Part shown: piece after piece, positions 1 through 64,000 of the stretch
How the letters are laid out: each line of letters opens with the position of its first letter
Numbering within the stretch: position 1 is the stretch's first letter
Assembly: GCA_015069485.1 (NCBI GenBank)
Contig: SVIM01000006.1
Location: 1 to 64,000, forward strand
Direction of reading: 5' to 3'
From: Clostridiales bacterium
Lineage (GTDB): Bacteria; Bacillota; Clostridia; Christensenellales; Borkfalkiaceae
DNA length: 64,000 nt
Notes under the pieces: model-generated
The model's database searches: none
What the model was told of the DNA's origin: nothing
The model's input: only the letters and a program-made list of their open reading frames with translations
Position numbers and translations under genes: made by a program

Positions 1-793
1 CAGGAGCATAGCTTCCTACCTCTAAACCGATTGAAGGCGCAGTTAAACGCTTGCCGATTAAATCGATATACTTTTCCTTTCCGCAAATGTATCCACCGGT
101 AGGAGCTAACCCTCCGCCAGCGTTTTTAATTAACGAGCCTACAATAATATCTGCCCCGACTTCGGTAGGTTCTACCTTTTCAACGAATTCTCCGTAGCAG
201 TTATCTACGAAAATACAGCCCGTAAAGCCGATTTTACGAACATAACTGCAAATATTACCTATTTCTTCACAAGAAAAGGCATCGCGAAGCTCGTACCCAC
301 GCGAACGCTGAATATAAACGACTTTTACCTTATCGTTTAATTTTTGCTTTATAGCGGATTCGTCCATTTTGTCGCATTTAAGGTCGCAATAATCAAAATT
401 GATGCCGAAATCCTTTAAAGAGCCGTTATTTTCGCCAAAAATTACACCGCGAATAGTATCGTAAGGCATACCGCTTACACATAAAAGAGTATCACCAGGA
501 CGGAGTAAGCCGAATAATGCAACGGTTAAAGCGTGAGTTCCCGATAAAATGTGCGGAGAAACTATGCCTGCTTCCGCACCGAAAGCCATAGCGTAAAGCT
601 TGCCTAAGGTATCCCTACCCTCGTCGTCGTAGCCGTAGCCGCTCGTTCCGTTAAAATGGCGTATCGCAATATTATATTCCGAAAAAGCGTTTAAAACCTT
701 AACTTGATTAAAATAAGAAATTTCGTCAACGGCCTTAAATTTATCCTTTAATTTTCCTTCGCACTCTTCAATAAATTTTGTATAATCCTTCAT
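1..793 (-). CDS. Methionine gamma-lyase / YnbB-like (aluminium resistance family) PLP enzyme, 3' part cut by window edge
   Basis: Reading the minus strand from ATG at 791-793 gives MKDYTKFIEECEGKLKDKFKAVDEISYFNQVKVLNAFSEYNIAIRHFNGTSGYGYDDEGRDTLGKLYAMAFGAEAGIVSPHILSGTHALTVALFG, typical of this family. It is adjacent to miaA, as is common in Firmicutes. Confidence 0.85.
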   Translation of the reverse strand, partial: MKDYTKFIEECEGKLKDKFKAVDEISYFNQVKVLNAFSEYNIAIRHFNGTSGYGYDDEGRDTLGKLYAMAFGAEAGIVSPHILSGTHALTVALFGLLRPGDTLLCVSGMPYDTIRGVIFGENNGSLKDFGINFDYCDLKCDKMDESAIKQKLNDKVKVVYIQRSRGYELRDAFSCEEIGNICSYVRKIGFTGCIFVDNCYGEFVEKVEPTEVGADIIVGSLIKNAGGGLAPTGGYICGKEKYIDLIGKRLTAPSIGLEVGSYAP

Positions 794-803
794 TTTTGCA
801 CCT

Positions 804-1712
804 TTATTGTAAAAGCTTTAATACCTCGTCCATGTTTTTATCGCTTGGCGTAAGGTAGTGTAAATTTTGTAATTTTTTAAAAAAAGTTATCTGTCTTTTT
901 GCATATCTGCGTGTATTTTGCCTTATTATATCACACATAGTACTTAAATTATAGCCGTTTTCTATACTTTCAAGCACTTCTTTGTAGCCGATTGCCTGCA
1001 TACATTGATGATTTTTACTAATTCCGCAATTTAATAGTCCCCGCACTTCTTCTAACAAGCCGTTATCAATCATTATATCAACTCGCTTATTTATACGCTC
1101 GTACAGCTCTTCTCTCGGGTAATTTATCATTACGGCAACAAAATCAAATCTTGGTTTTAGCTCGTCGCGAATTTCCGATTTTTTTTGTCCGCTTACTTCA
1201 AAAATTTCAAGCGCGCGAATTACTCTTTTAGTATCGTTAGGATGAAGCTTTTGCGCGGTTTCCAAGTCTTTTTCCTTTAAAAGATCAAAAAGGTAATCCC
1301 TTCCCTTTTCTTCTAAAATATTTTCGTACTTTTTTCTAACCTCTTCGTTTGCGGCGGCGTTTCCGTAGCTTAGGTTGTATAAAAGCGAATTAATGTAAAA
1401 TCCTGTTCCACCACAAATTATAGGCGTTTTTTCTTCCTTTAACAGTCTTTCCACTATGGGAAGGGCTTTTTCTTCATAATCGGAAACGCTAAAGCTTTGC
1501 GTAGGCTCTACTATATCCATCATATGGTGAATTACGCCCTGCATCTCCTCTTTCGTGGGCTTTGCAGTACCAATATCTAAGCCCTTATAAATAAGCTGAG
1601 AATCGGCAGAAATCACTTCAGTATTAAGTTTTTTTGCTACCTTAACCGCAAGATCCGTCTTACCGGATGCAGTAGGCCCACAAATTACTAAAACCTTTTT
1701 CAACTTAAACAA
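804..1712 (-). CDS. miaA: tRNA dimethylallyltransferase MiaA
   Basis: P-loop ICGPTASGKTDLA, DSQLIYKGLDIGTAKP, full length 302 aa. Confidence 0.95.
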   Translation of the reverse strand: MFKLKKVLVICGPTASGKTDLAVKVAKKLNTEVISADSQLIYKGLDIGTAKPTKEEMQGVIHHMMDIVEPTQSFSVSDYEEKALPIVERLLKEEKTPIICGGTGFYINSLLYNLSYGNAAANEEVRKKYENILEEKGRDYLFDLLKEKDLETAQKLHPNDTKRVIRALEIFEVSGQKKSEIRDELKPRFDFVAVMINYPREELYERINKRVDIMIDNGLLEEVRGLLNCGISKNHQCMQAIGYKEVLESIENGYNLSTMCDIIRQNTRRYAKRQITFFKKLQNLHYLTPSDKNMDEVLKLLQ

Positions 1713-3744
1713 TCCTTTTAAACGCTTTTTCTATTTCCTTTTTTGTAATTCTTACACAAATAGGCCTTCCGTGAGGACATTTAAGCCCTAAATTGCCGTC
1801 TAACATATTAAATAATTTGTCAATTTCTTCTTGCGTAAGACTTTCCCCACCCTTTATTGCGTGCTTGCAAGCAGTTTGCGCTATTTTATCCTTTAAAATA
1901 TCAGCAAGCTTAACCGCTTTTAGTGATTTAACGCTTGATAAAAGCTCGTCAAAGAAGGCTTTAAGGTCAATATTTTGCAAGTCCATAGGGACTTCTACTA
2001 TACGGTAAGAATAAATACCGAAGGGCTCTATGCTAAAGCCCATTTGGCGAATTAAAAGTAAATTTTCTTCTAAAAATTCCTTTTCTTCGGGATTTACGCC
2101 AAAATTATAGGGTATTAGCATGCTTTGACGCATAACCTTTCTGTTTTCGATATCTTTTTTAATTTTATCGTAAATAAGCCTTTCGTGAGCGGCGTGCTGG
2201 TCGATTAAATAAATTTCGTCGTTTATTTCGTAAATTAAGTAGGTATTAAAAATCGCGCCTTTAAAAACGAAGTTTTTTGTGCACAATTCTTGTTGCTTCG
2301 GGGGTTCTTTAACCTCTTTTTCCTCTTCGTAACCAAAACCCTTATACCCTGTGCTAACCGATAAAACGTTTGGCGTAACTTCGCCGAAAAATTCCGTTAA
2401 CGATAAGTCAAGCTGAGCGTTAAGCTTTGATTTATCTAATTTAAAATCGGGATCGGGGCGCACTTGCTCCATTTGTTTTTGCAACAAATACGATTCTTTA
2501 GACAAATTGTCGCTTGTAGATATTGAAGGGAAATAATTATCGCCTTGCGTCGCTAATCTAGAAAACTCGTCGTCAATTTTTATAAAAATATTGCCATTTT
2601 CGTCAATAATTTGCTCTTCTTCCTTATGCTTAAAGCTATCTTTAACAGAAGGAATAGCCTTTTCTTCTGCATAAACGGCGTTTTTATTTTGACCGTCGGA
2701 AGGCATAGTTGATTTAATTTCGGGCAATACCTCGCTTTTTATAACGTAATCCGCCGCCTTAATATTGCCGTCTAAAACGGATGATACGACGTTATAAACC
2801 GTACCGAAAATCAATTTTGAATCCACAAAGCGAACGTCCGCCTTATTTGGGTGCACGTTTACGTCAACCATCTCTAAGGGTAAATCTAAAAACAGTACGT
2901 AAAAAGGGTATTGCCTTTTCATAGCGTAGCTTGAATACGCATTGTTTATTGCCGTGGCAACGGTATTGTTTACAATGTATCTGCCGTTTAAAAATAGGCT
3001 TTGATAAGTTTTGTTAGGCTTAAAAAAGTTTGTGTTTCCAATGTAGCCGTATAAACATATTCCGTGCCTGTCAGCCCTTATTTTAAAGCATTGAGGAATT
3101 ACCTTTGCGCCGTAAACTTGCGCTATCGCTTCGTCCGGTCCACCGCCGTGCGACTGCAAAATAAGCTTGCCGTCCGCGTAATACTTAAAGGAAACGTAGG
3201 GATTACCCAAAATAAAACGGGTTACGAAGTTAGTAATGTCGTTTTCTTCACTTTTATCCGCCTTTAAAAACTTTGCCCTTACGGGTGTATTATAAAAAAG
3301 GTCGTAAACGGTGATTTCCGTGCCCTTTTCTAATGCAGCAGTCTCAATTTTACCTATTTTTCCGCCGTCGCAAACTATCTTGTTAGCCTCGTTACCTTCA
3401 GTTACGGAAATTATCTCCGTTTTAGAAATGGAGGCAATGCTTGCTAACGCTTCACCCCTAAAGCCCAAGGTGGTAATTTTGTCTAAATCTTCTACAGTGC
3501 TAATTTTGCTAGTTGCATGGGGAACAAAGGCGGAACGCAAATCGTCTTTTTCGATACCGCAACCGTTATCGATTACCTTTATAAGCTGTTTCCCGCCCTT
3601 TTCGATATAAATTGAAATTTCCGTAGCGCCTGCGTCAAGGCTGTTTTCCACTAATTCTTTTACTGCGGAATAGGGACGCTCTACTACTTCCCCTGCAGAA
3701 ATTCTGTTATATATTTCCTTTGTTAAAATATTAATTTTTGCCAT
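1705..3744 (-). CDS. mutL: DNA mismatch repair protein MutL
   Basis: GHKL motifs ELVENSLDAGA, DNGCGI, TLGFRGEALASIASIS; C-terminal DQHAAHER and CPHGRP. Confidence 0.96.
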   Translation of the reverse strand: MAKINILTKEIYNRISAGEVVERPYSAVKELVENSLDAGATEISIYIEKGGKQLIKVIDNGCGIEKDDLRSAFVPHATSKISTVEDLDKITTLGFRGEALASIASISKTEIISVTEGNEANKIVCDGGKIGKIETAALEKGTEITVYDLFYNTPVRAKFLKADKSEENDITNFVTRFILGNPYVSFKYYADGKLILQSHGGGPDEAIAQVYGAKVIPQCFKIRADRHGICLYGYIGNTNFFKPNKTYQSLFLNGRYIVNNTVATAINNAYSSYAMKRQYPFYVLFLDLPLEMVDVNVHPNKADVRFVDSKLIFGTVYNVVSSVLDGNIKAADYVIKSEVLPEIKSTMPSDGQNKNAVYAEEKAIPSVKDSFKHKEEEQIIDENGNIFIKIDDEFSRLATQGDNYFPSISTSDNLSKESYLLQKQMEQVRPDPDFKLDKSKLNAQLDLSLTEFFGEVTPNVLSVSTGYKGFGYEEEKEVKEPPKQQELCTKNFVFKGAIFNTYLIYEINDEIYLIDQHAAHERLIYDKIKKDIENRKVMRQSMLIPYNFGVNPEEKEFLEENLLLIRQMGFSIEPFGIYSYRIVEVPMDLQNIDLKAFFDELLSSVKSLKAVKLADILKDKIAQTACKHAIKGGESLTQEEIDKLFNMLDGNLGLKCPHGRPICVRITKKEIEKAFKRIV

Positions 3745-6310
3745 TTTTTACCTTATCGACTAAATCACTTAACAATAAAAACGCTTGCATGGGTGAAAGA
3801 TTATTTAAATCTACTTCGCTTAAAATCTTTTCCACTTCGCTTAATTTTTGCTCAACCTGCTCTTCTACGGGGGCGAAATTTATATCTCCCCTTTCTACTC
3901 TTTTAAGAATTTGCTTTGCCCTTTCGGTAACCTCCAAAGGTACGCCTGCCAGCGAGGCAACTTCTATGCCGAAGCTTCTGTTTGCCCCTCCACGCATAAT
4001 CTTGCGTAAAAATACTATGCCCCCGTTAATTTCCTTAACGGCGATTTTGTAGTTTTTTACACCCGGCAGCTTGCTTTCAAGCTCCGTTAATTCGTGGTAG
4101 TGAGTTGCAAACAGGGTTTTTGCCTTAACCTCACGGGTTAAATGCTCAATTACAGCCCAAGCAATACTCAAACCGTCGTAGGTGCTCGTACCCCTGCCTA
4201 CCTCGTCTAAAATTAAAAGGCTGTTTTTAGTTGCGTTTTGCAATATCGAAGCAACCTCTATCATTTCTACCATAAAGGTACTTTGGTCGAAAATTAAGTT
4301 ATCGCTTGCCCCTACCCTTGTAAAAATTCTATCAGTTAAAGGAATTTGCGCAGACCTTGCAGGGACAAAGCAACCGATATGAGCCATTATCGTAATTACT
4401 GCGTTTTGACGCATATAAGTACTTTTACCTGCCATATTAGGTCCGGTTAAAATCATAGTGCGATTTTCGTCTTCGTCTAACAAAGTATCGTTTGCAATAA
4501 AACGCTCCTTTGAAATAACCTCTACTACAGGGTGTCTGCCTTCTTTTATAATCAAAGGCTCTTCGCTGTTTACAATTTGTGGACGAACGTACTTATTGGT
4601 TTTAGAAACTTCTGCAAAGCTAACCAACACATCCAAAAGCGCAATATTGGACGCTATTATTTTAAGCTCGGCTATTTTTTCCGAAAGCTTTTGCTTAATA
4701 TCTTCGTATAGCCTTGCTTCAAGTTTTAACGAAAGTTCTTCGCTATTTAAAATCTTTTCTTCAATTTCTTTAAGCTCGTCTGTTATATAGCGTTCGGAAT
4801 TCGCCAAGGTTTGCCTTCTTTGATAATGTAAAGGCACTTTATCATTAAAGGATTTGGTAACTTCGATATAGTAACCAAATACCCTATTAAATCCTATTCT
4901 TAAATTTTTAATGCCCGTAATATCGCGCTCACGGCACTCGATTTGGGTAATAATTTTTCCCCCGTCCCTTTTAACCTTGCGGTATTCGTCTAAAAGGGCG
5001 TTATACCCTTCTTTTATGTATCCGCCATCCTTCATCATTTGGGGGGTACAATCAGGGTTGATTGCTTGATTAATAATTTCGGAAAGCTCGGTTAAATCGA
5101 ATAAGCAGTTTGCAATATCGCGCAAAATTTTGCTGTTAAAGCCACTAAGCTGAAATTTTACGTTTGGAATTACCGATAGCGAGTGCGATAAGGCTAAACA
5201 GTCCTTAGGCATTATATTTCCATTAGAAATTTTACCTGCAAGCCTTTCGATATCCTTAATTTCCTTTAATAAATCGGCAATGCTTAAGCGAACTACCGTA
5301 GAATTATAAAGTTCGTCTACACCGCCGAGCCTATAATCAATATCAGCCTTATTACCTAAGGGAGATAAAATAATACTCGTTATAAGTCTTGCGCCCATAG
5401 CCGTTTTAGTTTTATCTAAAAGCCATAAAAGCGAGCCGTATTTTTTACCTTCGCCAAGCGTTTTAGTAAGCTCTAAATTGCGAATTGCGGCAGTATCGAG
5501 TTGCAAATATCCGTTGTTGGAAACGTACTTAATTCCGTTAATGTTTTTAAGGGAGTGCTTTTGCGTTTCTTTTAAATATTCTAAAAGCGCGCCCGAAGCT
5601 GAAACGGCATCTTGCTTACCCGCAACGGAAAAGGCAGATAGCGTTTTTGTATTAAATTGCTCTAAAAGGCTTCTTTCCGCACTTTTATAGTTAAAAGTCC
5701 ACGCAAGATAGCTAGAAAAGCGAGGTAAAACCCCACGGGAAACTTCGGGAATATCACGGCTGGCAAACAACATTTCGTCATTGCAAATAACTTCGCTAAC
5801 GGAAAGCTTTTGCATTTGAGCAATACATTTTTTAACCGCATCACTACCAAAAAATTCGCTTACGGAAAATTCACCCGTGGTAATATCTGCCCAAGCAAGC
5901 GCGCAAACCTCGGCGTTTTTAAAGGCGCAACAAACGTAGTTTGAAACCGTTGCGTCAAGGTGTTCGTCTTCGATAAGCGTGCCCGCCGTTACCACCCTAA
6001 TAACTTCCCTTTTTACCATGCCCTTTGCTAATGCAGGATCTTCTACCTGTTCGCAAATAGCAACCTTTTGACCTAAGCTTACCAGCCTTGCAATATAGTT
6101 ATCGGCAGCGTGGAAAGGAACGCCACACATAGGCGCACGCTCCTCTAAACCGCAGTCGCGCCCGGTTAGCGTTAATTCTAAAAGCTGAGAAGCGACCTTC
6201 GCATCGTCAAAAAACATTTCGTAAAAGTCGCCCAAACGATAAAAAATTATGCAATCCTTATATTTTTCCTTTACCGAAAGGTAATGTTGCATCATTGGTG
6301 AAAGTGCCAT
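3731..6310 (-). CDS. mutS: DNA mismatch repair protein MutS
   Basis: TGPNMAGKSTYMRQ Walker A, DEVGRGTSTYDGLSIAWA; 859 aa; overlaps mutL. Confidence 0.97.
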   Translation of the reverse strand: MALSPMMQHYLSVKEKYKDCIIFYRLGDFYEMFFDDAKVASQLLELTLTGRDCGLEERAPMCGVPFHAADNYIARLVSLGQKVAICEQVEDPALAKGMVKREVIRVVTAGTLIEDEHLDATVSNYVCCAFKNAEVCALAWADITTGEFSVSEFFGSDAVKKCIAQMQKLSVSEVICNDEMLFASRDIPEVSRGVLPRFSSYLAWTFNYKSAERSLLEQFNTKTLSAFSVAGKQDAVSASGALLEYLKETQKHSLKNINGIKYVSNNGYLQLDTAAIRNLELTKTLGEGKKYGSLLWLLDKTKTAMGARLITSIILSPLGNKADIDYRLGGVDELYNSTVVRLSIADLLKEIKDIERLAGKISNGNIMPKDCLALSHSLSVIPNVKFQLSGFNSKILRDIANCLFDLTELSEIINQAINPDCTPQMMKDGGYIKEGYNALLDEYRKVKRDGGKIITQIECRERDITGIKNLRIGFNRVFGYYIEVTKSFNDKVPLHYQRRQTLANSERYITDELKEIEEKILNSEELSLKLEARLYEDIKQKLSEKIAELKIIASNIALLDVLVSFAEVSKTNKYVRPQIVNSEEPLIIKEGRHPVVEVISKERFIANDTLLDEDENRTMILTGPNMAGKSTYMRQNAVITIMAHIGCFVPARSAQIPLTDRIFTRVGASDNLIFDQSTFMVEMIEVASILQNATKNSLLILDEVGRGTSTYDGLSIAWAVIEHLTREVKAKTLFATHYHELTELESKLPGVKNYKIAVKEINGGIVFLRKIMRGGANRSFGIEVASLAGVPLEVTERAKQILKRVERGDINFAPVEEQVEQKLSEVEKILSEVDLNNLSPMQAFLLLSDLVDKVKNGKN

Positions 6311-6315
6311 GTTTA

Positions 6316-7638
6316 TTAATCCTTAACTATTTCCCCTATTAACGAAACGCCGTTAGCCTGCAAAACTTTGATATTTATAAATTCGCCAATAACGTTTTTT
6401 TCGCTTTCAAAGTATCCCATTCTACCATATTCGTCTCGCCCTAAATATAAATTCTTCTTGGCGTCGTAGTCTTCACACAAAATTTCTACGGTTTTGCCGA
6501 TATATTTTTTGGAATGCTCCCTAGTTAACGAATTAACCACTTCAATCAAGTGCATTATGCGCCTTTTAGAGGTTTCTTCATCAATTTGATTTTCCATTTT
6601 TTCGGCAACCGTACCCTTTCGCTTTGAATAAACGAAGGTGAACGCAGATGAGTAATTTACTTTTTTTACTAACTCTACCGTATCTTCAAAGTCTTTTTCC
6701 GTTTCCCCTGGGAATCCTACGATAATATCGGTAGTTATAGTGCAATCGGGCACGAAACTTTTAAGAGTTTCTACCCTTGCTAAATACTGCTCGGCAGTAT
6801 ATTTTCTGTTCATAGCCTTTAAAACGGAGTTTGATCCGCTTTGTACGGGTAAATGAACACAGTTGCATATTTTAGGATATTTAGCAATAACCTTTGCAAG
6901 CTCCTCCGAAAAGTCTTTAGGGTGGCTAGTCATAAATCTTAAACGGAATTTACCGTCTAATTGCGCCAACTTTTCTAAAAGCTCCGGAAAGGATAAATCG
7001 CCGTTCGTATCGTTACCGTAAGAATTTACGTTTTGACCTAAAAGGGTTATTTCCTTATAGCCTTGCTTTATTAAATCCTTAACTTCAGCAATAATGTTTT
7101 CGGATTTTCTACTTCTTTCCCTACCTCTTACGTAAGGAACTATGCAGTAGCTACAAAAATTATTGCAACCGTAGGTAATGTTTACCCAAGCGTTAGGGAA
7201 GCTTGTCCTAAAAGGCTGCTCGCCTTCTACTATTTCGCCTTCGCTATCTAAAATTTCTATAACGGATTTCTTTTGCTTTTGTTTTTGCAAAATAAGATTT
7301 TTTAAATTAGATAGGTTGTGAGTTCCAAAAATTATATCGACGTACGGAAATTTACCGTGTAAATTATCTGCCTTACCCATCTGTTGAGTCATACAACCAC
7401 CCACGGCAATAATCATATCCTTTTTAATGCTTTTAAGCTTTTTTAGCATACCGATATTGCCAAAAGCGTGATTTTCTGCATTTTCCCTTATACAACAGGT
7501 ATTAAACACAACGATATCTGCGCTTTCTGCGTCGTCGCAATTTTTATATCCCAATTCACACAAAATACCTGCAATTTTTTCCGATTCGTGTACGTTCATT
7601 TGGCAACCGTACGTAACTATATGATAATACTTTTCCAT
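6316..7638 (-). CDS. miaB: tRNA-2-methylthio-N6-dimethylallyladenosine synthase MiaB
   Basis: TYGCQMNVHESE, radical SAM GCNNFCSYCIVPYVRGRERSR. The likely start is the internal MEKYYHIVTYG at 7638 rather than 7689. Confidence 0.94.
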   Translation of the reverse strand: MEKYYHIVTYGCQMNVHESEKIAGILCELGYKNCDDAESADIVVFNTCCIRENAENHAFGNIGMLKKLKSIKKDMIIAVGGCMTQQMGKADNLHGKFPYVDIIFGTHNLSNLKNLILQKQKQKKSVIEILDSEGEIVEGEQPFRTSFPNAWVNITYGCNNFCSYCIVPYVRGRERSRKSENIIAEVKDLIKQGYKEITLLGQNVNSYGNDTNGDLSFPELLEKLAQLDGKFRLRFMTSHPKDFSEELAKVIAKYPKICNCVHLPVQSGSNSVLKAMNRKYTAEQYLARVETLKSFVPDCTITTDIIVGFPGETEKDFEDTVELVKKVNYSSAFTFVYSKRKGTVAEKMENQIDEETSKRRIMHLIEVVNSLTREHSKKYIGKTVEILCEDYDAKKNLYLGRDEYGRMGYFESEKNVIGEFINIKVLQANGVSLIGEIVKD

Positions 7639-7731
7639 AATAAAAATCCTCAATAAAATTATTATATAATTTTTATGATTTTTTTTCAAATGTTTTGAAA
7701 CAAAATTTACATTTTATAAATACTAATTTTA

Positions 7732-9960
7732 ATGAGAAAGCTACTTAAAATTATAACCTTTGCAGTTTTTTGCGCAATTTTAATATTTTTAATAATTTTC
7801 GCCACCTTTTCCGTTATAACAAGCGGAGCGAATTTGGACGAATCCAAGCTAATAGATTACGGCAACAAAATAGTAATTTTAGATGATAACGGCAATGAAA
7901 TTTCTAATACCTCCATCACCGGAAAGCGAAAAAGCGTGGCTTTGGAAGATTTAAACGAGCATACAATAAACGCCTTTATTGCCGCCGAGGACGGTAGGTT
8001 TTATAAGCATAACGGTCTTAATTATAAAAGAATGTTAAAGGCGTTAATTACGAATATTAAAGCGGGAGCTTTTAAAGAAGGCGCGTCCACAATAAGCCAA
8101 CAGCTTTTAAAAAACACTCACCTTTCCAACGATAAAACGATAAAAAGAAAGCTTTGCGAAATAAAATTAACCAAACAGCTTGAAAAAAAATATTCTAAAA
8201 ACGAGATTTTAGAAATGTATTTAAACACGATTTACTTTGGCCATAGCTGTTACGGCATACAAAGCGCCGCAAATTTTTATTTTAATAAGCGCGCGGAAGA
8301 TTTAACGCTTTCAGAAAGCGCAACGCTCGTTGGATTATTAAGCTCACCAAACAACTACTCCCCCTTTAAAAACCAAGAAAAAAGCCTTTACAGGCGAAAT
8401 TTGGCACTAAAAAGCATGAAAAACGCAAAATTTATAGACGAAAACACTTATTTAAGCGAAATAAATAAACCGCTTGAAGCCAAAAAAACAAACGATTTCG
8501 AGTATTATTCAAGCTATATTTCAAAGGTGTTTGATGAGTTAGAAAATATTGGCATAGACGCTTATAAATTAAACGACGGTTGTAAAATTAAAACCTATTT
8601 AAACGCTGATTTGCAAAGAGAAATTGAGCAAATAAACTACGAATACGATAACGCAGTTATAGTTACTTCTAACGAAACCTGCGGTGTTTGCGCGTATAAG
8701 TCAACGATTGGAGACGCTAGGCGACAACCGGGCTCTTGCATAAAGCCACTTTTAGTTTATGCGCCTGCGATTAATGAAAAATTAATAGATACCTTTACCG
8801 TTATAGACGATAAAAAGCTTGATTTTAACGGATATTGCCCAGAAAATTACAATAAAAAATACTACGGCGAGGTTACGGTAGAAGAGTGCTTAAAAAAGAG
8901 CTTAAATGTGCCAGCCGTTAAAATTTTAAATCAATTATCGCTTGAAAAGGCAGAAAATTACGCAAAAAAAATGGGCATTAATTTAGAGTCGGAAGAAAAA
9001 AATTTAAGCTTAGCGCTTGGCGGGATGAAATACGGGCTGAATATAAAAGAAATTTGCGACGCGTATAGCGTTTTTACGGCAAACGGAAGCTATAAAAATA
9101 GCGCGTTTATAGACGAAATAATCGATAAGGAAGGTAAAACTATTTATAAGCACAAGATTTTAGAAAATAAAGTGTTTGACGAAGGGACTACCTCCCTTGT
9201 AAACGAAATGCTTATTAATACGGCAAAAAACGGAACTGCGAAAAAGCTTAAAAATTTTAATTTTGACATAGCGGCAAAAACGGGCACTTGTGGAAACGAA
9301 AACGGAAACACGGACGCTTATACGATTAGCTATACGGGCGACCATATATTAGGCGTTTGGCTGGGTGATGCAAATAATAAAAAATTAAATATTACGGGTG
9401 GGAAAGAAGCTTGCGAAATAACGAAGATAATTTTAAATAAATTATATAGCGACTACTTACCTAAAAAAATTGAAACGGATATAGGCACTAAAATTATCGA
9501 AATAGACAAAAACGAATACAAAAACAATAAAAAAATTGCGCTCGCTGACGATATTGCCCCCTTAACCTGCAAAAAGAAGGTTAAAGTGTTAATAAATAAT
9601 ATTCCAAAGCAAAAATTAACTAATTTTAGCCATCCTATTATCAAAATCCCCACAATTTTAGTCGAAAACAATACTGTTTGCATTGTACTATGTTACGCAG
9701 AGTACTACTATTATTTGATAAATAGAGAGCATAATGACGAAAAAATTGTTATTTATGACGGAAAATATATTGAAAAAATTTACGACAGTTTGACAAATGA
9801 CGGCACCTACTCCTATTCAATTACACCTTATTTTATAAATAAAAATGAAAAAATTTTTGGAAAAACTTTAACCCTTTCTCCTGTTTTTATTGCAAATAAT
9901 TTAAAAAATCCTCAAAAAAATTTGCCTGATATCGTGCACGACGAGTGGTATTTTGATTAA
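7732..9960 (+). CDS. Class A penicillin-binding protein (GT51 transglycosylase plus transpeptidase)
   Basis: EDGRFYKHNGLNYKRM, STISQQLLKNTHLS; transpeptidase SCIK, SLN, KTGTCG motifs; N-terminal TM. Confidence 0.92.
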   Translation: MRKLLKIITFAVFCAILIFLIIFATFSVITSGANLDESKLIDYGNKIVILDDNGNEISNTSITGKRKSVALEDLNEHTINAFIAAEDGRFYKHNGLNYKRMLKALITNIKAGAFKEGASTISQQLLKNTHLSNDKTIKRKLCEIKLTKQLEKKYSKNEILEMYLNTIYFGHSCYGIQSAANFYFNKRAEDLTLSESATLVGLLSSPNNYSPFKNQEKSLYRRNLALKSMKNAKFIDENTYLSEINKPLEAKKTNDFEYYSSYISKVFDELENIGIDAYKLNDGCKIKTYLNADLQREIEQINYEYDNAVIVTSNETCGVCAYKSTIGDARRQPGSCIKPLLVYAPAINEKLIDTFTVIDDKKLDFNGYCPENYNKKYYGEVTVEECLKKSLNVPAVKILNQLSLEKAENYAKKMGINLESEEKNLSLALGGMKYGLNIKEICDAYSVFTANGSYKNSAFIDEIIDKEGKTIYKHKILENKVFDEGTTSLVNEMLINTAKNGTAKKLKNFNFDIAAKTGTCGNENGNTDAYTISYTGDHILGVWLGDANNKKLNITGGKEACEITKIILNKLYSDYLPKKIETDIGTKIIEIDKNEYKNNKKIALADDIAPLTCKKKVKVLINNIPKQKLTNFSHPIIKIPTILVENNTVCIVLCYAEYYYYLINREHNDEKIVIYDGKYIEKIYDSLTNDGTYSYSITPYFINKNEKIFGKTLTLSPVFIANNLKNPQKNLPDIVHDEWYFD

Positions 9961-10097
9961 AATTTTTACGCTAATTTTAATTTTATTAAGCGAAAAATTT
10001 TTTTAATGCGCCATATTTTTTTACAAACAGTTTGCGATAACTTACTACTCTTTACTTTATTCTAACCATTAAATTTTAATTAATTTAAAAAATTATA

Positions 10098-10135
10098 CCC
10101 CGAGGCGAGCCTTATTTTTTTAGGTTGCCTCGGGG
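10098..10135. terminator. Intrinsic terminator-like hairpin, possibly bidirectional
   Basis: CCCCGAGGC-gaGCCTtatttttttAGGtt-GCCTCGGGG between convergent genes. Confidence 0.6.
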
Positions 10136-10212
10136 CAAAATTTATATATTTTTTTAATTTTTTTAAGATTACCCTATAATTTTTTTAAATAAATTTTTAA
10201 TAAAAATTATAT

Positions 10213-10560
10213 TTAATTAATTACTCCGCCAACAGGTTTTTTTGTTTTAAAGCTTTCGTTTTTATCTTCTAATTCTTGCTCTTGTTTAAGTGCTTCAATT
10301 TGTGTTTGTTGTTCGGTAATATCTGCTGCAAGCCTTCGTTTTCTTGTTCTAACTCTGCAATTTGCTCTTGCTGGGTTGTAATTTGAGTATATTGTTCGGC
10401 GATATCGGCTTGTAAATCTTGGTTTTGTTCTTGTAGCTCGGCAATTTGCGCTTCAAGTTCAGCGATTTTTGCTTCTAATTCGCCGTTTGTGCAAGCGGAA
10501 AAGCCGACTACACTAAAAAGCATTGTCTCAGATAATATCGCCGTTAATATAAATTTATTT
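10213..10560 (-). pseudogene. Decayed fourth copy of the coiled-coil lipoprotein family
   Basis: Starts without ATG (NKFILTAILSETMLFSVVGFSACTNG versus MKIFTKILTAILSATMLFSV in the paralog). A 1-nt deletion in TTGCA(A)GCAGATATTACC breaks the frame near 10322; after restoration it reads LQADITEQQTQIEALKQEQELEDKNESFKTKKPVGGVIN*, stop at 10213-10215. Confidence 0.75.
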
Positions 10561-11718
10561 TAATTCATTTTCATTATTATCGCCATATAATTCTAAAAAT
10601 TTTATTGATTCAAACTCGGTCTTGTTCATTTTTAAAACAAAGCATCTCTGATACGGCATAGAGGCATCATTTTCCTCTTTTTGTTCTAGTTTAACTTTAA
10701 CAGTTAATACGCTATTTACTACATCAGCTTCAATCAAGTTATATTCCCTTGGACTTACGTCAGAAAAAATATAAAGTATACATATTTCTCTTTCAAAATC
10801 AACAGTTAAGGAATCCTCTTTAAAAATAGAATTAATGTTATCTTCATCTATAATAATAGTTCTTGATTTTGGTGCTTGATTATCTTGAATATATTGTTCT
10901 TCATAATCTGGATTTTCATCATAATTAGGATTTAAATAATACGCCCCACATACTTTATTTTCTTTAAGAAAAGTAGGCATAATCAAATCATTTGCTTTAC
11001 TATACAAAATAGCATTATATTTATTACTTAAACTGTTTGTATATTCAATTTCAGCTTTTTCTAATAAATTTTTAACTTGGTTTTTAGTCACATTTTGATA
11101 CTCTCCGTCAACCATAGGGAATATTGCTGATTTTATAACCGTTGCATTAAACATATTCGACTCAATATAAACCTTTACCAAAGCATAGCCTACGTAGGTT
11201 TCTTCGTATCTTAAAGTAATTTCAACAAAATCGCCGATAATATCATCTTGGCCTTCACTCCAATATATAGTTTCTCCAGAAGATGTTTCTATTTGTTTTA
11301 CGAATTCGTGCCCGTAAATTAAATATCCTTTGTCCGTAGCACACTCAATTACTACGTTTTTATTAGAATTATTTACCGTTATTCTATTACCAAGTGAACT
11401 TACGGCAGGCGACCAACAAGCCAATTCTATCATATCGTCAACATCTTGTTCTATGATATTCTTATTGAGTTGTTCTTTTATAATATATATTTCTTGTTCT
11501 AAATCGGCAATTTGTTCTTGCTGGGTTGTAATTTGAGTTTGTTGTTCTGTGATATCGGCTTGTAAATCTTGGTTTTGCTCTTGTAGCTCGGTAATTTGCG
11601 CTTCAAGTTCAGCGATTTTTGCTTGCAGGTCGCCGTTTGTGCAAGCGGTAAAGCCGACTACACTAAAAAGCATTGCCAAAGATAATACCGCCGTTAAAAT
11701 TTTTGTAAAAATTTTCAT
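10555..11718 (-). CDS. Coiled-coil lipoprotein, paralog C
   Basis: Signal peptide and lipobox-like GFTACTNG followed by AKIAELEAQITELQEQNQDLQADITEQQTQITTQQEQIADLEQ; C-terminal globular domain resembling paralog B. Confidence 0.75.
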   Translation of the reverse strand: MKIFTKILTAVLSLAMLFSVVGFTACTNGDLQAKIAELEAQITELQEQNQDLQADITEQQTQITTQQEQIADLEQEIYIIKEQLNKNIIEQDVDDMIELACWSPAVSSLGNRITVNNSNKNVVIECATDKGYLIYGHEFVKQIETSSGETIYWSEGQDDIIGDFVEITLRYEETYVGYALVKVYIESNMFNATVIKSAIFPMVDGEYQNVTKNQVKNLLEKAEIEYTNSLSNKYNAILYSKANDLIMPTFLKENKVCGAYYLNPNYDENPDYEEQYIQDNQAPKSRTIIIDEDNINSIFKEDSLTVDFEREICILYIFSDVSPREYNLIEADVVNSVLTVKVKLEQKEENDASMPYQRCFVLKMNKTEFESIKFLELYGDNNENELK

Positions 11719-11732
11719 AGTTTCTCCCTTAC
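11509..11732 (-). repeat. Approx. 224-bp near-identical direct repeat, copy 1 (RBS, signal peptide, coiled coil)
   Basis: Aligns without indels to 12391-12614 at a constant offset of 882 nt, including the RBS leader (plus strand catagtttctcccttac). Confidence 0.8.
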
Positions 11733-11838
11733 TTGATTTTAAATTTTAAATATAAATCCTTGTAGCCAACATATTTAATTAGCAAAAACATCAAAATTTT
11801 ATAACTATACGACTAAATACTGTTATTTAATAAAATCC

Positions 11839-12600
11839 TTACCCATAAATCATTGTTATTTTAAAATTTTCAATATCTAAACAATTAAGTTTTACAACAA
11901 AATATCTTAAAATTGGCGAAGACGTTGACGGGGGCATTGCTCCAGAAATATCAGGTTCTGCCATATCATGCAATAAAATTATGCTTAGCTCAGACTCGTA
12001 CGTTTCTATCGTCTTTATATCACAATCAAAGCCTGCATAAATGTCAGTAATAATATATACTGCAAGCATTTCTTCGTCAAAATTTACATTTAACGGCAAT
12101 TGTGTAAAAGCCTTGTCAAAATCTTCTTGATTTTTAATTAAGTAACTAATTTCCTGTGGAAACGATTCATTTGACGTATCCAAATCATCCAAAATTGCTC
12201 CACGCGTAACATTTTCTTTTAAAAAATCTTCTTTAACGTATTGCTGGGCGTCATTTAAAATAACGGCATTATATTTTGCTATGTTATACTGTTCTTCAAT
12301 GCTACTAATTCGATTTTGCAAATCAGCGTTTTTTGAATTTAATTCTTCACTTTCTTGTTCAAGTGCTTCAATTTGCTCTTGCTGTTGTTCAATTTGCTCT
12401 TGCTGGGTTGTAATTTGAGTTTGTTGTTCTGTGATATCGGCTTGTAAATCTTGGTTTTGCTCTTGTAGCTCGGTAATTTGTGCTTCAAGTTCAGCAATTT
12501 TTGCTTCCAATTCGCCGTTTGAGCAGGCGGTAAAGCCAGCAACGCTAAAAAGCATTGTCGCAGATAAAATTGCCGTTAAAATTTTTGTAAAAATTTTCAT
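11839..12600 (-). CDS. Coiled-coil lipoprotein, paralog B
   Basis: Same signal peptide and coiled coil as paralog C; C-terminal domain YNAVILNDAQQYVKEDFLKENVTRGA related to paralog C. Confidence 0.75.
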   Translation of the reverse strand: MKIFTKILTAILSATMLFSVAGFTACSNGELEAKIAELEAQITELQEQNQDLQADITEQQTQITTQQEQIEQQQEQIEALEQESEELNSKNADLQNRISSIEEQYNIAKYNAVILNDAQQYVKEDFLKENVTRGAILDDLDTSNESFPQEISYLIKNQEDFDKAFTQLPLNVNFDEEMLAVYIITDIYAGFDCDIKTIETYESELSIILLHDMAEPDISGAMPPSTSSPILRYFVVKLNCLDIENFKITMIYG

Positions 12601-12614
12601 AGTTTCTCCCTTAC
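12391..12614 (-). repeat. Approx. 224-bp near-identical direct repeat, copy 2
   Basis: See 11509-11732; a third, partly degraded copy is at about 10359-10552. Confidence 0.8.
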
Positions 12615-12622
12615 CTTTTAAA

Positions 12623-13246
12623 TTAACATATAACGTATTCTATTTCCGTTACGTATTCTACTAACGTCTTATCTACTCCCGCTATTAAAAAAACACTATT
12701 TTCTACATCATCTGCCGTATCATTTCTTGGATATTTTATGTATAGCGTCAGTTTACCTAACATTACTTCAACTTCATCAATACGATATTGTCCCGCCCAA
12801 GAATTATTATAAAAGGCACATACCAAAAATGCCTTATCTTCAAAATACTCGTCCGTATATCCACTAATCACCTCGCCAACGACATTACCCAAAAAGTTAT
12901 TACCGTTGTCGAAGAAATCATAACCATTACTTAAACATATTTGCCTAAAATCTTCAATAGAATTACATAATGCAATAAAGTCCGTGCAATTATCTATACC
13001 GCTATACAAGGTTTCTTCTAATATAACTTCACAATTAGAAGATTTTTGATTATTCATTTCTTCAATTTGCAAATTAAGATTCTCTATTTGCTGTTCCAAC
13101 TCTTCAATTTGTTCTTGTTGGGCTGAAATTTGGGCTTCAAGTTCAGCGATTTTTGCTTCCATTTCGCCGTTTGTGCAGGCGGTAAAGCCAACCGCGCTAA
13201 AAAGCATTGTCGCGCTTAATAATAATGTTAAAAATCTTTTTTTCAT
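12623..13246 (-). CDS. Coiled-coil lipoprotein, paralog A (C-terminal domain possibly PrcB-like)
   Basis: MKKRFLTLLLSATMLFSAVGFTACTNGEMEAKIAELEAQIS; C-terminal EYFEDKAFLVCAFYNNSWAGQYRIDEVEVMLGKLTLYIKY is loosely PrcB_C-like. Confidence 0.7.
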   Translation of the reverse strand: MKKRFLTLLLSATMLFSAVGFTACTNGEMEAKIAELEAQISAQQEQIEELEQQIENLNLQIEEMNNQKSSNCEVILEETLYSGIDNCTDFIALCNSIEDFRQICLSNGYDFFDNGNNFLGNVVGEVISGYTDEYFEDKAFLVCAFYNNSWAGQYRIDEVEVMLGKLTLYIKYPRNDTADDVENSVFLIAGVDKTLVEYVTEIEYVIC

Positions 13247-13282
13247 AATTTTACCCCTTTAATGAACTTTTTTGCGCTGTTA

Positions 13283-13465
13283 AGATACACTAGACTTCGC
13301 CTTACGGCTACGCTCGGTATGACAAACGATACTTTTACATTTTTATTATATTATCCTAAGTTTATTTTGTCAATAGGCAAATTTGTGTTTTTTAATATTT
13401 TCTTTCGTTAAGTAAAGTATTAAATTATTGCCTTACCGTCATTCTGAGCGTAGTAAAGAACTCCA
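13283..13465. repeat. Pair of oppositely oriented GTCATwCyGAGCGTAG-type dispersed intergenic repeats
   Basis: Minus strand near 13325-13285: TGTCATACCGAGCGTAGCCGTAAGGCGAAGTCTAG; plus strand near 13438: CGTCATTCTGAGCGTAGTAAAGAACTCC. Confidence 0.5.
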
Positions 13466-13485
13466 CCCGCTTTTATATTGAAATA

Positions 13486-13692
13486 CAACGCTATGCGTTG
13501 CGTGAAATTTGCAACTGTGTTGCAAGTGAAATGAACGCGACAGCGTTCGTGAAACGTTAACTTGCATTAACGTTGCGGTAAAAAAGTGTTTTTAAAGCTA
13601 TTAATTAAATAATAAATTTTTGCCATAACGTGCAAGCACAAGCGAAGCACACTTCACGGTTGCAACGCAACTACTTCACGAACGCTTGCGTT
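13486..13692. repeat. Array of short perfect inverted repeats joined by GTGAA(A) / TTCAC linkers
   Basis: CAACGC-tat-GCGTTG (13486-13500), TTGCAAC-tgt-GTTGCAA (13509-13525), GAACGC-gaca-GCGTTC (13533-13548), AACGTTAA-cttgca-TTAACGTT (13553-13574), GTGC-aa-GCAC (13630-13639), GTTGC-aac-GCAAC (13659-13671), AACGC-tt-GCGTT (13681-13692). Confidence 0.75.
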
Positions 13693-13716
13693 TACTTAAC
13701 TTTAAACCCCTCATCC

Positions 13717-13880
13717 ACCGCAAGCGGTCCCCCTTCCCCCCTTTTTGTGGGGGGGGAAGGCAAGAGGTAGGATCTCTGCGTTAACACCCCCTCGTCATAA
13801 GAAGGCAAGGGGTGGGATGGTTCTCTCCCTCCGTCAACAGCGTTGACACTTTCCTTGTCATAGGGAGGCAAGAGTGAGGT
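13717..13880. repeat. Degenerate CTCCCTC...GAGGGAGGCAAGaG palindromic intergenic repeats (three tandem variants)
   Basis: CCTTCCCCCC...GGGGGGAAGGCAAGAGGTAGGAT; ACCCCCTCGTCATAAGAAGGCAAGGGGTGGGAT; CTCCCTCCGTCAACagcGTTGAC...ATAGGGAGGCAAGAG. Confidence 0.55.
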
Positions 13881-13904
13881 AATAAGCGATAATTAAACAC
13901 CAAT

Positions 13905-13942
13905 AAAAAAGGTGCGGTAATATAATTACCGCACCTTTTTTT
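13905..13942. terminator. Intrinsic terminator, bidirectional
   Basis: AAAAAAGGTGCGGTAAT-ATA-ATTACCGCACCTTTTTTT, just past the pilin stop codon on the minus strand. Confidence 0.8.
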
Positions 13943-13961
13943 AAATTTTTATGTTTTTTGT

Positions 13962-14345
13962 TTATTCTTCAATTTCGTAAACGGTTACTTTTTCGCTTTC
14001 GTCATAAGCGGATGCATTATAGGTAGTGCCGTTGTAAGTAATTTTGCTATCAGTAGTATCGTTATCTACAGGCAAAGTTATTGCACCTAAAGCGCCTTCA
14101 TTAAAAATAAAAGCGTAAGTGCCATTTTCACTTTCGTGAACGAATATAGTGCCTTCTTCTATTTCGCCATTATTATATGCAAGATAATCCTTCATAACAG
14201 CGTCTGTTTCCTGTAAAGCAACAGAGCCTTTTGCTTTATCGAAAACGGTTACGAAAGTGGGAATTAAAATAGCCGCGAGCACCGCAATAACCGCGATAAC
14301 GATTACTAATTCCGTGATAGTAAAGCCTTTTTTAAACTTTTTCAT
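13962..14345 (-). CDS. Type IV pilin-like / prepilin N-methylation protein
   Basis: MKKFKKG|FTITELVIVIAVIAVLAAILIPTFVTVFDKAK, class III signal with Glu at +5. Confidence 0.85.
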   Translation of the reverse strand: MKKFKKGFTITELVIVIAVIAVLAAILIPTFVTVFDKAKGSVALQETDAVMKDYLAYNNGEIEEGTIFVHESENGTYAFIFNEGALGAITLPVDNDTTDSKITYNGTTYNASAYDESEKVTVYEIEE

Positions 14346-14433
14346 AAGAATTTCTCCTTGGTTAATTTAGTAATTAAATTTTACCATAATTTACCAAAAA
14401 GTGCAATAAATTTGCGCATTATTTACTACATTT

Positions 14434-15354
14434 TTAAAACTTAATATAATTAATTTTTTGTTGCAAAAAGTAGCAAACTTGGTTTATGCCGAGCGACCGT
14501 AAAAAGCCTTTAACCTTATCTGCATTATAAAAATAGCGTTCTAATTTATGCGCGTCGCTACCAAAGGTTATGTTCTTTCCGCCAAGCTCCACGTAGCGAG
14601 AAATTATATCGCAATCGGGTGTAAACGTTGCGCCAGATTTACCTACGGAAGAATTAATTTCTAATGCAACGCCACGATTAATAATAGCCTTTAAAATAGC
14701 GTCGATTTTATCGGCAAATTCACTATAATATAATTTTTTATCTTCAAAGGGCGCGTTGCGAGCAACGTAACCTATATGACCTATAATTTGATAATTAAAA
14801 TTAGCATTTACGCTTTGCAAAACGCCATCTAAATAGTCGTCAAACGCTTCTTTTTTGCTTTTATTATTAAAAAAGTTTGCAAAATAGCAATCTCCCCTGC
14901 CTTTTAAGGTGTGCAGACTGCTTATTACGTAATCGAAATTGTTATTATTAATTAAGTCCGTGTAATACGCTTCTGCTTGCTTGCAGTAACCGAATTCAAT
15001 GCCCTTTAAAATTATGATTTTATCGCTGAATTTTTCCTTTAAGGATGAAATTTTATTTTCATATTCCCTTAAATCAGGCAAGGTAATCGGTAAATTATCT
15101 AAAATGTAATCGTAATCGTAATGGTCGGAAAACCCTAAAAATTTATGTCCGTATTTTATGGCTTGTACGATATAATTTTCTAATTCTTCTTTGCTATCTT
15201 GCGAAAATTTAGTATGAATATGCAAATCGACTATTTCGCCTAAGGGTTGGGGATTATTAAGCTCTTCAAGCATTGAAAAAACTTTATTTTCAGTTAAATT
15301 TTCTGAAGTGGGCGCAAGCTTGCCGTACGCCATTTTATCGTGATGAATTGCCAC
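14434..15354 (-). CDS. PHP-domain (histidinol phosphatase-like) phosphoesterase
   Basis: DLHIHTKFSQDSKEE, GFSDHYDYDY, SSLHTLKG, FGSDAHKLE metal-binding motifs. Confidence 0.85.
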   Translation of the reverse strand: MAIHHDKMAYGKLAPTSENLTENKVFSMLEELNNPQPLGEIVDLHIHTKFSQDSKEELENYIVQAIKYGHKFLGFSDHYDYDYILDNLPITLPDLREYENKISSLKEKFSDKIIILKGIEFGYCKQAEAYYTDLINNNNFDYVISSLHTLKGRGDCYFANFFNNKSKKEAFDDYLDGVLQSVNANFNYQIIGHIGYVARNAPFEDKKLYYSEFADKIDAILKAIINRGVALEINSSVGKSGATFTPDCDIISRYVELGGKNITFGSDAHKLERYFYNADKVKGFLRSLGINQVCYFLQQKINYIKF

Positions 15355-15383
15355 AGTTACACCCCTTTTCGCATTTAAAAATT

Positions 15384-16562
15384 TTACTTATAAAGCTTGG
15401 ATACGCCTGTTTTTATTGCGGCTTCAGCTACTGCCTTTGCAACCGATTCGTGCGCGCGCTTATCGTATGCGTAAGGAAGAATATAGCCTGTTGAAAGCTC
15501 TTCGTCAGAAACGCAAGAAGCAATGCCCCTTGACGCCGCCATCATCATTTCGTAGTTTACCGTGTTTGCCCTTACGTCTAACGCTCCACGGAATAAGCCG
15601 GGGAAAACTAAAACGTTGTTAATTTGGTTTGCATATTGAGAAGAGCCCGTACCAACGATATAAGCGCCCGCTTCTAAAGCCTCTTCGGGTAAAATTTCGG
15701 GAACAGGGTTTGCGCAACAGAACATTATTGCCTTATCTGCCATTGACTTAACCATTTCTTTAGTAACGCAATTTGCAACGGAAACGCCAACGAAAACGTC
15801 TGCGCCCTTCATTGCAACCTCTAATTTGCCGGAAAGCATTTCACGGTTAGTAATTTTTGCAAGCTCTTGCTGAGCGGCGTTAAATTTTGTGTCGCCTTCG
15901 ACGATTATGCCCTTACTTGAGCAAGCGATAACGTTTTTAACGCCAAACGCAAGTAAAAATTTAGCTATGGCAATACCTGCAGCGCCTGCACCGTTAATTA
16001 CAACCTTGATTTCTTCCATTTTTTTACCTACGAGCTTTAACGCGTTAATTAAAGCCGCGGCAGTTACTATTGCAGTACCGTGTTGATCGTCGTGAAAAAC
16101 GGGTATATCAAGCTCTTCCTTTAATCTAGTTTCTATTTCAAAGCAACGGGGGGCAGAAATATCTTCCAAATTAATTCCACCAAAAGAGCCTGCTAAAAGC
16201 TTAATGGTTTTTATAATTTCTTCTGTATCTTTGGATTTGATGCATAAAGGATATGCGTCCACTTCGCCAAAAGCCTTAAAAAGAGCACATTTGCCTTCCA
16301 TAACGGGCATACCCGCTTCGGGGCCGATATCACCTAAGCCTAAAACGGCAGTTCCGTCGGTAATAACGGGAACGGTGTTCCATCTTCTGGTTAAATCAAA
16401 GCTTTTTTCTACTTCTTTGCTTATTGCAATACAAGGTTCAGCAACGCCGGGGGTATATGCCAAAGATAAATTTTCTCTGCTATCAACGGGCACGCGTGCC
16501 ACAACTTCTATTTTACCTTTCCACTCGCCGTGTTTTTTAAGTGATTCTTCCCTATAATTCAT
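15384..16562 (-). CDS. NAD(P)-dependent malic enzyme
   Basis: AYTPGVAEPC, GLGDIGPEAGMPVMEGK, DDQHGTAIVTAAAL, NGAGAAGIAIAK. Confidence 0.93.
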   Translation of the reverse strand: MNYREESLKKHGEWKGKIEVVARVPVDSRENLSLAYTPGVAEPCIAISKEVEKSFDLTRRWNTVPVITDGTAVLGLGDIGPEAGMPVMEGKCALFKAFGEVDAYPLCIKSKDTEEIIKTIKLLAGSFGGINLEDISAPRCFEIETRLKEELDIPVFHDDQHGTAIVTAAALINALKLVGKKMEEIKVVINGAGAAGIAIAKFLLAFGVKNVIACSSKGIIVEGDTKFNAAQQELAKITNREMLSGKLEVAMKGADVFVGVSVANCVTKEMVKSMADKAIMFCCANPVPEILPEEALEAGAYIVGTGSSQYANQINNVLVFPGLFRGALDVRANTVNYEMMMAASRGIASCVSDEELSTGYILPYAYDKRAHESVAKAVAEAAIKTGVSKLYK

Positions 16563-16626
16563 CTTAATCTCCTATTAAAATTTAATTCGTAAATATTATA
16601 CTACACCTTTTTTTTATTGTAAAATA

Positions 16627-16649
16627 AAATCCCCTATTAAAGGGGATTT
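16627..16649 (-). terminator. Intrinsic terminator downstream of mgsA
   Basis: AAATCCCCT-attaa-AGGGGATTT followed on the minus strand by a T-rich tract. Confidence 0.65.
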
Positions 16650-16654
16650 AAAAA

Positions 16655-17035
16655 TTATTTTTTAAGTGACCTTATAACCAAATCTGCCGTAGCAATATTG
16701 GTTGCAATAGGAACGTCGTAAACGTTTGCAATACGAAGTAGCGCCTTAACGTCAGGGTCGTGAGGTTGCGCTTGCAAAGGGTCGCATAAGAAAATTATAA
16801 AATCAATTTTACCTTCTGCCACCTTTGCGCCTATTTGCTGATCCCCGCCTAAAGGACCGGAAAGATAACCTTCTACATTAAGTCCGGTTGCTTCGGCAAC
16901 GCGTCTTGAAGTAGTTCCCGTACCGCAAAGCTTGTATTTAGATAAAACTTCTTTATTTTTTGCCGCCCAAGACATCATTTCTTGTTTTTTATTATCGTGA
17001 GCGATAAGCGCAATTACTTTTACTTCCTTTTCCAT
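16655..17035 (-). CDS. mgsA: Methylglyoxal synthase
   Basis: IALIAHDNKKQEM, GTGTTSRRV, SGPLGGDQQIGAKVAEG, FLCDPLQAQPHDPDV. Confidence 0.96.
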   Translation of the reverse strand: MEKEVKVIALIAHDNKKQEMMSWAAKNKEVLSKYKLCGTGTTSRRVAEATGLNVEGYLSGPLGGDQQIGAKVAEGKIDFIIFLCDPLQAQPHDPDVKALLRIANVYDVPIATNIATADLVIRSLKK

Positions 17036-17051
17036 AAAAACACCTTTTTAG

Positions 17052-18065
17052 TTAACTTCTATAACCCTTAGGGTTTTTAGTTTGCCAATTCCATAAGGAA
17101 GAGCACATATCGTCTAAATTAAGGCTTGCAACCCAATCAAGCTCTTCCCTTGCCTTGCTAGGGTCTGCATAGCAAGCGGCTATGTCGCCTGCTCTTCTAG
17201 GCTTAATTACATACGGAAGCTGTTTTTTACAAGCCTTTTCGAAAGCGTGAATAACGTCCATAACGGAATAGCCCACGCCCGTGCCAAGATTATAAACGAA
17301 TACTCCGCTGTTTTGGCATTTTTCGATTGCCGCTATATGACCTAACGCCAAATCTACGACGTGAATATAATCTCTTACACCCGTGCCGTCGGGGGTAGGA
17401 TAGTCGTTTCCAAAAACGCCTATTTCCTTAAGCTCGCCAATGGCAACCTTTGCAATATAGGGTGTTAAGTTGTTGGGGATTCCTAACGGATCTTCGCCAA
17501 TAAGTCCGCTTTCGTGCGCGCCGACAGGGTTAAAATAACGGAGTAAAACTACCGTCCATTCTTTATCTGCTTTATACAAGTCCTCAAGCATAATTTCTTG
17601 GAAGTATTTTGAAGTACCGTAAGGGTTAGTAGTTCCTCCCGTTTTAGAGGTTTCTACCAACGGTAAAGTTTCGGGCGTACCGTAAACGGTTGCTGATGAT
17701 GAAAATACTATCTTTTTGCAACCGAACCTTTTCATTGCTTCTATTAAAACCAAGGTGCCGTATAAATTATTATTGTAATATTCTATAGGCTTTTCGCAAG
17801 ATTCGCCTACCGCCTTTAATCCTGCAAAATGAATTACCCAATCAATTTTATTTTCGGTAAATATTTTATTTAATAAGTCTGCATCACGCACGTCGCCTTC
17901 GTAAGAAACAACCTTTTTGTTGGTAATTTGCTCAACGCGCTGTAAGCTTTTAGGGCAAGAGTTTGAAAAATTATCTAAAACAACAACCTCGTAGCCTTTG
18001 TTTAAAAGCTCTACTAAGGTGTGCGAGCCGATATAACCTGCTCCACCCGTTACTAAAATTTTCAT
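17052..18065 (-). CDS. galE: UDP-glucose 4-epimerase
   Basis: [41 protein letters not shown]. Confidence 0.96.
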
Positions 18066-18141
18066 AATATTCTCCTTAAAGAAAATTCTTATATTATTAT
18101 TTTAACACAATAACAATAAATTTTCAACAAAAAAATTAAAA

Positions 18142-19806
18142 TTAGTCGCAAAATAGTCCCGTAAGCTCGTTTATATCGGTTATTCCCTGCAAAACTAAGC
18201 TTTTACAACTATCCCAAAGAGTTACCATACCTTCGGAAATAGCAATTTTTTTAAGATCTTCGTTGCTTTTGCCCTTTGTTACGCCGTGACGCATACTTTC
18301 GCTCATATACATAATTTCGTGTACGGCTTGCCTACCCTTATACCCCGTATAAGAGCAAAAACGACAACCGCAGGCACGGTAAATTTTTGTAGAATTTTCC
18401 AGCCCTAAAAGATTTAATTCTGCTTTAGTTGCATTATCTTGTTTTTTGCAGTTGGGGCAAAGTATTTTTACAAGCCTTTGCGCTATTACGCCCTTTAAAG
18501 CGTCCGCAACTAAGTAATCGGAAATTTTCATATCCTCAAGCCTTATAATTGCGCCCGTTGCGTCGTTGGTATGTAAAGTAGATAAAACTAAATGGCCGGT
18601 AATCGCTGCCCTTACGGCAATTTCCGCCGTTTCCTCGTCACGGATTTCACCTACCATAATAATATCGGGGTCTTGCCTTAAAATACTTTTTAAAACGGTT
18701 GCAAAGCTTAGGTTTGCCTTATTGTTTACTTGTACTTGATTTATTCCCGGCATACTGTATTCGACAGGGTCTTCTACCGTAATTACGTTTAACGAAGGTT
18801 TTGCAATTTCTTTTATAAAAGAATACAAGGTAGTCGATTTGCCGCACCCAGTAGGGCCCGTTAAAAGCACTATTCCGTGAGAGTGAGAAAGTATTTTATC
18901 TACTACTGCGTTTTCTTGCTCGGTAAAGCCTAAATCCTTACGTGAAAAGCCGAAGGTAGTTTTATCTAAAATTCTTATAACGAACTTTTCGCCGTGAACG
19001 GTTGGCAAGGTTGAAAGGCGCAAGTCGTATTCTAATTCGCCTATTTTTAAACTTATTCTACCGTCTTGGGGAATACGCCTTTCGGCAATATTAATGCCCG
19101 ACATTATTTTAAGCCTTGCGCATATCGAAGAATAGCTTTCGATAGGGAATTCCGCCCTTTCTAAAAGGTCGCCGTCAATTCTGTAGCGCACTTTTACGAA
19201 GTGCTCAAAGGGTTCTATATGAATATCTGAAGCCCTTAAGGGAATTGCTTCCCTTATTATTGAATCAACTAATCTTACCGTAGGGTTGTTTATAGCGTCG
19301 TCAAAGCTTTCATCTATACTTTTTTGTTCTGCAGAAGGCGCGTTAGTTAAAGATAAATCGTCTAACGCCTTTTCTGCAGAAATTTTTGCCGTAACGGAAT
19401 TTATATAGGTTAAAATTTGAGATGTTGGGGCTAAAATATATTCCGTTTTATAATTTAATAAATTTGTTGACGAATAAATTTGCATATCCGCAGGGTTTGC
19501 GATTGCAACTAAAAGCTTATTATTTACAACCTTTACAGGCAAAATCTTTTTTCTTTTTAAAAAAGAAAGCTTAAAGCTGTTTAATAACGCATTGTCAACC
19601 TCTAACATATCTACCTGCGAATAGGGCATATTGTAAAATTCCGCCAAAACGGGCAACGCTTCAAGCTCGGTGCAATATTTTTGTGAAACGAGGTATTCCG
19701 TTACCGTTTTGCCCGAATCTATTATATTTTGCTCCAACAATGCAAAATCGCTACTTTTTATTAAGTTTTTGTTTTTAAAAAGCTTTAAAAGTTGTAAATT
19801 GTTCAT
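18142..19806 (-). CDS. pilB: Type IV pilus assembly / type II secretion ATPase PilB/GspE
   Basis: MshEN-like N-terminus, GPTGCGKSTTLYSFI, RQDPDIIMVGEIRD, HLVLSTLHTNDA, CPNC...C zinc motif. The likely start is MNNLQLLKLF at 19806, directly after the pilC stop. Confidence 0.93.
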   Translation of the reverse strand: MNNLQLLKLFKNKNLIKSSDFALLEQNIIDSGKTVTEYLVSQKYCTELEALPVLAEFYNMPYSQVDMLEVDNALLNSFKLSFLKRKKILPVKVVNNKLLVAIANPADMQIYSSTNLLNYKTEYILAPTSQILTYINSVTAKISAEKALDDLSLTNAPSAEQKSIDESFDDAINNPTVRLVDSIIREAIPLRASDIHIEPFEHFVKVRYRIDGDLLERAEFPIESYSSICARLKIMSGINIAERRIPQDGRISLKIGELEYDLRLSTLPTVHGEKFVIRILDKTTFGFSRKDLGFTEQENAVVDKILSHSHGIVLLTGPTGCGKSTTLYSFIKEIAKPSLNVITVEDPVEYSMPGINQVQVNNKANLSFATVLKSILRQDPDIIMVGEIRDEETAEIAVRAAITGHLVLSTLHTNDATGAIIRLEDMKISDYLVADALKGVIAQRLVKILCPNCKKQDNATKAELNLLGLENSTKIYRACGCRFCSYTGYKGRQAVHEIMYMSESMRHGVTKGKSNEDLKKIAISEGMVTLWDSCKSLVLQGITDINELTGLFCD

Positions 19807-19807
19807 A

Positions 19808-21019
19808 TTAAGCACCAAAATTTTGCATAATTTGTAAAAGCGGTGAATATACAGCGTAAAATAGCGCCCCCACACAAGCGCCGATTATTATTAAAATTAA
19901 AGGTTGAATAACCGTTGCTAAATTTGTTAACGAAGCCTCGGCACGGCTATCGAAAAAGGAACAGGCGTTTATAAGAACTGACGATAAAGTATCGGTTTCT
20001 TCCCCAACGGAAATCATTTGAATAATAAGCGAAGGGAAAATACCGTAGCAGTCTAACGCATCTGCAATACTCATACCTTTTTTAATATCTTCTATCGCCA
20101 AATCGAGTTTTTTCTCGATAAACTTATTGCCTATTACTATTTTTGAAGTTTGTAACGCCAAAACTGCATCCATACCGCTATCAATTAAAAAGGCAAACGC
20201 CCTAGCAAAGCGAGCCGTGTAAATATCGGTGTTAATCTTTTTAAATATAGGAAGCTTAACCTTTAAAAAATGAAAAAAGTATTTACCTTTTTCCGTCTTT
20301 AATATAACGAAAATTAAAAGTGCGATTAAAATTACTACCAAAAGTATATAAGCGATATTTTGCCTTATAAAATTACCGGCGTTATAAAGCGCAACGGTAA
20401 ATGCAGGCATATCAATATTCATAGTAGAAAGCGCGTCCATAAAGGTTGGAATAACGAAGGTTAACATTAAAACTATTATTGCAATAGCCAAAATAATTAA
20501 AATTATAGGATATACCATAGCGCTTTTAATTTTTTTACTAATGCTTGCGTCCGACTGAAAATAATCTGCCAAGGTTATTAAAACCTTGTCTAACGCACCG
20601 GATGCTTCACCTACGGATATCATAGAACAAAAAAAGTGAGGAAAAATTTTTTCGTGCTTGCCAAGTGCTTCAGAAAGTAAGCTTCCACCCTTTACGTCTT
20701 GGCAAACAAAGCTTAAGGTGCTTTTAAGCAACCGTGAAAAAGACTGATTTTTTAAGCTTTCTAAAGCGACTATTAAGGTGACGCCGGAGCTTAATAATAC
20801 CGAAAACTGCCTACAAAAAGCAGAAAGCTCGGTAATAGATACCTTTCCGCTAACGGTAAAAAAGCGATTTGCCGTAGTTTTTTCAAAGCGCTTTGCCTTT
20901 AATAAATATAAATTTTGTTCTGCAAGCTTTTTTGCAAGGTCATTTTCGTCTTCGGCTATGTAAAAACCGCTTACCCTTTTCTTTTGCAAATTTACTGCCG
21001 TATATTTATATTTTTTCAA
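19808..21019 (-). CDS. pilC: Type IV pilus / T2SS inner membrane platform protein PilC/GspF
   Basis: FCRQFSVLLSSGVTLIVALE, MISVGEASGALDKVL, repeated T2SSF domains with TMs. Confidence 0.92.
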   Translation of the reverse strand: MKKYKYTAVNLQKKRVSGFYIAEDENDLAKKLAEQNLYLLKAKRFEKTTANRFFTVSGKVSITELSAFCRQFSVLLSSGVTLIVALESLKNQSFSRLLKSTLSFVCQDVKGGSLLSEALGKHEKIFPHFFCSMISVGEASGALDKVLITLADYFQSDASISKKIKSAMVYPIILIILAIAIIVLMLTFVIPTFMDALSTMNIDMPAFTVALYNAGNFIRQNIAYILLVVILIALLIFVILKTEKGKYFFHFLKVKLPIFKKINTDIYTARFARAFAFLIDSGMDAVLALQTSKIVIGNKFIEKKLDLAIEDIKKGMSIADALDCYGIFPSLIIQMISVGEETDTLSSVLINACSFFDSRAEASLTNLATVIQPLILIIIGACVGALFYAVYSPLLQIMQNFGA

Positions 21020-21030
21020 ACTAACTTCTC

Positions 21031-21840
21031 CTAAATAATTAAAATTGAAAGGTAAATATCGGCAATTTGCTCACCGAAGAATAAAGAAAATGCAATACCC
21101 AAACAAAGATAGGGCGCAAATGCAAATTCGTCGCACGGTTCGGCAATTGGAAGGCGCGTTTTTATTGGCGAAACGAAGTGTTTTATAATAATTCCTATTA
21201 GCGCAAGAATAACGCTTATAAAAATAGCAACGCAAACCGCCTTTGCGCCAAGCATAAGCCCAGCAACCCCCATTAGCTTTATATCTCCAAAGCCCAAGCC
21301 CTCCCTTTTAAAAAGCAAAAAGGAAGCAAAATAGAAAAACAGGAAAAATATTGCGCCTATTAAAAATCCGCCTATTAAATTTAAGGCGATACCGTAATTA
21401 ATAAATAAATTTGCAACCGAGCAAATTAGTATTACGAGTTGCAGGCTATCAGGTATAAAAAGATGCTTTTCGTCAATTAGAGCAACGCAAATTAAAGCCG
21501 ATAAAAATATACATACGATTGCCGTGTAGAATATGCCGTTGGTATAAAAAAATACTGCAGATAAAAACCATAAAATTAGGTTTAATAATTCCACAAAAAA
21601 GTATTCAAACGATATATTTTGCTTGCAATTACGGCATTTGCCACCCAAAATCAGATAGGCAATTAGCGGGATGTTATCATACCACTTAATTTGACTTTTA
21701 CATTTTGGACAAGTTGAACGGGGAAAAGCCAAGCTTATGCCGTATGGCAGTCGGCTTATTACGACGTTTAGAAAACTGCCCACGCAAAGCCCAACTACTG
21801 CAAAAATTATTACGGTTGAATAAAAATAAATTTGCTCCAT
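21031..21840 (-). CDS. pilD: Prepilin peptidase PilD
   Basis: GSFLNVVISRLPYG, CPKC...CRNC, GLGFGDIKLMG catalytic motif. Confidence 0.93.
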   Translation of the reverse strand: MEQIYFYSTVIIFAVVGLCVGSFLNVVISRLPYGISLAFPRSTCPKCKSQIKWYDNIPLIAYLILGGKCRNCKQNISFEYFFVELLNLILWFLSAVFFYTNGIFYTAIVCIFLSALICVALIDEKHLFIPDSLQLVILICSVANLFINYGIALNLIGGFLIGAIFFLFFYFASFLLFKREGLGFGDIKLMGVAGLMLGAKAVCVAIFISVILALIGIIIKHFVSPIKTRLPIAEPCDEFAFAPYLCLGIAFSLFFGEQIADIYLSILII

Positions 21841-21841
21841 A

Positions 21842-22192
21842 CTATTCCCCGTAAATATATTTTACAAATTTTCGCTCGCCGTCTTCTTCTGCAACCTCTA
21901 CCGTAAGCACTACCTTTTGCCCACTTTTTGCAATAAGAGTGCCTTCTGTTAGGCTAAAGGTTATATCGAATTCGTTTTCCTTAGGTAAATCGGTTTGGTC
22001 TATAAAAGATAGCGCGCAGTCGTCTAAAAATTGCTTTTGCAAAACGAAATCTTTATACGAATTAACTGCTTGCGTGGAAAGATTGGCAAACGAAAGCAAA
22101 ACTGCAGTTATTGCAATTACGAAAGCCATTAAAAACACAGCGTACTCCAACGCAAAGCCACTATTCAAATTTTTATTTATATTTTTATACAA
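21842..22192 (-). CDS. Atypical pilin-like protein
   Basis: TTG start at 22192 preceded by AAGGAG (plus ctcctt 22201-22206) gives (M)YKNINKNLNSG|FALEYAVFLMAFVIAITAVLLSFAN. The ORF-track start at 22297 overlaps the upstream gene by more than 100 nt. Confidence 0.7.
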   Translation of the reverse strand: MYKNINKNLNSGFALEYAVFLMAFVIAITAVLLSFANLSTQAVNSYKDFVLQKQFLDDCALSFIDQTDLPKENEFDITFSLTEGTLIAKSGQKVVLTVEVAEEDGERKFVKYIYGE

Positions 22193-22655
22193 AATTATAG
22201 CTCCTTGAATAAGTGTAAACTGCGTTATTTGAACGCGCGGTATATCCGTTAATTTGCGCTTGAATACTGTTTGTAGCTTGAACAAATAAAACTTCAACTA
22301 AACCGCAATCGAAAACTAATTCATACGCTATTGCTTTATTATCAGCGTCTAAACCGTTATGGTTTTTAGATACCGAAACCTTATCGTTAAAGCAAAAGGT
22401 TAAAGAAGATTCAAAGCTTTCAAAAAAGCCGTCGTAATTCGTTGAATTATTTATAGAGCTATTAATGCAGTTTAACGACGCTTGGGAATACGAAATTATA
22501 GTGGCAGTTTTTTTAGAATTATTAATTACCGACGAAAAAGCCATACAAGCTGATATTGCAGAAAAGGAAATTAATAATATAAGCGCCATAGAAACTACTA
22601 CTTCTACCAGCGAAAATCCCCGATTAAATTTTTTAGTTAAAGTTAAATTCTTCAT
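22185..22655 (-). CDS. Minor (pseudo)pilin
   Basis: MKNLTLTKKFNRG|FSLVEVVVSMALILLISFSAISACMAF. Confidence 0.8.
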   Translation of the reverse strand: MKNLTLTKKFNRGFSLVEVVVSMALILLISFSAISACMAFSSVINNSKKTATIISYSQASLNCINSSINNSTNYDGFFESFESSLTFCFNDKVSVSKNHNGLDADNKAIAYELVFDCGLVEVLFVQATNSIQAQINGYTARSNNAVYTYSRSYNFV

Positions 22656-23565
22656 TTGATTTTGCACAAAACAGCGCGCCTAAAAGGGCAATATTTTTAG
22701 TGAATTTGTATTCTTGGCAATCTAAAACTGAAATTTGCAAATTTTTAGCGTTCGTAATTAAATAGTTTTTTAAATCGTTTGATGCGTTTAAAACTATCTC
22801 TTGAATTTTGACGCAGTTATCTGTTAAATTAAAGTTTTTCGCAAAATCTTGCATACGAAAAAGTATTTTTTCTTTTGCAGATTCGTCGCTGACACCGTCG
22901 GTTTTATAAACGGAAACCGCCTTGCCGTTAACAACTGCAATAAACGAAACGGCTTCATTGCTTTCGTCGATTAAAAGAACGCTTTTCCTTTTAATTTCGG
23001 GGTAAATTTTTAAAGCAAAGTTAGCGGAACAATTTGCGCTAAAGGTTAGCGCCGTGCACTTAAGCCCTGCATTTTTTAACGCAATTAAAATGTTGCTTTT
23101 TATTTGATTATTAATTGAAGCAGCTATGTAATTTACGCTATTTTTATTTTTAGAAAACAGCGAGAATTTAGTACAAATCTCGTTTACATTTTCATAGTCC
23201 TTTTCTATTACAGAAAGTAGCGCTCTCTCTTGCATTTTTCCGTTAATTTGGGGCAATGAAATCGGGTCTAATACGACGGATTCGTCGGGCAAAATAATAT
23301 GTATAGATTTTGCGGTAGTTGCGCCATATTCTGCCACCAATTCAGTTAATAATTGCGAAAATTCAGCCATACCCGATTGAGTTAAAGCACCGTTTTTAAA
23401 GTGGTATAGGCTTGTTTTTAAGGTGGATAAATTTATACCGAAAACGCTTGCAATTTGTACGCAATTTTTATAAAAATTAAAGCTTAATATAAGGTTTAAT
23501 TTATTTTTATTATTGCTTTTAAAAGCTTTGCATATTGTGTTAAAAAAGTTATTATTTGCCTTCAT
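22633..23565 (-). CDS. PilM-like actin-fold pilus assembly protein
   Basis: Position in the pilus cluster; IHIILPDESVVLDPISLP and KSVLLIDESNEAVSFIAVVNGKAVSVYKTDG resemble PilM/FtsA-fold motifs. Confidence 0.55.
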   Translation of the reverse strand: MKANNNFFNTICKAFKSNNKNKLNLILSFNFYKNCVQIASVFGINLSTLKTSLYHFKNGALTQSGMAEFSQLLTELVAEYGATTAKSIHIILPDESVVLDPISLPQINGKMQERALLSVIEKDYENVNEICTKFSLFSKNKNSVNYIAASINNQIKSNILIALKNAGLKCTALTFSANCSANFALKIYPEIKRKSVLLIDESNEAVSFIAVVNGKAVSVYKTDGVSDESAKEKILFRMQDFAKNFNLTDNCVKIQEIVLNASNDLKNYLITNAKNLQISVLDCQEYKFTKNIALLGALFCAKSNEEFNFN

Positions 23566-24075
23566 TTAAACCTCTGTATAAATTAAATTACAACTAAAAA
23601 ATTCACTTTTTACGTGCAATAATACGGTAAATATAAATGAATTGTTTTTATCTGCATTTTCGCTTTGAGAGTATTTTTCAATTAAAAATTTATTTGCGCC
23701 GTTACAGTTTAAAATTATCGTTTCGTAATTTGAATTCGTTGGAAATTCAAAGGTGATTTGCAAATTATTATTGATTGCTTGCGCCTTTATATAATAGCAA
23801 TTTTGCGTATAAGCATCTTGCGCGCAAGCTACTAAATCTTCTTCGTTATAAACTAAAAAGTTGAAATTATTATTATCGTAATAAGAAAACCATAAGCTTG
23901 TATAGTTTTGTAAAAGAAGTTGATTGCGCGATATTTCCTGTTGATTTTTGGCATTATTTATAAAGGAATTTAAGTAAACGATAAACGAAATTACAATGCC
24001 TGCTATAAGCGAAAATACCGCCATGCTTACGATAAGTTCATTTAGCGTAAAGCCGTTATTTTTTAATTTTTTCAT
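23566..24075 (-). CDS. Minor (pseudo)pilin
   Basis: MKKLKNNG|FTLNELIVSMAVFSLIAGIVISFIVY class III signal. ATG at 24075; the ORF track used an upstream TTG. Confidence 0.8.
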   Translation of the reverse strand: MKKLKNNGFTLNELIVSMAVFSLIAGIVISFIVYLNSFINNAKNQQEISRNQLLLQNYTSLWFSYYDNNNFNFLVYNEEDLVACAQDAYTQNCYYIKAQAINNNLQITFEFPTNSNYETIILNCNGANKFLIEKYSQSENADKNNSFIFTVLLHVKSEFFSCNLIYTEV

Positions 24076-24113
24076 AGACAAAAGGGGTAGTATAACCTAC
24101 CCCACCTTTTTTA

Positions 24114-25274
24114 TTATTGGTCGATTTGTATTACTTCTAAAGAATTTAACGCCTCTTCCATTAGTTTTTCTAATTCGAGTTTTGATTCCTCTTGTAAAAC
24201 GTCCGCCATTTTAGGTTTTATTACAGGGTGTCTGGGTAAGAATACGGTACAGCAGTCTTCGTAGGGTAAAATAGAAGTTTCGTATGCACCCATAGCACGG
24301 CTTCTTTCAATTATTTCGTTTTTGTCAAAACCACATAAGGGACGCAAAACGGGCAATTCCTTAATAACGCTGTTTGAAGAAGTCATACCTTCTACCGTTT
24401 GACTTGCAACTTGACCTAAGCTTTCGCCCGTTATAATACATTGACAACCCGTTTTTTTGGCAACTGCTTCGGCAATACGCATCATAAAACGCCTTAATAA
24501 GGTTACCATAAAATCGCCGTTACATTTTTTGTGAATTTCTTCTTGAATATGCGTAACGGAAACCACGTTCAATTTAGTTCCGCCCGTGTAGCCTGCAAGC
24601 ACGTTGGCAAGATCGATTACCTTTTCTTTGGCTTGCATATTCGTATAAGGGTAGCTATGGAAGTGTAAGCACTCTATATTCATACCGCGCTTTGCTATCA
24701 TATGGCCGGCTACGGGGCTATCTATTCCGCCAGAAAGCAACAACAAGCCCTTGCCTGCAGTACCTACGGGCATACCGCCTGCCCCCTTAATATATTCGGC
24801 AAATACTAACGATTTACCGTTTTCTCTTATATCTACGTTAATAGTAAAATCGGGATTATGAACGTCTACGGAAAGGTTTTTATTTTTAGAAAGCAATCTT
24901 CCGCCAATTTCTGCGCTAATTTGCATAGAATTTAAGGGGAATTTTTTATCTGCCCTATGCGTTGCAACCTTAAAAGTGCCAAAATCCCTGCTTACTTGTT
25001 GCGCTGCGTAAAAAATTTCGTCCATAGAGGAATTTACTTTGTTTGCAACGCTTAAGGTGTGTATGCCAAAAACCTTTAAAAGCCTTTCTAAAATCAAGTC
25101 CGTGTTGTATTCTTCAAAATTTTCAACTAAATATCTTCCGCTTTGCTTGCGAATTTCGTGAGGGATACCCTTTAACGCCTTTTCCATATTTGCGTAAAAG
25201 GCCTTTTCAAAATATCCGCGATTATTTCCTTTTAAATGAATTTCCGCATAGCGGATTATTATAACCTTTTCCAT
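24114..25274 (-). CDS. thiI: tRNA 4-thiouridine synthetase ThiI (no rhodanese domain)
   Basis: THUMP region, LLSGGIDSPVAGHMIAKRGM, LPYEDCCTVFLPRHPVIKP. Confidence 0.95.
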   Translation of the reverse strand: MEKVIIIRYAEIHLKGNNRGYFEKAFYANMEKALKGIPHEIRKQSGRYLVENFEEYNTDLILERLLKVFGIHTLSVANKVNSSMDEIFYAAQQVSRDFGTFKVATHRADKKFPLNSMQISAEIGGRLLSKNKNLSVDVHNPDFTINVDIRENGKSLVFAEYIKGAGGMPVGTAGKGLLLLSGGIDSPVAGHMIAKRGMNIECLHFHSYPYTNMQAKEKVIDLANVLAGYTGGTKLNVVSVTHIQEEIHKKCNGDFMVTLLRRFMMRIAEAVAKKTGCQCIITGESLGQVASQTVEGMTSSNSVIKELPVLRPLCGFDKNEIIERSRAMGAYETSILPYEDCCTVFLPRHPVIKPKMADVLQEESKLELEKLMEEALNSLEVIQIDQ

Positions 25275-26401
25275 TATTTCATTATCTCTTTTCTGTTTTT
25301 TACCGTTTCATTAATAATTTTTACGGCAATTTTAATTTCTTCTTCGCTATTTTCTGGCGAAAAGCTTATTCTAAGCACTCCGTCAAGTAAATTTTCGGCT
25401 ATGCCACAAGCTAAAATAACCCTTGAATAGCGCTTTTTATCGTTAGAAGAGCAAGCCGAGCCCGTGCCGACAATAACGCCTTTATCATTGAGCTCGTGCA
25501 TAATAGTTTCACCTCTAACCCCCTCTACACCCAAGGTTAAAATGTAGGGCGAGGCGTTATTGCCGCTTATTTTAGTAAAGAGCGACGCATCTAACAAAGA
25601 GCAAAATAAGGCGTTAAGCTTACTTACCTTTTCGTAATTATTTGTGATGTTTTGATATTTTTTTATAGCGCAAAGCTCCATAGCCTTTATGCCAAAAACG
25701 TTTTCCGTTCCGCTTCTAAGGCCACCCTCTTGTCCTCCGCCATAAATTAACGGCTTTATAACAAGATTTTTGCGCTTAATAAGCGCACCGCTACCCTTTA
25801 AGGCGTTTATTTTATGTGCGCTTATCGAATACAAATCGATATTTTTATTAAGCCTTGTAGGAATTTTTCCAAAAGCTTGAACCCCGTCAGAGTGAAACAA
25901 GGCTTGCTTGTTTTTTGCCTTTACCGCCGTTGCGATAGCATTAATATCGTTTATTGCGCCCGTTTCGTTATTTACTTGAATAACAGATACTAATGAGGTT
26001 TTTGCATCAATCAAGCTTAATAAATGATTGATATCGACGCTGCCGTCTCTATTTAAATTTGCAAACCTTACTTCTATTCCGCGATTCTTTGCCTCGTTTA
26101 CAGCAGAAAAAATTGCAGAGTGTTCACCTAAAGTAGTTACTATATTACCCCTTTTTCCACCGCAAAAAATTGCGTGATTATCGGCTTCCGTACCGCAGGA
26201 GGTAAAAATAATTTCGTAATTATTTGAATCGGCAATTAAATTTAATAAGTTTTTTCTACTTTCCTTTAATTGGCAATGCAAATTATATCCTTCCGAATAT
26301 AAAGCGGAAGGATTATAATACTGTTCGTATAAATATTTTTCGGCAAGCTTAACACACTCTAAATCGGGTTTAGTCGTTGCCGCATTATCGAGATATATCA
26401 T
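25274..26401 (-). CDS. Cysteine desulfurase (NifS/IscS-like) paired with ThiI
   Basis: IYLDNAATTKP, SAHKINALKGSGAL (PLP Lys), GTGSACSSNDKKRYS (catalytic Cys). Overlaps thiI (ATGA). Confidence 0.93.
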   Translation of the reverse strand: MIYLDNAATTKPDLECVKLAEKYLYEQYYNPSALYSEGYNLHCQLKESRKNLLNLIADSNNYEIIFTSCGTEADNHAIFCGGKRGNIVTTLGEHSAIFSAVNEAKNRGIEVRFANLNRDGSVDINHLLSLIDAKTSLVSVIQVNNETGAINDINAIATAVKAKNKQALFHSDGVQAFGKIPTRLNKNIDLYSISAHKINALKGSGALIKRKNLVIKPLIYGGGQEGGLRSGTENVFGIKAMELCAIKKYQNITNNYEKVSKLNALFCSLLDASLFTKISGNNASPYILTLGVEGVRGETIMHELNDKGVIVGTGSACSSNDKKRYSRVILACGIAENLLDGVLRISFSPENSEEEIKIAVKIINETVKNRKEIMK

Positions 26402-29400
26402 TATATTTCAATTACGCCTTCAAAGGATTGTTTTACCGTTCCGTCAACTTCTACGCTTCCGTCCTCGTTATACTTAACAAACAAGTCGCCACCAGAAAGT
26501 TTTACGGTTATAATCTGGTCGTTAAGGCAACGATTTTTTGCTACAGCCGCAATGGTTGCCGCAGCTGCCGCAGTACCGCAAGCCCAAGTTTCACCTGTGC
26601 CAGGTTCGTAAACGCGTGCCTTTAAAGTGATGTTATTAACTACTCTTACTACTTCTACAAAATAATTTTCGGTAATAGTGCCGTTTTCAATAAAAATTTG
26701 GCTAAGCTCTTCCAAATCTTCATCATCAACCTTATCGCAGAAAATTACGCAATGAGAGTTGCCTACGTGTACTAAGCTAATATCGTATTCTTTGCCGTTT
26801 ACGCATACCGTTTTATTTTCTGCATCTTGAACTTTAGAAACACCTAAGTTGATAGCAACGGAGCTTGCGCAGTTGTTAAACGAGTTTACGGAAAGCGATT
26901 TTACGCCTGCGTTTGTTTCGATAGTAAGCGTATCTCTGTTTATAATTTTATTATCGAAAAGATATTTCGCAACGCATCTTACAGAGTTTGCAGCTATTAC
27001 AATTTCTTTGCCGTTACGGTTAAATACGCGCATTTTAGCATCTGCAACTTCAGATTTTTCCACCATAACAACGCCGTCTGCGCCTATTCCGTAATGTCTG
27101 TCGGAGAAGTTAATTGCAAGTGACTCGGGACAAGTAATCTTATCGTCCATATTATTGAATAAGATATAGTCGTTGCCACAAGATTGCATTTTATTAAAGT
27201 TAAGCTTTAATTTTTCACTTCTAAGAGCATTAATATCTACGAGCTCGGTGTTAAACTGATTATATCTGCCTGCAATAACGTCTGCCAAAGCGTTAGTCGT
27301 ATCGAGAGAAGTTAATACGGTAATACCCAACAAAATTGCATGGTGATGCAAGGAAATATAGTTTGTAATAGATTCAATGTCCGTTTTGCCCGTATAAACT
27401 ACGTAGTCGATTTTGCCTTGATCCATAAGCTTAAAGATTTCGTCGTTGGTGGAAAGACGGGCAACTTCGGTGCATTCTAAGCCTAAGCTTCTAATAACGT
27501 TAGCCGTACCCTTGGTTGCATATAAGGTTAAGCCTAAATCAGCAAACTTTTTAACTATATTTACAATTTCGTACTTATCTTCGTCATTTATGGTAAAGTA
27601 AATGCCGGAAGGATGCTGTTTTGTGGGATGCTTCATATTGAAGCCTGCGGAAACGAGCCCTTTAAACAACGCTTCTTCAATGGTTTTACCAATACCTAAA
27701 ACTTCGCCCGTAGATTTCATTTCAGGGCCTAACTGAGAGTTAACGTCGTTAAGCTTTTCAAACGAGAATACGGGAACTTTTACCGCTACGTAAGGTGAGT
27801 TAGGATATAAGCCCGTGCCGTAGCCAAGCTTTTTAAGCTTTGCGCCCACCATTATTTTGGTTGCAAGCTCTACCATAGGTACGCCCGTTACCTTGGAAAT
27901 ATAAGGAATAGTTCTTGAAGCCCTAGGGTTAACTTCGATAACGTAAAGCTCGTTATGATAGATAAGATATTGAATATTGATTAAGCCCTTAGTCTTTAAG
28001 GAAACTGCAAGTTTAGAAGATATATCAACTACCTTTTTAAGCATAGCGTCGCTTAAATTATAGGGGGGATAAACTGCGATAGAGTCGCCACTATGAACGC
28101 CAGCTCGTTCGATATGTTGCATTATGCCGGGGATTAATACGTCGGTGCCGTCACAAATAGCGTCTACTTCTAACTCCGTACCCATTAAATACTGGTCACA
28201 AAGAACGGGGTTTTCTATTTTTTGCGCCAAAATAACGTCCATATATCTTTCGATATCGTTTTGCGTAAAGGCAATTGTCATATTTTGACCGCCGATTACG
28301 TACGAAGGACGAAGAAGCACGGGATAACCTAAGGTTTGAGCGGCTTTTACCGCTTCTTCCTTGCTCATAACGGTAAGCCCCTTAGGTCTTGCAATATTGA
28401 ATTGTTCTAATAAAGCGTCAAAGCGTTCTCTGTCTTCGGCAAGGTCAACGCTATCTGCGGGAGTACCTAAAATTCTTATACCCTTTTTATCGAGATAGCT
28501 ACAAAGCTTAATTGCAGTTTGTCCGCCAAAGGTGATAACTACGCCGTAAGGCTTTTCGATATCAATAACGTTTTGCACGTCTTCGGGAGTTAACGCTTCA
28601 AAATAAAGTCTGTCTGCCGTATCAAAGTCGGTGGAAACCGTTTCGGGGTTGTTGTTTATAATTACAACCTCGTAACCTAACTTTTTAAGCGCCCAAACGC
28701 AATGTACGGAAGAATAATCGAATTCTATACCCTGACCGATTCTTATAGGACCTGAACCGATAACGATAATTCTTTTCTTTTTGCTATTTTTTACGAAGGG
28801 CTTTGCTTCGTCGTGTTCCTTTTCGTCGTAGGTTGAATAGAAATAAGGCGTTTGCGCTGCATACTCTGCCGCACAGGTATCAACCATTTTGAAGATTGCG
28901 TTTCTGTGCATAGGAACTTTACTGCCGGAAAGCTTTTCAAGCTCCTTATCGGGATAGCCTAAATTCTTACCCTTTAAATATTGAGCGCGAGTTAAGGGCT
29001 TACCTTTAATTTCTTCTTCAAAATCGGAAAGATTTTTAAGCTTAGATAAGAACCACTCGTCAATTTTTGTTATTTCGTAAATTTCTTCAATGGAAACGCC
29101 ACGCTTAATAGCTTCGTAAACGACGAATAATCTTTCGTCGGTAAGCTCGGGAAGCTTTGCTTTAATCTGTTCGAGAGAAAGCTCCTTCATTTTGGGCATA
29201 TTAAGGCTCATAAGCGAAATTTCTGCGCCTCTAACAGCCTTCATAATTGCGCTTTCAAAGCTCGTACCTATTGCCATAACCTCGCCGGTCGCCTTCATAC
29301 GAGAGCCTAAATTACGCTTTGCGTAAAGGAACTTATCGAAGGGCCACTTGGGGAACTTAATTACTACGTAGTCGATAGTAGGTTCAAAGCACGCGTAGGT

Positions 29401-30426
29401 TGAACCGGTTACGTCGTTTTTAATTTCGTCTAAAGCATAGCCTAATGCAATTTTGGTTGTAACCTTTGCAATAGGGAAGCCCGTTGCTTTGGAAGCAAGC
29501 GCGGAAGAACGGGAAACTCTGGGGTTAACTTCGATTACGGCGTATTCGAAGGAGTCGGGATGAAGCGCAAACTGACAGTTACAACCGCCTTCGATACCAA
29601 GCTCTGTAATAATATCTAAAGCAGCCGCTCTTAACATATTAAATTCTTTATCGGATAAAGTAACTGCAGGCGCAATAACGATAGAGTCGCCCGTGTGAAT
29701 ACCTACGGGGTCTAAATTTTCCATAGAGCAAACGGTTAAAACGTTGCCCTTGCTATCACGCAATACTTCAAATTCAATTTCCTTCCATCCGCCAATATAC
29801 TTTTCGATAAGCACCTGCGTGATGGGAGAAAGCAACAAGCCGTTGTGAGCGATTAAGCGAAGCTCTTCTTCATTATACGCTACGCCGCCACCTGCGCCAC
29901 CAAGAGTATATGCAGGGCGAACGATTACGGGGTAGCCACCGATTTTTTCGGCAACGGCAACGCACTCGTCAACGGTGTAAGCGATATCGGAAGGAACGAC
30001 GGGCTGATTAATTTTTTCCATCGTCTGCTTAAAGAGCTCTCTATCTTCTGCTCTATCAATGGAATCTACGTTAACGCCGATTAACTTTACACCCCACTCG
30101 TCCAAAAAGCCTTCTTTTGCAAGCTGACAACCTAAGGTTAAACCGGTTTGTCCGCCCAAGGAAGCCAATAAGCTGTCGGGGCGTTCCTTAATAATAATTC
30201 TTTTTAATGTGTCAACGGTTAAAGGTTCAAGATAAATTTCATCTGCAAGAGCCTTATCCGTCATTATGGTTGCGGGGTTACAGTTGCAAAGAACAACGTT
30301 TACGCCTGCTTCCTTTAAAACGCGACACGCTTGAGTACCCGCATAGTCAAACTCTGCCGCCTGACCAATTACGATAGGGCCGGAACCTATTACGAGTACT
30401 TTTTTAATATCTTCTCTCTTAGGCAT
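26401..30426 (-). CDS. carB: Carbamoyl-phosphate synthase large subunit CarB fused to a C-terminal DapF (diaminopimelate epimerase)-family domain
   Basis: Residues 1 to about 1067 are canonical CarB ([75 protein letters not shown], MGS-like domain). It continues in frame into [19 protein letters not shown]...[14 protein letters not shown]...[26 protein letters not shown]...VGNSHCVIF...[16 protein letters not shown]. Confidence 0.95.
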   Translation of the reverse strand: [1341 protein letters not shown]

Positions 30427-30427
30427 A

Positions 30428-31498
30428 TTATTTAACCTCCTTTATCTCTTTTACGAAGTTATCGTAAAGGATAGTCGTATCACGAGCGTCACAGCATACG
30501 CCGGGATAGAACTGTACGGTTACTGCATTTACGCTTTCGTATTTGCAACCTTCGCAAGAATTATCGTTTACGTTTACGAAGGTTACCTCGCCAACCTTTT
30601 CAATGCTTGAAGAAACTACTTCATAGCCGTGATTTTGCGAGGTTATATAAACCTTACCGGTTGCAATTTCTTTTACGGGTTGATTGCCACCCCTGTGGCC
30701 AACCTTCATTTTTTGAGTTTTACCGCCCATTGCAAGCGCAAAGAGCTGATGGCCTAAACCAATACCGAAAATGGGAAGCTTGCCGCAAAGCTTTTTAATT
30801 TCTTCTACAATTCCGTTATTTTCTGCAGGATTGCCAGGGCCGTCGGAAAGAACAACGCCCTTAACGCCTAAATCTAATATTTCTTCTGCGGTATAGCTTG
30901 CGGGAACTTTAATAACGCACAAATTGCGGGAAACGAGCGCATTTACAACGCTTGCCTTTACGCCAAAGTCCCAAACGGCAACCTTTTCACCTTCGGGATT
31001 ACCCAAATATTCTATTTTTTCACAAGTTACGGCTTTTACGGCGTTTTCGATTTTATAGTTATTTAATAACGATAAATCCTTTAAGGGCTTAGAGGTTATT
31101 GCAGCGTTCATAACGCCGAATTCCCTTATATTCTTAGTTAATTCACGCGTATCAATGCCGTAAATACCGATAATATTGTGCTCCTTAAGATAATCTTCTA
31201 ACTTACCTTCGCATCTGAAATTAGAAGGGCTGTCACATTTTTCCCTAACGATATAAGCGGAAAGCCAGTTTTTATTGCTTTCTGCGTGTTCGGATACAAT
31301 GCCGAAGTTACCAATTGCAGGGAAAGCGTGCGCTACGATTTGTCCAAAGTTGCAAGGGTCGGTAAGCGTTCCAAGATAGCCCGTAATGCCCGTAGTGGTA
31401 AATACAATTTCACCAACCGTATCACCCTTAGCCCCGAAACGGTAACCAACGAAAGTTTTGCCGTTTTGTAACGTCAAATAAACTTTTGCTTTTTCCAT
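30428..31498 (-). CDS. carA: Carbamoyl-phosphate synthase small subunit CarA with apparently inactive glutaminase site
   Basis: CarA N-domain (GEIVFTTTGITGYLGTLTDPCNFGQIV, GIDTRELT) and GAT domain (LSDGPGNP, GHRGGNQPV, ITSQNHGYEV). The nucleophile motif is GIGLGHQ and the His/Glu motif is QFYPG. Confidence 0.94.
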   Translation of the reverse strand: MEKAKVYLTLQNGKTFVGYRFGAKGDTVGEIVFTTTGITGYLGTLTDPCNFGQIVAHAFPAIGNFGIVSEHAESNKNWLSAYIVREKCDSPSNFRCEGKLEDYLKEHNIIGIYGIDTRELTKNIREFGVMNAAITSKPLKDLSLLNNYKIENAVKAVTCEKIEYLGNPEGEKVAVWDFGVKASVVNALVSRNLCVIKVPASYTAEEILDLGVKGVVLSDGPGNPAENNGIVEEIKKLCGKLPIFGIGLGHQLFALAMGGKTQKMKVGHRGGNQPVKEIATGKVYITSQNHGYEVVSSSIEKVGEVTFVNVNDNSCEGCKYESVNAVTVQFYPGVCCDARDTTILYDNFVKEIKEVK

Positions 31499-31519
31499 AG
31501 TATTTTTACCTCGTCGAGT

Positions 31520-32425
31520 TTAGTTTTTTAAAAGTTTTACAAGTACTGCCTTTTGAGCGTGCAATCTGTTTTCTGCTTCTTCAAAAATTTCGGATGCGTG
31601 TTCTTCAAAAACCTCGTCCGTAATTTCTTCTCCCCTGTGTGCAGGTAAGCAGTGCAATACCATTACGTCGCTTTTTGCAACTGAAAGGTATTGTTTATTA
31701 ACCTGGAAACCGGCAAACGCCTGTTCCCTTTTTTGCTTTTCTCCTTCTTGTCCCATAGAAGCCCAAACGTCGGTATAAACCACGTCCGCATCCTTAACTG
31801 CTTCTTCTACGCAAGAGGTTATAGTAAAATCTCCGTTTTCCTTTGCCCATTTAATAAGCTCTGCATCAGGCTCGTAGCCTTCGGGACAAGCGATCGCAAA
31901 CGACATACCCATTTTTATTGCGCCAACTATTAAGCTGTTAGCCATATTGTTGCCGTCGCCAACGAAAGCCATTTTTAAACCCCTAAAGCTACCCTTAACT
32001 TCTCTAATAGTCATAAGGTCGGCAAGAACCTGGCAAGGATGAGCGTAGTCGGTTAAGCCGTTTATGATGGGAATTGAGCCGTATTTAGCTAAATCTTCCA
32101 CCTCTTGCTGGGCAAAGGTTCTTATCATAATCGCATCAAGATAGCGGGATAAAACCCTTGCCGTATCTTGAACGGGCTCTCCTCTGCCTATCTGCAAATC
32201 GTTGCTCGATAAAAATAAGGGATAACCGCCAAGCTCGTACATACCTACTTCAAACGATACTCTCGTTCTAGTGGACGCCTTTTGGAATATCATACCAAGC
32301 TTTTTGCCCTTTAAATAATCCTTATGTATACCGTTTTTTCTTTCGTATTTAAGTTGATCTGCAAGATTTAAAATAGATAAGATTTCATCCTTAGTTAAAT
32401 CTGATAATTTTAATAAATGCTTCAT
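31520..32425 (-). CDS. argF: Ornithine carbamoyltransferase
   Basis: KASTRTRVSFE, HPCQVLADL, HCLPAHRGEE. Confidence 0.95.
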   Translation of the reverse strand: MKHLLKLSDLTKDEILSILNLADQLKYERKNGIHKDYLKGKKLGMIFQKASTRTRVSFEVGMYELGGYPLFLSSNDLQIGRGEPVQDTARVLSRYLDAIMIRTFAQQEVEDLAKYGSIPIINGLTDYAHPCQVLADLMTIREVKGSFRGLKMAFVGDGNNMANSLIVGAIKMGMSFAIACPEGYEPDAELIKWAKENGDFTITSCVEEAVKDADVVYTDVWASMGQEGEKQKREQAFAGFQVNKQYLSVAKSDVMVLHCLPAHRGEEITDEVFEEHASEIFEEAENRLHAQKAVLVKLLKN

Positions 32426-33588
32426 TGCCCAATAACCTCGTTTAATATTCTAATCGCCACGTCCATTTCGGTTTTATTAATTATTAGCGGTGGCAACAAT
32501 CTTACTTTTTGATGCGCGGTAAGCACGACAAGCCCTCGCTTTAAGCATTGTTCGGCAATCTCTTTAGCGTTTTTATCCGTTTCAATGCCTATCATAAGCC
32601 CCATACCGCTTACGCTTTTTACATTTTTAATTCTTTCTATATGCGCTTTTAAATATGCGCCCTTTCCCTGTACTTCCAGCAAAAGATGATCGTTTAACCT
32701 TTCGATAACGCTTATTGCACCTGCGCAAGCAACTGGATTGCCACCGAAGGTAGAGCCGTGATCACCGTAGGTTAAAGTGTTTTCACATTTTTCAAACATC
32801 ATACACGCGCCTATTGGAAGCCCATTACCTAAGCCCTTTGCGGTAGTTACGATATCAGGGGAAATATCAAAGCCTTGGTATGCATATAAATAGCCCGTTC
32901 TGCCGTTACCTGTTTGAACCTCGTCAATGATAAGTAAAATATCTCTTTCTTTACAGAATTTTTCTACCTGCTTTACGAATTCTTTATCCAAAGCGTTAAC
33001 TCCGCTTTCACCTTGAATAAGCTCCATCATAACGGCACAGGTTTTATCGGTGTATTGCTTCCAAATTCCGTCCATAGTTGCTTCGGCATATTTAAAGCCT
33101 TGCAAAAACGGATTAAAGTGCTTATGAAAGTTAGGTTGCCCCGTTGCAGTCAAGGTTGCCATTGTTCTTCCGTGGAAGGAATTTTTTAAAGTTATTATTT
33201 CGTATCTTTGTTCACCGTAGCGGGAAGAGGAATATTTACGCGCAGTTTTTATAGCGCACTCGTTTGCCTCTGCTCCACTATTTGCAAAAAAAATTTTTTT
33301 TGCGTTCGTTTTTTCGCATAACAGCTTTGCAAGCTCTGCTTGAGGCTTACTGTAATAAAGGTTGCATACGTGTTGGATTTGATTAATTTGGTTTATAACC
33401 GCATTTTTCCAAGCTTCGTCGTTAACGCCGAAAGCGTTTACGCCTATACCAGTGGCGCAATCTATATATTCTTTTCCGTTAATATCTATTAAAGTGCTAC
33501 CTTTGCCACCGACAAACGCTACGCCATAGCGCGCGTATGTATTTGCAATATTACTTTTATCGCACTCAAAAAGGGTATTTTCGTTCAT
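32422..33588 (-). CDS. argD: Acetylornithine aminotransferase
   Basis: FANSGAEANECAIK, FHGRTMATL, DEVQTGNGRTG, TTAKGLGNGLPIGA. The likely start is MNENTLFECD at 33588. Confidence 0.94.
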   Translation of the reverse strand: MNENTLFECDKSNIANTYARYGVAFVGGKGSTLIDINGKEYIDCATGIGVNAFGVNDEAWKNAVINQINQIQHVCNLYYSKPQAELAKLLCEKTNAKKIFFANSGAEANECAIKTARKYSSSRYGEQRYEIITLKNSFHGRTMATLTATGQPNFHKHFNPFLQGFKYAEATMDGIWKQYTDKTCAVMMELIQGESGVNALDKEFVKQVEKFCKERDILLIIDEVQTGNGRTGYLYAYQGFDISPDIVTTAKGLGNGLPIGACMMFEKCENTLTYGDHGSTFGGNPVACAGAISVIERLNDHLLLEVQGKGAYLKAHIERIKNVKSVSGMGLMIGIETDKNAKEIAEQCLKRGLVVLTAHQKVRLLPPLIINKTEMDVAIRILNEVIGQ

Positions 33589-33673
33589 TATTTCTCCTGC
33601 TTGGCGCTTAATAAGCAAATTTTTTTGCAGATTACGCGCATTAAAATAAAGACTGATTTAAAAAATAAACCAG

Positions 33674-34522
33674 TCAATTATAAAACATTGTCCCACTGCC
33701 TTCGTCGGACAATATTTCAATTAAAATAGAATGATATACTCTACCGTCGGTTATAAACACCTTTTTTACCCCACGGCGAATTGCATCCTTACAACATTCA
33801 ATTTTAGGAATCATACCACCAGAAATTATGCCCTGCTTAATAAGGCCGGGGATTTCTGAGATTTGTACTTTTCTAATTAAACTATCCTCGTTAGAGCAAT
33901 CCTCTAACAAGCCCTTAATATCAGACATTAAAATTAAACTTTCAGCGTCTAACCCACCTGCGATTGCAGAAGCTGCAGTATCTGCGTTTACATTATAAAC
34001 GTTACCTTCGTCGTCGTAACCCACGGTGGAAATTACGGGAATATAGCCCATACTTAAAATATCGGAAACGATTTTTACGTCAATGGCAACGATTTTACCA
34101 ACGAAGCCCAAAGCTTCGTCTTGCTTTTCGCATTTTATCATGTGTCCGTCTTGACCGCAAATACCAATAGCCTTACCTTCGTTGCGTTCGATAGAATCGA
34201 CCAAGGATTTATTAACCTTGCCAGCCAAAACCATACGAACAACTTGCGCCGTTTCAGCGTCGGTATAACGAAGTCCGTTTACGAATTTGGTTTGCATGCC
34301 CATTGCTTTAATGGTTTCGGAAATTTCGGGACCGCCACCGTGAACAAGAACAACCTTAATTCCCAAATTTTGTAAAACGACTAAATCACGCATAACTGAC
34401 GATTTAATATTTTCGTCAATCATTGCGTTTCCGCCGTACTTTACTACGAGAATTTTATTAAAATATTTTTTAATGTGAGGCAACGCCTCAACCAAAAATT
34501 TTGCCTGTTTTTGCTTGTCCAT
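33674..34522 (-). CDS. argB: Acetylglutamate kinase
   Basis: VVKYGGNAM, VHGGGPEI, NADTAASAIAGGL. Confidence 0.96.
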   Translation of the reverse strand: MDKQKQAKFLVEALPHIKKYFNKILVVKYGGNAMIDENIKSSVMRDLVVLQNLGIKVVLVHGGGPEISETIKAMGMQTKFVNGLRYTDAETAQVVRMVLAGKVNKSLVDSIERNEGKAIGICGQDGHMIKCEKQDEALGFVGKIVAIDVKIVSDILSMGYIPVISTVGYDDEGNVYNVNADTAASAIAGGLDAESLILMSDIKGLLEDCSNEDSLIRKVQISEIPGLIKQGIISGGMIPKIECCKDAIRRGVKKVFITDGRVYHSILIEILSDEGSGTMFYN

Positions 34523-35736
34523 TAAGTTCTGTAATCTCCGTTTATTTTAACGTAATCGTATGTTAAATCGCAACCCCACGCCGAGGCTTTGCACTTTCCG
34601 ATTTTTAAATTTATATTTACCTGTACTTCGTCTTCACTAAGTACCTTTTTTGCGTGTTCTTCGCTAAATTCTATTCCGTAGCCGTCTTTGCAAACTTCTA
34701 ATACGCCGGCTTTTGACTTAAAGGATACGTCAACCCTTTCTACTTCAACTTCTTCGCCGGAATAGCCTATTGCACATAAAACCCTACCCCAGTTTGCGTC
34801 TGCGCCAAACATAGCCGCCTTGAACAGAGATGATTTTATAACCGTTTTAGCTACGCCCCTTGCCATTTTTACGGACTTTGCGCCAAATACGTTACACTCT
34901 ATAAGCTTAGTTGCGCCTTCGCCGTCCTTTGCAATCATTTTAGAAAGCTTTACCGTACAATAGTTTAACGCCTTGGCAAACGCTTTATAATCTGCGTTTA
35001 CTTCTTCTATAATTTTATTTTGAGCCAAGCCGTTGCAAAGTATTACGCAAGTATCGTTAGTCGATTGGTCACCGTCAACACTTACCATATTAAAGGAGCT
35101 TTTAACGTCGTTAGAAAGCGCCTTTTGAAGCATTTTGGGTGAAATTGCAACGTCAGAGGTTATAAATATAAGATTTGTTGCCATGTTGGGACAAACCATA
35201 CCTACACCCTTTGCAATTGCGCCGATTTTACATTCCCTTCCGCCTAGCGTAAATTTTACCGCTACGCTTTTAGCAATCGTATCCGTGGTCATAATAGCTT
35301 CGGCTGCCGATTTGCTATCGTCGCCTAAAAGTGAATAAAGCTGGTCGATATGCTCTTCCATAGGGGCAATATTTAAAGGTTGACCTATAACGCCCGTAGA
35401 AGCAACTAATACGTCGTTTGCCTTAATTTTGCTAACCCTTTCCACCATTTGGCACATTTTTTCGGCAATTTCAATGCCGTTTTTGTTGCAGGTATTTGCG
35501 TTACCGCTATTGCAAACTATTGCTTGCGCATAACCGCTTTTAAGATGTTCTTTGCATAAAATTACGGGCGCGCCCTTAACTAAATTTTGTGTAAAAACAC
35601 CTGCCGCAGAAGCGTTAACCTCGCTAACTATTAATGCAAAATCCTTTTTAGCTTTATTTTTTCTTATTCCGCAATGCACTCCCGAGGCTTTAAAGCCCTT
35701 GGGGGCGCACACTCCGCCTTGTATTTCTTTTATCAT
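34522..35736 (-). CDS. argJ: Bifunctional glutamate N-acetyltransferase / amino-acid acetyltransferase ArgJ
   Basis: GVGMVCPNMATNLIF processing site, FGADANWGRVLCAIGYSG. Confidence 0.95.
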   Translation of the reverse strand: MIKEIQGGVCAPKGFKASGVHCGIRKNKAKKDFALIVSEVNASAAGVFTQNLVKGAPVILCKEHLKSGYAQAIVCNSGNANTCNKNGIEIAEKMCQMVERVSKIKANDVLVASTGVIGQPLNIAPMEEHIDQLYSLLGDDSKSAAEAIMTTDTIAKSVAVKFTLGGRECKIGAIAKGVGMVCPNMATNLIFITSDVAISPKMLQKALSNDVKSSFNMVSVDGDQSTNDTCVILCNGLAQNKIIEEVNADYKAFAKALNYCTVKLSKMIAKDGEGATKLIECNVFGAKSVKMARGVAKTVIKSSLFKAAMFGADANWGRVLCAIGYSGEEVEVERVDVSFKSKAGVLEVCKDGYGIEFSEEHAKKVLSEDEVQVNINLKIGKCKASAWGCDLTYDYVKINGDYRT

Positions 35737-35750
35737 TTCTTTTTTCCTAT

Positions 35751-36686
35751 TTATATCAAAGAAACCGTTTCGTCTAGCCCAAGCATTATATTCATATTTT
35801 GAACTGCCGCGCCCGAAGCACCCTTTCCTAAATTATCGAATACGGATGCCAAAAAGATTCTATCTTCGTTACCGCTTAAATAAATTTTTAAGTTATTAGT
35901 ACCCGATAGCTCGTTTGCGGGAATAAATGCCGGGGTATCTTCTTCAGTTGCAACTGATATAAAATTACTACCTTGGTAATATTCCGTTAAAAATTTACGC
36001 AAATCCTGTACGGAATATTTTTTGTTTAATAATCTAGTATATAAAGGAACGGTTACGCACATCCCGCAATAAAAATCGCAAATTATGGGATTAAAAATGG
36101 GTTTTTGGCTTAAACCGCACTCGTTTACCATTTCGGGAAGATGCTTGTGATTTAAGGTTATTGCGTACTGTCTGGGCGAAGAAAGGGCAGCTTCCCTATC
36201 TTCTGCCTGATAAACGGCAATCGTTTTTTTGCCTGCGCCCGAATAACCCGTAATTGAGTGCGCTACGAAAGGGTAATCGGCGGGAATAATACCTGCCTTA
36301 ACCAAGGGAGCAACCGTAGAGATAAATCCTGTTGCGTGGCAGCCGGGGTTTGCTACCCTTTTTGCGTTTGCAATTTGTTCCCTTCTTTTACCTGAAAGCT
36401 CGGGAAGGCCGTAAACCCAGTCGCTATTAGTTCTATGCGCGGTGGACGCGTCTATAACCTTTACCTTGTTGTTAACGTCAATTAAAGAAACCGATTCTTT
36501 TGCCGCTTCGTCGGGCAAGCACAAAAAGGCGACGTCTGCAGAATTTAAGCAATCCCTACGCGCGTTTTTATCCTTTCTTAATTCTTCGGGCAAAGTTATT
36601 ATATTAACGTCGCTTCTTTTGCCTAACCTATCAAAAATTTGTAACCCGGTAGTTCCTTCTTTACCATCGATAAATATATTATACAT
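35751..36686 (-). CDS. argC: N-acetyl-gamma-glutamyl-phosphate reductase (type 2)
   Basis: DGKEGTTGLQI, ANPGCHATGFISTVAPL, SITGYSGAGKK. Confidence 0.94.
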   Translation of the reverse strand: MYNIFIDGKEGTTGLQIFDRLGKRSDVNIITLPEELRKDKNARRDCLNSADVAFLCLPDEAAKESVSLIDVNNKVKVIDASTAHRTNSDWVYGLPELSGKRREQIANAKRVANPGCHATGFISTVAPLVKAGIIPADYPFVAHSITGYSGAGKKTIAVYQAEDREAALSSPRQYAITLNHKHLPEMVNECGLSQKPIFNPIICDFYCGMCVTVPLYTRLLNKKYSVQDLRKFLTEYYQGSNFISVATEEDTPAFIPANELSGTNNLKIYLSGNEDRIFLASVFDNLGKGASGAAVQNMNIMLGLDETVSLI

Positions 36687-37906
36687 TATTTAAGTTTTTT
36701 GCTATCGAGCAACGCTTTAACCTTGATGGGTAAACCGAAAAGGTTGATAAAGCCCTGTGAATCCATTTGGTCGTAGCAATCGTCTTCGCCAAAGGTTGCG
36801 ATATCTTCGCTATATAAGGAATAGGGCGAAGTAATGCCTGCGGGAATAATATTACCCTTGTAAATTTTAAGCTTAACGTCACCGGTTACCGTTTGCTGAG
36901 TTTTTTCAACGAAGGCGTCTAACGCTTCCCTTAAAGGAGTAAACCATTGACCGTCGTAAACGATTTCACCGTACTTAATTGCAATAATTTGCTTGTAGTG
37001 CTGGGTAGCCTTGTCAAGACAAATAGATTCTAAAAGCTCGTGCGCGGTGTATAAAATAGTACCGCCGGGGGTTTCGTATACGCCCCTAGACTTCATACCA
37101 ACAAGGCGGTTTTCTACCATATCGATAAGTCCTACACCGTTTTCTCCGCCGATTTTATTAAGCTTTTCAATTAAAGCAACGCTTTCTAATTCTTCTCCGT
37201 CGATTGCGGTGGGCACACCCTTTTCAAAATGAATAGTTAAGTAGGTTGCCTTATCGGGAGCGTTCCAAGGGGAAACGCCAAGTTCCAAAATTTTGTCGTA
37301 ATTAGGTTCGTTTGCAGGGTCTTCCAAATCTAAACCTTCGTGAGATAAGTGCCAAAGGTTTTTATCTTTGGAATAGTTGGTTTCTCTGCTAATTTTTAAG
37401 GGAATATTGTGCTTTTCAGCGTATTCAATTTCGTCGTCACGGCTTTTAAATTCCCAAATTCTCCAAGGTGCGATAATTTTCATTTCAGGCGCAAAAGCCT
37501 TGATGGAAAGTTCAAATCTAACTTGGTCGTTGCCCTTACCGGTACAGCCGTGGCAAATTGCGTCTGCGCCTTCAGCCTTTGCAATTTCTACTATTCTTTT
37601 TGCAATAACAGGTCTTGCAAAAGAAGTACCTAAAAGGTATTTATTTTCGTAAACTGCGCCCGCCTTCATAGTGGGGTAAATATAGTCTTCAATAAATTCC
37701 TTTTTTAAGTCTTCGATATAAAGTTTTGATGCGCCAGTTTTTAACGCCTTTTCTTCCAAGCCTTCAAGTTCAGTAGTTTGACCTACGTCGCCAGAAACGG
37801 CAATAACTTCGCAGTTATCGTAATTTTCCTTAAGCCAAGGAATAATAATTGAAGTATCTAACCCGCCAGAATAAGCAAGCACTACTTTTTTAATTTTCTT
37901 TTCCAT
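36686..37906 (-). CDS. argG: Argininosuccinate synthase
   Basis: [36 protein letters not shown]. Confidence 0.97.
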
Positions 37907-37962
37907 ATATATAATCTCACTTAAAATTTTTATATAAATTAGTAAAATCCTAAATCTTTGAA

Positions 37963-37991
37963 ATTATACACCATATAAAAAATCAAGTCAA
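37963..37991 (-). promoter_or_regulatory. Sigma-A-type promoter of the arg/car operon
   Basis: Minus strand TTGACT - 17 nt - TATAAT, about 60 nt upstream of argG. Confidence 0.75.
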
Positions 37992-37995
37992 GTAA

Positions 37996-38013
37996 ATGAA
38001 TATTTAATTAATA
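37996..38013. promoter_or_regulatory. Possible ARG-box-like (ArgR) operator upstream of argG
   Basis: AATGAATATTTAATTAAT next to the -35; about 12/18 positions match a CATGAATAAAAATTCAAG-like ARG box by eye. Confidence 0.3.
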
Positions 38014-38237
38014 AAAAAATAGCGAAAGATTACTATAAGTAATCCCCCGCCGATTTTTATTTAGTATTTAATCATCTCGTATATTAATTTTTACAATAAA
38101 GCTTTTTAAAAAATTATATTCCTCTCCTCTACTATTTCCTCAATTTTTAATAATTGTCCTCTTAAAATAAACACCAAACTACGTACGCAATTTTTCTGTT
38201 AGTAAAATATTTACTCTTCATATTTTTTCTCCTTATA

Positions 38238-38978
38238 TTAAACTCCACGCCAACCAGCATAAAGCCTAAATTCAACGCCTTCTTCAATAGTTGGTGACAC
38301 GTCAAAATCCCATTCATTGATGCACTCAGGCTCGGTATACCAACCAATAAATTCATATCCGTTTCTTTCGGGATTGAATGGTAAAGGAATTTTTTCGCCC
38401 GTATCAATATTATCCAAACTATAATATCCGCCATTTACCTCATTAGAATTGTTGTTCATAAAAACAATGTTAGCAGGTTTACAATCGCTCATATTACCTT
38501 TTAATTCATCATACAGCGATTTATACACATAAACGTTTTTCAGATTTGCGAAATTAAATGTTATTTCAAAGCTATTGGAACACACCATCAAATCTACTTC
38601 AGAACCATAAAAATAATTAATACCTTTTATATTTTCATGTATATACAGTTTTTTAAGATTTCCACAATAAACGTGGTGACTTTTGTTATGGTAAAAACCC
38701 TCATCAAAAAAACCGATGTGCTTCACTGGTTTACCGTCTATTTCTCTTGGAATTTCAATTGCTTCTTGTTCTAACCCTAATGTTGTGAACCCAACAATCG
38801 CAATAGCATTATTATTTTTATCCTGAAAATTACTATTTTCGCCTACAATAATATATTGATAAAAGCCGTCCTCATAGATTTTGGCTTCTCTACTACAACC
38901 GTTAGCAAAAACCAACAAAGTTATAATCAGCATTAAACATACCGTTAAGCTAAAATATTGCTTTAATTTCCTTTTCAT
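38238..38978 (-). CDS. Lipoprotein with a Listeria-Bacteroides (InlB B-repeat-like) C-terminal repeat
   Basis: Signal with FANGCSRE lipobox; PFNPERNGYEFIGWYTEPECINEWDFD...LYAGW. Confidence 0.7.
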   Translation of the reverse strand: MKRKLKQYFSLTVCLMLIITLLVFANGCSREAKIYEDGFYQYIIVGENSNFQDKNNNAIAIVGFTTLGLEQEAIEIPREIDGKPVKHIGFFDEGFYHNKSHHVYCGNLKKLYIHENIKGINYFYGSEVDLMVCSNSFEITFNFANLKNVYVYKSLYDELKGNMSDCKPANIVFMNNNSNEVNGGYYSLDNIDTGEKIPLPFNPERNGYEFIGWYTEPECINEWDFDVSPTIEEGVEFRLYAGWRGV

Positions 38979-39145
38979 ATCGTTCTCCTTTTTAAATAAT
39001 TGCTAGACTTTAATTAAATTTTTATTTTATGCTATTGCATTGGACTTCTCTCCTTAAAACTATTTTTTTAATATATTATACCATACTTTGCCAATATTGT
39101 CAATGGTTAACTCAGTAACGTTTAAAAAACCAATAAAACTAAAAA

Positions 39146-39165
39146 GTGCGGAGTGAATTCCGCAC
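39146..39165 (-). terminator. Intrinsic terminator downstream of the YgjP-like gene
   Basis: GTGCGGA-gtgaat-TCCGCAC flanked by A- and T-rich tracts. Confidence 0.6.
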
Positions 39166-39179
39166 CTTTAAATAAAATT

Positions 39180-39821
39180 TTAATTATAAAAATTTGCAAT
39201 AAAGGCAAATTGTTTTAAAACTTGACGCTCCTTTTTATAATTTTTACAAAACCTTGAAACAAGGTTCCAAAAATTTTTTGAGTGGTTATGATGAACGGTA
39301 TGGCAAAGCTCGTGAATTATTATATAGTGCCAACTTGATACGGGAAGCATTAAAAGCTTATAGTTAAAAACTATATTGTTTTTTGCGTCACAGCACCCCC
39401 ACCTTGCCTTATAGCTTTTAAACGAAACGGTGCTTGCGCTTAAATTGCAAAGGGCGCAAATTTTTTCGTATTCAGCTAAAAACAAGGGCGATAAAAACTG
39501 CGTTAGCGCGTTGCGAATTTGATTTTTATTTTTTAAAACTAATTTGTTTTGAAAAATTTTATTTTCTTTACCGAATTCCAAGTCTATTAGTTTACCGCAA
39601 ATTAATATTTTTTTATAGCTTAAAACCTGTTCCCTCTCAAATATATTTTGGCCGTTTAGCGCAATTTTTTTGCTAATCCAGCTTCGCTTTCGTTCAACGA
39701 ATTTATGAATTTCAGCCATAGGTAAGCTTTTAGGCGCTCTTACTATAACCTCGTTTAAGCTCGTAACTTGTATCGCTACGCTTTTTCTTTTAGTCCTTAC
39801 TGCTTTATAATTTATATTCAT
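39180..39821 (-). CDS. YgjP/SprT-like zinc metallopeptidase
   Basis: IIIHELCHTVHHNHSKNFWNLV (HExxH) and the YKARWGCC region. Confidence 0.85.
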   Translation of the reverse strand: MNINYKAVRTKRKSVAIQVTSLNEVIVRAPKSLPMAEIHKFVERKRSWISKKIALNGQNIFEREQVLSYKKILICGKLIDLEFGKENKIFQNKLVLKNKNQIRNALTQFLSPLFLAEYEKICALCNLSASTVSFKSYKARWGCCDAKNNIVFNYKLLMLPVSSWHYIIIHELCHTVHHNHSKNFWNLVSRFCKNYKKERQVLKQFAFIANFYN

Positions 39822-40542
39822 CTATCGTAAATTTAAATTGCGTTCTTAATTCGCCTTGCACTCTTCCTTCGATAAGCACACTTCCGTCGTCTTGTCGGCT
39901 TTTAAGCACCGTAAATTCTTCGCCCATTTTACATTGCTTAACGTAGCTTACTTGCGCGGTGGAAATAAACTTATTTTTTAACTCTTCAGGAGAAAAGGCG
40001 TCAATCGCAAAATCTGCGTATTTAGTATTGTTTACGTGATTATAATGGTCGTAATCGGTGTAGGAAACCCTTTTAAAAAACGCCGCTTCGCCACCGTCGA
40101 GCTGGGGGATTTTCCACTTGTTAAACTCTATACTTCTAAAATCGTTATACTCCCTTTCATCCGTTTCGAAAAAGGCTTTTGAAGGTAAAATTGCGTACCT
40201 TTCCAAATCGATTAAGCACCAACGCGAAGTGGCTACACCTACCTTTTCTTCACCGATAAAAAGCTCGAAATCCCTTAAAAAAATTAAGTGCCCCGGCTTT
40301 AACGGCCAAGTGCTTACCGTTAAATTTTCGCCGTATTTTATAGGCCTTGTGAGATTAATGTACCAGTTGGAAACGATAAAAGCAAAGCCCTTCTTTTTAA
40401 TGTCTTCGTAGCCAAAGCCTAACTCGTCTGCAGAAAGGCTTGCGGATTCTTGCATTATAGCAAGTAAGGCAGAAAGCTTTAAATTATCATAAAGATCAAC
40501 GTCCGAATAACGAATCGTGTAAGTTTTTTTGTTTAAATACAC
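39805..40542 (-). CDS. Acyl-ACP thioesterase
   Basis: YTIRYSDVDLYDNLKLSALLAIMQESAS hot-dog fold, VSYTDYDHYNHVNNTKYADFA. Confidence 0.88.
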   Translation of the reverse strand: MYLNKKTYTIRYSDVDLYDNLKLSALLAIMQESASLSADELGFGYEDIKKKGFAFIVSNWYINLTRPIKYGENLTVSTWPLKPGHLIFLRDFELFIGEEKVGVATSRWCLIDLERYAILPSKAFFETDEREYNDFRSIEFNKWKIPQLDGGEAAFFKRVSYTDYDHYNHVNNTKYADFAIDAFSPEELKNKFISTAQVSYVKQCKMGEEFTVLKSRQDDGSVLIEGRVQGELRTQFKFTIDEYKL

Positions 40543-40636
40543 TTTAATATTCTTCCTTAATTTTTATTATATTGATTTTAAATATTTTAGCACTTTTATA
40601 TTAAAATGTCTATTATTTTGCAAAAAAATAATTAAT

Positions 40637-40649
40637 TATGTGTGACATA
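40637..40649. promoter_or_regulatory. Possible PadR-type operator (inverted repeat)
   Basis: TATGT-GTG-ACATA, 25 nt upstream of the -35 of the PadR-like gene. Confidence 0.4.
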
Positions 40650-40673
40650 GTACCATTTATTTTGATTTTAGTA

Positions 40674-40702
40674 TTGACATATTTGGTATTATGTGATATA
40701 AT
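40674..40702 (+). promoter_or_regulatory. Consensus sigma-A promoter of the PadR-like gene
   Basis: TTGACA - 17 nt - TATAAT, followed by an ACGGAGGT RBS and ATG at 40727. Confidence 0.88.
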
Positions 40703-40726
40703 ATACACAAAATACGGAGGTTTAGT

Positions 40727-42628
40727 ATGGATAACGATAAAATTTTGCCCGTAGATAGCGAAACGGACGAAAATTTAAATAGCGAGTTGGAAAACGACCA
40801 ACAAGCCCAAAGCGAGCACGGCGTGTTAGAAGTTAAAGAAGAACCCTCCCGCACTACCGAAAAAAATTCGATTAGTGCCGACCTTATTCGCGGTCACATT
40901 AATACTATTATTTTGCGTACATTAGACGAACGAGATAAGTACGGCTATGAAATAATAAATGAAATCGAACAAAAAAGCCACGGTCAGTACGAGCTTAAAC
41001 AACCCACCCTTTACAGCGCGTTAAAGCGCCTTGAAACGCAAGGCTACATACAAGCTTATTGGAAAAGCGACGAAGTTTCATCAGGTGGCAGAAGAAAATA
41101 TTTCCGCCTTACTGAAGCAGGTAAAGAAATTACCGAAAAAAACCGTGCCGAGTGGGAATATTCAAGAACCGTTATCGACAGTTTGATTTCTGATAGAAGC
41201 TTTGATTTTTCACAGCCTGCGCCTAATAGCGTTGACTTTAATATACTTAAAAAATCCACTTCCAGAGTACCCGTCGTTAAATTAGAAACGGTTGACGGAA
41301 ACGCAAAAATTAGCGAAGACGGACAAGCTTTTTGGGAAAGACACCAAGCCCTTGCCGACCAACAGGAACAAACGCTTCAACAGGTTTTAGCCGAACAGCA
41401 AGCGTTATCTGACCAACAGGAGCAAGCATTGCAACAAGTTTTAGCAGAGCAACAAGCACTTGCAGAACAGCAAATTTTGGCTGAACAAAGGCTTGCTTCC
41501 CTTAAGGAATTAGAAGATAAGCTAAACGCGCAAAAGCAAGAATTAGAAGAAGAGCAACAAGCTTTTGAAAACAAAAAAAGCGAGCAGTTGCAAGAGTTAG
41601 AAGATAAGCTTTTGGCGCAGCAGCAGGCGTTAGACGAACAAAAAGCCGAACAGGAAGAAGCTTTTGCTTTACAGCAAGAAGAGTTTGCCAATCAAATGGC
41701 AGAGCAAGTAAACGCCATTGCTTTAAAGCAAAAAGAAATTGAAGAGCAACACCAACAGTTTTTGTTGGAGCAAGAAGCTATTAAGCAACAGGCTATTGAA
41801 GAGGCTAGAATTAGAGCCGAACGCCAAGCTGAAGAAGAGCAGCGCAAATTAGTGCACGAAAACTTTTTAAAGCTTATGAACGGCCAACCCCAGCCACAAC
41901 AAGCGCAACAAGCGGAAATTGCTTATACTCAAGCAAACGCTCCTTCCCCTATTTATACGAGCAAGCCCGAAACGGAAAGGGATTATAGAAACCTTATTAA
42001 TAACTTGTTTTTAGGCACGATAAGCACGCCTAACTACCCTTCAGTCCCTAAGGCAGAAGCAGTTATGCAAGAACCTATTCCTACCTATCCTTGCCCCCCT
42101 ACTCCCCCTTCTGCAACGCAGAGCGCCGAGCCTACCGTTATTCAGTTTGGCGACGCCAAGACAAAGGCTTTGGACGAGGGCTTAAGGATTAACACCGCCG
42201 AAAGCTATTCCCGTACGCAAGAAAAAGCGCCTTATAGCAAGGGATTAACGCTTTTTAAAAGCTCTTTAATAGTTGGTATTATTATGCTTTTAGAGTTTGC
42301 GCTTTGCCTTTTATTTAAGGATGCGCTTGCAGTTGAAACGGTTTATCCTTTAGTAATTTTAGCGATAAACTGTGCACAAGTCGGCATATGCGCCGTAGTT
42401 GGTTTTAGCGGACTTATTCAAAACAACAGAAGACCTACTTCCAACAATTACATATCTACAAGTATAATAATTTGTATCGTTTCTATTTTAATAATTTGTT
42501 TAACCTCGCTTCTTATTCAGGTAAATTTTTCATCCATTGCAGATATAACTGCAAAAATAATTATTCCTTGTATTATTGCATTGAATATCCCTGTGTTTAC
42601 CGTAAGCTTTTATTTGTTAAGCAAATAA
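40727..42628 (+). CDS. PadR-family winged-helix protein with long Gln/Glu-rich coiled coil and four C-terminal TM helices
   Basis: LIRGHINTIILRTLDERDKYGYEIINEIEQKSHGQYELKQPTLYSALKRLETQGYI...GGRRKYFRLTEAGKE (PadR); then QQEQ/LAEQQALAEQQ coiled coil; then four hydrophobic segments. Confidence 0.85.
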   Translation: MDNDKILPVDSETDENLNSELENDQQAQSEHGVLEVKEEPSRTTEKNSISADLIRGHINTIILRTLDERDKYGYEIINEIEQKSHGQYELKQPTLYSALKRLETQGYIQAYWKSDEVSSGGRRKYFRLTEAGKEITEKNRAEWEYSRTVIDSLISDRSFDFSQPAPNSVDFNILKKSTSRVPVVKLETVDGNAKISEDGQAFWERHQALADQQEQTLQQVLAEQQALSDQQEQALQQVLAEQQALAEQQILAEQRLASLKELEDKLNAQKQELEEEQQAFENKKSEQLQELEDKLLAQQQALDEQKAEQEEAFALQQEEFANQMAEQVNAIALKQKEIEEQHQQFLLEQEAIKQQAIEEARIRAERQAEEEQRKLVHENFLKLMNGQPQPQQAQQAEIAYTQANAPSPIYTSKPETERDYRNLINNLFLGTISTPNYPSVPKAEAVMQEPIPTYPCPPTPPSATQSAEPTVIQFGDAKTKALDEGLRINTAESYSRTQEKAPYSKGLTLFKSSLIVGIIMLLEFALCLLFKDALAVETVYPLVILAINCAQVGICAVVGFSGLIQNNRRPTSNNYISTSIIICIVSILIICLTSLLIQVNFSSIADITAKIIIPCIIALNIPVFTVSFYLLSK

Positions 42629-42641
42629 TTATAAAAATAAT

Positions 42642-42669
42642 AAAGCGTCGGCATATACCGACGCTTTTT
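42642..42669 (+). terminator. Intrinsic terminator of the PadR-like gene
   Basis: AAAGCGTCGG-catata-CCGACGCTTTTT. Confidence 0.85.
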
Positions 42670-42688
42670 AAATTTGAAAGGTTATATA

Positions 42689-42716
42689 AAAAACGGAGCA
42701 GGTTTGCTCCGTTTTT
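42689..42716. terminator. Second hairpin terminator, likely serving the convergent rny gene or bidirectional
   Basis: AAAAACGGAGCA-ggtt-TGCTCCGTTTTT. Confidence 0.75.
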
Positions 42717-42790
42717 GTTATGATTTGGGTTTTTTAAGATTGTTATTTAAGCCTGAACGGCTGTTAAACGCTTATTTTAAAGATTAAGCG

Positions 42791-44404
42791 TTATTTTGCG
42801 TATTCAACGCTTCTAAATTCACGGATAACGTTAACCTTAATTTGACCGGGATATTCAAGTTCTGCTTCGATTTTTTTAGCGATATCCTTTGCAAGGAATA
42901 AGGCTTGAGCGTCGTCGATTTGTTCGGGTTTTACAATTACGCGAACTTCACGGCCTGCTTGAATTGCATAGCTCTTGTCTACGCCAGTAAAGCTAGATGC
43001 GATTTCTTCTAATCTTTCAAGGCGTTTAACGTAGTTAGTACCCGTTTCTCTTCTAGCACCAGGGCGCGCGCCGGAAATAGCGTCTGCCGCGGCAACGAGC
43101 ACAGCTTCAATAGTTTTAGGCTCGCAATCGCCGTGGTGCGCTGCAATAGCGTTGATTACGTTTGCGTTTTCCTTATACTTTTTAGCGATATCTGCGCCAA
43201 GCTGAATATGAGTACCTTCTTGCTCGTGGTCAACTGCCTTACCTATATCGTGCAATAAGCCTGCGCGCTTGGCAAGGTTTACGTCTAAGCCTAATTCTTG
43301 CGCCATTAAGCCTGCAAGGCGAGCAACCTCTAACGAGTGTTTATATACGTTTTGACCGTAGCTCGTTCTATATTTAAGCCTACCGATAAGCTTAATAATT
43401 TCGGGATGTAAGCCGAAGATGCCAACTTCAAACATAGCGTTTTCGCCGGCAGCCTTAATTTCGGCATCCATTTCCTTTTTAACCTTTTCAACCGTTTCTT
43501 CGATTCTTGCGGGATGAATTCTTCCGTCAGAAATAAGCCTTTCGAGCGAAAGTCTTGCAACCTCGCGACGAACAGGGTCAAAGCCCGATAAAACTACTAC
43601 TTCGGGAGTATCGTCAATAATAAGCTCGATACCCGTAGCGTTTTCGATAGCGCGGATGTTTCTACCCTCTCTACCGATAATTCTCGCTTTCATATCGTCG
43701 CTGGGAAGAGGAACGACGGATACGGTAATTTCGGAAGCGTGATCGCTTGCACAACGCTGAACTGCTAAAGCAATAATTTTCTTTGCTTCGTTGTTCGCTT
43801 CGTCCTTTGCGGTTTGTTCAATGCTTCTAACCTGCAAAGCAACATCGTGACGGGCTTCGTCTAAAATTTCGTCACAAAGAAGCTTTTTAGCTTCTTCTTT
43901 TGAAAGCTGTGCAACCTTTTCAAGTTCCTGAATCATCAATTCGTGTTGATGATTAACCTTTTCCTGCGTTTTTTTAACTTCTAATTCCTTATTTTGTAAA
44001 TCCCTTTTTTGCTGTTCTAAAGCGTCAGATTTTTTAAGTAAGGAATCTTCCTTTTTGTCTAAAATTTCTTCTTTTTGAACTAAGCGTTGTTCGTGTTTGG
44101 TGAGTTCGGCTTTCTTTTCACGGCTTTCACGTTCAAACTCGTTTCTTAATCTAAGCTCCTGTTCCTTAGCTTCTAAAATTGCTTCTTTTTTTAATGCTTT
44201 ACATTCGGCGGTAGCATCGTCAACCATTTTTTTAGTTCTCGTTTCTACGTCGCCGAGTTTTTTGTCCGTATTCTTTTTGTATAGTACGTATCCTAAAAAA
44301 CATCCTGCACAAAGTGCAACTACTAAAATGCCTACGCAAAGCCCTATTGTCAAGCCCAAAGGTACGTTTGCAAGAAACAGGGTGCTTAATACTTGTGCGT
44401 TCAT
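42791..44404 (-). CDS. rny: Ribonuclease Y
   Basis: N-terminal TM, coiled coil, KH motif [29 protein letters not shown] motif [12 protein letters not shown]. Confidence 0.97.
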
Positions 44405-44580
44405 AATAAGCCTCCTGATTGTAATTTTAATATATATGCCGCTATGCGGAAATTATATACCATATATATTGTACATCATATGGGAGGAAATGTCAAATTA
44501 ATAAATAAAATACTTTACTCATAATTCAAAAAAAATTGACTACTTTACCTGTTTGACGGTAAGATTAATGGCTATATAAA

Positions 44581-44625
44581 AATAGCACGCTATGAATTGC
44601 AAATAAGCAAAAATAGCGTGCTATT
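44581..44625 (-). terminator. Terminator-like hairpin downstream of the CotH gene
   Basis: AATAGCACGCTAT...ATAGCGTGCTATT inverted repeat with A/T tracts. Confidence 0.55.
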
Positions 44626-44638
44626 ATATTTTAATTAA

Positions 44639-46738
44639 TTACGATAAGGCGATTGCGCTATATAAATCGATATAGTCAACGTTAGTAGTTTCGCTTGATA
44701 CGGTAGTGAGCACGATTGTATTTGCGCCTTTTTTTAAGTTTATTTTTTTAATATTAACAGACGTCCAGTCGTGCCAGCTGTCATCCCCTGCTAAAACGTA
44801 ACAAAAACCAACATCTTCCTTTTCTCCGTTTACCTGAACAGAGAACCAGCTTGAGAAGGAAGCGTCGTAATTTCTTTTACTTAAACCGACTGACAAGAAA
44901 GCTTCGGTTGCTTCAGTTACGTTTACGGTAAAGGTTATAGTTTTACCAACGTCACCGGAAACTTGACCTAAATAACCGTTTGCGCTTGCGCCGTTGCCCG
45001 TTCTTTTAGCAATATTATTGCTGATTTGAGCGTTTTCCGCTTCGTATCTGTATGCGGTTGTCCCACTATCGGGTTGCGCATCTTCACCAAAGCTTCCGTT
45101 ACCCCATTGACTATTAAGGTAATTAAAGCGGGTGGAAAGCCAATTAGCAAATACGTCTGCCGCTTCTGCTTGAGTTTTGCAATTAACTACGTCCTGCACT
45201 AATTCGTTGCCGACGTTAACGCCGATATTACCCCACTTTTCATAGTTTTTAGCGTAGTAATCTTCGTAGGTTACTTTATGTTCATAAATTAATTCAAGAG
45301 CAGTTGAAAATACTCCGTTTTCCCAACATTCTACCCACTTTGCCTTAACCTTATCCATAAACCAATCTTGACGAATTAATACGACGAGCCAAGGGTTATT
45401 GCTGTTTGCAACGTGCATACCTACGGGAGAGCTAACCCAACCGCTTCTTATACCGAAGGAAGAGTCGAAGTCCCAAGGGGCTTGGAAGGTAAGCTTTTTA
45501 TTGCCCGTTTCAGTCATATCGGCAGACATTATAAAGCTTGACCAGTTAATATCGTAGTCACAAGCGATTTCGTTTATAATATAAGTATCTACGAGAGAAG
45601 GAATATCAACAACCTCGGAAACGCATTCTTCAACCGATTTAGCGTTACTAGTTGTAAGCGCAGTATACGAATTGTTAAACCTATAGAAGGTGTTATCGTA
45701 AACTGCCTTATACATAATTCTGTAAACGTTTTCTACGTAGCTGGAAATAAAGGTTTTTTGCGCTTGGGAATACATATCGTTTTTAATGGAGAAGCCGTCC
45801 TGCCAAGAGTTTACGGCACTACCGTCTAATCTTATAAGCTGAGAGTGATTATTGTAGTTTACGGCAAACTGCTCCAATTCCTTTTCTTCTTGATAGTATC
45901 CGTCGTATTCAAACATATAACCGATATCAGTTCCGGTATAATCGTCTTCTACTTCGGGCACTTCTACTCTGTTTTCCTTAACCTCCTGCTGTTCAACCAA
46001 GAGATACATACCCCAGTATTGACCGTTTACGTAAAATTCTACGTTGCGGAAATCGGAGGTATAATAGCCGTCAGAGCCAAGGATTGTATTACCAAGATAA
46101 AAAGCCGTTGCGTTACGAACCATAGAGCTATCTTTATAGTCGGCAAGCAGTACCCAGTTTTTAAACTTTTCACCGCCGTTTAAGCCAAGCATATTTTGCT
46201 TTTTACTAAATTTTATTCTAAAGGGTTTTTTATCGTAGTTTACGGTGTAGTTACCCCTAACCTTAATTTCCGCTGCGATATTTTCCAACTCGTATTCTTC
46301 TTCGCAGTTATCTACGGTTACGGTACAGTCAACGTAATCCCACTTATTTTCCCTTGTGGGTACGGTTGCGAAATCATTTTTACCGTCGGTAGTAACAACT
46401 CTAACAGCGGGCATTACTTCGGTAATTTGAGGTCTATAAGAATAGCGTTCGTCAGGAACTACGGCGTGACCTTCGCACTTTTCAGAGCAAGCCTCCTCTT
46501 CGCAAGCTTGGTCGGTGCATTTTTGGCAATCGGGGCACACAGATTCGCATTCGTGCTCTACGCATTGACATTTATCTATGCAAGCTTCATCTTCGCATTC
46601 TAAGTTAGTACACAATTGACAGTCGGGGCACTGAGATTGACAGGTATGCTCTTCTGGAGGAGTTACGCAACCAAAGAAGCAAGATACCGCCATTAAGCCC
46701 GTGCAAATGAGCGCAATGATTTTGTTAGTTTTCTTCAT
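44639..46738 (-). CDS. CotH-kinase-family lipoprotein with N-terminal Cys-rich repeats and C-terminal CBM6/35-like domain
   Basis: VRGNYTVNYDKKPFRIKFSKKQNMLGLNGGEKFKNWVLLADYKDSSMVRN, WDFDSSFGIR; C-terminal YRYEAENAQISN...GANTIVLTTVSSETTNVDYIDLY. Confidence 0.85.
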   Translation of the reverse strand: MKKTNKIIALICTGLMAVSCFFGCVTPPEEHTCQSQCPDCQLCTNLECEDEACIDKCQCVEHECESVCPDCQKCTDQACEEEACSEKCEGHAVVPDERYSYRPQITEVMPAVRVVTTDGKNDFATVPTRENKWDYVDCTVTVDNCEEEYELENIAAEIKVRGNYTVNYDKKPFRIKFSKKQNMLGLNGGEKFKNWVLLADYKDSSMVRNATAFYLGNTILGSDGYYTSDFRNVEFYVNGQYWGMYLLVEQQEVKENRVEVPEVEDDYTGTDIGYMFEYDGYYQEEKELEQFAVNYNNHSQLIRLDGSAVNSWQDGFSIKNDMYSQAQKTFISSYVENVYRIMYKAVYDNTFYRFNNSYTALTTSNAKSVEECVSEVVDIPSLVDTYIINEIACDYDINWSSFIMSADMTETGNKKLTFQAPWDFDSSFGIRSGWVSSPVGMHVANSNNPWLVVLIRQDWFMDKVKAKWVECWENGVFSTALELIYEHKVTYEDYYAKNYEKWGNIGVNVGNELVQDVVNCKTQAEAADVFANWLSTRFNYLNSQWGNGSFGEDAQPDSGTTAYRYEAENAQISNNIAKRTGNGASANGYLGQVSGDVGKTITFTVNVTEATEAFLSVGLSKRNYDASFSSWFSVQVNGEKEDVGFCYVLAGDDSWHDWTSVNIKKINLKKGANTIVLTTVSSETTNVDYIDLYSAIALS

Positions 46739-46778
46739 AATTTCTCCTTAATAAAATCTAATTATAAAACAACTGTTT

Positions 46779-49559
46779 TTAAACAGTGTAAATAAATAAT
46801 TCGTTTATATTATACCAAGTACCCGTATAGGTTGCGGCTCCGTTTAAGGTTATTTTTATATACCTTGCTTGAACTGCATTGAACGAATCGGTTAAAAGCG
46901 CGCTGCTTTCGGTATTATTTGAACGGTCTACTACCGTAGTCCAATTAGTACCGTCAGTAGAAACCTCTATAATATACCTATAATCTCTTCCACTATTCGG
47001 CGCAACAGCCACCTTGTTTATAGTTACCGTTTCGCCAAAATCCGCCTGAACCCAAGCCTTGTTGGGAAAGCTTGAAACTGCCCAACGCTTGCCGTCTGAA
47101 CCGCTATCGTCGCCGTCAAATAACGCCGAAGGAGGATTGTAACCGGAATTATCGTTTTGATATCCACTTGCAGTTACTGTAAAATCGCCGGTGTAATAAT
47201 CAACCTCTTCCTCGTCGCCACCGTCTTCAACAAAGGGGTTGGCAACCTTTTTAACTACGCTTTGAGGGTCGCTTGGAATTACTAATTCAGGGGCAGTAAA
47301 ATCCTCGCAAATACGCATTAGCGCAGAAGATCCCATAAGGAATAACCCCATACCGAATTCGTTGGTTATATTACGGCTATAATTTTCACTATCGTAATTC
47401 GCGGGCTGATAGCCTACCGTTTGCATATATCCAAGCTGTCCCGTCCACTCGCCGTTATCGTCGGTAAGCATACAGTTTACTATACCGTCGTATGCTTTAG
47501 CTACGATAGGAAAGTATTCGTCAAAATCTAAAATTCCCAATTCAATACCAACCGCAAAGGCGTACATAAAACCGCTTGTACCGGTAACTTCCCTTCCACC
47601 GTAATAAGTGCCGTCAACGATGCTTGCAGGCCAAGTACCCGTTTCTTCGTCCTGGTACTGAGCAAGCGCTTCGGAAATTTCGATAAAATCATTTTTATAC
47701 TGTTCGTAAATTTCGGGATACCGCTCTTCTTCTAAATACAATAGCTGCTTTGCAAGCGCCGCGTGCACCCACGCGTTACCGCGCGCCCAGAAAGTAGGCA
47801 CTTTGTTTCCGTCTTCGTCAGTTAAGTTAGTATAAACGTTAAACTGCGTAGTATCTCTATGCCAAAGGTGATAAGTTTTATTATATAAAATTTCCTTCCA
47901 GTGCATATAGCCTTCGTACGCTGCTTCCACGTATTTAGCGTCGCCCGTTTGCCTTGAAAGCAGGGTGTATGTATTCATTGACATATACAAGGCGTCGCAC
48001 CACCAGAACGCCATATGACTCCAATCGCGGCTACCGTCGGTAGCGTAGGAGTTGGTTGAGGTTACAGGTCTGCTATCTTCGGGATCACGGGCAATATTGT
48101 ATTCGGCGTTATCTACGGCAGACTTAATTTTAAAATTGTCTGCGCCGTACAAATCGTTGAGTTGTAAGAATACTTCGCCTATAAGATAATGGTCGCCGTG
48201 AGGAGTTCTGTAATCGCCGTTTACCAAATAATCAAACTGCTCTGCCACACCGCTTAAATAGTAGTACGCTTCTTCGTCGCCCGTAGTCATATAATAATCT
48301 AATAATCCCGTATAATAAACGGAATCGCGCCAATCGTTACTGTTAACGTAAAGCGTTTCCTGTGCGCCGTTGTAGGTGGGAATTACTAATTTACCGTCGT
48401 TTTGCATAAACCAATCGTTTGCAATTTTCATTGTATCGGCAATATCTTGCGCGTAGAATTCCGCCGTTTTTTGACCAGAGCTTTGCTTACCGCCAAAAGT
48501 AGGCGTAACGTAAGTTTTAGTTGCTACGGTGTTTTTGCCGCCAATCTCGCTACCATAAGCTTCAAGCTCGGTAAGCGCGGCGTACATTTGCGAATTGCCG
48601 TTTTGCTTTGCTACGATATTTTTAATTCTAACGAAGGAAGTTTTTACTTCGTCAATTTCTACTTCCTGCTTATCGCCACTTTTATTAAGCGAAATTTGTT
48701 GCTCCGTTCCGTCAGAAAATTGCGCAGTTACGCTTTCCCAATAGGTATCGTGTTCGGGAGAGCCTGAATAGTCTGCACGCAATACGAAGGCAAGCTTGTT
48801 TAAGCTTACTTCTCTACCGAAGTAAACTATAAATTCTGCATCCGCCTTTTGATCGTACCCCCAAGATTGATAGGGAAAATTACCGTGTCCTTGACTTTCA
48901 ACGAGTCCGTCGATTGCGTTGCGCGCATAAAATCCCGCTTCGTTTCTGGTTACTCTGTTTGCGTACGCGTGGGGATAAACGCAAACCTCTCCCTCTTCAA
49001 CGGATACGGAATCAACAGGGGCTTGCGAAAGAGAAGGATCGTTCTTTTCAAGCGAATACATAAAATCGTAAGGGTTTACCGCCAAATTACGATTTGCGCT
49101 AATTTCCTCTTCAGTTGCAACGGACGCTTGAATTTTAGTTGCACTTGCAAAGGCTTGCGAATCGTAGTTCGCTAAATTTGAAGGAACTTCAAAGACAAAT
49201 TCGCCTGTAGGAGAATAAACCAACGCAGTACCTAAAGCTTCGCATAAATTGACTTTTATCCAGCAATAATCCGATTGCAAGTAAATTAAGTTGCCTGCTT
49301 GCAAGCCGTTTACTTCAACCTCGTCAATTCCACTAGCAATTAAGTTTTTGCCTCTCGTTCCGCTCGTCTTTTTAGCAACGACGTTTATGGATACGTCTAA
49401 AGAAGCTTCTTCTACTTTATGGGTAGACTGCACGTTGCCGTATGAGGTATAGTTCTTTTCGTAGTTGGTATTAGGGTTACATCCGTTACATCCCGCTACA
49501 AACGAAGAAAAAGCTAAAAGCACAGATAAGGCTATTGCTTTGATTTTTTTGTTTTTCAT
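46779..49559 (-). CDS. GH105/GH88-like unsaturated glucuronyl/rhamnogalacturonyl hydrolase lipoprotein with discoidin (F5/8 type C) domains
   Basis: WWCDALYMSMNTYTLLSRQTGD, FWARGNAWVHAALAKQLLYL, GTWPASIVDGTYYGGREVTGTSGFMYAFAVGI; C-terminal discoidin (KRWAVSSFPNKAWVQADFGETVTINKVAV). Start taken as MKNKKIKAIAL at 49559. Confidence 0.85.
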   Translation of the reverse strand: MKNKKIKAIALSVLLAFSSFVAGCNGCNPNTNYEKNYTSYGNVQSTHKVEEASLDVSINVVAKKTSGTRGKNLIASGIDEVEVNGLQAGNLIYLQSDYCWIKVNLCEALGTALVYSPTGEFVFEVPSNLANYDSQAFASATKIQASVATEEEISANRNLAVNPYDFMYSLEKNDPSLSQAPVDSVSVEEGEVCVYPHAYANRVTRNEAGFYARNAIDGLVESQGHGNFPYQSWGYDQKADAEFIVYFGREVSLNKLAFVLRADYSGSPEHDTYWESVTAQFSDGTEQQISLNKSGDKQEVEIDEVKTSFVRIKNIVAKQNGNSQMYAALTELEAYGSEIGGKNTVATKTYVTPTFGGKQSSGQKTAEFYAQDIADTMKIANDWFMQNDGKLVIPTYNGAQETLYVNSNDWRDSVYYTGLLDYYMTTGDEEAYYYLSGVAEQFDYLVNGDYRTPHGDHYLIGEVFLQLNDLYGADNFKIKSAVDNAEYNIARDPEDSRPVTSTNSYATDGSRDWSHMAFWWCDALYMSMNTYTLLSRQTGDAKYVEAAYEGYMHWKEILYNKTYHLWHRDTTQFNVYTNLTDEDGNKVPTFWARGNAWVHAALAKQLLYLEEERYPEIYEQYKNDFIEISEALAQYQDEETGTWPASIVDGTYYGGREVTGTSGFMYAFAVGIELGILDFDEYFPIVAKAYDGIVNCMLTDDNGEWTGQLGYMQTVGYQPANYDSENYSRNITNEFGMGLFLMGSSALMRICEDFTAPELVIPSDPQSVVKKVANPFVEDGGDEEEVDYYTGDFTVTASGYQNDNSGYNPPSALFDGDDSGSDGKRWAVSSFPNKAWVQADFGETVTINKVAVAPNSGRDYRYIIEVSTDGTNWTTVVDRSNNTESSALLTDSFNAVQARYIKITLNGAATYTGTWYNINELFIYTV

Positions 49560-49743
49560 TATAATACCCCTTATTATAACTATACACTTATTTGTACAAC
49601 AAAAATTTAAATATGTCAATACCCTAACTAGTAGACTATTTCTATTTTTAGTTTTATAATGTACTTTATTGTTTAACTGAATATATGCAAAGCGATTTAT
49701 ATGGTGTTATATTATAAAATATAACAAATTAGGAGAATTAATT

Positions 49744-50889
49744 ATGTCTGCTAAAAAAACACTTCTTGCGGTAATTAGCGTTTTATCGTGTGGGATAATT
49801 TTATTTAGCGCTTGCATAGAACGCGAGCATTACTCTTGGACTCTTAATGATTTAGGTGATGAGGTTGACTTTCATACCGATACGCAAAGGGAATATTTAA
49901 ATGATGAAAATTATGAAAATATTACCGCTTACGCTTACGGGATGCACGAATTAAGCAGACCTGAAGCCGTGCGCTTTGAGTGGAAAGCTACCGAGCTTAC
50001 CGCAAACGCTCCTGATATCGCCGAATACGAATTACAAATTTCAACGGACGAATATTTTAGCGAATATCTTTCGTACTCTACGGAAGAAACCTATTACGAC
50101 GTTTATAATTTACGCATAGCGACTGAATATTATTGGAGAGTTGAAGCAACGCTTGAAAACGGAAAGAGCAGCTTATCTTCTACTTCTACCTTTGAAACGG
50201 TTGACGTTGGCCCTAGAAACATTTACGTTGACGGCGTTACTAACGTTAGAGATATTGGCGGATGGGAAACTGCCGACGGCGGACGCGTAAAGCAAGGTAT
50301 GATTTATCGCTGCGGAAGACTTAATACAAGCAACGCCGACGGAATTGAGGTTGACGAGGTTATAGTTGAAATTACTGAAAAAGGTATTGAAACGATGCGC
50401 GAAGAGCTTGGAATTTGCAGCGAAATTGATATGCGCAGAACGGACAATAACGAGGTTGGATTTTTAACTTACAGCCCCTTAGGTGACGACGTTAATTACT
50501 ATTCCTGCCCTATGACTTGGGCGGTTAGCAATTTGCTTTTAGAAAATATTGAAATAGTAAAGCAAACCTTTGAAATTCTTGCTGACGAAAGCAACTACCC
50601 TATAATTTACCATTGCAATATCGGTACGGACAGAACCGGGCTATACTCGTATTTAATTAACGGTCTTATGGGTGTTTCGGAAGAAGATTTATACCGTGAT
50701 TATCTGTTTTCTAATTTTGGAAAGATAAACGGATCGAGGAATCTTTCCGGCATTAAATATTCATATATCGCTACTATTAAAAGCTACGATGGCGACACCT
50801 TAAGTGAAAAAATTTATAACTGCTTAGTTGACCGAGGCGTACCTAGCGAACACCTTGACGCCGTAATTGAAATTTTAACTGAATATTAA
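49744..50889 (+). CDS. Lipoprotein tyrosine-phosphatase-like protein with N-terminal Fn3-like domain
   Basis: FSACIEREHY lipobox, DGVTNVRDIGGWETADGGRVKQGMIYRCGRL, P-loop HCNIGTDRTG (CX5R). Confidence 0.85.
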   Translation: MSAKKTLLAVISVLSCGIILFSACIEREHYSWTLNDLGDEVDFHTDTQREYLNDENYENITAYAYGMHELSRPEAVRFEWKATELTANAPDIAEYELQISTDEYFSEYLSYSTEETYYDVYNLRIATEYYWRVEATLENGKSSLSSTSTFETVDVGPRNIYVDGVTNVRDIGGWETADGGRVKQGMIYRCGRLNTSNADGIEVDEVIVEITEKGIETMREELGICSEIDMRRTDNNEVGFLTYSPLGDDVNYYSCPMTWAVSNLLLENIEIVKQTFEILADESNYPIIYHCNIGTDRTGLYSYLINGLMGVSEEDLYRDYLFSNFGKINGSRNLSGIKYSYIATIKSYDGDTLSEKIYNCLVDRGVPSEHLDAVIEILTEY

Positions 50890-50896
50890 AAAATTA

Positions 50897-50922
50897 GGGA
50901 GTGCGCACGCACTCCCTTTTTT
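50897..50922 (+). terminator. Intrinsic terminator, possibly bidirectional
   Basis: GGGAGTGCG-ca-CGCACTCCC followed by TTTTTT. Confidence 0.85.
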
Positions 50923-50950
50923 ATTATCTTAACAAAGTTAGAAAAATACC

Positions 50951-52861
50951 TTATTTATTTTCAATATCTTGTAACCAAATGGTTGAAAGGGCGTCGGAGG
51001 GCATTTTCCAATCACCCCTAGGTGAAAGAGCAACAGAGCCTACCTTTATTCCATCCGGTACGCAAGAGCGTTTAAATTGCTGGGCAAAAAAGCGCTTATA
51101 AAAGATTTTTAACCACTTTTCAATTTCTTCGGGTGAAAAATCGTCTTTAAAGGTTCTTTCCGCTATAAATTTAATTTTTGAAGGTGTAAAGCCGTAGCGA
51201 ATTGCGTAATATAAAAAGAAATCGTGCAATACGTAAGGGCCAACTAAATCTTCCGTTTTTTGCGAAATTTCGCCACTCTTTTCAGGGGGCAAAAGCTCGG
51301 GGCTTATTTCCGTACCTAAAATATCGTTTAAAACCCCTTCTGCTTCTCCGCCTAAGTTTTGTGCTTCGTGCTTTACTAAATGCTTTACAAGTGTTTTAGG
51401 CACGGAACAGTTTACGCCGTACATAGACATATGGTCGCCGTTATAGGTTGACCAGCCTAACGCGCTTTCTGATAAATCACCCGTACCGATAACCAAGCCA
51501 CCCGTTTTATTTGCTATATCCATTAAAAGCATAGTGCGGTATCTTGCCTGAGCGTTTTCGTAAGTCACGTCCAAAATATCAGGGTCGTGACCGATATCCT
51601 TAAAGTGCTGTAAAACCCCGTCAACTATACTTATTTCCTTTAGCTCTGCGCCAAAATACTTTATAAGTTTTTTAGAATTGTTAAGCGTTTTTTTAGTAGT
51701 GCCAAAGCCGGGCATTGTTACTGCAATTATGTTTTTCGTATCCCTATTTAACGCCTTAAAAGCCCTTACGACCACTAAAAACGCTAACGACGAATCAAGC
51801 CCGCCGGATATACCGATAACGGCGGTTTTTGCGCCCGTATGCTTTAATCTTTTTTCTAACCCTTTTGCTTGTATATTAAGTATTAATTCCGCTCGTTCCG
51901 CAAGGGTATTATTCGGCACGAACGGAAGCTTTGGGAAATGGCGTTCGAGCTTTGAAGACGAATCGTTTGTAACGAAAGGTACGATAGTATATTCGATTGA
52001 ACGGGATTCGTAGTAAAAAGTTGAAGCCTTTTTAACCCTTTCGGCGTTAAGCTTTTCAACGTCGATTTCAGCAAACAATAAGCCGTTTTTAAAAATGGGC
52101 TTTTCGGCTAAAATTTCGCCGTTTTCGCATATAATATTATGTCCGCCAAAAACCATATCGGTACTGCTTTCGCCGTCGCCTGCATTAGAATAAATATAGC
52201 CGCACAAAAGCTTTGCAGACTGTACCTTTACTAAATTTTTTCTATGCTCTTGCTTTGCAACGAGCTCGCTACTGCAAGAAAGGTTTACTATGATATTTGC
52301 GCCTGCCGTTGCGTGAGATACTGAAGGAGATAAAGGCGCCCACAAATCTTCGCAAATTTCGGCGGCAACGGCAAAATTCTTGTTAGTTTTAGCTTCAAAA
52401 ATAATATCCATGCCAAAGGGCACTTCAAAGCCTGCGTAGGTTATAGTTTTTACGCCCTTTTGCGCAGGGGAGAAATTTCTTGCTTCGTAAAACTCGTTAT
52501 AATTAGGCAAAAACTTTTTAGGAATAACGCCCAAAACCTTACCGCAGTTTATTGCTACGGCACAGTTATAAAGCCTACCCGATTGAAATACCGGTACGCC
52601 TATGAAAATTAGCGAAGTAAGATTTTTCGTTTGCTCGCAAATTTGAGCAACGGCCTCTTCGCAGGATTTTATTAACAACGGTTGGTTGAACAAATCGCCA
52701 CAAGTGTAGCCACTTACGCAAAGCTCGGGGAAAACGGTAAGCTGACTTCCGCCTTCCTCTGCCTTAAATGCGTCAGCTATTATGTTTTGAGTATTAAATT
52801 TTACATCGGCAACCTTAACGTCGGGCGTTGCCGCGCAAGCTTTTACAAATCCGTACTGCAT
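50951..52861 (-). CDS. nadE: Glutamine-dependent NAD+ synthetase
   Basis: Nitrilase domain AAEICEDLWAP; synthetase GISGGLDSSLAFLV, GTGDLSESALGWSTYNGDHMSMYGVN. Confidence 0.95.
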   Translation of the reverse strand: MQYGFVKACAATPDVKVADVKFNTQNIIADAFKAEEGGSQLTVFPELCVSGYTCGDLFNQPLLIKSCEEAVAQICEQTKNLTSLIFIGVPVFQSGRLYNCAVAINCGKVLGVIPKKFLPNYNEFYEARNFSPAQKGVKTITYAGFEVPFGMDIIFEAKTNKNFAVAAEICEDLWAPLSPSVSHATAGANIIVNLSCSSELVAKQEHRKNLVKVQSAKLLCGYIYSNAGDGESSTDMVFGGHNIICENGEILAEKPIFKNGLLFAEIDVEKLNAERVKKASTFYYESRSIEYTIVPFVTNDSSSKLERHFPKLPFVPNNTLAERAELILNIQAKGLEKRLKHTGAKTAVIGISGGLDSSLAFLVVVRAFKALNRDTKNIIAVTMPGFGTTKKTLNNSKKLIKYFGAELKEISIVDGVLQHFKDIGHDPDILDVTYENAQARYRTMLLMDIANKTGGLVIGTGDLSESALGWSTYNGDHMSMYGVNCSVPKTLVKHLVKHEAQNLGGEAEGVLNDILGTEISPELLPPEKSGEISQKTEDLVGPYVLHDFFLYYAIRYGFTPSKIKFIAERTFKDDFSPEEIEKWLKIFYKRFFAQQFKRSCVPDGIKVGSVALSPRGDWKMPSDALSTIWLQDIENK

Positions 52862-53869
52862 TTACGCCTTTTTCTCCATTGATGCTTTAAAAGCTTCCCT
52901 TATCTTTTCGTCAATTTCTGCTTTAACTTCGGGATTATTAATTAAGTATTCGCGAAGCTTTTCTCTGCCTTGAGCAATCTTTTCGTCGTTATAGCTAAAC
53001 CAAGAGCCACTTTTTTGAAGGATACCGAATTCTACGCCCAAGTCCATTAAACAGCCTTCTTGAGAGATACCTGTACCGTAAATAATATCAAATTCTGCAA
53101 CCTTAAAGGGGGGCGCAACCTTATTTTTTACAACCTTACATTTTGCCCTATTACCTATAATGCCGTCGCCGTTTTTAAGCGCGTCGGCTTTTCTTATATC
53201 TAATCTTACGGACGAGAAATATTTTAAAGCCTTACCGCCGGGGGTAGTTTCGGGGTTACCGAACATTACGCCAACCTTTTCGCGAAGCTGGTTAATAAAG
53301 ATTACGCAGGTTTTAGAACGGCTAGTAATGGCGGTAAGCTTTCTTAACGCTTGCGACATTAAACGGGCAAGCAAGCCTACGTGCGCGTCACCCATATCCC
53401 CTTCGATTTCAGCCTTAGGGGTTAAAGCCGCAACGGAGTCAACTACGATAATATCCACCGCACTGGAACGAACGAGTGATTCGCAAATATCGAGAGCCTG
53501 TTCACCTGTATCGGGCTGTGAAACGTAAAGCTCATCCGTATTAACGCCTAAAGCCTTTGCGTAAACGGCGTCAAGGGCGTGCTCTGCGTCGATAAAAGCG
53601 GCAACACCACCTAATTTTTGCGTTTCGGCAATAATGTGGAGGGCAACGGTAGTTTTACCGGAGGATTCAGGCCCGTAAATTTCTAAAATTCTACCACGGG
53701 GAACGCCACCTACGCCTAAAGCGAGGTCGAGAGATAAGCAACCTGTAGGAATCACTTCAAGGTCAACATTTACCTTGGCGTCGCCAAGCTTCATAATAGC
53801 GCCCTTTCCGTATTGCTTTTCAATCATAGATACGGTTGAATTTAGTGCTTTTAATTTTTCTTCGTTCAT
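52862..53869 (-). CDS. recA: Recombinase RecA
   Basis: [70 protein letters not shown]. Confidence 0.98.
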
Positions 53870-53901
53870 TTATATAAATCTCCTAAGATGTTTTTTCGTT
53901 T

Positions 53902-54972
53902 TTATTTTATTTTTTTATATGCTAAAAATAGCGCGTGATTTATTGCCGTTTTCGTAATAGCTTCTCTATCGCCTTCGAAAACATATTTATATACGCTAAC
54001 CGATTCCTTTAACCCTACGCCTATATAGCACAAGCCTACGGGCTTGTTGGTATTATCCGATTTAGGCCCTGCTATTCCCGTAGTTGATATAGAAACTTCG
54101 CAGTTGCCTTGTGCGATTAAGCCGGCAGCCATTTGATAGCAGACTTCGTCCGATACCGCGCCGTAATGCTTTAAGGTCATTTCTTCAACTCCTAATCTTT
54201 GCATTTTGGCTTCGTTTGAATAGGTATTTAGCCCTTCGTAGAAAACGGAGGATATTCCGGGAATTTCCACCAGCTTTTGTCCTACTCCTCCGCCGGTAAA
54301 AGATTCTGCTACACAAATTTTCATTCTGCGAAGCGTTAAAAGCTGAAACAGTCTTTCGGGTAGAGAAATATCTTCTAAAGCGTAAATATACTTATCTAAA
54401 ACGGTTACGAATATTCTAATTATTCCGTCTAAAAGCATTTTCGGCGTTTTTTCGTTATATAAAATTTCTATCGTGTTCTCGCCAAATTCACCGTAGACGG
54501 TGCATTCGATTGTTGCGTCTAATTCTTTAGCTTTTTTTATAGCCGTTAAAATTTCGCTTTTTGATGCGCCTACCGTTTTTATATACGATTTTTCTAATCG
54601 GGAAGAATATTTTTCGTTTAAGGCTTTTATTATTTGCAGGGCTATTTGCTTTTCGTCCCCTTCTTCTTCAATTAAAAATACGCCTTTATGCTCCGTGATA
54701 AGCTGATTTAATACGAAGCTTGCCCCATATAACGAAGACAAAAATTTTTTTAGCGTTTGCTCCATTTTATTGGGATAAACTAAAATTAAATTATCGTAGG
54801 CTTTATTGCATTCTTTAAGCTGACGGATAATTTCCTCTTTGTCGTCAAAGGCAACGAAAGATATTTTATCGAAAAAATAACCGGCTGACGCAAACGCCGA
54901 AAGGGCTTTTTGCGGTAATTTTTGCGTAATATTAAGTTTTTTATTTTTTAATACTACTAAACAATTTTTCAT
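53902..54972 (-). CDS. cinA: CinA-family protein (conserved C-terminal amidohydrolase domain, divergent N-terminus)
   Basis: CVAESFTGGGVGQKLVEIPGISSVFYEGLNTYSNEAK...STTGIAGP of the CinA C-terminal domain. Confidence 0.85.
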   Translation of the reverse strand: MKNCLVVLKNKKLNITQKLPQKALSAFASAGYFFDKISFVAFDDKEEIIRQLKECNKAYDNLILVYPNKMEQTLKKFLSSLYGASFVLNQLITEHKGVFLIEEEGDEKQIALQIIKALNEKYSSRLEKSYIKTVGASKSEILTAIKKAKELDATIECTVYGEFGENTIEILYNEKTPKMLLDGIIRIFVTVLDKYIYALEDISLPERLFQLLTLRRMKICVAESFTGGGVGQKLVEIPGISSVFYEGLNTYSNEAKMQRLGVEEMTLKHYGAVSDEVCYQMAAGLIAQGNCEVSISTTGIAGPKSDNTNKPVGLCYIGVGLKESVSVYKYVFEGDREAITKTAINHALFLAYKKIK

Positions 54973-55622
54973 TAAACTTTTAAAACTTGAATATTTTTTA
55001 CGATATAATTAACGCCGGACCAAAGCGTTAATACAACTGAAATTGCAAAGAAAGCAAGCCCAACGTAATTTATTATTTGAACGGACAAATGCGTAGTTAA
55101 TTCTGCTAACGCCATACCTACAAGCAAAATTACTACCGATAAGTCTTGAAAAACGGTTTTGTATTTACCTATTTTATCGGCGGCAATAACTATGCCTGCA
55201 TCTGCCGCAACCATTCTAAACCCACTTACGATAGTTTCGCGAGCAAGGATTATTGCAACTCCGCATCCTGCCGCAACGAGCGCCCAATCGCCTAAATTTG
55301 CAGTAAATACTTCAGGCTTCGTAAGTAAAATTATAAGCGCAGTAAGCACTAAAACCTTATCGGCGATAGGGTCTAAAAATTTACCTAAATTCGTAACTAA
55401 ATGATACTTTCTTGCTAAATAGCCGTCTAAAAAATCGGTTATGGCGGCCAAGGCAAACACCGCTAACGCAACGAAATAGTGCGCCGTGAAATTAAGGTAG
55501 AAAAATAACACGAAAAACGGGATTAATAAAACCCTTAAAATTGTGAGCTTGTTTGGAAGGTTCATAACCCCCTTGCCCGCAACAAACTTATAAACCTTAC
55601 TTTCTTTATCAATTTCATTCAT
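54972..55622 (-). CDS. pgsA: CDP-diacylglycerol-glycerol-3-phosphate 3-phosphatidyltransferase
   Basis: NLPNKLTILRVLLIPFFVLFF, AAITDFLDGYLARKYHLVTNLGKFLDPIADK. Start likely MNEIDKES at 55622. Confidence 0.93.
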   Translation of the reverse strand: MNEIDKESKVYKFVAGKGVMNLPNKLTILRVLLIPFFVLFFYLNFTAHYFVALAVFALAAITDFLDGYLARKYHLVTNLGKFLDPIADKVLVLTALIILLTKPEVFTANLGDWALVAAGCGVAIILARETIVSGFRMVAADAGIVIAADKIGKYKTVFQDLSVVILLVGMALAELTTHLSVQIINYVGLAFFAISVVLTLWSGVNYIVKNIQVLKV

Positions 55623-56976
55623 CCTCGTAGTCCTCCGTTTTACCAAACAAGTCGTAGCTTGTTGCTTGTAAAATATTTACCTTATAAAATTCGCCTTGAT
55701 TTGCTTGAGCGGCGTTAAAATATACCTTGCCGTCAATTTCGGGGGCGTTAAAATATGCGCGCCCTACAAAGCAACCCTTTTCGTAATCAATTCCGTCGCA
55801 CAAAACTTCTATGCTTTTGCCAACGAATTGCTCTAAATATTTTTTAGAAATTTGCTGTTGAACCTGATATAGCTTTTTAACTCTTCTCTTTTTAACAGCG
55901 TAGGGAAGATGCCCTTTAATTTTATAGGCGGGGGTGTCAGGCTCTTTTGAATAAGCGAAAAATCCGCAGTTAGTTAGCTCCGCTTCCTCTAAAAATTTAC
56001 AGGTATTTAAAAATTCTTCTTCCGTTTCGGTAGGAAAACCAGAAATAAAGGTTGAGCGAATTGCTATTTTGGGGATTTCTTTTTTAAGCTTTTTAATAAG
56101 AGCTAAATATTCTTCCCTGCTTCCCTTTCTGTTCATAAGCTTAAGCACTCTGTTTTCGCTATGCTGAAAAGGAATATCGAGATATTTAATAATTTTTTTG
56201 TTATCGCGAATTTCGGCGATAAGCTCGTCGTCAATCATATCGGGATAACAGTATAATAATCTTACACTATTAATGTTGCCAAGGGTTGTCAGATTTTTTA
56301 AAAATTTTACTAAATTTTTTGAACCGTATAAATCGGTACCGTAACGCGTTACGTCCTGCGCGACTAAAATAAGCTCGGAAATTTCGCCTAAATTTTCCGC
56401 TTCCCTAATTAAATCTTCCATTGGGTAGCTACGGTATTTGCCCCTAATTTTAGGAATAAGGCAATAGGTACAATGATTGTTACAGCCGTCGGCAATTTTT
56501 AAGTACGCGTAGTGCGACGGCGTAGTTACCACCCTATTTTCCATATAGCCGTCTGCGCCTGCGCCAACGAAATTAACCCTTTTGCCTAAATAGCTTTCTT
56601 CCAACGCTTCAAAAAACTTTTGATAATCGTTTATACCTAAAAAAACGTCGGCTTCCGTTAACGCATCAAACACTTCACTAATAAATTTTTGCGGTAAGCA
56701 ACCCGTTACTACTATTTTTTCTAAATTTTCGCTTTTATAGGCGGAGCATTCTAAAATAGTTTCTATCGCTTCCTTTCTCGATTCGTTTAAAAACGAGCAA
56801 GTATTTACGACTATAACGTTGGCTTCGGCAATATCGTCCGTTATAAAAATGCCTTTATGCTTTATTAATGAAAGTAGCTTTTCGGAATCCACTCGGTTTT
56901 TATCGCAACCAAGGGAAATTAACCCAAACTTTTTTTTAGTAAAATCAATCATCAACTTCTCCGTAGATATTGACAT
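55615..56976 (-). CDS. rimO: Ribosomal protein S12 methylthiotransferase RimO
   Basis: GLISLGCDKNRVDSE, DGCNNHCTYCLIPKIRGKYRS. The precise start may be internal. Confidence 0.94.
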   Translation of the reverse strand: MSISTEKLMIDFTKKKFGLISLGCDKNRVDSEKLLSLIKHKGIFITDDIAEANVIVVNTCSFLNESRKEAIETILECSAYKSENLEKIVVTGCLPQKFISEVFDALTEADVFLGINDYQKFFEALEESYLGKRVNFVGAGADGYMENRVVTTPSHYAYLKIADGCNNHCTYCLIPKIRGKYRSYPMEDLIREAENLGEISELILVAQDVTRYGTDLYGSKNLVKFLKNLTTLGNINSVRLLYCYPDMIDDELIAEIRDNKKIIKYLDIPFQHSENRVLKLMNRKGSREEYLALIKKLKKEIPKIAIRSTFISGFPTETEEEFLNTCKFLEEAELTNCGFFAYSKEPDTPAYKIKGHLPYAVKKRRVKKLYQVQQQISKKYLEQFVGKSIEVLCDGIDYEKGCFVGRAYFNAPEIDGKVYFNAAQANQGEFYKVNILQATSYDLFGKTEDYEDE

Positions 56977-56985
56977 ATCTTAATG

Positions 56986-59900
56986 TTAGTCTTCAATCTC
57001 GCCGTAAGTGCTAATAAATTCGTCCCTTGAAAGTATAACCTTTCTAGGCTTAGAGCCTTCCGGTTGAGTTATGTAGTTCATATTAGTCATCCAGTCTATA
57101 ATTTTACAAGCCTTTACGTAACCTATGGGGAAACGGCGCTGAAGCATAGAAACGGACGCTTGATTTGCGTTTACGCAGAACCATAATGCCTTTACGTAAA
57201 CGTCGTCGATTTTAGTTGAATCGTCGAGCATAGAAACGTCACCCGTATCTTCAATAGGTGCTTCCTCCACTTTGTTAATAAAGTCGGAAACGGTTTGATC
57301 AAAGTAAGTTTCGTTATGCTGTTTAACGAAGTCGGTTACAGCCTGAACCTCGGGCGTGTCGATAAAGCAGCCTTGAATACGGGTAAGGTTAGGGTTTTGT
57401 GAGGAGCGGAAATACATATCGCCCTTACCGATTAATTTTTCTGCACCGCCTACGTCGAAAATAGTCATAGAGTCTGCAACGGAACCAACCTTAAAGCCGA
57501 TACGCGTTGCAAGGTTAGATTTAATTAAGCCTGTAATACAGTCAACTGAAGGGCGTTGAGTTGCTAAAATAACGTGAATACCGCACGCACGCGCCTTTTG
57601 TACTAACCTTACTATTCTCGTTTCTATATCCTTTTTGGCTTGTAGCATTAAGTCGCCGAATTCATCTAATATAATAACTATTTTAGGCAATTTATCGGCA
57701 GGGTCGGTTTTGTGGGAGTTATATTCGTTTAAATCCTTTGTCGCCAACCCGCTTTCCGTCATTTCTTTAAATAATTTATAGCGGTTTTCCATTTCGGCAA
57801 TAGCCCAGTTTAATGCTTTTATTGCTTTATCCACATCGGAAATAATTTCGTTTATCATAAGATGTGGAATATTATCGAACATAATAAATTCCGACTGCTT
57901 AGGATCGACGAGAATAAATCTTAATTCTTCCGGACCGTATTTACATAAAAGGCTAACGAGAAGTGACGATATACAAATTGACTTACCGCTACCGGAAGTA
58001 CCTGCAACTAAAAGGTGTGGCATTTTGGTAATATCGGGGCATACGGCTTCACCGTCGTAGTTTTTACCTAAGGCAAATGTTAAGCCGTTGGGCTTTGCAA
58101 GCATAAATTGCTTGGAAATGAGCATAGTTTTAAGCCCAACCGTAGCTTGCTCTTTGTTGGGAACTTCAAACGAAACCGCGCCCTTTGCGTAGTTGAGATA
58201 TGCGTGTAAATTTTCCTTTTTAAGCTCCATTGCAATTGCTTCTTTATATTTTAAAGCGTTGCGGGAGTTTGCAGAATCCTTTACGATTACGTCGTATCTG
58301 GTTATTGCAGGGCCTATTACTACGTCGCCGATTTCGCTTTCTATTTTAAAGCGCAAAAGGGTGTTTACTATAATTTCCTTGCTCTCTTCAATTTCTGCCG
58401 TGTTTATATTAGTGTTTTCTTTATAATCCCTTAAAAGCTCAATAGGAGGACGAACGTACTTCTTCCACACGTGCTTGGGCTTTTCGGGTTCTTTCTTTTC
58501 TTCTACGGGGGGCTGGGGAGGCTGGGCGGGTTGCGCGTTTACCCCTTCCCTTGCAGAAGGTAGCCTTGTAGTACCCCTTTCAGGCATATTTAGGGAGGGG
58601 CGAGAAATTCCCCTGCCGTTTAAATCGCTATTTTCTTCTTCCGTAGGCTTGGTAGGCTGTAATCTACCCGTACCTAAATTTAAGCCATCTACTCCACCAC
58701 TTGAAGAGGGCAGGTTAAAGTTTGCGCTTAAATTATCTTCGCCTAAGCTATCGTTATCGAAAAGGTTAGCGTTAGAACGGTCACCCCTTGAAGTTAAGCG
58801 AGAGGCGTCGGGTTGAATAGTATTTTCGCCAAGCGAGGAATTATCGGCCGAGAAAAGTCCACGCAAGGTGCTTTTAGGCTCTTCTTTAGGCTCTTCGGGA
58901 ATAGGAGCGTTGCGGGTTAATCTAGTAAAATCTATGTCGGCAACGCTATCTTCCGATTGCGTAGCGCGTTGTTCAACCGTGGGTTGAACGGTAGGCTGAT
59001 TAGGCTCTTCGGTAAATTGCGTAGGTTCGTCAAAAGGCTCTTCTTCAATCTCGTCCTCTTCGTCAAGCTGATAATAAGGCTGATCGCTATCGCTTTCTTC
59101 TTCCGCAAAGGAAATGTAATCGTCCTCCTCTTCCTGCGCGTCGAAACCGTTTGTAAAATCTTCTTCCGTCTTGTACGACTCTGCAGAAATTTTATCGGCG
59201 CTTTCGTCTAAATCGTCAACGGGGGAATCGCCGTAAAAATAGGATGAGGGCGCTGCGGGGGTAGGTTCGCTATCCACTTCGCTTTGATAGCTGGAAGAAT
59301 AAGTTTGATTTTGTGAAGGAACGGGATTTTGCGAGGGCGTGGGCTTCTTCTTTCCGTCCGAAAAGCTTAACAAATAGTCGCCGTCGTTGTGAATAGGGTT
59401 ATTAAAGTAGGAATTTTCATTAAAAATCATATTCCTTCTGTAACTTTCTGCCGCAAATTCATCGTTTTCAAATAAAATCTTTTTTCCTAAATTCGTAAAT
59501 TTGTACTGTTCTTGGGTTAAGGCTTCTTCTTCGTACTGAGGTTGGTTGCCAAACACCTTGCTTTGAGCGGATTGATAGCCAAAGTCATTATCGGCTTCAG
59601 TCTGGTCAGGGTAATAATTTTGCTCTTCTGCCGTTTGCTGAGCCATTTCGCTTGCCAAATCTTCTTCTAAAACCTCTTCCTTTATTTTACTTTCGTTAAT
59701 TTTTAAATTGCCTGCTTCTATTAAGGCGTTGCGAATTAAAAGATAGGAAAGATACGAGCATAAAACTAAAAGAATTGATAAAATTATGTACGAGCCGATA
59801 AAGGTTGTTGCCTTTGCAATAGGATAAACGAATATTGCACTAACGACGCCACCTGCGGTATAGCCGGAAAAGCCTAATTCGGCGTTGTTGTAGCAAGCCG

Positions 59901-60252
59901 TTAAATATTCGCCAAAGGTAGATAAGCTGTAGCCGTTAGTTGTAATTGCGTGAAGAAGTAAAAACAACACAAAAACGGTTAGCGACAAAATAAGCGCAGT
60001 TTTAAACGAAATTTTAATACTCTTTTCAAATACGAGCCAAAAGCCCAAATACGCAAAGAGCGCAACTACCAAATAAGATCCGTATCCAAAGGTTCCGTAC
60101 ATAAAGGTACAAATTGCGCTACCAATACCTGCAAAAACTGCGCTATGCGTGCAAAGCGTAACCAAAACTAAGGCGCTAAAAAGTATTAGCGTCATGCCAA
60201 AAGTTTCTCTTGTAAGTATATAGGATGAAGTATTTTGATTTTCCTTTTTCAC
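56986..60252 (-). CDS. ftsK: DNA translocase FtsK/SpoIIIE
   Basis: N-terminal TMs, acidic linker, MPHLLVAGTSGSGKSICISSLLVSLL, ILDEFGDLMLQA, C-terminal gamma wHTH. Confidence 0.96.
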   Translation of the reverse strand: MKKENQNTSSYILTRETFGMTLILFSALVLVTLCTHSAVFAGIGSAICTFMYGTFGYGSYLVVALFAYLGFWLVFEKSIKISFKTALILSLTVFVLFLLLHAITTNGYSLSTFGEYLTACYNNAELGFSGYTAGGVVSAIFVYPIAKATTFIGSYIILSILLVLCSYLSYLLIRNALIEAGNLKINESKIKEEVLEEDLASEMAQQTAEEQNYYPDQTEADNDFGYQSAQSKVFGNQPQYEEEALTQEQYKFTNLGKKILFENDEFAAESYRRNMIFNENSYFNNPIHNDGDYLLSFSDGKKKPTPSQNPVPSQNQTYSSSYQSEVDSEPTPAAPSSYFYGDSPVDDLDESADKISAESYKTEEDFTNGFDAQEEEDDYISFAEEESDSDQPYYQLDEEDEIEEEPFDEPTQFTEEPNQPTVQPTVEQRATQSEDSVADIDFTRLTRNAPIPEEPKEEPKSTLRGLFSADNSSLGENTIQPDASRLTSRGDRSNANLFDNDSLGEDNLSANFNLPSSSGGVDGLNLGTGRLQPTKPTEEENSDLNGRGISRPSLNMPERGTTRLPSAREGVNAQPAQPPQPPVEEKKEPEKPKHVWKKYVRPPIELLRDYKENTNINTAEIEESKEIIVNTLLRFKIESEIGDVVIGPAITRYDVIVKDSANSRNALKYKEAIAMELKKENLHAYLNYAKGAVSFEVPNKEQATVGLKTMLISKQFMLAKPNGLTFALGKNYDGEAVCPDITKMPHLLVAGTSGSGKSICISSLLVSLLCKYGPEELRFILVDPKQSEFIMFDNIPHLMINEIISDVDKAIKALNWAIAEMENRYKLFKEMTESGLATKDLNEYNSHKTDPADKLPKIVIILDEFGDLMLQAKKDIETRIVRLVQKARACGIHVILATQRPSVDCITGLIKSNLATRIGFKVGSVADSMTIFDVGGAEKLIGKGDMYFRSSQNPNLTRIQGCFIDTPEVQAVTDFVKQHNETYFDQTVSDFINKVEEAPIEDTGDVSMLDDSTKIDDVYVKALWFCVNANQASVSMLQRRFPIGYVKACKIIDWMTNMNYITQPEGSKPRKVILSRDEFISTYGEIED

Positions 60253-60401
60253 TACTCTTCTCCAAATAAATTAATTACTAATATTCCATTTTTAATTATA
60301 ACATTATTTTTACAAAAACACAACCCCATATAAAAGATTTTTTTAATTTTTATATATAAATATATAAAGTTTTAAAAACGGAGAATACTTAATAATAAAT
60401 A

Positions 60402-60435
60402 AGCCCGAGGTAGCTTATAAAAACTGCCTCGGGCT
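60402..60435 (-). terminator. Intrinsic terminator downstream of ilvC
   Basis: AGCCCGAGGTAGC...CTGCCTCGGGCT with a T-rich flank. Confidence 0.65.
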
Positions 60436-60458
60436 ATTTTAATAGTTTTATTTATAAA

Positions 60459-62805
<2,347 letters not shown>

Positions 62806-62819
<14 letters not shown>

Positions 62820-64000
62820 ATATTTTTTTTGCTATATCGTAAATCTCGCCTGCGCCTAAAATTAGCACCGTATCTCCCTTTATTGCCTCTTTTACAAAAT
62901 ACTCGATTTCCCGCACGCTATCGGCGTAGCGGGATTTTTTTATTGCCTGCGATAAAGTGAGCGCGCTACCCGAATCGTCGTAATATTCACGGGCGGCAAA
63001 TGTCTTGTAAATCAGTAGCTGTTTGATGGGTGATAATACTTGAACGAAGCGCTTAAACAACCTTTTAGTCCGAGAATAAGTATGCGGTTGAAAAATTACG
63101 TAAAGATTACCTTCGGTAATCTTTTTTGCTATGCGAATTGATGCTTTTATCTCGTCGGGGTGATGGGCGTAGTCGCAAATAACCTCTGCTCCGTTGTGCT
63201 TTGCAATGACCTCAAACCTACGCTCTACGCCTAAAAAAGAGGTTAATCCGTTGCGAATTTCGGCAAAGGAAATGTTAACTAAACGCGCTACTACAAGCGC
63301 TGCCAAGGCGTTTAAAACATTGTGTTTACCGTAAATATTAAGCGTAATTTCGCCTAAAATTTTGCCTTTTTCGCATACCGAAAAAGAGTATTTTCCACCG
63401 CAATTTTTTATTTTAAAGGCATAAAAATCCGCCCTTTTATCAAAGCCGAAGGTTATTGCGCTACCTATTGGCAAATCGCTGTAAAGCGACACGGAAAGGT
63501 CGGCGCATTCGGCAAATTGAAGGTACGCTTTTTTTAAATTTTCCACGCTTCCGTAGCATTCTAAATGGTCTGGCTGACTGTTTAAAATTAACGAAATATT
63601 TGGCTTTAAAAGCAAAAAATTCTTTTTATATTCACACGCTTCGCTTATAAAAAAATCGTTTCCGACGGTTAGAAAATTGCCGTATTTAACATCTCTTCCC
63701 CCTATATGAGCCGTAAAATTTTTTTTGGCGCAAGCAAAAATATGCGTTAACATTGCCGTGCAGGTGGTTTTGCCGTGACAGCCTGAAACGGCTATTACCG
63801 TGTTAAAAAGACGGGAAATTTCGTATAAAAGCTGCCCGCGCGAAATTATTATTTTACCCTCTTTCCTCGCCTCCTCCATCCTTAAATCGTTTGACGGAAT
63901 TGCGTCGGTATAAACTACCACTTCGCAGTCTTTTACCTGTTTATAAGCGGTGTATCCGTAGTCGATTTGCACGCCTAAATTTTCAAGCTCTTTGCAAAAA
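62806..64000 (-). CDS. murC: UDP-N-acetylmuramate-L-alanine ligase MurC, N-terminus cut by window edge
   Basis: VSGCHGKTTCTAMLTHIF, EACEYKKNFLLLKPNISLILNSQPDHLE, ICDYAHHPDEIKASI, FQPHTYSRTKRLF. The frame stays open to 64000 (FCKELENLGVQID upstream of the called start). Confidence 0.92.

Follow-up and report, generated by a model that had tools for sequence, protein, structure and literature searches.

In the bacterial order represented by the window (the whole 64,000-nucleotide stretch of clostridial DNA analyzed), sequence comparison indicates that the nucleophile of CarA, the small subunit of carbamoyl-phosphate synthase (CPSase), was lost at least ten separate times, with live sisters beside several of the losses. 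Here, a CarA is called dead when at least one residue of the glutaminase triad is missing and live when the triad is intact. This recurrence of triad loss across the order is the main point of the analysis and was absent from the original prediction. For the carA gene of the window, in which all three residues are replaced, the preferred reading, to which a probability of about 0.77 is given, is a CarAB that would use bicarbonate, two ATP and free ammonia to form carbamoyl phosphate without glutamine hydrolysis.

The carA gene of the window and its operon

The window carA is an open frame from ATG to TAA with no internal stops. Its motifs read GIGLGHQ and QFYPG, with Gly, Tyr and Gly in place of the Cys-His-Glu triad. 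Each codon coordinate given for these replacements in the original prediction was exact, and the alignment to E. coli CarA that it had recommended identified the altered codons as Cys269, His353 and Glu355. The coordinates of the gene, the altered codons and the neighboring genes are collected in Table 1.

Table 1. Positions in the window of the carA gene, its altered codons and other genes.
Feature	Position	Strand	Remarks
carA, carbamoyl-phosphate synthase small subunit without glutaminase triad	30428-31498	(-)	356 aa
codon 247 GGT, Gly replacing nucleophile Cys269 (E. coli number)	30758-30760	(-)	alignment
codon 331 TAT, Tyr replacing catalytic His353 (E. coli number)	30506-30508	(-)	alignment
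codon 333 GGC, Gly replacing catalytic Glu355 (E. coli number)	30500-30502	(-)	alignment
codon 49 TGC, Cys replacing Ser47	31352-31354	(-)	Ser in 198/199 live relatives
codons 337-338, Asp-Ala replacing Gly359-Pro360	30485-30490	(-)	pair near-invariant in live relatives
codons 219-223, DGPGN replacing NGPGD	30830-30844	(-)	Asp for Asn240, Asn for Asp244
carB with fused C-terminal DapF-like domain	26401-30426	(-)	1341 aa; synthase part normal
argF, ornithine carbamoyltransferase	31520-32425	(-)	TIGR00658 438.5 bits; directly upstream of carA
argD, acetylornithine aminotransferase	32422-33618	(-)	TIGR00707 above cut-off
argB	33674-34522	(-)	named from reading translation
argJ	34522-35736	(-)	named from reading translation
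argC	35751-36686	(-)	named from reading translation
argG	36686-37906	(-)	named from reading translation
nadE, glutamine-dependent NAD synthetase	50951-52861	(-)	nitrilase-type glutaminase residues apparently intact, by eye
three adjoining lipoprotein-like genes	10555-13246	(-)	starts near-identical (MKIFTKILTAVLSLAMLFSVVGFTACTNG...); coiled-coil-like repeats

Both CarA domains were recognized by Pfam, PF00988 (1.6e-42) followed by PF00117 (8.4e-36), each far above the cut-off. The protein also scored 363.5 bits against TIGR01368, the model of glutamine-hydrolyzing CPSase (cut-off 307.35), so annotation pipelines will label it as glutamine-hydrolyzing. The top PDB match of its AlphaFold model (pLDDT 84.5) was the C269S mutant of E. 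coli CarA (1c30_B, TM 0.85), and human CPS1 came next after E. coli CarA. The pocket residues G241, G243, L270, Q273, N311, H312 and Y314 are still conserved.

The genome of the window (G000) has a size of 1.52 Mb and is 97% complete with low contamination, the contig being 65 kb long. It was searched for a second canonical carA, as had been suggested at the outset, and no second CarA was found. The class I amidotransferases detected in G000 above the cut-off were CarA and HisH, with a MetA-like protein below it. A viral or mobile-copy origin of the window carA was considered and rejected, as there was no viral contig match and all plasmid matches were below 60% identity.

carB lies one base downstream of the window carA, and the order carA then carB, directly adjacent, was found in 15 of 15 dead loci. 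With argF adjoining and a PyrB-like protein encoded elsewhere in the genome (G000:C6, named by eye), one CarAB must supply both arginine and pyrimidines.

Some features of the neighboring genes were recorded in their own right. The DapF-like domain occupies residues 1073-1341 of the window CarB, and the fusion is present in all family relatives whose sequence was followed to its end. All fused copies read have another sequence in place of the first catalytic Cys motif (CGNG.RC), which is IAANSVRC in the window domain, but keep the second Cys. Several relatives have a separate normal DapF; in G000, no DapF match was found besides the CarB fusion. In addition to argF and pyrB, G000 encodes a third, OTC-like carbamoyltransferase (L106:1456-2394, G000:C9), which relatives have too and which reached the cut-off of none of the NCBIfam carbamoyltransferase models listed.

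Recurrent loss of the triad across the order

The tree was built from 226 CarA sequences (225 from the same order plus E. coli), leaving out the triad columns. At least one triad residue was missing from 26 of the 226 and the nucleophile from 23, prevalence figures that are biased since the search that brought up the dead copies L119, L133 and L139 was aimed at the lesion itself. Because E. coli and 199 relatives carry the triad, the changes are losses, and with the triad complete in these 199 of the 225 compared relatives, the altered triad is not noise at a variable site. The tree requires at least 12 changes for any triad residue and at least 11 for the nucleophile, forced by branches with SH-aLRT of at least 95; a smaller tree that included few live outgroups needed only 3 changes because the sisters had been left out. 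The nucleophile was replaced by Gly in 16 of the 26 dead copies and by Ser in 6. The nucleophile elbow is strained and Gly tolerates this backbone shape, so the frequent change from Cys to Gly likely reflects the fit of Gly to the elbow once the Cys is no longer needed.

The dead clade to which the window belongs is sampled in two genomes, G000 and G010, and genus g3 contains an all-dead clade of eight species. Single dead species stand beside live sisters in G114 (GHA), G118 (DHE), G141 (GYD), G541 (GYE), G123 (SYD) and G259 (GQE), and more distant dead CarA are found in G561 and G306. A clade of five relatives in genus g80 shows the Cys to Ser change of human CPS1 while His and Glu are unaltered.

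An AU test on CarA with 12 dead rows rejected the hypothesis that the dead CarA of the window's family all share one origin (p-AU 0.0018). Grouping of G000/G010 with the g3 dead clade was not rejected on CarA, where both branches are long (p-AU 0.54), but one origin for the two was rejected on CarB (p-AU 0.027), and they were counted as separate losses. The CarB tree places G000/G010 inside the live genus g1 and the g3 dead clade beside the live G149, with the proviso that single placements can be wrong since dead copies evolve fast.

The nearest CarA to that of the window (69% identity) comes from G010, a separate genome of the same genus, and contains GIGLGHQ and QFYPT. The remaining 73 CarA of the genus in the tree have an intact triad; therefore, the loss is confined to the small G000/G010 clade. 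As to whether close relatives share Gly, Tyr and Gly, the question asked in the original prediction, G010 has Gly, Tyr and Thr, and most relatives have the intact triad. Intact motifs in a related genome had been named there as grounds for doubting the replacements. Most relatives do have them, yet an error is not supported, because with the same loss in G010 they mean a recent loss instead. The probability of a sequencing, assembly or binning error is negligible: the relatives appear to be metagenome assemblies, which would leave room for it, but G010 has two of the three identical replacements plus a third of its own, independent losses occur in other genera, and the length and low contamination of the contig also speak against it. 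For practical purposes, this explanation is refuted.

Milder triad lesions were seen elsewhere in the order, at L311, L320 and L353 and at L338, L344, L348, L356 and L357; they consist of His changed to Arg or to Tyr and of a clade of five species with the Cys to Ser change of human CPS1. Some genomes with milder triad lesions have a second CarA match. G167, G196 and G541 carry a dead and an intact CarA, the intact copy of G196 adjoining PyrG; contamination, transfer or division of labor may account for such pairs. No report of a natural bacterial CarA without the triad was found in the literature searched, which covered a minority of the subscription papers.

Selection, accompanying changes and nucleotide synthesis genes

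The original prediction of a retained structural subunit instead of a pseudogene is supported by the loss in the sister species, the purifying selection, the intact operon, the normal CarB and the lack of a second carA in the genome. Between G000 and G010, carA has a dN/dS of about 0.17 (pN/pS 0.33) compared with 0.04-0.10 in live pairs, about two to four times higher, although these values are rough because synonymous sites are near saturation. Neither a broken frame nor a neutral rate, as expected of a pseudogene, was found for the window carA. CarA identity to the outgroup G102 was 57% for G000/G010 vs 69-72% for live siblings, while for the N half of CarB it was 81-88% vs 80-83%. In addition, the two ATP-grasp halves of the window CarB are 89-95% identical to those of live relatives. 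Selection on CarA is relaxed yet still strong, with no relaxation on CarB, the fast evolution being in CarA alone.

Positions fixed in live CarA are still conserved in dead copies at 93% in the N domain and 80% in the glutaminase domain, and 3 of 30 and 17 of 53 of them, respectively, have become loose. The loose positions include S47, K202, N240, G267, I268, C269, A309, H353, E355, G359, P360 and D362; S47, N240, I268, C269, A309, H353, G359 and P360 are among those most often lost. Besides the triad, S47, N240, G359 and P360 are replaced in G000. The altered residues of dead CarA cluster around the glutamine pocket and at the G359/P360 loop. G359 of E. coli is the residue mutated in PDB 1m6v (G359F), a mutant that reportedly leaks ammonia. 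Changes were also found in CarB. At its residue 263 (E. coli Gln262), 68 of 69 live genomes have Gln, whereas the window has Asn and 10 of the 12 readable dead genomes carry one of Asn, Ser, Thr and Glu; 9 of these 12 also differ at residue 259 (E. coli Asp258).

Both a GuaA-type and a PyrG-type amidotransferase were present in all live genomes examined (36/36). Of 15 genomes in which no CarA other than a dead one was found, 12 have neither, one is without PyrG, one is without GuaA and one has both; the raw comparison (12/15 vs 0/36) overstates the link, since it ignores relatedness. The types were judged by match length and frame length, and PyrG typing was confirmed by a synthase domain that is present in four live genomes and absent from G000 and G010. 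CTP synthetase (PF06418) was not found in G000 and G010, and neither was the amidotransferase domain of GMP synthetase, unlike in live-CarA relatives; uptake may be the source of CTP and GMP for these two. Among independent pairs, dead CarA and missing gene agreed in 3/3 for PyrG and 2/3 for GuaA, numbers too small to reach significance. The association of dead CarA with the loss of GuaA and PyrG is therefore a lead, not a result. A general loss of glutamine use was rejected, since HisH and NadE keep their glutaminase residues, and HisH was intact in all dead-CarA genomes in which it was read (6/6).

These absences would also fit a relaxed decay, in which carbamoyl phosphate is hardly needed owing to nucleotide or arginine uptake and carA is being lost, the triad first. 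The 12 of 15 dead-CarA genomes with neither amidotransferase, compared with none of the 36 live ones, and the missing PyrG synthase domain of G000 and G010, a hint of nucleotide uptake, point in this direction, as do the faster evolution of CarA in dead lineages and several relatives that show neither carA nor carB. However, decay is unlikely in view of the dN/dS of carA and of the open frames of all 26 dead copies analyzed. carB stays adjacent with an unchanged rate, the arg operon genes and pyrB are present, and the all-dead clade of eight species has persisted through several splits.

Ammonia dependence and known carbamoyl-phosphate synthases

Cys269 and His353 are both essential in E. coli CarA (PMC6245113). 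Judged from this enzymology, glutaminase activity would be absent from the window CarA. The synthase subunit of CPSases accepts ammonia, and it is from these two points, no glutamine hydrolysis without the Cys and the His yet a synthase that can use ammonia, that an ammonia-dependent CPSase is read. The same proposal had been made in the original prediction and is backed by the sequence evidence, while ammonia dependence itself is what we infer. Ammonia may reach CarB by way of the former CarA tunnel, which the altered G359/P360 loop perhaps opens, or alternatively by the side path proposed for CPS1. CarA would be kept as a partner of CarB, for stability, shielding of intermediates or regulation, and the carbamoyl phosphate formed would feed both the argF of this operon and the pyrB at another place in the genome. 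The E. coli enzyme needs very high ammonia, a reaction deemed likely physiologically irrelevant (PMC6245113); hence, either the low affinity is overcome here or the niche is ammonia-rich. The simplest selective idea would be an ammonia-rich niche, where spending ATP on glutamine first may bring nothing.

Since the cell still uses glutamine, with HisH intact (GICLGMQ and QFHPE) and NadE apparently so, a separate glutaminase or another amidotransferase subunit might feed ammonia to CarB in trans, which would leave the synthesis glutamine-driven. This is very unlikely, because in G000 no class I amidotransferase was found beyond CarA, HisH and the MetA-like protein below the cut-off, HisH adjoins HisA- and HisF-like genes, and carB is still accompanied by the gene of the CarA that a substitute would need to displace. 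It is highly improbable, too, that dead CarA has a regulatory or sensing role, for instance binding glutamine uncleaved and gating CarB: the modeled fold and the conserved pocket residues listed above would be compatible with binding, but the changes at Ser47, Asn240, Gly359 and Pro360 in G000 are unlike selection for keeping glutamine bound.

The ammonia-dependent reading has a proven counterpart in human CPS1, in which the catalytic Cys is replaced by Ser294 (PMC4655335). As in CPS I, the glutaminase Cys is lost and the synthase is intact in the window CarAB. The likeness to vertebrate CPS1 extends to the glutaminase-like domain that is kept without the Cys, the intact synthase halves and the service to arginine/ornithine chemistry (PMC4655335). 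Vertebrate CPS1, however, is one fused polypeptide that needs N-acetylglutamate and has its old tunnel blocked by Gln318 (PMC4655335), whereas the window has separate CarA and CarB and has lost all three residues, and a CPS1-like block at G293 was not seen in its CarA, which retains Gly. The window CarA nests among bacterial CarA; the losses in the order are independent of that in vertebrate CPS1. A carbamate-kinase-like CPS of Pyrococcus also makes carbamoyl phosphate without a glutaminase (PMC6022934), but its fold is unrelated, with no CarA or CarB, unlike the window system.

Compared with E. coli CarAB, the window pair has the same two subunits, domains and operon order, and its CarB matches E. 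coli CarB over nearly the whole length, whereas in CarA Cys269, His353, Glu355, Ser47, Gly359 and Pro360 are replaced. The E. coli laboratory mutants C269S (1c30, 1c3o) and G359F (1m6v) concern positions that are naturally replaced here, Cys269 by Gly and Gly359 by Asp; unlike in those site mutants, the window replacements arose in nature, occur together in a single protein and have stayed fixed across speciation. Both mutants are said to keep ammonia-dependent synthesis.

For the order as a whole, the chances are even that CPSase was repeatedly converted to an obligate ammonia-dependent form, with a non-catalytic CarA and matching changes in CarB, as part of a broader retreat from glutamine use in making nucleotides through the loss of GMP and CTP synthetases. 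In a recent review, the use of glutamine as donor in E. coli is extended to every bacterial CPSase (PMC6245113). Why a dead glutaminase subunit is retained has so far been asked mainly of vertebrate CPS1, and the natural series of at least ten losses makes the question testable in bacterial two-subunit CPSases. The link to missing GMP and CTP synthetases, as a lead, bears on the nitrogen and nucleotide supply of uncultured clostridia.
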